Shown in pieces: positions 1-30,625 of a stretch of 30,625 bases of DNA (the first letter of the stretch is position 1; each line of letters opens with the position of its first letter). Origin of the DNA: Nanoarchaeota archaeon (GTDB lineage: Archaea > EX4484-52 > LFW-46). The notes beneath the pieces are model-generated. The model was not told where the DNA came from, did no database searches, and was given only the letters and a program-made list of their open reading frames with translations. Location: positions 1 through 30,625 of the forward strand of contig JAHILE010000027.1 in NCBI GenBank assembly GCA_018897155.1, in the 5' to 3' direction. A program made the translations under genes and the position numbers.

Positions 1-1
1 A

Positions 2-154
2 AATTATTCTGTGCCTGCGCGAGTCGCATCCCCGAAAAAGATTGTTTCAGGGGACGCGCGAGATACACAACTTCAAAATCCTGCTGCCAAAAATGACGAT
101 CTCGGCGACATTGAAAAAAGGCTTGAGGAGATTAGGAGGAAATTGAAGGAGTGA
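2..154 (+). CDS. C-terminal end of an unknown protein (partial)
   Basis: An open frame enters from the left edge and stops at TGA 152-154, leaving about 50 residues. The last 20 or so residues are highly charged (DLGDIEKRLEEIRRKLKE) and look like an amphipathic or coiled-coil tail. The part before it is low in complexity and rich in Ala, Pro and Lys, like a linker. No domain can be recognised and the function is unknown. The gene converges on the Fic gene, with 24 bases between the two stop codons. Confidence 0.5.
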   Translation, partial: NYSVPARVASPKKIVSGDARDTQLQNPAAKNDDLGDIEKRLEEIRRKLKE

Positions 155-178
155 TAAACAATTCGCGCATTATGCGAA

Positions 179-1480
179 CTATTTTTTCATTATCTTTTCT
201 AGCGAATTTTTGTGCTCAATTATGCAAAAATTTATGAATCCGTCAATGCTTCCGCTTCTTCCGGCTTCAAGAAATCCGAAGTATTCGTTTCTTTTTTTAG
301 GGTCAAAAACAAACAAAGGAAATCCGGCTTTTAATAGAATCCATGAATGGAGCAATCGCGCCATCCTGCCGTTTCCGTCGGCAAAGGGATGTATGCTTGC
401 AAAAACAAAATGCGCAATTGATGCAAGGACAACAGGATTTAACGGTTTCTTCGTAAAATTTATGAGCGCAGCCATGCTAAAATCAATTTCCAGTTTTGAT
501 GACGGCAGTTTTGTATTGAAGCCCGCAATTCTTTTGGTTCCGTAGTAAAACTCACCGGGACGCTCAAGAATATTCGTCATCATTATCCGGTGCATCTGCT
601 TAATATCTTCTATATTAACATCTTTTTTGCAGATTAAGAAATCATCTCGTTCGTCTTCGCTCATTTTGAGCCATTCACCAAATTCATTGGGATCGAAAGC
701 TTGAAAATCTTTGATTTTCATGACTCGAAGCTTTTTTATTTTATTGTCTGCGTTATCCAGCAATAAAAAAAGCTCATTTATCGCGCTTCTTGCATTCAAT
801 ATTTCAGTTACTTCCCGCGGCGTCAATTTTACAGGAAAGTCGCCAAAAACCCGCTCCACATCATCTTCTGTTGCAGTATTTCCTTCTGTTACTGTGGTAG
901 AATGCACATGAAGGCTTATTGTGGCGCTTACAAGCTTCTTTGAATGTATCTGTGGAATAGTTGATGTGTCGAATTGCCGCTCAAACGCCTTAAAAGACAT
1001 GTCCAGAAATTGCGCGTAGAAAAATGTCAAGTCAGTAAGATTTGCCTTAAGCAGCATCGGCTTCTTTTTTAGGGTGGATAGAAATCCGCTTTCATCCAAT
1101 ACTTTGATGTATTTAAACAGCGTTGGTTTCGAAAGCCCTGTTTTGGCCATCAAATCTTTCAGTTCCAAAGAGCCGCGTTCAAAAAGCGTTTTGAATATTA
1201 GCACGGATTTTTCATCAAGCAGCGCGCGGTAGTCTTTTTCTCTCAGTTTTGCCCAATATAAAAAAGCCATGCAATCAGACACCTTTGGATTTTCGGTGTT
1301 TATTTTTGCGCCAATTACAAAGCCATCTTCCTTAAGCTCGCTAAGTTTTTTGGAAATCGCGCGCTCCGAAACGTTCTCGAATAAAATGTTTCCTTTCAAA
1401 AACCGGATTAATTCGCTTTTTTCCGGCGCCTCCATCTGCGACAGATAAAGAAGCACGTCGTATTTTGTTAATGCAGCCAT
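179..1480 (-). CDS. Fic/DOC family protein with N-terminal winged-helix region
   Basis: Fic proteins usually transfer AMP or another phosphate-containing group from a nucleotide to a hydroxyl side chain of a target protein. The canonical motif HPFADGNGRMAR lies at residues 364-375 of 433, with the catalytic His, the Asp/Gly-Asn-Gly anion-binding loop and the terminal Arg all present, so the enzyme looks intact. Residues 1-140 hold one or two helix-turn-helix-like segments, including LSKPTLFKYIKVLDESGFLS, typical of a winged helix. The protein may therefore bind DNA and regulate its own gene. A segment near residue 235 (ARSAINELF) is only loosely like the inhibitory (S/T)xxxE(G/N) helix, so auto-inhibition is uncertain. 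The ATG at 1480 follows AAGTGAAATT, a weak Shine-Dalgarno match. Target and toxin-antitoxin status cannot be seen from the sequence. Confidence 0.9.
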   Translation of the reverse strand: MAALTKYDVLLYLSQMEAPEKSELIRFLKGNILFENVSERAISKKLSELKEDGFVIGAKINTENPKVSDCMAFLYWAKLREKDYRALLDEKSVLIFKTLFERGSLELKDLMAKTGLSKPTLFKYIKVLDESGFLSTLKKKPMLLKANLTDLTFFYAQFLDMSFKAFERQFDTSTIPQIHSKKLVSATISLHVHSTTVTEGNTATEDDVERVFGDFPVKLTPREVTEILNARSAINELFLLLDNADNKIKKLRVMKIKDFQAFDPNEFGEWLKMSEDERDDFLICKKDVNIEDIKQMHRIMMTNILERPGEFYYGTKRIAGFNTKLPSSKLEIDFSMAALINFTKKPLNPVVLASIAHFVFASIHPFADGNGRMARLLHSWILLKAGFPLFVFDPKKRNEYFGFLEAGRSGSIDGFINFCIIEHKNSLEKIMKK

Positions 1481-1508
1481 ATAATTTCACTTCAGTCGTT
1501 TCGCTCGT

Positions 1509-1542
1509 TCAAGGCTTTTTCAAGCAACGCTTGAAAAGCTTG
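1509..1542 (-). repeat. Long hairpin in the fic leader, weak member of the hairpin repeat family
   Basis: CAAGGCTTTTTCAAGC (1509-1524) pairs with GCTTGAAAAGCTTGG (1528-1542) across a 3-base loop, a stem of about 15 pairs with one bulge. On the minus strand it is followed by CGAGCGAAACGA, which resembles the tail found after the hairpins at 4501 and 14305. A second small hairpin TGAGC-TTT-GCTCA is at 1561-1573. Both lie in the predicted 5' leader of fic. The rest of the 1481-1887 gap holds no convincing gene. Confidence 0.45.
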
Positions 1543-1576
1543 GTACAAAGCATCATATCTTGAGCTTTGCTCAGGA

Positions 1577-1656
1577 ATAGTAAAATATAGGGGTATTTTT
1601 GTTTATAAAGTTTCTCATTTTTACACTGTTTTTTTACTATATGAGACAATAGTAAA
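1577..1656 (-). promoter_or_regulatory. Candidate fic promoter with ATAGTAAA operator sites
   Basis: On the minus strand a TATA-like box (CTTTATAAAC, 1601-1610) would start transcription near 1580, giving the fic mRNA a leader of about 100 bases. An ATAGTAAA half-site (1577-1584) lies on this predicted start. A perfect dyad TTTACTAT-N8-ATAGTAAA (1633-1656) lies upstream of the TATA box. Three copies of one 8-mer around one promoter suggest a binding site for a dimeric regulator, possibly the winged-helix region of the Fic protein. The last step is inference. Confidence 0.4.
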
Positions 1657-1771
1657 GAATGTGAACCGAAAATGCAGATTATATTTATCAATTCAATAGA
1701 TGGCATTGGTTATTCGAGAAAAATCAGAAGGCGCGCGAATTAAAAGCGCAGGTTGAGGGTTTTGAAGTCAT

Positions 1772-1820
1772 AAAACCGCTTTGCGACTGCGGACTAAAGT
1801 CCGCGGCTTGTTCTGGTTTT
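1772..1820. repeat. Nested inverted repeat in an intergenic region
   Basis: A perfect hairpin GCGGACT-AA-AGTCCGC (1789-1804) lies inside an outer pair AAAACC (1772-1777) and GGTTTT (1815-1820). It sits directly beside the repeat copy at 1827-1877 on the 3' side of the DUF5654 gene. It could fold as RNA on either strand. No gene is visible here. Confidence 0.45.
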
Positions 1821-1826
1821 AAGCCG

Positions 1827-1877
1827 TTTCAAAGTCTCGCTCCGCGACTCTCGTGCGGAGTTTCAACATTTGAAAGT
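1827..1877 (-). repeat. Dispersed hairpin repeat, copy 2
   Basis: Read on the plus strand, the copy contains TTTCAAAGTC (1827-1836), TCGCTCCGC (1837-1845), an inner hairpin TCCGC...GCGGA, and TTCAACATTTGAAAGT (1862-1877). The first two blocks match the copy inside carA exactly and the last matches at 15 of 16 bases. The copy lies just after the stop codon of the DUF5654 gene, in the same orientation relative to that gene as copies 3 and 4 have to theirs. Confidence 0.6.
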
Positions 1878-1887
1878 AATGATGCAA

Positions 1888-2196
1888 TCATTTCTTCTCC
1901 ACAGGCTTTTCGCTCCATTTTGAAAAATAAAGTATTCCCACAACGCAGATTATTGTTGTAAGGAACGCTGCAATAAGCCGGATGTTGTAAGTATCTCCAA
2001 CCAGACCGAAATCAATAATCAGCTTGTCAACCGCTTCTGTTATCACATCTCGCCAGACAAGCGCGATTATGAATGCGAATGCCGCAACAATGGCACTGCC
2101 GATGTTTTTTCGAACTTCCTTGCGAAGCTTTTCGGCCTTGCCAAAGACTGCATTCACAGGAACGTCTACGATTTCCTTTTTTTCCGGTTTCGGCAT
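1888..2196 (-). CDS. DUF5654 family membrane protein
   Basis: This protein of about 102 residues has two hydrophobic segments, one around IVAAFAFIIALVWRD and one around IRLIAAFLTTIICVVGILYF. A charged N-terminus rich in Lys and Glu precedes them, and the C-terminus is short and basic. The first segment, with its Trp-Arg-Asp ending followed by a helix and a polar loop, fits the archaeal DUF5654 family, whose function is unknown. I start it at ATG 2196. A GTG at 2217 is in frame, but a TATA-like TTTATAT (2221-2227) lies about 28 bases upstream of the ATG, which fits a leaderless mRNA from the ATG and argues against the longer form. It is divergent from proS. Confidence 0.65.
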   Translation of the reverse strand: MPKPEKKEIVDVPVNAVFGKAEKLRKEVRKNIGSAIVAAFAFIIALVWRDVITEAVDKLIIDFGLVGDTYNIRLIAAFLTTIICVVGILYFSKWSEKPVEKK

Positions 2197-2283
2197 AGAA
2201 TATATTTGCGCAAACACCTATTTATATCAGGATAGGCTTTTAAAAATAAAAAACAATAAAATATATTCCAAGGAATGATTATT

Positions 2284-3732
2284 ATGTCCGAAGACCAAGG
2301 AATTACAGTCAAAAAGAGAGAGAATTTCAGCGAATGGTACACGCAGGTAATCCAGAAAGCAGAGCTTGCGGACTACACGCTTGTTTCAGGATGCATGGTA
2401 CTGCGGCCATGGGCTTATGCGATATGGGAAAATATCCAAAAAATTGTGGATGAGAAACTCAAAAAACTCGGGCACAAAAACGCGTATTTCCCGCTGCTGA
2501 TTCCGGAATCACTCCTTACAAAAGAATCAGACCATGTAAAAGGCTTTGTTCCTGAAGTCGCGTGGGTGACGCAGGGAGGCAATGAGAAATTGGCAGAGCG
2601 CCTTGCAATCAGGCCGACCTCAGAAACAATAATGTACGCTTCTTATTCAAAATGGGTGCGCTCATGGCGCGACTTGCCCCTGCTCATAAACCAGTGGTGC
2701 AATATCGTGCGCTGGGAATTCAAGAATCCGAGGCCGTTTTTGCGCGGACGCGAATTCCTCTGGCAGGAAGGCCACACAGTGCATGCAACAAGCGAGGATG
2801 CAGACAAAGAAGTCAAGACAATTTTGCTTGAAGTCTACAAAGACCTTGCTGAAAATTCGCTTGCAATCTCGGCAGTTTACGGCAAAAAGACAGAGAACGA
2901 AAAATTTCCCGGCGCGCTTTACACAACAACATTCGAAAGCATAATGCCTGACGGCAAAGCTTTGCAGATGGGAACCTCGCACCAGCTGGGCACTAATTTC
3001 TCAAAGGCTTTTGACATCCAGTTTGTCGACAAAGACGAGAAAAAGAAATACGCATGGCAAACGTCATGGGGAATTTCGACAAGGCTCATCGGCGGAATCA
3101 TAATGGTTCACGGCGACGACAAAGGGCTTGTGTTGCCTCCAAAAATTGCGCCGCTTCAAGCAGTAATTGTTCCGATACTTTTCGAAAAGACAAGAGATGA
3201 AGTGATTCTTGAAGCAGAAAAAATACAGTACTCGCTTGAAGAAGCAGGAGTCCGCTCGCATCTTGATTCGCGCGATGCGTATTCCCCGGGTTACAAGTTC
3301 AGCGAATGGGAATTAAAAGGAGTGCCCCTTCGCATCGAAATCGGACCGCGCGACTTGAAAAACGGAGAAGTTGTGCTTGCGCGCCGCGACACCGGAGAAA
3401 AAAGATCTGTAAAAATCGCAGGGCTGAAAAATGCGGTATCAATCGCGCTTGAAAGCATACAAAGCAACCTTTTAGCTCAATCAAAAAAATTCCTTGAAAC
3501 GCACATCACCGAAGTCAAGGACTACGCAATATTCAAGAAAGTTGTTGAAGATGGCGGTGGTTTTGTAAATGTCGCATGGTGCGGTGACGGCAAATGCGAG
3601 GAAAAAATAAAGGAAGAAACAGGAGCAACAATGCGCGTTCTGCCGTTTGATGAAAAAGTCAAGCCAAAATCAAAGTGTTTGTATTGCGGAAAAGATGCTA
3701 AAGAAAGCATTTATGCGGCAAGAGCTTATTGA
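2284..3732 (+). CDS. proS: Prolyl-tRNA synthetase, archaeal/eukaryal type
   Basis: This class IIa synthetase charges tRNA-Pro with proline using ATP. The protein has 482 residues and lacks the editing insertion of bacterial ProRS, as expected for the archaeal form. Visible landmarks are the motif 1 region (FPLLIPESLL), motif 2 (RPTSET, then NQWCNIVRWEFKNPRPFLRGREF with the class II Arg), the proline-pocket segment EGHTVH, and motif 3 (GISTRLIGGIIMVHGDDKGL). An anticodon-binding domain follows. The C-terminal domain has four Cys (433, 438, 465, 468) suited to one zinc ion and ends in Tyr, typical of this subtype. An ATG at 2275 is in frame, but AAGGA at 2270-2274 would directly abut it and is well spaced for the ATG at 2284. 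tatD follows 13 bases later, probably in the same transcript. Confidence 0.96.
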   Translation: MSEDQGITVKKRENFSEWYTQVIQKAELADYTLVSGCMVLRPWAYAIWENIQKIVDEKLKKLGHKNAYFPLLIPESLLTKESDHVKGFVPEVAWVTQGGNEKLAERLAIRPTSETIMYASYSKWVRSWRDLPLLINQWCNIVRWEFKNPRPFLRGREFLWQEGHTVHATSEDADKEVKTILLEVYKDLAENSLAISAVYGKKTENEKFPGALYTTTFESIMPDGKALQMGTSHQLGTNFSKAFDIQFVDKDEKKKYAWQTSWGISTRLIGGIIMVHGDDKGLVLPPKIAPLQAVIVPILFEKTRDEVILEAEKIQYSLEEAGVRSHLDSRDAYSPGYKFSEWELKGVPLRIEIGPRDLKNGEVVLARRDTGEKRSVKIAGLKNAVSIALESIQSNLLAQSKKFLETHITEVKDYAIFKKVVEDGGGFVNVAWCGDGKCEEKIKEETGATMRVLPFDEKVKPKSKCLYCGKDAKESIYAARAY

Positions 3733-3745
3733 AAAAGGTTGGATT

Positions 3746-4504
3746 ATGAAATATATTGACATCCACTGCCACCTCCAGCATGAAAAATTCACGCCTAATC
3801 GCGATGAAGTGATTAGAGAAGCCAAAGAAAAAATGGAATTTCTAATTGTTGCAGGAGCAAACCCACAGTGGAACCGTGGCGCAATAACACTATCTGAAAA
3901 GCATAACGGATTCATATATGCAGTTATCGGCTTGCAGCCGGTTGATTGCGTAAAGCATTCTGAAAATGAGTTTGCAGATGAACTTGAATTCATCCGCAAA
4001 AGCGCAAAGAAAATTGTCGGAATCGGAGAGATTGGTCTCGACTATCACTGGATAAAAGACGATAAAGAGCGCGTTCTTCAAAGAGAGCGATTTGAAAAAC
4101 TGCTTAAACTGGCTGAAGAGCTGAATCTTCCTGTTGTGATTCACTCATGGGATGCTGAATCAGATGCGGTTGAAATCCTTTCAAAGCATAATTTGAAGGC
4201 AGTTGTAATGCATTGCTTCTCAGGCTCGCGGGAAGTAATGGAAAGAGCGCTTGCACGGGGATACTACATCTCGTTTTCTACTGCAATTGCATTTTCTAAA
4301 TCTGCGAAGAAACTTGCGCGCGACTGCCCGCTTGAGCGAATGGTTGTAGAAACTGACGCGCCATATCTTGATCCCGAGCACAAAATCAACATGCCCTGGA
4401 ACACGGAGATTGTGATAAAGAAAATTTCTGAAGCAAAGAAACTGCCTGAGGAAAGAATTCTGGAACAGATTATAAAGAATGCAAAAATGGTTTTTGGAAT
4501 TTAA
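3746..4504 (+). CDS. tatD: TatD family metal-dependent hydrolase (DNase)
   Basis: TatD proteins are TIM-barrel metalloenzymes, usually 3'-5' exonucleases or AP endonucleases acting on DNA. All ligand motifs are present in 252 residues: DIHCHL (His7, His9), EIGLDYHW, VIHSW, MHCFSGS and the C-terminal VETDAPYL with the metal-binding Asp. The open frame extends back to 3647 inside proS, but conservation begins at the ATG at 3746 (MKYIDIHCHL), which follows AAAGGTTGG, an acceptable ribosome binding site. The stop codon TAA is part of a hairpin repeat (4501-4525). Confidence 0.93.
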   Translation: MKYIDIHCHLQHEKFTPNRDEVIREAKEKMEFLIVAGANPQWNRGAITLSEKHNGFIYAVIGLQPVDCVKHSENEFADELEFIRKSAKKIVGIGEIGLDYHWIKDDKERVLQRERFEKLLKLAEELNLPVVIHSWDAESDAVEILSKHNLKAVVMHCFSGSREVMERALARGYYISFSTAIAFSKSAKKLARDCPLERMVVETDAPYLDPEHKINMPWNTEIVIKKISEAKKLPEERILEQIIKNAKMVFGI

Positions 4505-4550
4505 AATGCCAGTTAGGCATTTTAAAGCCGAGAGCGCAAGCGACCGGATT
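4501..4550 (+). repeat. Dispersed hairpin repeat, copy 3, overlapping the tatD stop
   Basis: A perfect 10-bp stem, TTAAAATGCC (4501-4510) with GGCATTTTAA (4516-4525), includes the tatD stop codon. It is followed by AAAGCCGAGAGCG (4524-4536), AGCGA (4539-4543) and GGATTT. The same tail with the same spacing follows the hairpin at the end of the M42 peptidase gene. It may act as a 3'-end processing or stability element, or be a REP-like or MITE-like repeat. Confidence 0.65.
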
Positions 4551-4594
4551 TAATTGCATTTAAAGGCGTTTTACTGAGGAAGCCAACGAAATAA

Positions 4595-4972
4595 TTAGCG
4601 AATCATCGAAAACATAATCGAAAAGAAAAGAGGCGTCAGATAATTCGATGCTACGGCTATTGCAATGCTTCGAATCGCATCCAATCTTGTGAATGACATT
4701 ATTATGTATGCGGATAATCCAAAATTAATCCCAAGAACAACCCACGAGTTTATTGCGCCTAAAAATGCCAGTAAAATAGCGATGCCAAGTTTCATAATGA
4801 GATAATTTATCGCACCGGCTTTGAAACCTGAAAACATATCGCTGCCAAGAACTCTTGCAAGAATTCCGGTAATTATGCCAAAAGCAAGCAAGTTAGCAGC
4901 GAACATCACATTTAAGACAGAGCCAAGAGTTGACGTTACAAGAGTTAGAATATCAATTATTAAAATCACCAA
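4595..4972 (-). CDS. Small multi-spanning membrane protein, probably frameshifted at its 5' end
   Basis: The frame encodes about 125 hydrophobic residues with three or four membrane segments (for example ILTLVTSTLGSVL, LLAFGIITGILARVL, LGIAILLAFLGAI). No family is recognised. In this frame only TTG 4972 or GTG 4969 can start it, both with poor upstream signals. In a neighbouring frame an ATG at 5024, eight bases after the PRC-barrel stop, opens MNEYSEQQALYLKHLNNVGD and then runs into the TTTT at about 4962. Removing one T joins this polar N-terminus in frame to LIIDILTLVT. The true gene may therefore be 4595-5024 with a one-base shift. It lies downstream of the PRC-barrel gene on the same strand. 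Confidence 0.6.
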   Translation of the reverse strand: MVILIIDILTLVTSTLGSVLNVMFAANLLAFGIITGILARVLGSDMFSGFKAGAINYLIMKLGIAILLAFLGAINSWVVLGINFGLSAYIIMSFTRLDAIRSIAIAVASNYLTPLFFSIMFSMIR

Positions 4973-5031
4973 CGTTATTCAAATGCTTCAGGTACAGCGC
5001 TTGTTGTTCCGAATACTCATTCATTAAGCAT

Positions 5032-5295
5032 TTAGAATATTTCCTTCTCGCTTACGATGACAAAATCCCCTACAGACTTAACGGCGCTGAAAGGAATAAG
5101 ATGCCTGCTCTGCTCATCCTGCTGAAGATGAAGATCTTGTGTTGCCTTTGTAGGCTCGATAAGCAAAAGATTCATAAGCTCTCCCGTATCTGCAATAAAG
5201 CTGACGTCACCAACTCTACCGAATTTCTTTCCAGCTTCGTCGCTTACGACGACTTTTCCAACAAGCTCTCTTCCGCGAACTTTTATTTCTGCCAT
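5032..5295 (-). CDS. PRC-barrel domain protein
   Basis: The protein has 87 residues and is a single PRC-barrel: short beta strands with the typical pattern GRELVGKVVVSDEAGKKFGRVGDV, then a loop, LLIEP, LIPFSAVKSVGDFVIVSE. PRC-barrels are small protein-protein interaction folds found in RimM, photosynthetic reaction-centre H subunits and archaeal stand-alone proteins. Some haloarchaeal stand-alone members (CdpB) act in SepF-linked cell division. Whether this one does cannot be told from the sequence. The ATG at 5295 is preceded by GTGAT at a suitable distance. It is probably co-transcribed with the membrane protein gene downstream. Confidence 0.85.
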   Translation of the reverse strand: MAEIKVRGRELVGKVVVSDEAGKKFGRVGDVSFIADTGELMNLLLIEPTKATQDLHLQQDEQSRHLIPFSAVKSVGDFVIVSEKEIF

Positions 5296-5362
5296 AGAAT
5301 CACTAATTTAATCGCTAACTGCTTACTTATTGCATAGTAAAGTTAATAAACCTGTGTAATAA

Positions 5363-6094
5363 TCAGAGAAAATACATCATCACGGTAGTTATCAGCCCGC
5401 CTACAAGCGTTGCCATGAAATTTACAGAGCCGTTTGTCATAAGGTTTTCATTTTCAAGAACGCCGAGAAAACTGTCGGCAATAGAACCCATAAACCCTCC
5501 GACAAGAACCGAAAGGAAAAGCTTTAATTTAGGATAAAAAAGAATCGTCTGCTCTGCAGGAAGAAATGATGGCGCAAAAATAACTGCAAGTGTGGCTGTT
5601 ATGGCTGCTCCGCCTACAGCTGCAAGTGTTCCGATAATGCTGATTGCGCCATTAGTTCCTGGCGGAACAGCTTTTGAAATATCTGTTATCATACGCGGAT
5701 CTTCTTTTGAAAGGATTCCTATTTCTGAGCTCAATGTATCTGAAAGAGCCGCAGAAACACTTCCGAGAAATACGTAAGGAAACGAAAAGACAGTTGTCAT
5801 AAATGCTACGAGGCCATTTGAAATCACATTATCGACACCTCTGCATTCATGAGGCTTTCTATGTGCCTTCATACGGCCATAAAAAGTGGCATAAAGAGAC
5901 ACGATAAGGAATGTAAAAAGGACTATAAACCACTGAATTCCCTGAAGTTTTAGTATGATTATGCCAAAAAGAAAGGCGACCAAAGTTGCGGTAACATCAA
6001 ATGCCCTTATGCTTAAAAGAAACAATGATAAAACGACAAATGCAAGAATCCATATAAACGAGAAGTAATCCATAATCAACACGTAGTCTTTCAC
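5363..6094 (-). CDS. DUF92 family integral membrane protein
   Basis: The protein has about 243 residues and five to seven hydrophobic segments. The conserved DUF92 core is visible: a glycine/serine-rich stretch with SAALSDTLSSEIG, then ISKAVPPGTNGAISIIGT and later GGFMGSIADSFLG. Plant members include VTE6, a phytyl-phosphate kinase that uses a CTP-type reaction on an isoprenoid. A role in isoprenoid phosphate metabolism is therefore conceivable here but unproven. The start is ambiguous between GTG 6094 and ATG 6073. Both precede the first membrane segment, so the topology does not change. Confidence 0.8.
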   Translation of the reverse strand: MKDYVLIMDYFSFIWILAFVVLSLFLLSIRAFDVTATLVAFLFGIIILKLQGIQWFIVLFTFLIVSLYATFYGRMKAHRKPHECRGVDNVISNGLVAFMTTVFSFPYVFLGSVSAALSDTLSSEIGILSKEDPRMITDISKAVPPGTNGAISIIGTLAAVGGAAITATLAVIFAPSFLPAEQTILFYPKLKLFLSVLVGGFMGSIADSFLGVLENENLMTNGSVNFMATLVGGLITTVMMYFL

Positions 6095-6132
6095 GCCAGT
6101 TCAAATAAATTCGCAAGTATTAAGCATGCACA

Positions 6133-7230
6133 TTATGCTTTAACAAATCGGCTCTTGTATTTTGGAGATATGAAATATCTATAGGTTCTGCCCTTTCTTT
6201 CGCGTATTATGATTCTATCCCTCTCAAGCCTGCGAAGTATGTTATTCACCGCTCTCAAAGCATGTGCATCAGACTGATAGGCAGAGCCTTCAATATCTGA
6301 TGTCTTTTTGACAATATCTGACGGCGTCATATGCCCGTTCTGCCCCACGAGTTCGATTATTCTGATCTGCTTATCAGTCAGCATATTCAGCGCGTCAGCG
6401 ATTCCGTCTGCACTATCAATCATCGCGGATCCGGAATCAGTAATTTCCGGTTTTGTAAAATCACTTAAGTAACTACGATCAATTATTGAAGCTCCTTTTT
6501 CTATTGCTTTGTGCACTATATTATTGCAGACCTTAAGTATTTCGCGTGGAGATCCGCCGCTTAAGACATAGATTTCATTGAGAGCATCAAGCGTGAAAGG
6601 CTCAAGAGTTCTTCCGCCAACGCTCACTATTCTTTTCTTGACAAGCTCGACTGACTCATCTTTGCTGAATGCCCGAAGCTCTATATCAGCTGTCACACGC
6701 TGCGAAAACGTCTCAAGTGTCTTAAGGTGCTCTTCCTTAAGTTTTGGAAGCGCTGCAAGAATAAGAGTCACGCCGTTAACCTGTTCAATAATGGATCGAA
6801 GCCATGCGAGCATCTCAATATCAGTTTCATGTGCTTCATCAATCAATATCACGGTTCTTTTGCCTTTCAGCTTATTGTTCAAGTGCTCGGAAATATTGAA
6901 CGCATCAATTGATTTGTTATCAAAAAGCCTGTGAAAAATCGACGGGTATAATATATTCGACTTTAAAATACAGACAAGTTCTTCTTTTTTAACTGGCGGC
7001 TTTGGAATATACAAGCAATCGTATTTATTGGCAAGATATTTCATAAGGGTTGTTTTTCCCGCTCCCGTAGGTCCTGTAATAATAATGTATTTCTGCCCCT
7101 CCTCAATGCTGTTTTCAACTGTGTTGAGCTGGTCTGTGCGCCCAACAAACAAAGAATGAGAAATATCAAGAGTAAACGGGTTTTTAGTCCAGTTGTGTTC
7201 TGAGAACCATAAAGATGCTTTAGACAACAT
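6133..7230 (-). CDS. AAA+ ATPase with C-terminal winged helix
   Basis: The protein has 365 residues. Walker A is GPTGAGKT (53-60) and Walker B is VILIDEAHE (127-135), followed by a sensor-like stretch (TLILAALPK) and GGSPREI in the sensor 2 region. The layout is closer to ExeA/TniB/MuB-like ATPases (AAA_22 type) than to Orc1/Cdc6, whose GDARRA motif is absent. Residues from about 285 to the end form a winged helix (LTDKQIRIIELVGQNGHMTPSDIVKKT, then a basic wing GRTYRYF), suggesting DNA binding. It begins at ATG 7230, downstream of a TATA-like box, with a perfect palindrome between the two, so it may regulate its own promoter. It is divergent from thpR. The precise role is unknown. Confidence 0.82.
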   Translation of the reverse strand: MLSKASLWFSEHNWTKNPFTLDISHSLFVGRTDQLNTVENSIEEGQKYIIITGPTGAGKTTLMKYLANKYDCLYIPKPPVKKEELVCILKSNILYPSIFHRLFDNKSIDAFNISEHLNNKLKGKRTVILIDEAHETDIEMLAWLRSIIEQVNGVTLILAALPKLKEEHLKTLETFSQRVTADIELRAFSKDESVELVKKRIVSVGGRTLEPFTLDALNEIYVLSGGSPREILKVCNNIVHKAIEKGASIIDRSYLSDFTKPEITDSGSAMIDSADGIADALNMLTDKQIRIIELVGQNGHMTPSDIVKKTSDIEGSAYQSDAHALRAVNNILRRLERDRIIIRERKGRTYRYFISPKYKSRFVKA

Positions 7231-7247
7231 AAAACCTATTAGATAAG

Positions 7248-7318
7248 TTCACGTGAAAGTTTATATATGTTTTGCCCAACAATAAAAATAAAGCCAGTTT
7301 CACGAATTATTGCGTGAA
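7248..7318. promoter_or_regulatory. Promoter and candidate operator of the AAA+ ATPase gene
   Basis: On the minus strand CATATATAAA (7260-7269) is a good TATA box for a start near 7238, eight bases before the ATG. The perfect palindrome TTCACGTGAA (7248-7257) lies between TATA box and start, where a repressor would block polymerase. A second dyad, TTCACG-N8-CGTGAA (7299-7318), repeats the same half-site upstream of the TATA box. Together they look like a two-site operator in the shared region between the ATPase gene and thpR. Confidence 0.5.
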
Positions 7319-7393
7319 CAAACATTAACAAAAGTGAATGATGAGTGAATTTAAAAACAACACACCCCTAACCCACCATATGGATGTGAATTT

Positions 7394-7957
7394 ATGCGCT
7401 GCTTTATAGAAATAGATGTTCCGGACATAAACAAATCATACATTCTCGAAAATATGATGCGAATAAAAAACACAAGCACGGGCTACGATTTCCGCATTAC
7501 GAAAAAAGAAAATCTTCACATAACACTGGCATTTCTTGGCGAAATCAATGAAAAGACGCTTAGTGAAATAATCAAAAAAGTTTCTGAAATAGCAAAATCA
7601 TTTTGCAGTTTCGAATGCATCTTCTCAAAAATAGAGCCAATTCCTGCAAAATTTCCGCGCATAATATGGATAACGCTTGATGAAAACATAACACTTTCAA
7701 AGCTATACGAAGAACTGAAAAAGGCACTTATGCTTGAAAATGAGCATGGCAGCTTTAAAGCACATATAACTGCTGCAAGACTAAACCCGGACAGCAAAGG
7801 CAAAAAAATAATCAACATCAACAAAAAGGGAATAGAGCCGCTTAAATTTCGTGTAAGCGAACTTAAAATAATGAAAAGCATATTGAAAAGCGACGGCCCA
7901 GAATACATTGTAATAGAATCAATTCATTTAGCCAAGAACGTGAACTTGCGTGAATAA
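7394..7957 (+). CDS. thpR: RNA 2',3'-cyclic phosphodiesterase / 2'-5' RNA ligase-like protein
   Basis: This is a two-lobed 2H phosphoesterase of 187 residues, the usual size. The two catalytic His-x-Thr motifs are intact: HITLAFLG (His42, Thr44) and HITAARL (His124, Thr126). Archaeal members hydrolyse 2',3'-cyclic phosphate ends of RNA and can join 2'-5' linkages in vitro. The start ATG is preceded by GATGTGA. The stop is two bases before the next gene, so the two are very likely an operon. Confidence 0.92.
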   Translation: MRCFIEIDVPDINKSYILENMMRIKNTSTGYDFRITKKENLHITLAFLGEINEKTLSEIIKKVSEIAKSFCSFECIFSKIEPIPAKFPRIIWITLDENITLSKLYEELKKALMLENEHGSFKAHITAARLNPDSKGKKIININKKGIEPLKFRVSELKIMKSILKSDGPEYIVIESIHLAKNVNLRE

Positions 7958-7959
7958 CT

Positions 7960-8346
7960 ATGGAAGCAACAACAAATACAACAAAAAAGATATTAATTAC
8001 ATGCATTGCAGTCTCAATTCTTGGAATTTCACTTATCACTGCCATTGATTATGGGGCTGATGCAAAACGCGTGAACCTCTCTGAACTCGGCAGCAAGCTC
8101 GCAGGCGAAAATATAATGGCGTGCGGAATTGTGAAATCAAAAAGCGTTTCACAAACCGGGACAACATTTATGACTATTGCTGAAAACGGCTCAAAGGCAC
8201 GCATCATATTTTTTAAAAACGAACGGTATAAGACAGAAAACATATCTCGTGGCGAAAGTGTATGTGTAAATGGCGTTGTGCAAATATACAACAACAACGC
8301 TGAAATAATAGGCCGAAAAATCATCGAAGTGATAAATAATGCATAA
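7960..8346 (+). CDS. Membrane-anchored OB-fold protein
   Basis: The protein has 128 residues. Residues 10-30 (ILITCIAVSILGISLITAI) form one hydrophobic segment that anchors the protein or acts as a signal peptide. The rest has the beta pattern of an OB-fold of the tRNA-anticodon type: NIMACGIVKSK, FMTIAENGSKARIIFF, ISRGESVCVNGVVQIYNNNAEIIG. Such stand-alone domains are common and uncharacterised in archaea, and nucleic acid binding outside the membrane is not established. It starts two bases after the thpR stop. It converges on tgtA, with only two bases between the stops. Confidence 0.7.
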   Translation: MEATTNTTKKILITCIAVSILGISLITAIDYGADAKRVNLSELGSKLAGENIMACGIVKSKSVSQTGTTFMTIAENGSKARIIFFKNERYKTENISRGESVCVNGVVQIYNNNAEIIGRKIIEVINNA

Positions 8347-8348
8347 AG

Positions 8349-10070
8349 TTAATTCAAGAATTTATTTGAATGTCGAATATCAACTGCAACCCCATATATG
8401 AATGAAGCCATTTCACGTGAATTAAAAATCGACGTCCCTGTTGCAAGAAGCTCATTTTTACTTCCGAGAACAAAAACCTCATCACCCACACGTATCCGTT
8501 CATCCGCAGAAGCAACAAATTTAGAAAAAAGATTCTTTCCCTCACGCACGAATTGCTCTACATCTTTGTTCACGTGAACAACGTACGTGCCTTTAAGGTA
8601 TTTAAGAATATCTTTTGCAAACATGAATGTCGGAATGAAGTATCCGTCTGAATCCCTGAATGTTCCAAGAAGCGCGCCTTTATAACTTATCCTTTGGAGA
8701 CGCCCGGTATTTCTTGAAAGCTCGATTTCAGTATATCTTTTTATCAGTTTTTTTGCGCGCGAAAGCTTTATGCCATACTGGTATGCAATTATTTGGCGCG
8801 CGGCTTCTACCGGTTTTATTGTACCTGATTTCCTGTGCTTTGGAACAACCGACTGGCCGAAAGGATAAACCATTTTAAGCCCTAATGGAACTTTTATTCC
8901 AAGCCAATTAAATGTCTCAGATGTCTTTGGAAACTCCGCCTGCTTAAGCTTGTCCTTCACGCGAAAAACAATGGGTCGCTGCATACTTTCCTTTCCAAGA
9001 TAAAAGAATGCGTGGCCCGGCGAAACAGGCTCGTTTGTTTCGATAAACTTACGGTATTTCCCTAGTGTAGAATATGCTTCAAGAAGCGCAGGATGACTTC
9101 GGATGCGCTGCTCTACAAGCTCCCAAAGACCTCCGTCATAAATCGCTTCGCGCACAGTCCTTATTTCCTCAAATGTTGCGTAAAGATTGTGTTTTGCAAG
9201 CAAAGAGGCGTCGCCCACGAGTTCACGCGCGCTATTTTCGCTGCACACTGGGCACGAGCAAGGAAGCTCGTGAAGTTCACTCGCGGTTCTTGTACCATTG
9301 ACCGTAAGGTATCTTCCCTGCCTCGCAAATATTGCATAAGCTGCAGAATCAAAAAAATCAACGCCTATTGCGGCAAGAAGCGAGAATATCATCGGATGCC
9401 CTGCCCCGAATGCGTGAACAGGCTTCGATGGATCAAGATTCATTTTCGCAGTAAGTATTGAATCGACAAGCTTTGAAAAGCGGTATTGTTCCATCAATGG
9501 AACTATTCCGCCGACCGCGAAAACATCAGGATTTATTTTTGAGACTTCAAGAGCGGCTTTTTTTCGCAAATCCATAAATGCGCCGCCTTGAACAGGGCCG
9601 CAAAGAAGCTGGTCTTTGACATTTTCCCTTGCGCTTTTGAGGCGAATAAGCGTTTCTTTTAGCTTTTCGCGCGCGATTTGTTTTGAATCGTTAGGAAGTG
9701 TAAACAAATCAAGCGGAGTAATGATGTCAGAACCTATTTTTTTCTGGAACTCAAGGGTTTCCTCTGGAGTTATCTCGAACTTCCCTTGCGAATACATCTG
9801 GAATGTCCCTGAATCCGTATATATCGGCCCGTTCCAGCCATAGAATTTATGCACGCCTTTTTTCTCGATTTCTTCTGCGTGCTCAGAGTTTTTCATAATA
9901 TATGCGTTTGTAATTATGATTTGGGCCCCTATTTTTTTGATATCCTCAATTGAAACGATGCGCGAATTCGGCGTGACGACAACAGCAAGTGTTGGCGTAG
10001 TTATTGCGTGCTTTCCTATAGTCCACTTGCCGACGCGGCCTGATGCACAGCGAGCCTTTATTTCAAACAT
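8349..10070 (-). CDS. tgtA: Archaeosine tRNA-guanine transglycosylase (arcTGT)
   Basis: The enzyme exchanges guanine-15 of tRNA for preQ0, the first tRNA-bound step of archaeosine synthesis. The protein has 573 residues, full length for the archaeal family. The TIM-barrel catalytic half shows YTDSGTFQMYSQGK, DIITPLDLFTLP, CGPVQGG, AVGGIVPLME and HAFGAGHP, and a zinc site follows with CSCPVC. The C-terminal part ends in a PUA domain (RIRVGDEVFVLGSKNELLATG). I start it at ATG 10070 (MFEIKARCASG), where family homology begins, rather than at an upstream in-frame start near 10196. A TATA box 26-34 bases upstream supports a nearly leaderless mRNA. It is divergent from the RaSEA-ArcS fusion, which supplies the next steps of the same pathway. 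Confidence 0.96.
   Translation of the reverse strand: MFEIKARCASGRVGKWTIGKHAITTPTLAVVVTPNSRIVSIEDIKKIGAQIIITNAYIMKNSEHAEEIEKKGVHKFYGWNGPIYTDSGTFQMYSQGKFEITPEETLEFQKKIGSDIITPLDLFTLPNDSKQIAREKLKETLIRLKSARENVKDQLLCGPVQGGAFMDLRKKAALEVSKINPDVFAVGGIVPLMEQYRFSKLVDSILTAKMNLDPSKPVHAFGAGHPMIFSLLAAIGVDFFDSAAYAIFARQGRYLTVNGTRTASELHELPCSCPVCSENSARELVGDASLLAKHNLYATFEEIRTVREAIYDGGLWELVEQRIRSHPALLEAYSTLGKYRKFIETNEPVSPGHAFFYLGKESMQRPIVFRVKDKLKQAEFPKTSETFNWLGIKVPLGLKMVYPFGQSVVPKHRKSGTIKPVEAARQIIAYQYGIKLSRAKKLIKRYTEIELSRNTGRLQRISYKGALLGTFRDSDGYFIPTFMFAKDILKYLKGTYVVHVNKDVEQFVREGKNLFSKFVASADERIRVGDEVFVLGSKNELLATGTSIFNSREMASFIYGVAVDIRHSNKFLN
8412..8581. other. Two further TTCACGTGAA palindromes inside tgtA
   Basis: The 10-base palindrome of the ATPase operator recurs at 8412-8421. 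It recurs again at 8569-8578 inside a 16-base perfect palindrome TTGTTCACGTGAACAA (8566-8581). Both are in the PUA-encoding end of tgtA. They could be decoy or looping sites for the same regulator, or coincidence of codon choice. Confidence 0.35.
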
Positions 10071-10080
10071 AATAACTGGA

Positions 10081-10104
10081 TTATTAATAATAATGTTTAT
10101 ATAA
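10081..10104. promoter_or_regulatory. Shared divergent promoter region of tgtA and the RaSEA-ArcS gene
   Basis: TTTATATAA (10096-10104) serves tgtA on the minus strand, about 30 bases before ATG 10070. TTATTAATAATA (10081-10092) is placed for the plus-strand start at 10114. Only 43 bases separate the two ATGs, so the two promoters overlap and expression of the archaeosine genes may be coupled. Neither gene has a Shine-Dalgarno sequence, as expected for leaderless mRNAs. Confidence 0.5.
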
Positions 10105-10113
10105 TACAACATT

Positions 10114-11556
10114 ATGAGTGCCGATGCCAAACATTCTGAGAAAGTCATAATCCTAGAATCCGGAAAATGTTCGTGGGGCAAATGCATTTTCTGCAATTTT
10201 GGAAAAAATCATGCCGCTAAACGCGGCAAGCTTTTCAATCCAATGCGAAATGAAATGATTGAAAAAAAAGTTCCAATGCTTGATTTAAGTGTATTTAAGG
10301 AACGGATAGAGCGCGCCGTCAATGGCACAAAAATCGATACGCTGAAATTTTTCAATTCCGGAAGCTTTCTTGATGAAGCGCAGATTTCGGCAAAAATGCG
10401 GCGATTTCTTTTTTCAAAATGCGAAGAAACAGGCATAAAAGAGCTTATTGTAGAATGCCGCGCAGAGCACGTGACTGAAATGAAGCTAAATGAACTAAAA
10501 CATGAACTTGAAGAACTTGGAAAAAATACACCTAAGCTGACTTTCGCAATAGGCCTTGAAGTAGCAGACGATGCAGTTCTGAAAAAAATACAGAAAGGAA
10601 TGACTCTTGCGCAATATGAACGCGCAGAAAAAGTTATCAGAAAAACAGGTTTTGGCGTCAGAACCTACCTTATGGCAAATCTGCCTTTTGTCGGAAATGT
10701 GGCTGAATCACTCGATAAGTCCGTGAATTACTCGCTCAAGCACTCAGATTCAATCGCAATAATCAACGCCTTTGCATATGGATACTCGCCGCTTTTTGAA
10801 ATGTGGCTTGAGGGCTTGTGGCACCCCCTTAACAAAAAAGAATTTGACGCGCTTGTAAAAAAGTACAAAAATAATAAAAAAATCAATATCTATTTCGACG
10901 ATTATATCACATATACGAAATTCCCTGAGAATCTGCAGAAAAAGCTTGTCGGCGTCGGCAACGAATACATCATGCACCCTTATTTCAATGTCTGGCAGGA
11001 ATACCTTTCGCGATTTTACGAAATCCCCGAAGGTAAAAAATACGCGCTGTTCCTGCCGTGCAGCTTCAGAAAACCGTATTCCCAGTCAAAGACGCACCGC
11101 GAAATCCTCCGGCACCTGACAAAACTGCGCCAGTATCCGCTGATTCATCAAATCATGATTTCAAATCCCGGAGTCATCCCGCGCGAATTCGAAAACAAGT
11201 ATCCCTTCGCGCACTACGACTGGCAGGAATGGCTTGAGACGCCGCAGATAAAGAAAGAATATATCGAAGCGACGCAAAATAGGATTAAGAAGTATCTTGC
11301 GGCGCACAAGTACGCGGCTGTGTTTTCATACATGAAGCCGACATCAGAAAGCTTTATTGCGCTGAAAGATGCTTGCGAAAAACTAAAGATTAAACTAATC
11401 TCTTGCGTTGATGAGAAAATTTTCACCGAACTAAAAAATACAGAAACAGGACTGATAAAAAGCGCAGAAGACGATAGAGAAACATATGAAAATCTGCTCA
11501 TAAACCGGAAAATGCTTGATAATTTAGTTGAAGTTTTAAGAAAAAATCTAAAATAA
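10114..11556 (+). CDS. RaSEA-ArcS fusion: radical SAM archaeosine enzyme joined to the archaeosine synthase core
   Basis: The protein has 480 residues in two halves. The N-terminal half is Elp3-like radical SAM and resembles RaSEA. It has cluster cysteines at 19, 24 and 27 (CSWGKCIFC, spacing Cx4Cx2C), then LKFFNSGSFLD, IVECRAEH, IGLEVADD and RTYLMANLPFVG. The C-terminal half carries PCSFRKPYSQSKTH at 315-328, an exact fit to the ArcS signature PCx3KPYx2Sx2H, within the DUF5591-like core. In known systems ArcS attaches lysine to preQ0 in tRNA and RaSEA cleaves that adduct to archaeosine, as two separate proteins. Here both activities appear to be on one chain. The TGT-like and PUA domains of ordinary ArcS are absent, and tRNA recognition may rely on the adjacent TgtA. 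The M24 peptidase gene follows 17 bases later. Confidence 0.85.
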   Translation: MSADAKHSEKVIILESGKCSWGKCIFCNFGKNHAAKRGKLFNPMRNEMIEKKVPMLDLSVFKERIERAVNGTKIDTLKFFNSGSFLDEAQISAKMRRFLFSKCEETGIKELIVECRAEHVTEMKLNELKHELEELGKNTPKLTFAIGLEVADDAVLKKIQKGMTLAQYERAEKVIRKTGFGVRTYLMANLPFVGNVAESLDKSVNYSLKHSDSIAIINAFAYGYSPLFEMWLEGLWHPLNKKEFDALVKKYKNNKKINIYFDDYITYTKFPENLQKKLVGVGNEYIMHPYFNVWQEYLSRFYEIPEGKKYALFLPCSFRKPYSQSKTHREILRHLTKLRQYPLIHQIMISNPGVIPREFENKYPFAHYDWQEWLETPQIKKEYIEATQNRIKKYLAAHKYAAVFSYMKPTSESFIALKDACEKLKIKLISCVDEKIFTELKNTETGLIKSAEDDRETYENLLINRKMLDNLVEVLRKNLK

Positions 11557-11573
11557 GTACTTGAGGTATAAAC

Positions 11574-12650
11574 ATGCGCGAACAAAAAAATCACGAAGAA
11601 CGGATTGAGCGCTTGCGCGCAATCATCTCCAAAAAGCGCCTTGATGCGGCCATCTTATTCTCCGGCGAGTCACACAATGACCTTTCTTCAAAAAGCACAT
11701 ACTACTTAAGCGGGTTCTTTGACTCATGGCCGCATACAGTTATCGTCACAAAAAAAGATGAGATTCTTTTCACAGGAGAGCCTAGACGCGCGGAAAAAGA
11801 AAGTTTGATAAAAACAATCATCCCTTCAAAAAAAGGCGCGCTTGATAAATTCTTGAAATCTGCGCATATAAAGCGCCTTGGCGTTGATGCCAATTTCTCT
11901 TTCAGCCGATGGAATGATATGAAAAAAAAGCTCGGCAATGGTTGTTCATTTAAAAATATTTCGCACGAAATGATTGAACTGCGCGCGATAAAAGACGCCG
12001 AAGAGATTGTAAATATAAGGCGCGCCTCGCAAATCACTGTAAAAGCGCTAAAGGTGGCGGAAAACTGCGCCGGCTCTGGCGATGAAAATATGCTGGTCCA
12101 AAAAATAAAGTCGGAAATCATAAACAATGGCGCAGAAATAGCATTCAAGCCAATTGTTGCCGGAGACGCGAATTCGGCAAACATACATTATTTTGAATGC
12201 GGCGAAAGATACAATAAAATCGTCATGGCGGATATCGGGGCGCGCTGGAATTTTTACAATTCTGACTTCACGCGCACGTTTGTGCTCGGAAATGACAAAA
12301 ATATGATTCGCGCGCACGAAACACTTGAAAATCTTGTTGCAGAGCTATCGGACTTCATAAAACCGGGTATAAAATGCATTGACGCATTCAATTACGCAAA
12401 GAAGTTTCTTGAAAAAACAGGATATAAAAAAGAAAGCTTTGCGAACTTTCACAGCCTCGGCCACGGCGTGGGCCTGGATGTACATGAATATCCTGTCTTG
12501 ACGAAAAATCCGGCGTTTAAAGACGCGCGGTTTGAAGAAAACATGGTTTTTACTATTGAGCCTGCACTGTATTTTAAGGATAAATTCGGAATAAGAATTG
12601 AAGATACGGTGGTTTTGACAAAAAACGGAGTAAAACACCTAACTGATTAA
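11574..12650 (+). CDS. M24 family aminopeptidase (Xaa-Pro dipeptidase-like)
   Basis: This is a cytosolic pita-bread metallopeptidase of 358 residues. The N-terminal creatinase-like domain is followed by the catalytic domain with all five metal ligands: Asp in MADIGARW, Asp in YNSDFTRTF, His in HSLGHGVGLDVHE, Glu in FTIEPALYF and Glu in GIRIEDTVV. The size and two-domain layout match PepQ-type Xaa-Pro dipeptidases rather than methionine aminopeptidase. The ATG at 11574 follows TTGAGGTATAAAC, a good Shine-Dalgarno sequence, and the gene is probably co-transcribed with the archaeosine fusion gene. No functional link to archaeosine is evident. Confidence 0.9.
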   Translation: MREQKNHEERIERLRAIISKKRLDAAILFSGESHNDLSSKSTYYLSGFFDSWPHTVIVTKKDEILFTGEPRRAEKESLIKTIIPSKKGALDKFLKSAHIKRLGVDANFSFSRWNDMKKKLGNGCSFKNISHEMIELRAIKDAEEIVNIRRASQITVKALKVAENCAGSGDENMLVQKIKSEIINNGAEIAFKPIVAGDANSANIHYFECGERYNKIVMADIGARWNFYNSDFTRTFVLGNDKNMIRAHETLENLVAELSDFIKPGIKCIDAFNYAKKFLEKTGYKKESFANFHSLGHGVGLDVHEYPVLTKNPAFKDARFEENMVFTIEPALYFKDKFGIRIEDTVVLTKNGVKHLTD

Positions 12651-12661
12651 ACAAATCCTCA

Positions 12662-13011
12662 CTAATTGTTCTTACCGTCATTATTTTTCAAAATGCTTTT
12701 GATATACGTTTGCACTTTTGTGTGTTTGGGACTTATTCTATCGAGAGGGTCAATACCTGATATAACCTCCTCATAAGTTTTAGTAATCAAATCGTGAAAT
12801 TTGCCGCCGTATGTAAATGCAAATGTTTTCGATAGGGAACCTAAATTTAAACGCACATCCTCCGCAAGAACATTCAGAGGCAAATCGCTGAAATCCGCTC
12901 CGCATTCGTTTTTATAGAATGCAAGAAGATTGCGCGTTTCTTCTTTTATTCCGCCAAAAAGATAACCATTAATTTTTCAGATACTTTGGCTCTAAGTTCT
13001 TTGAATACCAT
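12662..13011 (-). pseudogene. Unknown protein gene interrupted by a one-base frameshift
   Basis: The long downstream frame is open from 12976 to the stop at 12662 and contains no ATG. In another frame an ATG at 13011, with GGTG six bases before it, reads MVFKELRAKVSEK and meets the main frame at a run of five A (about 12972-12976). With six A the reading continues as INGYLFGGIKEETRNLLAFY and on to the C-terminus, giving one protein of about 118 residues. The joined product is coherent, helical and charged, but I recognise no family. It may be a recently broken gene, a sequencing error, or a site of slippage. It heads an AT-rich group of minus-strand genes unlike the GCGC-rich coding style of the neighbours. 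Confidence 0.55.
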
Positions 13012-13080
13012 AAACGCACCATGAGTTTCTAATCCGGTGGGTATTTATTTAGAAGATTTAAAAAGTGGAATTTTATAAAA

Positions 13081-13695
13081 TTAGTTACTTTTTTTGCTAG
13101 AAATCACTATAAAACCGATAAGACCATCCCATATTTTCTCAATAAACGCTTCATTTCTCGGTTTATTATACCAAAATGGATCGACTAATGTTACTATTGT
13201 TTTTTGCTCTTCGGTTTTAATGCTCTCAATCACATTATCATGACCTGCCATCCATTCGGGCAGAAACCATTTCTTTTTTGAGCTTGGTTTTTTGTGAACC
13301 TTAAACGTTTCATATTCTATCCAAAGATCGTTGTTTTTTGATAAATTATCCGATATGAACTTTTCCAAGTCCAGTATATCTGAAGCCCTGAAGGACTTCG
13401 CTATTAAAGGAATCTTTTTCTCTTTGAAGAATTGATTTATAATTTTTTCAGATTCAGTAGTTTTCATGCCGCCGTCACTTGATGTGGCATAAACGCCCAA
13501 CTTCACATTAAAAGAATCTGCATCATCTTTGCTGACCTTTATTTTGAAATATTTTGCCAGTTCTTCTTGATCAAAAAGCCCAAAGCCTCGCCTATAAAGT
13601 ATCATTTGCAAAGAAGTAACACAGCAACAGCAAGGCCTTTGAACCAATGAAATATATTTTGGGTTTAACGCTATCTTTTTTTCTAATTTTGCCAT
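13081..13695 (-). CDS. Putative papain-like cysteine peptidase (C39-like)
   Basis: The protein has 204 residues. The N-terminal segment VQRPCCCCVTSLQMILYRRGFG resembles the Q-x(n)-CG-x-x-S/T-L helix start of C39-like peptidases, with the candidate nucleophile among Cys22-25. A His in GHDNVIES (His152) and an Asp in LVDPFW (Asp172) are spaced as the other two triad members, in the order and context of C39 domains (G-H-x-V, then D-P). The four consecutive Cys are unusual. There is no signal peptide, ABC transporter or peptide precursor nearby, so a bacteriocin-processing role is not supported. It lies in the AT-rich stretch and may be horizontally acquired. The family assignment is by pattern only. 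Confidence 0.5.
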   Translation of the reverse strand: MAKLEKKIALNPKYISLVQRPCCCCVTSLQMILYRRGFGLFDQEELAKYFKIKVSKDDADSFNVKLGVYATSSDGGMKTTESEKIINQFFKEKKIPLIAKSFRASDILDLEKFISDNLSKNNDLWIEYETFKVHKKPSSKKKWFLPEWMAGHDNVIESIKTEEQKTIVTLVDPFWYNKPRNEAFIEKIWDGLIGFIVISSKKSN

Positions 13696-13729
13696 AAACC
13701 GACCTCGATATGTTCTGTTCTATTGCAGA

Positions 13730-14215
13730 TTATATGTCCTTATACCACAATAGAAATTCTTCTTTATACCAATGTTTTTTTAAGGTTGTTAATTTTTGAT
13801 ACTTATTTTTCTTAAATAATGAAATAGACGCCTCATTTTCTGGACGGATTACGCAAACAATCTTATGTGTACCATAAGCCAGTTTTACCTTTTTTGTTAG
13901 ATAATTTAGCATTTTATTAGCTATGCCGTTTCTTTGAAAAGCAGTATCAATGCAAATCCACTGAAACCAAAAGATACCGCTGGCAATTCCGCCTTCAAAG
14001 TAGCCCCGTATAAATCCGACCATTTTTCCATCAGTTTTTGCAGCCAATAATAAAACAGTCTTATCCTTCAGGTCTGTTTTAATCTTTTTGATAAGAAAAT
14101 CGTGCATACACTCTCTTTTTGCAAGATCTGAGTAATATGGAGATTCAAAAATTATCTGTTTTGCCAATCTTGAAAGTGCTTGCACGTCTTTTTCGTTAAT
14201 CTTTACAACATTCAT
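13730..14215 (-). CDS. GNAT family N-acetyltransferase
   Basis: The protein has 161 residues and transfers an acetyl group from acetyl-CoA to an amine, of unknown identity. The acetyl-CoA-binding motif A is visible as QRNGIANKMLNYL (the Q/R-x-x-G-x-A loop) after the beta strand FQWICIDTAF. Motif B follows with ENEASISLFKKNKYQK. The ATG at 14215 has no clear Shine-Dalgarno sequence. It lies upstream of the C39-like gene on the same strand, 34 bases apart, in the same AT-rich stretch. Confidence 0.85.
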   Translation of the reverse strand: MNVVKINEKDVQALSRLAKQIIFESPYYSDLAKRECMHDFLIKKIKTDLKDKTVLLLAAKTDGKMVGFIRGYFEGGIASGIFWFQWICIDTAFQRNGIANKMLNYLTKKVKLAYGTHKIVCVIRPENEASISLFKKNKYQKLTTLKKHWYKEEFLLWYKDI

Positions 14216-14282
14216 GAGATCCCTACGGACAGTATATATTTTTTGCGGATTCCAAAAAATTTACAATTATTTCCCTTTAAAA

Positions 14283-14325
14283 TCCTTTCGCTAACGCTCT
14301 CGGCTTTCAAGCCTTTGGCTTGAAA
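14283..14325 (-). repeat. Dispersed hairpin repeat, copy 4, overlapping the M42 peptidase stop
   Basis: TTTCAAGCC (14305-14313) pairs with GGCTTGAAA (14317-14325) across a TTT loop, and the peptidase stop codon (14307-14309) is inside the stem. On the coding (minus) strand the hairpin is followed by AAAGCCGAGAGCG, two bases, AGCGA and GGATTT, identical in those blocks to the tail after tatD. This copy and the tatD copy have the same orientation relative to their genes. Confidence 0.65.
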
Positions 14326-15410
14326 TACTGCCCGGCGCTCCTAACCGCAGCAACAGTAAACTCAATCGCGCCGTCAAGGTCTTTTATGCTTAAACATTCG
14401 CTCGGCGAATGAAGCCCGCGCGTCGGAATCGAAATCAATCCTGTCGGGATGCCTTCGCGCGTAAGTGTAATTGATGTCGCATCAGTTGTTCCGCCGTCTG
14501 TGCCAAGCTCTATCTGGTGCTTCAGATTGTTCTTTTTTGCGGTTTCTATAAGCCATTCCCTGACTTTTTCAGTTGTTATAAGTCCGCGTCCCTGCGCGTC
14601 AAGAAGCGTTATTGCAGGACCCTTTTCGCACTCAACAGAGCATTCCTGCGGCGTTATATTCGGCAAATCTCCCGCGATTGTGGTGTCAACATTCAGCGCG
14701 ACATCGGGATTGATTTTAAATGCAGTTACACGCGCGCCTTTCAAGCCCACTTCCTCCTGCGCTGTAAAAACAGCACATACTGTGCCTGAAAAGTCCTTCA
14801 GCTGCTTGAATGCCTCAATCACGGTAACGCACCCCGCACGGTTATCAAAAGACTTTCCGGAGACAAAGTCGCCCTGAAGCTCACGGAAATGCGAATCAAA
14901 CGATATGGGATCTGCCTTTTTTACGCCAAGCTTTTCAAGCTCTGTTTTTCCGTCCTTGTCAGGCATCTTGTTCAGGCGCATTCCGACATCAATAAACATT
15001 TCTTTCATTTTTACAGGGCGCTCGCGCTCTTCTTTTTCCTGAAGGTGCGGAGGCTTTGCCATTATCGCACCGTAAAGTTTCTTTCCTGAAGAATGTATCA
15101 CAACCGGCGTTGAGAGAAGTATTTTGTCGTCAATTCCTCCAATCGGAGTGAAATTAATATAGTCCCGATCAATATATTTCACTATAAAACCGATTTCATC
15201 CATATGCGCTGAAAGCATTATTTTCGGCCCTGCTTTTGTTCCCTTTTTAACTGCAATAAGATTACCCATGCCATCGGTTTCAACAGAATCTGCATAATCT
15301 TTAATTTCATTCCGTATAACTTCACGGATTTCACTCTCAAAACCGGAAACGCCGACGGTCTCGGAAAGTTTTTTCAGAAGCTCTTTAACATTTGTGTTTT
15401 TAGAAGCCAT
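14307..15410 (-). CDS. M42 family metallo-aminopeptidase (TET type)
   Basis: This is a cytosolic dinuclear zinc aminopeptidase of 367 residues. Members form dodecameric tetrahedral (TET) particles that trim peptides left by the proteasome. The metal and catalytic residues are all present: SAHMDEIGF (His69, Asp71), SFDNRAG (Asp189), TAQEEVG (Glu219, Glu220), NVDTT (Asp242) and RGLHSPSE (His334). The ATG at 15410 lies about 33 bases from a minus-strand TATA-like box (15441-15446). The 3' end forms the hairpin of repeat copy 4, so the last residues (FKPKA) are encoded by repeat sequence. Confidence 0.94.
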   Translation of the reverse strand: MASKNTNVKELLKKLSETVGVSGFESEIREVIRNEIKDYADSVETDGMGNLIAVKKGTKAGPKIMLSAHMDEIGFIVKYIDRDYINFTPIGGIDDKILLSTPVVIHSSGKKLYGAIMAKPPHLQEKEERERPVKMKEMFIDVGMRLNKMPDKDGKTELEKLGVKKADPISFDSHFRELQGDFVSGKSFDNRAGCVTVIEAFKQLKDFSGTVCAVFTAQEEVGLKGARVTAFKINPDVALNVDTTIAGDLPNITPQECSVECEKGPAITLLDAQGRGLITTEKVREWLIETAKKNNLKHQIELGTDGGTTDATSITLTREGIPTGLISIPTRGLHSPSECLSIKDLDGAIEFTVAAVRSAGQYFKPKA

Positions 15411-15440
15411 AATATCGATTAATTATTTGTCTAAAAGAAA

Positions 15441-15446
15441 TATATA
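15441..15446 (-). promoter_or_regulatory. TATA box of the M42 peptidase gene
   Basis: TATATA in the minus-strand context GCTATATATTTC is followed about 26 bases later by a predicted start near 15418, giving a leader of about eight bases before ATG 15410. It also marks the M42 gene as a unit separate from the YqjE-like gene upstream. Confidence 0.45.
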
Positions 15447-15468
15447 GCTGATACAATGGCGCGAAAAA

Positions 15469-15744
15469 CTATTTTTTTGAATAAGCTCTCGCAGCCAAAA
15501 GAAACAATAGCCCCACAATTATGTGGCTTGTTCCGGGAACAAGCGTTGGAATTAGATATCCCATGAGCGTGCCGATGCCGTAAATGATTACTACAAGCGA
15601 TGCAACTGCCAGCATCATCGATAAGGCATATTGTTTAATGCGCCTCTTAAGCATTGAAAGGAAAGAGTAAGCGGATTCTTTTAGATATTCGGCTATGCGC
15701 TCCTCAATAGCTTTCTTAAATCCGCCGCTCTTTTTTTCAGGCAT
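15469..15744 (-). CDS. Small two-span membrane protein, YqjE/DUF1469-like
   Basis: The protein has 91 residues. A charged amphipathic N-terminus (residues 1-40) is followed by two membrane segments (SMMLAVASLVVIIYGIGTLMGYL and IIVGLLFLLAARAY) and a short basic tail. The arrangement resembles the phage-holin superfamily III proteins such as YqjE. The neighbour just upstream resembles YqjD, and these two are adjacent genes in many bacteria, which strengthens the call. The function of the family is poorly known. A GGGATGATGTG stretch precedes the ATG at 15744. Confidence 0.5.
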   Translation of the reverse strand: MPEKKSGGFKKAIEERIAEYLKESAYSFLSMLKRRIKQYALSMMLAVASLVVIIYGIGTLMGYLIPTLVPGTSHIIVGLLFLLAARAYSKK

Positions 15745-15774
15745 AGCACATCATCCCATAGTCAAGCTTCGCAA

Positions 15775-16005
15775 CTAATCTTTCTTCTTTCTCCTCATCA
15801 CCGCAAGTGTTACTGCCGCGCCAATGGCCGCCCCGATTCCTGCAGCAATCATCGCCGCATGCACTGGATCCTTATGTATTGCCTCATCAACGGCATTTTC
15901 AGCTTCCCTGAATTTTGCCTTTGCCATATCCATTGCCATTTTGGCGTCTTTTTTCGCATGCTCCATAAATTCTTCATTTTTAACATCTGCTTTTTCTTTA
16001 GCCAT
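15775..16005 (-). CDS. DUF883/YqjD-like membrane-anchored protein
   Basis: The protein has 76 residues. A long Ala/Lys/Glu amphipathic helix (residues 1-45) leads to HKDPVHAAMIAAGIGAAIGAA, one membrane segment, and a basic MRRKKKD tail. This matches the ElaB/YqjD/DUF883 pattern (helix, P-x-x-A, glycine-zipper membrane anchor, Arg-rich end). Bacterial YqjD associates with ribosomes and the inner membrane in stationary phase, but that role has not been shown in archaea. The start is fixed by an exceptionally strong AAAGGAGGCGA site, 4-5 bases before ATG 16005. The YqjE-like gene follows 30 bases later. Confidence 0.6.
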   Translation of the reverse strand: MAKEKADVKNEEFMEHAKKDAKMAMDMAKAKFREAENAVDEAIHKDPVHAAMIAAGIGAAIGAAVTLAVMRRKKKD

Positions 16006-16071
16006 AAAATCGCCTCCTTTGATTATGATTTTATCAAAATAACATCTTGTAAATTATTGTACTTTTGCCAG

Positions 16072-16132
16072 TATATATAACTTCAATGAAAAAAGAAGAA
16101 ATGTACGTCGGATGACGTTTTGAATATATAAA
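16072..16132. promoter_or_regulatory. Divergent TATA boxes for the DUF883-like and NYN genes
   Basis: TTATATATAC on the minus strand (16072-16081) would start the DUF883/YqjE-like transcript near 16048. On the plus strand AATATATAAA (16123-16132) would start transcription near 16153, exactly at an ATG (16154). The rest of the 16006-16153 gap shows nothing else. Confidence 0.5.
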
Positions 16133-16153
16133 CTTGAAGTCTACGAAAAATAT

Positions 16154-16736
16154 ATGAAAAAAACAAGATGATTGCAGACCTAAAGGAGAACGCGTAGCAA
16201 TATTTATTGACGGAAGTAACCTTTATCATAGTGTAAAAGATTCTTTCGGTTTGCACGATAATGAAATCGATTTTCGCGTTCTGATAAATTTCCTGAGAAA
16301 AGAGAGGCTAATGATATGTATTTTCTATTATAACGCCTCTTTGGACAGAGAGTATAACGCAGATATTTACAACAAACAGCAAAAATTCTTCGCAGAACTA
16401 AGGCGAATACCTGACTTTCATGTTGTTTTGTGCAGGCTAAAAAAGATGAAGTTTCCGAATAACAAGGTGGAATACACTGTAAAAGGCGATGACATTCATC
16501 TTGCAACGGACTTGATTTCGCTTGCTTATGAGAATCGTTATGATACGGCAATAATCGTCAGCGGCGACGGCGATTTTGTGCCTGCAATACTGAAAGCCCA
16601 AAAGCTCGGCAAAAAAGTAGAAACCGCATATTTCAGAATAAGCTGCTCAAGCTATCTGAAAAACGTATGCAATTCATCAGTGTGCCTTGATGATTATATT
16701 TCAAATATTCTAAGAAAAGAAAAACAGAAAAATTAG
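16154..16736 (+). CDS. NYN domain protein (LabA/PIN-like nuclease), 5' end frameshifted
   Basis: NYN domains are PIN-like metal-dependent RNases. The conserved acidic residues are present in VAIFIDGSNLYH, KGDDIHLATDLISLAYENRYDTAII and VSGDGDFVPAI, followed by the GKKVETAYF strand. The main frame has no ATG, GTG or TTG before FIDGSN. A TATA box places transcription start at ATG 16154, which reads MKKTR and stops because of a run of seven A. With six A the reading is MKKQDDCRPKGERVAIF, joining the NYN fold exactly in frame. An alternative is a non-standard start at GTA 16194 or ATA 16200 after AAAGGAG (16182-16188). The body of the domain, from about 16194, is certain. The target RNA is unknown. 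Confidence 0.78.
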
Positions 16737-16788
16737 CCCAGTGTTGCTCAGGACCGAAGTCCCGATACAAGACTGGGGAGCATATGAA
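16714..16788 (-). ncRNA. Candidate small structured RNA or stem-loop terminator
   Basis: On the minus strand a TATA-like TATATAAA (16810-16817) would start a transcript near 16788. The transcript folds as CCCAGT (16777-16772) with ACTGGG (16742-16737), a short UUG/CAA helix inside, and a terminal hairpin GGAC-TTCG-GTCC (16762-16751) with a cUUCGg tetraloop. It is followed by TTTTTCTGTTTTTCTTTTC, a good archaeal termination signal. It may be a free small RNA of about 70 bases or a terminator for the ftsY transcript. No similarity to a known RNA class is evident. Confidence 0.4.
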
Positions 16789-16844
16789 ACATATATTGTT
16801 CTGTCGGATTTATATATGCGGCGTATAAATATCTCAATATATTA

Positions 16845-17195
16845 TTAAAAGATATACCTACTAAACCACGTCGGAAGTAGGTAATATCGTAAGATTAAAT
16901 ATACAATTATCGAAGTTCCATAAAATAACAAAGTACGTTTTATACTACTAAAATAAAATCCCATATAATTAACAGCAGTTCCGTGCATCACTTGTATTTG
17001 TGTGACCGGATAATAAGCTCTTTCTAGAATCCATAAATAATAAGAACACAACATTCCGATTATTGATATTATTATCATATCAATAGATTTCATGAATCCC
17101 GATACTATTAAGAGTATAAAATTGAACCATACGAACGCTTTTGCAGGAGTATTCGGTTCAAAAGTTCCAAATTTTGATAACGGATTCTCCTTCAT
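16845..17195 (-). CDS. Small membrane protein, unknown, coupled to ftsY
   Basis: The protein has about 116 residues. A polar N-terminus (ENPLSKFGTFEPNTPAK) is followed by three hydrophobic segments (FVWFNFILLIVSGFM, MIIISIIGMLCSYYLWIL, LLFYGTSIIVYLILRYYLL). No family is recognised. Its ATG at 17195 overlaps the ftsY stop (TGATG), so translation is probably coupled. A TTG at 17198 could also start it. The coding sequence is AT-rich compared with ftsY. Being tied to ftsY, it could act at the membrane near SRP targeting, but this is only context. Confidence 0.6.
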   Translation of the reverse strand: MKENPLSKFGTFEPNTPAKAFVWFNFILLIVSGFMKSIDMIIISIIGMLCSYYLWILERAYYPVTQIQVMHGTAVNYMGFYFSSIKRTLLFYGTSIIVYLILRYYLLPTWFSRYIF

Positions 17196-18451
17196 CAAAT
17201 CACGCTTTCCATCACTTTCTTCAAATCAAACTTCTCAAAATCCTCATAATTCTGGCCGGTTCCAAGAAAGACTATCGGCTTCTTCAAAGTATGCGTAACA
17301 GAAAGAGACGCTCCGCCCTTATCGTCAATATCCCATTTTGAGAGAATCACGCCGTCAAGGCCAACCTCGTCGAAAACTTTCGCCTGCTCAATGACATCGT
17401 TTCCTGCTATTGCTTCTACAACAAGGAATTTCAGGTCCGGCGCATTCACGCGCACAATTTTCTTTAACTCTCCTATCAGGTTGCTGTCTGTATGAACTCT
17501 GCCTGCCGTGTCTGCAAGAACAACATCAATGCCTTTTGCTTTTGCATGCGCGACTGCATCAAAAATAACTGCGGCAGGATCTGCGCCGTATTTGTGCTTT
17601 ATCACAGGAATTCCAAGGCGCCTGCCGTGCTCTTCAAGCTGCTCAATTGCTGCAACCCTGAAAGAATCGGCGGCTGCAAAAACGCAGGTATATTCTTTAC
17701 TCTTAAGATAGCTCCCGAGCTTTGCAATATTCGTTGTTTTTCCGGAGCCGTTGAACCCGACAAACATAATAACACACGGCCTCTTTTCCTTTCTTGCTGC
17801 TTTTATTGCGGCTTCAATATCAACAGGCTTCTGATCAAGCTCATACCGCACGCTTTCAAGAACGCTGTCCTTTATGATTTTCTCAACTGCAGAGCGCTTG
17901 ACTGATTTTCCGGCAAGTTTCTGCTTTATGTCAGAACATATTTTTGAGGCAACATCAGACGCAACATTATTTTCAAGAAGAGCCATCTCAATGTCCCAAA
18001 GCGCAGAATCAAGAGATTCTACAGATATTCTTGTCTCTGTTATCGCACCAGTTATTCGCGAAAAAAAGCCTTTCTTTTCTTCAGTTTTTGGCTCTTCCCG
18101 TTTGATCTCAATTTCTTCAGAAACTTTTTCGAGTTCCTCATGCACAATTTCCGGCTGAGTAGCCGGTAATTCGGGCTCTATGCTTTTTGCTTTTTCCGGC
18201 TTTTCTTCTGCATGAGGCTTCTGCTTCGGAGCTTCAGCTGATTTAATGGATTTTTCAGATTTGGCCGGCTTAGACACGTGCTGTTTTGCCGGAGCAATCT
18301 TCTCAATTTTTTGAACCGGCTCTTCTTTCTTTTCGATTTTTTGCGCCAGATCTTCTTTCTTAACTTCCTCTTCAGGGCTCTTTTTGCCCGCAATCTTGTC
18401 AGAAATTGTGCTTATTGCCGCGCTAAGCTTTTTCTTGAACGAATCAAACAT
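17195..18451 (-). CDS. ftsY: Signal recognition particle receptor FtsY
   Basis: This GTPase docks SRP-ribosome complexes at the membrane. The protein has 418 residues. The first 20 form an amphipathic helix (FDSFKKKLSAAISTISDKI) of the membrane-contact type. Residues 21-128 are a charged Lys/Glu/Pro linker with short repeats around QKIEKKEEPVQKIEK. The helical N domain then leads to the G domain with GFNGSGKTT (232-240), AADSFR, DTAGR (314-318), AIAGND and GGASLS. The usual TKxD base-recognition motif is SKWD (371-374), a mild variant. The ATG at 18451 lacks a strong Shine-Dalgarno sequence. A small membrane-protein gene overlaps its stop codon. Confidence 0.96.
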   Translation of the reverse strand: MFDSFKKKLSAAISTISDKIAGKKSPEEEVKKEDLAQKIEKKEEPVQKIEKIAPAKQHVSKPAKSEKSIKSAEAPKQKPHAEEKPEKAKSIEPELPATQPEIVHEELEKVSEEIEIKREEPKTEEKKGFFSRITGAITETRISVESLDSALWDIEMALLENNVASDVASKICSDIKQKLAGKSVKRSAVEKIIKDSVLESVRYELDQKPVDIEAAIKAARKEKRPCVIMFVGFNGSGKTTNIAKLGSYLKSKEYTCVFAAADSFRVAAIEQLEEHGRRLGIPVIKHKYGADPAAVIFDAVAHAKAKGIDVVLADTAGRVHTDSNLIGELKKIVRVNAPDLKFLVVEAIAGNDVIEQAKVFDEVGLDGVILSKWDIDDKGGASLSVTHTLKKPIVFLGTGQNYEDFEKFDLKKVMESVI

Positions 18452-18502
18452 GCATTATCATAGTACTTTAACTTTTATTAACTCTTTTGCAGAATGTAAT
18501 AT

Positions 18503-18841
18503 ATGAAAAGCCAGAAGCGATTCATAAAGCGCAGCCGCCGCAAGCCATCTGAACTTATCGAAATAGCAAATGAAAGGATAGATATATTATTTTCGCGCGC
18601 CCAACTCGAATTCGCGCTTCATCCCGAGCTTTCGAACAGATATGTCGAGATTGCGCGCGACATCGCAAAAAAGTTTAACATACATATTCCGATTGAGCTG
18701 CGCCGCAAATTCTGTAAAAACTGCGGCAGCTATCTTGTGCCCGGGAATAACCTGACCGTGCGGCTTTTATCAAAAGAAAAGAAAGTAATCAGAAAATGCG
18801 GTGTATGCGGAGATGAAAAAAAGGTGCCTTACAGACTATAA
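18503..18841 (+). CDS. rnp4: Ribonuclease P protein component 4 (Rpp21/Rpr2)
   Basis: This is a protein subunit of archaeal RNase P, which removes the 5' leader of pre-tRNA. The protein has 112 residues. A basic N-terminus (KSQKRFIKRSRRK) and a long helical segment (ELIEIANERIDILFSRA) precede a zinc ribbon with Cys71, Cys74 (FCKNC) and Cys99, Cys102 (KCGVC), as in the family. The ATG at 18503 lies about 26 bases after a TATA-like TTTTATTAA near 18472-18480, suggesting a leaderless mRNA. It is divergent from ftsY. Confidence 0.93.
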   Translation: MKSQKRFIKRSRRKPSELIEIANERIDILFSRAQLEFALHPELSNRYVEIARDIAKKFNIHIPIELRRKFCKNCGSYLVPGNNLTVRLLSKEKKVIRKCGVCGDEKKVPYRL

Positions 18842-18870
18842 ATGACGAATTACTGCCGCCAAACAGATAT

Positions 18871-18880
18871 TATTTATTTA
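18871..18880 (+). promoter_or_regulatory. TATA box of the subtilase gene
   Basis: TATTTATTTA is centred about 30 bases before ATG 18907 and predicts a leader of roughly five bases. There is no Shine-Dalgarno sequence before the start. Confidence 0.45.
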
Positions 18881-18906
18881 ATAATGTTAAACCGACAAAT
18901 AGTTCT

Positions 18907-21900
18907 ATGCGCGCCACAACCCTTATATTTTCGGCAATCCTGTTTTTCATAACGTTGGCTATGCTTTCGCCGATACATGCCGCAGAGCAGCACGATTTAA
19001 AGAAAAATGAGATTGGCGCGCTTTTTGAAAAAGCATCGGCATCTCCTGATGGGACTGTGCAAGTCATAATGAAAATGAAAGGCGCGCCTCAAAAAAATAC
19101 GAAACTAACAACAGCTGCAAATGCGGCAAATCCAGAAGCTCCTGAAAAGTTAGGCGCGCTTCTGAACAGCAAAAGAATCCTAAAACGCGGCGACTCGGAT
19201 TTTTTCGCTGCAAATGTAAGCCTGCAAGACCTCCAGGCGCTGGCTTCTGACTCGCGCGTTGAATCAATATCCGAAGACCGAAAAATGCATGCATTTCTTT
19301 CAGATAGCGTTCCGCTAATCAGCGCGAATTCCGTGTGGGCCAAGCAAATCGAAGGAACAAACATCACCGGCGCAGGAACAAGCGTGTGCATAATTGACAC
19401 AGGCGTAGATTACACGCATCCCGATTTGGGTGGATGCACAAGCGAGTCTTTTCTTTCAGGCAACTGCTCAAAAGTGATTGGAGGGTATGATTTTGCGAAT
19501 AACGACGGCAACCCTATGGACGACCATGGGCACGGCACTCATATTGCGGGCATTGTTGCAGCAAATGGAAGCTTAAAAGGTGTTGCTCCGGATGCAAAAA
19601 TTGTCGCGATAAAAGTTCTTGATTCAAGTGGATCAGGTTCAGAATCCGATGTTGCTTTAGGAATTGATTGGTGCATTGCCAACTCTGCAAAATTCAATAT
19701 AACTGCAATTAGCATGAGTCTTGGAGGGGACGTAACCTACCCCAAATATTGCGATAATGCTGGCGCCGATAACTTGCTTCTTGCAGAAGCGATAAACTCC
19801 GCAGCTGCAGAAAATATATCCGTTGTTATAGCGACAGGAAATAGAGGTATTGCAACAGGCTATTCCGGCGTGTCATCTCCCGCATGCATAGAAAATGCGA
19901 CACGTGTAACAGCAACTGAGAAAAGCGGCAATTATGCTTCATTTGCCGAGCGCGGCATAGGATTTCCGGATATTCTGGCCGCACCGGGAGTGAGCATAAC
20001 ATCCACATATTTAAATTCCGGCCAGAGGGCAATGGATGGCACATCAATGTCAACACCACATGTTTCCGGCGCAATCGCGCTTATTTCACAAGCATATCAA
20101 AAGCTTTATAGAACTCTGCAAACGCCGCAGTATTTCAAAAGCCTGCTTAATGCAACCGGAAAACAAATAAATGATACCGTAGGTGCAAAAATAAATTTCT
20201 CGAGAATTGATGTTTTTTCAGCATACAACGCACTTGTAGCGCTTACAATAACTATAAGCTCGCCGGAAAACGGAACATTCCTAAATACAAACAATGCAAG
20301 AATAATCGCGTCTCAAAACGCAATATCGTGGATGAACTATTCAATAGATGATGGCGGCAATATCAGCGCGTGCCAGAACTGCAATAATTTTGAAAACTAT
20401 TCGGCAAGCCTTACAGACGGATTACATAATCTAACGGTCTACGGAAACAATTCCGCAGTAGCACTGGCACATGCAACGGTTTGGTTTACAACAGACACAA
20501 TTCCGCCGGAAATATATTTTTCGGATGCATGCGATGCCAACAACAGCTTTCTGGACAAGCAATGGATTTTCGCGAATCTGTCAATAAACGAAACAAACTT
20601 TGCGAACGCAACTTTCTTTCTTTTCAATTCTTCCGAACTTGTCAATTCAACAACAACTGCTGATGAAAGCGCGCTTTTCGTGAACTGGACGGCGTCATCA
20701 GAAGGCGAATATTATTTCACCGCAACGGTTTTTGACAAAGCAGGAAATTCAAACTCAATAGAAACTCGAAAAATTGCGGTCGACTTGGCGCCACCTGAAA
20801 TAACGGCTATTACTTTTTCACCCACTTACGTGCATACTGGGCAAAATATCACAATCACATACTCAATTACAGACCTATCCTCCGTAAAATCGGAAATATT
20901 CATAGCACACCACAATATTTCAGAATCAATTAATCAATCACATTCCGGAGAAAAATACACCGCGGTTTTCACTAATGTATCAAATTCTGGAGAATACAAA
21001 ATTATGATTTTTGCGAAAGATGCCGTGAACCACACATCAAACGCAAGCGAACAATTCTTTGCAAATGCCTCATCCATATTATTATTGAATTCTTCAGGAG
21101 ATGAAACTATAACTTTGCTGATTAAGCGCGAAAACACCGAAATCGGAAAGCTCTATGCATTATCAGAAGAGAAAAATAAATCTTTTGACTCAGGCAACTA
21201 CGCAATTGAGGCGCATGGAAAAAATGAAACATTCACGATAATTCTAAGCGACATAGAATTCATACAAAACGAAATACTAAAGATATTCTTTTCAAATGTT
21301 ACTGCAACAAGCCCAAATACCACAAGATATCGCTTCACAGAGAATGCATTCTCGTTCAGCCCTGATTTCAACATATCCTCAGCCACGGTCTGCCTTAATT
21401 ACACATATCACGCAAATGGCTTTCAGAATATTTCGCGCGCGAAAAACTTCAGGTGCGCAGGCCTTTGCGAAAACGGAAACTGGAGCATGCTTGAAACGCT
21501 TGTGAACACAACAACAAACCAATCGTGCTCAAATATCAGCTCATTTTCTTCATTTGTTCTTGGCGAACTTTTGCCTTATTGCGATGACGGAAATATCGAT
21601 TCTGGAGAAACATGCGCGAGCTGCCCTGCTGACGCCGGTGCATGCCCAGCACCCGCAAAACATGAAATCCAAAAAAGTGGCGGAGGTGGTTGGGGTGGCG
21701 GAATAATTATAAAAGCAAAAAACATCACAAATGCCACTAATGCTTCTGTTTCGTTTAAAACAAGCGACAAAAATACTTCAATGATGCAAAACATTTCTTC
21801 AAAAGCAAAAGACAATGCATCAATTATAAAAGACAACAACTCTGAAATAAACGCACCCGAAATAAAGACAAAACTAGAAGAAAACGAAAACGTTTCAGAA

Positions 21901-22005
21901 AACAGGGAGCCAATAATTGCTACAGGACATTATATATTGAATTACCTAAATCCCATAACATCGTTTATAGATTGGCTGATTCATTCATTAATGTTATTAT
22001 TTTAA
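18907..22005 (+). CDS. Secreted S8 family subtilisin-like protease with C-terminal surface domains
   Basis: The protein has 1032 residues. Residues 1-25 are a signal peptide ending in HAAEQ, and about 30-130 are an inhibitor-like propeptide. The catalytic domain has the full triad Asp164 (IIDTGVDYTHPDL), His209 (GHGTHIAG) and Ser380 (DGTSMSTPH), with the oxyanion Asn in ATGNRG. Several Asn/Thr-rich beta domains of Ig-like type follow, then a PGF-pre-PGF-like region ending SSFSSFVLGE, a small Cys-rich motif (CDDG...GETCASCPADAGAC), a Gly/Trp linker, a Ser/Thr/Asn-rich stalk with many N-x-S/T sites, and a C-terminal hydrophobic segment. It is most likely a cell-surface protease anchored at its C-terminus. 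It ends 16 bases from the convergent smc gene. Confidence 0.93.
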   Translation: MRATTLIFSAILFFITLAMLSPIHAAEQHDLKKNEIGALFEKASASPDGTVQVIMKMKGAPQKNTKLTTAANAANPEAPEKLGALLNSKRILKRGDSDFFAANVSLQDLQALASDSRVESISEDRKMHAFLSDSVPLISANSVWAKQIEGTNITGAGTSVCIIDTGVDYTHPDLGGCTSESFLSGNCSKVIGGYDFANNDGNPMDDHGHGTHIAGIVAANGSLKGVAPDAKIVAIKVLDSSGSGSESDVALGIDWCIANSAKFNITAISMSLGGDVTYPKYCDNAGADNLLLAEAINSAAAENISVVIATGNRGIATGYSGVSSPACIENATRVTATEKSGNYASFAERGIGFPDILAAPGVSITSTYLNSGQRAMDGTSMSTPHVSGAIALISQAYQKLYRTLQTPQYFKSLLNATGKQINDTVGAKINFSRIDVFSAYNALVALTITISSPENGTFLNTNNARIIASQNAISWMNYSIDDGGNISACQNCNNFENYSASLTDGLHNLTVYGNNSAVALAHATVWFTTDTIPPEIYFSDACDANNSFLDKQWIFANLSINETNFANATFFLFNSSELVNSTTTADESALFVNWTASSEGEYYFTATVFDKAGNSNSIETRKIAVDLAPPEITAITFSPTYVHTGQNITITYSITDLSSVKSEIFIAHHNISESINQSHSGEKYTAVFTNVSNSGEYKIMIFAKDAVNHTSNASEQFFANASSILLLNSSGDETITLLIKRENTEIGKLYALSEEKNKSFDSGNYAIEAHGKNETFTIILSDIEFIQNEILKIFFSNVTATSPNTTRYRFTENAFSFSPDFNISSATVCLNYTYHANGFQNISRAKNFRCAGLCENGNWSMLETLVNTTTNQSCSNISSFSSFVLGELLPYCDDGNIDSGETCASCPADAGACPAPAKHEIQKSGGGGWGGGIIIKAKNITNATNASVSFKTSDKNTSMMQNISSKAKDNASIIKDNNSEINAPEIKTKLEENENVSENREPIIATGHYILNYLNPITSFIDWLIHSLMLLF

Positions 22006-22021
22006 CAGTTCGGGTTATAAT

Positions 22022-24556
22022 TTATTTCCTGGCCTCAAGCATGCCATTCTCTTTCAGCTCAACGCCAAACACTTGCGAAACGCCTTTCTGCATTGTGACG
22101 CCGTAGACGCGCTCTGATTTTTTCACAGTGACATCGCTGTGAGAAACAACGATGAACTGCGACTCTTTTGCATATTTCGTCAAAAGATCTCCGACTATTG
22201 ACGCATTTGTCTTGTCAAGCGCGGCATCAATCTCATCAAGCAGATAGAACGGCGACGGCCTAAATCGCTGTATCGCAAAAAGAAAAGCAATAGCAGTCAT
22301 TGTCTTTTCCCCGCCGGAAAGCAAATCGATTGAAAGAAGCCGTTTTTCCATTGGCTGCGCTTTTATCAAAAGCCCTGACTCTATGTCGTTCGGATTTTCC
22401 AGCAATAGCTCCGCATCCCCGCTTATGAGATCGCGGAAAACTTTCGAAAATTCCTCGGAAATCGCATTAAGCGCAGTCATAAAAATTACTTTTCGCTTTT
22501 CCTCAATCTGCGCAATCATGCTGATTATGGATTCCTTCTCGCCCTTGAGTTTGTCAAACCGCTCCTTGAATATTTCATAGTCCTTGTTAAGCGCGTCAAA
22601 TTCTTCAATTGCTTTAAGATTGACAGGGCCAAGGGAACGCAGCTGCCTGTCGCAATCCCTGATTTCGCGCTCAAGCTTGTTAGGATCTGCCTTGACAAGG
22701 TCGGTTCTCTGCTTGTATCGCTCATAATCAACCATAAGGCCTGTAAGCTCTGTTTCAAGGCGCGCTTTTTGCAGTTTCAATTCATTTATCTCGGCTTCAA
22801 GGTTCAATCTCTGCTCGTATTTTGAGCGGCGTGTGCGCTTCATTTCGCTTATCTGAAACTGCACAGCCTCGCGCTCGCGCTCAAGCGCCTTGACATCGTT
22901 TGATTCATTTTTTTCGCCGGCTGTTTTTTCTTCAAGAAGAATATTAAGCGCGCCAATCTCTTTTTTAAGCGCAGTGATTTCTTCCTCCAGCTCATCGCGC
23001 TCTTTTTCATATGCGCTGACATCAACAAGCTTTTCCTGCGAATCCTGCTGTGTTGACACTTTTCGCCTCAACCTCAAAGTTCCTCCGACAATAGCTCCTC
23101 CTGATTCGAAAAGCTCGCCTTCAAGTGTCACTGTTTTTAAGCCCCTTATTTTTCGCGCGGATTCTACATTCTCGGAAACGAGGGTGTCGCGCAATATGTC
23201 GCCAAACGCATTCTCATACTTTTTGTCAAACTTTATCAGGTTGAGCGCAAAATCAATGACTCCCGGCATTTTCGCGGCGACTTCTGCCTTTGCTGAAAAT
23301 ACCGCGGGCCTAAGGCGGCTTACCGGAAGAAATCTCACCCTTCCAAGCCCGTGGCTTTTAAGATAATCTATGCACTCAATTGCAGTAGACTCCGAATCGA
23401 CGACGACATCATTCATGTGCCCTCCAAGTGCAATTTCAATAGCCGCCTCATATTTCGGCGAAGTCCGATAGATGCTTGAAATACTTCCAAGAACGCCGCT
23501 TTTTCGAAGATTCATGATTGCGCTTACGGATGCGTTTGCAGCACCCATCGGATTGTGGCTCTGGCTTATCTGGTTGATTTTTGCAATCATTTCCTCAAGC
23601 CGGTCAACTTCTCTGCGATTGGCCTCTATCTCACCCTCTTTTTTGAGAAGCTTTGAGCGTATTTCCTCAACATTCTTTCTTGCGCCGGCATTAACGCTTT
23701 TCTTAAGTATTTCGGCATTAAATGCATCAACCTGCTTCTCAAGCGCCTCCAGATCCTTGTCAAAAGTATCGACATTGCCTCCGATAGTGCCGAGTTCTGC
23801 CAGCTTTATCTGCAGGTTCCTCGATACATTCTCAAGCGCGCCTTCAACGCCTTTTACGCGCGTGAATGCAAGAGTCGCTTTTGCAAGATCCATTTTTTCT
23901 ATAATTGAATTATACTTTAGCGCCGCATCGCGGTCCAGCCTTAGGCGGTCAAGGAATTCTTTTTTTTGGCCCATGACAAGTTCAGCGTCGCTTACATTTC
24001 TTTCAGCGGTATCAAGCTCCTTCAAAGCCTTTGTCTTTTTTTCGTTGTATTCTTTGATTCCTGCAGCCTCATCAATTATTTCGCGGCGCTCTTTCGGCTT
24101 CATGCCTATAAGGCCGGTTATATCTCCCTGCTGGATTATGTTATACCCTTCGGGATCTATGTGCGCCTCACCCATCAAATCAAGTATCTTTCTGCGGTTT
24201 ACGGCCTTTCCGTTAAGCCGGTAAACTGAATTTCCGCGGCGATTGACTCTGCGCGAAATGAGAACAAGGTCACCCTGATCCTTTAAAGTTTTGTCAGAAT
24301 TATCAAGAACAAGAGAAACAATGGCAGCATCTGCAGGCTTTGAGCCGTGGCCGCCGTTGTATATGACGTGCTGCATGCGGTCCGCGCGCAGGTTTCTTGA
24401 TGATGTGCCAAGAACAAATACAATAGCATCTATTATGTTTGATTTTCCATTGCCGTTTGGGCCTATTACCGCATTAAATCCCGGGTACAATGGGATTGCT
24501 GTCTTTTTCGAGAACGATTTAAAGCCCTGCATAGCGAGTTTTTGAAGCTTGACCAT
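22022..24556 (-). CDS. smc: Chromosome segregation protein SMC, short-arm form
   Basis: SMC is the ATPase core of prokaryotic condensin, which organises and separates chromosomes. At 844 residues it is far shorter than the usual 1150-1200. All functional parts are nevertheless present: Walker A GPNGNGKS (32-39), the Q-loop region IIQQGDI, a hinge at about 345-495 (GVLGSISSIYRTSPKYEAAIEIALG to the Gly-rich FESGGAIVGG), SLGPVNLKAIEE, signature LSGGEKT (746-752) and Walker B YLLDEIDAALD (771-781). The loss is in the coiled coils, about 170 residues before the hinge and 140 after, roughly half the normal length on both sides. I start it at ATG 24556 with GTGATTCTG before it, not at an upstream TTG. 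No scpA or scpB is in this window. Confidence 0.93.
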   Translation of the reverse strand: MVKLQKLAMQGFKSFSKKTAIPLYPGFNAVIGPNGNGKSNIIDAIVFVLGTSSRNLRADRMQHVIYNGGHGSKPADAAIVSLVLDNSDKTLKDQGDLVLISRRVNRRGNSVYRLNGKAVNRRKILDLMGEAHIDPEGYNIIQQGDITGLIGMKPKERREIIDEAAGIKEYNEKKTKALKELDTAERNVSDAELVMGQKKEFLDRLRLDRDAALKYNSIIEKMDLAKATLAFTRVKGVEGALENVSRNLQIKLAELGTIGGNVDTFDKDLEALEKQVDAFNAEILKKSVNAGARKNVEEIRSKLLKKEGEIEANRREVDRLEEMIAKINQISQSHNPMGAANASVSAIMNLRKSGVLGSISSIYRTSPKYEAAIEIALGGHMNDVVVDSESTAIECIDYLKSHGLGRVRFLPVSRLRPAVFSAKAEVAAKMPGVIDFALNLIKFDKKYENAFGDILRDTLVSENVESARKIRGLKTVTLEGELFESGGAIVGGTLRLRRKVSTQQDSQEKLVDVSAYEKERDELEEEITALKKEIGALNILLEEKTAGEKNESNDVKALEREREAVQFQISEMKRTRRSKYEQRLNLEAEINELKLQKARLETELTGLMVDYERYKQRTDLVKADPNKLEREIRDCDRQLRSLGPVNLKAIEEFDALNKDYEIFKERFDKLKGEKESIISMIAQIEEKRKVIFMTALNAISEEFSKVFRDLISGDAELLLENPNDIESGLLIKAQPMEKRLLSIDLLSGGEKTMTAIAFLFAIQRFRPSPFYLLDEIDAALDKTNASIVGDLLTKYAKESQFIVVSHSDVTVKKSERVYGVTMQKGVSQVFGVELKENGMLEARK

Positions 24557-24690
24557 CAGAATCACAAACAACAGATTAGAACTTTATCCGCTAATCCCTT
24601 AACCCATTATTTGCAGTTTTATCTATAAATAATTGTTTGGACTTATTGGCGGCTGCAGTTATTTGTAAATGTTGTTTAGATGTTCTTTAA

Positions 24691-24700
24691 TTTATAAATA
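24691..24700 (+). promoter_or_regulatory. TATA box of the orphan P-loop gene
   Basis: TTTATAAATA is centred 26-27 bases before ATG 24722, exact spacing for a leaderless transcript. The rest of the 24557-24721 gap is AT-rich with no other visible feature. Confidence 0.55.
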
Positions 24701-24721
24701 TATTGTTACTTAGTAATTGTT

Positions 24722-25732
24722 ATGTATCCAGAAAACGACTTAATTTCAAAAATACGCGAGAAACCATATCACAAAATAAGCATTAATGACATTAATCCTT
24801 ATCAAGACTCTAATTTAGGAGGCACTGTTTTAATAATGGGCTCGCCCGGGGCTGGAAAATCAGAATTTTTAAAAAGAGTTGAAATGGAAACAGGTGGAAA
24901 ATTAATTCTTGAATCAAGCGTATTTGATCTATTTCAAGAGTATTTTGGAAAATGGTTAGAACAAAAAAGAAGAGATGGCGAAACGCCAGATTATATTGAA
25001 GAAGATTTCGATATGCCTAATATTGATGGGTTTCACCCACACATAAATATGCTGGGTTTTAACGATGACCCCGAAACTGTAAAAAACGCACCTTATGTTG
25101 GAAGAGGTGCACCAATATATAGGGAATACTTAGATTCAAGAAAAATTAGCAGCGGCGGAAAATCAGGGTTTCCTGACTGGTTGTTTATCACTAATGAAAA
25201 TGGTGAGTTTTATCAGTTCATTAGTATTCCGGGACATCTAAGTACGAACGAAGTAAAGAACAATAAATCAATACCTCCAATTGGAACACCGGATTCTGTA
25301 ATATACCTAATAGATCCAAAAATCTTTTCATACAACCATGACGCCACATTTAGATATATTGATGAAAAAAGAGTCTACTCGGGTGGAAATCCAGCACTTC
25401 AGAAATGTTCAAATCATCTTCAAGATGTTCTAAAATTTGAAGAGGAGGGCATTCCAGTAAACTGGTTTATCTCTAAAACAAATAAAACAAATGTTCAATC
25501 AGCAAGAAATCAGATAGGTTTAATTTACGCTGGTAACTCCTCAAGTGAACTAGGTGAAACGGCTCTTCGGCAAAATCTGGATGAACCACTGGATGCATTA
25601 GGAGAAATTGTAAAACGTGCACAACAGTTAAATGGTTTTGACTCCAAAACATCATCGAAAGAAGAAATTTATGAAATACTGAACTTAAGTTTACCGGATA
25701 AAGCGAAATTGCAGCTATGTAGGAATTGTTAA
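24722..25732 (+). CDS. Orphan P-loop NTPase, possibly GTPase-like
   Basis: The protein has 336 residues. A clear Walker A, MGSPGAGKSEFL (GSPGAGKS at 40-47), follows a hydrophobic strand. Later segments are arranged like a small GTPase: FISIPGHLS (about 167-174) in the place of the DxxG switch 2 motif but without its Asp, a strand VIYLIDPK (193-200), and NWFISKTNKTN (247-257) in the place of NKxD. The final strand and motif are not obvious. No known family is recognised. It stands alone with its own leaderless promoter. Its base composition is more AT-rich than that of the genes on either side, which suggests transfer. It could bind GTP or ATP, and the missing Asp argues for altered hydrolysis. 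Confidence 0.65.
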   Translation: MYPENDLISKIREKPYHKISINDINPYQDSNLGGTVLIMGSPGAGKSEFLKRVEMETGGKLILESSVFDLFQEYFGKWLEQKRRDGETPDYIEEDFDMPNIDGFHPHINMLGFNDDPETVKNAPYVGRGAPIYREYLDSRKISSGGKSGFPDWLFITNENGEFYQFISIPGHLSTNEVKNNKSIPPIGTPDSVIYLIDPKIFSYNHDATFRYIDEKRVYSGGNPALQKCSNHLQDVLKFEEEGIPVNWFISKTNKTNVQSARNQIGLIYAGNSSSELGETALRQNLDEPLDALGEIVKRAQQLNGFDSKTSSKEEIYEILNLSLPDKAKLQLCRNC

Positions 25733-25879
25733 CATTTCATTATTTTCTGATTCTATAGGTGGGATATTTCGAAAGAAAGGCATTCTGACGTATTGAGCGC
25801 GAAAAAGCTCGGCAAAGCAGTATAGTTTCGTATGCTTTAAATACTTTATCCGCATAACTAAGAGAGGGTTTCTCTGGCT

Positions 25880-27127
25880 TTGCAAGAATCTCAAAACAAT
25901 TCTAAATATAACGAACAAGAGGCAGTGCTTCTTCTTAAAGACGGCTCAGTATTTCGCGGTAAACTATTTGGTGCCTGCAAAAAAGTTTTCGGCGAAGTTG
26001 TTTTCAATACCGGCATGGTGGGCTATGTCGAAGCGCTTACAGACCCTTCATATGCTGGACAGATTCTTGTATCTGCATATCCCCTTGTTGGAAATTATGG
26101 CGTTCCGGAATACTCTGAAGATAAAAATAGAATTCCGATTGGGTTCGAATCTAAAGGAATAAAAGTTGCCGCATATGTGGTGTCCGAACTATGCAAAAAA
26201 CCGAGCCATAGCGATTCAAAAAAGACTATTGGAAAATGGTTCAAAGAGGAAGAAAAAACAGGAATCCAAGGAATAGACACGCGAAGGCTTGTTAAAATCC
26301 TGCGCGAGGAAGGCTGCATGATGGGGGTAGTGTGCCCGGGAAATCCGGACATGGAATCGCTTGCAAAAGAGCTCAAAAATGCGCAAAACCCGAATTCAAG
26401 GAATCTTGTTGATGAGGTTTCAATAAAATCGCAGAAAAAAATCGGCAATCATGAAAATCCACAGGCAATAAGTTCGGATTTTCAAGCATTTCAAAGTCAT
26501 CTCGCTCCGCAAATATCAACTGGCAGAGCTTCAACGTTTGAAAGTGGAAAGAAAAAAATCACTCTGATAGACTGCGGCGCAAAAGCAGGAATTTTGCGCG
26601 AACTGCTTAAGCGCGATGCAAGCGTTACTGTTGTGCCTTATAACCACCCTGCAGAAAAAATCATTGAAGAAAACCCGGACGGAATCATGATTTCAAACGG
26701 GCCCGGAGATCCGAAAGTCCTGAAAGAAACCATCGAATGTGTAAAAAGGCTCATCCCAATAAAAATCCCGATATTCGGCATATGCCTGGGGAACCAGATT
26801 CTATCTCTTGCGCTTGGCGCAGACACTTACAAGCTAAAATACGGCCACAGAAGCCAAAACCAGCCGTGCAAAGACATGTTTTCCGGAAGAACATACATCA
26901 CAACACAGAATCACGGCTTTGCTGTTGACAAAGGCTCGCTGCCGGATGATGTTTCTGTCTGGTTCGTTAATGCGAACGACGGAACAGTTGAAGGCATAAA
27001 ACATAAGGTGCTGCCATGCTTTTCAGTCCAGTTCCATCCCGAAGCAATGCCGGGGCCGACAGATACTGCATTTTTGTTTGATGTTTTTTTTGAGACAATT
27101 GAAAAAACGGTTGACAAATGCAGATGA
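25880..27127 (+). CDS. carA: Carbamoyl-phosphate synthase small subunit (glutamine amidotransferase)
   Basis: CarA hydrolyses glutamine and passes ammonia to CarB for carbamoyl phosphate, feeding pyrimidine and arginine synthesis. The protein has 415 residues. The N-terminal CPSase domain shows VFNTGMVGYVEALTDPSYAGQI and GIQGIDTRRLVKILRE. The class I amidotransferase domain has the nucleophile Cys302 in GICLGNQ and the His386/Glu388 pair in QFHPEA. The start is most likely TTG 25880 after GAGAGGG (25862-25868), as no ATG is in frame before the conserved region. Between the domains, roughly residues 190-226, lies an extra polar stretch encoded by a copy of the dispersed repeat. carB begins four bases after the stop. 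Confidence 0.95.
   Translation: MQESQNNSKYNEQEAVLLLKDGSVFRGKLFGACKKVFGEVVFNTGMVGYVEALTDPSYAGQILVSAYPLVGNYGVPEYSEDKNRIPIGFESKGIKVAAYVVSELCKKPSHSDSKKTIGKWFKEEEKTGIQGIDTRRLVKILREEGCMMGVVCPGNPDMESLAKELKNAQNPNSRNLVDEVSIKSQKKIGNHENPQAISSDFQAFQSHLAPQISTGRASTFESGKKKITLIDCGAKAGILRELLKRDASVTVVPYNHPAEKIIEENPDGIMISNGPGDPKVLKETIECVKRLIPIKIPIFGICLGNQILSLALGADTYKLKYGHRSQNQPCKDMFSGRTYITTQNHGFAVDKGSLPDDVSVWFVNANDGTVEGIKHKVLPCFSVQFHPEAMPGPTDTAFLFDVFFETIEKTVDKCR
26489..26545 (+). repeat. Dispersed hairpin repeat, copy 5, inside carA
   Basis: TTTCAAAGTC (26489-26498), TCGCTCCGC (26502-26510) and TTCAACGTTTGAAAGT (26530-26545) match the intergenic copy at 1827-1877 at 10/10, 9/9 and 15/16 bases, with similar spacing. 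The insertion is in frame and encodes the linker between the two CarA domains (around AFQSHLAPQISTGRASTFES), where extra residues are likely tolerated. Confidence 0.65.
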
Positions 27128-27131
27128 TTAT

Positions 27132-30100
27132 ATGAACGAATTTTTAAGCGCACAAAAGATAAATGCGCCAATTAAAAAGGTCTTGGTTCTTGGCAGCGGA
27201 GCCCTTAAAATCGGAGAGGCCGGAGAATTCGATTTTTCAGGAAGCCAGGCGCTTAAAGCACTGCGCGAGTCAGGAATAGAAACTGTTCTTGTAAATCCCA
27301 ATATTGCAACAATCCAGACAGACCCGTCGATGGCTTCAAAAATATACCTTCTTCCGATAGAGCCGGAATCCGTTGAGCGCGTGATAAAAAAGGAGCGCCC
27401 TGACAGCATACTTCTGAATGTCGGCGGGCAGACCGCGCTTAACTGCGGCGTTGCGCTGAATGACCGCGGGATACTTTCGAAATATGGCATCAGGGTTCTT
27501 GGAACATCAATCGAAAGCATAAGGATATCAGAAGACAGGCGGCTTTTCAAGCAAGCAATGGAAGATGCCGGGCTCAAGGTCTGCAAAAGCGCTGCCGCAA
27601 ATTCTGTGGACGAGGCAATCTCAATAGCCAATGAAATCGGCTATCCGCTGATGCTGCGCTCAGGATTCACTCTAGGCGGCGCAGGAAGCGGCATTGCGAA
27701 AAATGAAAAAGAGCTGATTGAAATCGCGGATGTCGCCCTGAACGGAAGCCCCATAAAGCAGGTGCTGATAGAAGAATGTGTCGGAGGGTGGAAGGAGATA
27801 GAGTATGAAATCATTCGCGATAAAAAAGACAACTGCATCATCATCTGCAACATGGAGAATTTTGATCCTGTGGGAATACACACAGGAGAATCAATAGTTG
27901 TCGCGCCTTCACAAACTCTGAATAATGTTGAATACCACGCGCTTCGAAGCATATCGATTGCAGCTGCTAGAAAAATCAACATCATCGGCGAGTGCAATAT
28001 ACAGTTCGCGGTAAACCCCGACACATTTGATTACCGGATAATTGAAGTCAACCCGAGGCTTTCGCGCTCAAGCGCGCTTGCTTCAAAAGCCACGGGCTAT
28101 CCCATTGCAAGCGTTGCTACAAAGCTTTGCATCGGAATGTCTCTTGATGAGATAAAAAACGCAGTCACTCAGGCGACATATGCCTGTTTTGAACCGGCGC
28201 TGGATTATATTGTTGCAAAGATTCCCCGATGGGATTTCAAAAAATTCAGGGGCGCAGAGCGGTTCATAGGAACGCAGATGAAATCCGTTGGCGAAGTGAT
28301 GGCAATAGGCAGGAATTTTGAGGAAGCCATACAAAAAGCTTCAAGGATGTGCGACCCTTCAAGATACGGTGTAGTGGGCAACGGCATTGATACGTGTACG
28401 GACATATCCGAAATTGAGAAAAACCTTTCCGCGCCTACCGACTTGCGGCTTTTCTACATAGCTGCTGCAATAAAGAGCGGACTTTCTCTTGAGCGAATAA
28501 ATAAGCTGACGAAAATAGATTTGTGGTTCCTGAACAAGCTAAAAAACATTATTGAAATGGAAAAAGTGCTGAAGCAGGAAAAGCAGGAGCATGGGCTTCT
28601 TAAAAATCTTCTTGAAGCAAAAAAGCTAGGATTCTCAGATGCAGGAATCGCAAAAATCAGAGGATTAAAAGAAAGCGAAATAAGGAAATTGCGCATTGAA
28701 AATGACATAGTTCCGCATGTCCGGCAGATTGATACGCTTGCCGCAGAATGGCCGTCAAAGACAAATTATCTTTACCTGACATATTGCGCAGACGATGATG
28801 ATATTGATTTTTCGAAGAACAACGAAAAAGAAAAAATAATAGTCCTTGGAAGCGGGCCTTATTCAATAGGCTCATCAGTCGAATTCGACTGGTGCTCGGT
28901 CCATGGAATCTGGGGCGTCAAGAAAAGCGGAAAGGAAGCAATAATGATTAACTGCAATCCTGAAACAGTCTCGACTGATTACGACATATCCGACAAACTT
29001 TATTTTGAAGACATAAACCTTGAAACAGTGCTTGATATCTGTGACAAAGAAAATCCTCTTGGCGCAATAGTTTCTTTTGGAGGGCAAAGGCCGAATAACA
29101 TCGCAGTCAAGCTTCACGAATCAGGTGTGCGCATTCTTGGAACATCGTCTGAAAACATAGACCGCGCTGAAGATCGCTCAAGATTTTCTGCATTGCTTGA
29201 CGAACTTGAAATAAAACAGCCTGCTTGGTGCGCTGTTGAAACTATAGCAGGCGCGCTGGAATTTGCGGAAAATGCAGGATATCCTGTTATTGTAAGGCCG
29301 TCTTATGTTCTTTCAGGGGCTGCAATGAAAACAGTACACAGCGAAAACGAGCTTGAAAAATATATAGATCAGGCAACAGAAATATCAAGTGAGCGGCCGG
29401 TCGTCATTTCAAAATTCATTTCAAACGCAAGGGAAATTGAAGTTGATGGCGTATCTGACGGAAAAAGAGTTCTTATCGGCGCGATTGCTGAGCATATTGA
29501 AAATGCCGGCGTGCATTCGGGTGATGCAACAATAGTCATTCCAACAAGAACCGTAAAGAAAGCTGCGCTTGAAAAAATCGAGGAATACACCAAAAAAATC
29601 GCAGAAGCTCTCGAAATCAAGGGACCTTTCAACATACAATATCTTGTGGAAGATGGCAAAGTCTTTGTCATTGAATGCAATTTGCGCGCATCAAGAAGCA
29701 TGCCGTTTGTAAGCAAAACCGTTGGCGTCAACCTGATTGAAATCGCAACCAATGTGATACTTGGACAGAAGCTTTCTGGAAACTTCATGCCAAAACCAAA
29801 GCATTTTGGGGTAAAGGTTCCGCAATTTTCATTCATGAGAATAAGCGGCGCAGACCCTCTGCTCGGAATAGAAATGGCATCAACCGGTGAAGTCGCATGC
29901 ATCGGATTTGATTTCAACAAGACGCTGATTGATGCAATGCGCTCGGCCCAGTTCTGTGTGCCTGTAGAGTTCGGCAGGGTGCTGATATCTGCAAGCGAAT
30001 CGGCGCGCCCAAAAATACTGGAGGATGCGAAACTGCTTTCAAGCATCGGCTTTGAGATATATGGAACATTGCATACATCAGAATACCTGAAGAAAAACGG

Positions 30101-30416
30101 CGTTGATTCAATAGTGCTTAAAAAAATAAGCGAAGGCTCCGAGATACTGGAGCACATCACGCAGAAGAAAATAGACCTTGTGATAAACATACCGCATGAA
30201 ACGGAAACTGAAAGCGAACGGCATGACGGCTACATACTTCGCAGGGCAACAGTAAATTATGGAATTCCGCTGATAACGAATCCCGAGCTTGCGCACGCGC
30301 TTGTTCTTGCAATAAAGAAGGAATATGAAAAATCAAAGCTGATGGAGCTCGGGACAATATCAAAAATACCGATAGAAAGTTTGCAGGAGATTGTTGCGGC
30401 AAAGGGCTCTGAGTAA
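27132..30416 (+). CDS. carB: Carbamoyl-phosphate synthase large subunit
   Basis: The protein has 1094 residues, full length. Two homologous ATP-grasp halves are visible. The first begins LGSGALKIGEAGEFDFSGSQ, with NVGGQTALN and EVNPRLSRSSALASKATGYP. The second begins LGSGPYSIGSSVEFDWCSV, with SFGGQRPNN and ECNLRASRSMPFVSKTVG. The first makes carboxyphosphate, then carbamate, and the second phosphorylates carbamate. An oligomerisation domain lies between them, and the C-terminal MGS-like allosteric domain starts near PKILEDAKLLSSIGFEIYGT. The ATG at 27132 is chosen over the longer open frame reaching back into carA, since homology begins just after it. It forms an operon with carA. Confidence 0.96.
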   Translation: MNEFLSAQKINAPIKKVLVLGSGALKIGEAGEFDFSGSQALKALRESGIETVLVNPNIATIQTDPSMASKIYLLPIEPESVERVIKKERPDSILLNVGGQTALNCGVALNDRGILSKYGIRVLGTSIESIRISEDRRLFKQAMEDAGLKVCKSAAANSVDEAISIANEIGYPLMLRSGFTLGGAGSGIAKNEKELIEIADVALNGSPIKQVLIEECVGGWKEIEYEIIRDKKDNCIIICNMENFDPVGIHTGESIVVAPSQTLNNVEYHALRSISIAAARKINIIGECNIQFAVNPDTFDYRIIEVNPRLSRSSALASKATGYPIASVATKLCIGMSLDEIKNAVTQATYACFEPALDYIVAKIPRWDFKKFRGAERFIGTQMKSVGEVMAIGRNFEEAIQKASRMCDPSRYGVVGNGIDTCTDISEIEKNLSAPTDLRLFYIAAAIKSGLSLERINKLTKIDLWFLNKLKNIIEMEKVLKQEKQEHGLLKNLLEAKKLGFSDAGIAKIRGLKESEIRKLRIENDIVPHVRQIDTLAAEWPSKTNYLYLTYCADDDDIDFSKNNEKEKIIVLGSGPYSIGSSVEFDWCSVHGIWGVKKSGKEAIMINCNPETVSTDYDISDKLYFEDINLETVLDICDKENPLGAIVSFGGQRPNNIAVKLHESGVRILGTSSENIDRAEDRSRFSALLDELEIKQPAWCAVETIAGALEFAENAGYPVIVRPSYVLSGAAMKTVHSENELEKYIDQATEISSERPVVISKFISNAREIEVDGVSDGKRVLIGAIAEHIENAGVHSGDATIVIPTRTVKKAALEKIEEYTKKIAEALEIKGPFNIQYLVEDGKVFVIECNLRASRSMPFVSKTVGVNLIEIATNVILGQKLSGNFMPKPKHFGVKVPQFSFMRISGADPLLGIEMASTGEVACIGFDFNKTLIDAMRSAQFCVPVEFGRVLISASESARPKILEDAKLLSSIGFEIYGTLHTSEYLKKNGVDSIVLKKISEGSEILEHITQKKIDLVINIPHETETESERHDGYILRRATVNYGIPLITNPELAHALVLAIKKEYEKSKLMELGTISKIPIESLQEIVAAKGSE

Positions 30417-30433
30417 ATACGTAAAGGAGAATT

Positions 30434-30463
30434 ATGTCAACATGTAGTTTCTGTATGGTGTAG
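30434..30463 (+). pseudogene. Cut-off gene start with strong ribosome binding site
   Basis: AAAGGAG (30423-30429) is followed four bases later by ATG and reads MSTCSFCMV before a stop. The strong ribosome site 17 bases after carB and the Cys-x-x-Cys beginning suggest the first codons of a zinc-ribbon-like protein. The frame is lost close to a transposase gene, so an insertion may have separated it from its body, which should lie beyond the window. Confidence 0.3.
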
Positions 30464-30494
30464 ATTCTATCGGCAAAACATAGGGAGATACTAT

Positions 30495-30625
30495 CTAACT
30501 ATCGTCATCCATATTAACAACATAAGCAATCAAATTCAACAACTTCATTCGCCCTAATTTCAAATGTATTTCAGCTTCTTCAGCAGGCGTTTTTCCTTTC
30601 AAGCTCATATGCGGATTAACGAAAT
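30495..30625 (-). mobile_element. C-terminal end of an insertion-sequence transposase (partial)
   Basis: Read on the minus strand, the frame entering from the right edge encodes FVNPHMSLKGKTPAEEAEIHL and ends at the stop at 30495-30497 after MDDDS. The N-x-x-R/P-H-x-S-L-x-G-K-T-P-A-E-x-A pattern is the typical tail of DDE transposases with an integrase-like core, as in archaeal IS elements. The catalytic part is outside the window. The element end should lie between about 30455 and 30494, but no inverted repeat can be fixed without the other end. Confidence 0.75.

Follow-up and report, generated by a model that had tools for sequence, protein, structure and literature searches.

The closest described system is that of T. 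kodakarensis, in which preQ0 insertion by TgtA is followed by the addition of lysine by ArcS, and RaSEA turns the adduct into archaeosine (PMC11298593). This ArcS must be complexed with RaSEA in order to transfer lysine, and ArcTGT does not co-purify with the pair; an L-shaped tRNA is not essential to ArcS, although the D-arm is of help, and with the nucleoside as substrate the Km, 433 uM, is very high (PMC11298593). The ArcS of M. jannaschii has been reported to use NH4+, Asn, or Gln, according to a report as it is cited in PMC11298593. Full-length ArcS proteins have TGT-like and PUA parts, and separate RaSEAs usually have a cysteine-rich C-terminal tail of the form CxxC...CxC.

Here we describe a gene in which the same two catalytic families occur as one polypeptide, in the order RaSEA then ArcS core, whereas in T. 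kodakarensis they are two; the ArcS signature is the same, and TgtA is likewise encoded in the genome. The gene lies in a 30,625-nucleotide stretch of archaeal DNA, referred to below as the window. LFW-46, a near relative (L038), has been placed in GTDB phylum EX4484-52, which is one of the DPANN lineages and is limited in its biosynthesis (PMC8561730), and the source archaeon itself, with a 96% complete genome of 1.43 Mb in 62 contigs (G000), is tiny and probably host-dependent.

One reading frame with RaSEA-like and ArcS-core halves

The frame at 10114-11556 on the forward strand is open for 480 codons from an ATG start and encodes a 480-aa fusion of a RaSEA-type radical SAM half with an ArcS-core half, as recognized by Pfam and NCBIfam HMMs and by alignment; we annotate it as a predicted single-chain archaeosine synthase. 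The radical SAM half (residues 8-262, 10135-10899; HMMs and structure match) contains a Pfam Radical_SAM match above cut-off (residues 19-191, 30.9 bits), and its top NCBIfam model is RaSEA, TIGR01210 (residues 10-215, 89.7 bits, E 1.9e-25). The next radical SAM family, MnmL, scores 30.3 bits and Elp3 28.0 bits, which rules out either identity for this half and upholds the original prediction that it is RaSEA-like. The ArcS core, or DUF5591, half (residues 281-445, 10954-11448; HMMs and structure match) gives a Pfam DUF5591 match at residues 294-433 (77.9 bits against a cut-off of 26, E 9.8e-22), and the NCBIfam ArcS models NF053620 and NF040592 are its best families (residues 281-450, about 78 bits, under cut-off). 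Both halves thus stay below the equivalog cut-offs of NCBIfam, with 89.7 bits against 212 for TIGR01210, where profile positions 16-206 of 313 are aligned, and 77 bits against 440 for the full-length ArcS equivalog NF040592, as is expected of partial, diverged members of these families.

The motifs of both halves stand where the original prediction had placed them. Cys19, Cys24, and Cys27 form a CX4CX2C cluster motif (10168-10194) that differs from the common CX3CX2C; this spacing recurs in every fusion examined and is variable among separate RaSEAs, and the three cysteines, along with many further positions in the radical SAM half, do not vary among 26 aligned fusions. PCSFRKPYSQSKTH at residues 315-328 (11056-11097) is an intact ArcS signature, PCx3KPYx2Sx2H, identified by motif inspection and alignment, and among the fusions examined only one genus (L028, L031/L134, L032) departs from this signature, with H in place of the P. 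All 26 aligned fusions match both archaeosine enzyme families, TIGR01210 included. Pfam and NCBIfam HMM searches found neither a TGT-like nor a PUA domain in the chain, again as predicted, and the CxxC...CxC tail, which by analogy may bind metal, is present in 0 of 37 fusions versus 20 of 23 separate RaSEA-like proteins. The region of residues 31-55 (10204-10278) includes an insertion of about 20 residues that the alignment shows to be missing in 25 homologs, and predicted confidence (pLDDT) is low there.

The structure model of the whole chain is confident overall (pLDDT 87.3, pTM 0.83). Residues 292-480 match AF0587 (PDB 2q07; Z 15.1, rmsd 2.2, 137 residues), a 306-residue chain that has the same DUF5591-type fold and motif but no radical SAM domain. 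For the radical SAM half, the top structural match is queuine lyase (PDB 6p78; Z 19.0, 212 residues, rmsd 3.0, 21% identity), which resembles it in the radical SAM fold, in CX4CX2C, and in a 7-deazaguanine side-chain substrate, but is a stand-alone queuine salvage enzyme whose sequence similarity (profile match of 50.5 bits) is far weaker than that of RaSEA. The solved structures that matched include no RaSEA, so this enzyme may be no more than the nearest relative with a structure.

The tgtA neighbor and the supply of preQ0

Directly beside the fusion gene and divergent from it, in agreement with the original prediction, lies tgtA (8349-10070, reverse strand, ATG at 10070), whose 573-aa product is by HMMs a complete archaeosine tRNA-guanine transglycosylase (TIGR00432, 480 bits) with TGT, C2, and PUA domains. 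The two start codons are separated by a 43-bp intergenic region (10071-10113), in which inspection of the sequence finds a TATA-like TTTATATAAT at 10097-10106, at about the right position for a leaderless tgtA; a promoter common to both genes, as the original prediction has it, is a guess. The same divergent arrangement with tgtA is seen in families f1, f3, f7, and f31. The LFW-46 relative has an ORF of about 170 aa (L038:4260-4980) between tgtA and the fusion, in place of the window's 43 bp.

No separate RaSEA, other ArcS, or second DUF5591 gene was found in the 96% complete window genome, where a single RaSEA-type match exceeds 30 bits and the remaining matches of the ArcS search are to the tgtA gene. 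Across 34 genomes of the window's phylum, searched at E 1e-8, separate ArcS or RaSEA proteins were likewise not found, and what matched besides fusions and their fragments were partial radical SAM proteins of 33-61 bits. A complete separate pair elsewhere, which would have counted against the original prediction, is thus rejected for the window's own genome and, at that threshold, for its phylum.

Neither QueC, for preQ0 synthesis, nor a Vut_1 transporter was found in the window genome, and strong QueC matches within the phylum are confined to G033, G027, and G017. De novo synthesis of preQ0 is rejected here since the organism's own genome lacks QueC, and salvage of preQ0 from the host is plausible. 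Elsewhere in the window, a 204-aa protein (13081-13695, reverse strand) has no convincing Pfam or NCBIfam match, its start PCCCCVTSLQMIL appearing peptidase C39-like by eye, and an AAA ATPase (6133-7230, reverse strand) resembles the XrtA/PEP-CTERM-associated ATPase model at 69.9 bits, below cut-off.

Distribution across archaea

A profile built from 26 full-length fusions was searched over 393 archaeal genomes and found the fusion in 48. It is a single full-length frame in 45 of these, a class defined by one frame that spans the profile wholly or almost wholly, and in the other 3 it is either cut at contig ends (G022, G023) or carries an insert (G007). The classes are separated by a gap in score, with fused proteins at 525 bits or above (45 genomes) and separate RaSEA or ArcS proteins at 174 bits or below. 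Fusion-bearing families in this survey number 6 within the window's phylum plus 14 more, and a survey of a second phylum, in which 23 of 27 genomes match, most of them at full length, added 1 more. The total comes to about 21 families of small-genome archaea, from at least two phyla. TgtA is encoded in 45 of the 48 fusion genomes versus 222 of the 345 others (Fisher p 7e-6, kinship not corrected).

Origin of the fusion and its unfused counterparts

In a tree of the radical SAM half that leaves out the long-branched G336 protein, one branch parts fused from separate proteins with support of 100/99 and is present in all 200 bootstrap trees; with that very long-branched protein included, support for the same split is 46. 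The tree of the core half also places the fused proteins on one side of a branch, with weaker support of 81, and groups the short stand-alone cores with the C-terminal half of the fusion against the full-length or PUA-bearing ArcS proteins (support 99). These trees are unrooted, and a single fusion event would be their simplest reading.

Core-only forms of ArcS also exist unfused, which means that fusions are not alone in having lost the TGT-like and PUA parts. The short proteins of G055 (L040), G336 (L088), and G062 (L044) consist of the core only, with no TGT-like domain, as in the fusion, and in G055 and G336 a radical SAM gene lies upstream and overlaps the core gene while remaining separate from it. 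G055 has the gene order Vut_1-family transporter, RaSEA, ArcS core, and its RaSEA keeps the cysteine-rich tail that the fusion is without; this arrangement may resemble the state that preceded fusion. The radical SAM protein of G336 lacks the tail, and its pair of genes could represent either a pre-fusion state or a later split.

Other arrangements of these genes were also seen. The TgtA of G055 (L115:702-2378, forward strand; TIGR00432, 576 bits) has a C-terminal DUF5591 domain (389-549, 91 bits) without PCx3KPYx2Sx2H, in the genome that has the unfused RaSEA and ArcS core. A stand-alone DUF5591 core of 238 aa with intact motif (L044:1450-2163, forward strand) is found in G062, of family f33, which also encodes full-length ArcS and RaSEA, and other f33 genomes likewise show three matches. 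In G112 (L086), a short ArcS, RaSEA, and tgtA are consecutive on the same strand in an operon-like arrangement, with the enzymes unfused.

A predicted single-chain archaeosine synthase

The best families and the intact motifs of both halves, the absence of stand-alone partners from the genome, the conservation of the fusion, and its co-occurrence with TgtA support the original prediction of one chain that joins the lysine-transfer and lyase activities, and we consider it very likely, from sequence, that the fusion is a minimal single-chain archaeosine synthase. TgtA would insert preQ0 at position G15 of the tRNA. Lysine would then be joined through an amine to the nitrile of preQ0 by the ArcS core at the C-terminus, after which the RaSEA-type radical SAM domain at the N-terminus would cleave the lysine adduct, leaving archaeosine's formamidine group. 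From these similarities we infer that the fusion carries out the two-step chemistry of T. kodakarensis, on tRNA and in that order. ArcS in that organism is active solely when bound to RaSEA, a dependency that would predict a fusion of both subunits, and the single chain would be a permanent form of the two-protein complex of other archaea, made of its alpha (lysine transferase) and beta (lyase) subunits. It would dispense with the TGT-like and PUA parts of ArcS and with the cysteine-rich tail of RaSEA; loss of the former would be tolerable because T. kodakarensis ArcS does not require an L-shaped tRNA. A more elaborate model, in which two proteins make up the whole pathway after preQ0, with TgtA serving as a tRNA-holding platform for a fusion that has no TGT-like or PUA parts of its own and the adduct passed between active sites within the chain, strikes us as doubtful.

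Several features count against the synthase reading, namely the scores of both halves below their equivalog cut-offs, the lack of QueC and of a Vut_1 transporter to supply preQ0, the absence from the fusion of the extra ArcS domains that could bind tRNA, and the resemblance of its radical SAM half to queuine lyase, an enzyme with another 7-deazaguanine as its substrate. The last two would be accommodated if the fusion acted on something other than preQ0-tRNA, such as free preQ0, a nucleoside, or a queuosine-type base, with a queuine-lyase-like radical SAM half. At the sequence level, however, RaSEA leads all other families by a wide margin, the structural match may reflect only which relatives have been solved, and the ArcS-core motif is that of archaeosine synthases. 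The near-constant company of TgtA, adjacent in four families, and the very high Km for the nucleoside in T. kodakarensis also argue for tRNA, and we judge another substrate to be improbable.

The report on M. jannaschii ArcS raises a different prospect, that the core uses ammonia or glutamine directly and that the radical SAM half has some other role or is vestigial. This is difficult to reconcile with the invariance of the three cysteines and of many other residues in that half, no separate RaSEA was found to replace it in the genome or, at E 1e-8, in its phylum, and M. jannaschii itself possesses a RaSEA, such that we give this prospect very little credence. The assembly is fragmented and probably metagenome-derived, which might suggest a chimeric assembly or a gene-calling artefact, but the same fused frame occurs in 45 genomes of many families, and the window protein is 39-75% identical to the 25 further full-length fusions aligned with it. 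This conservation rules out a chance or assembly join and refutes an artefact, the probability of which is negligible.

Implications

No prior description of the fusion was found in the literature searched, which was mainly open-access, and the original 2019 RaSEA paper could mention it; we provisionally regard the fusion as undescribed so far. If it is the archaeosine synthase predicted here, small-genome archaea, for which the literature searched describes no ArcS/RaSEA route, would gain a predicted complete archaeosine route. The fusion would also mark out the smallest set of parts that is apparently sufficient for an archaeosine synthase, which implies that catalysis needs neither the TGT-like and PUA parts of ArcS nor the cysteine-rich tail of RaSEA. 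A single chain is also an easier target for solving the active sites for lysine transfer and for cleavage in one structure.
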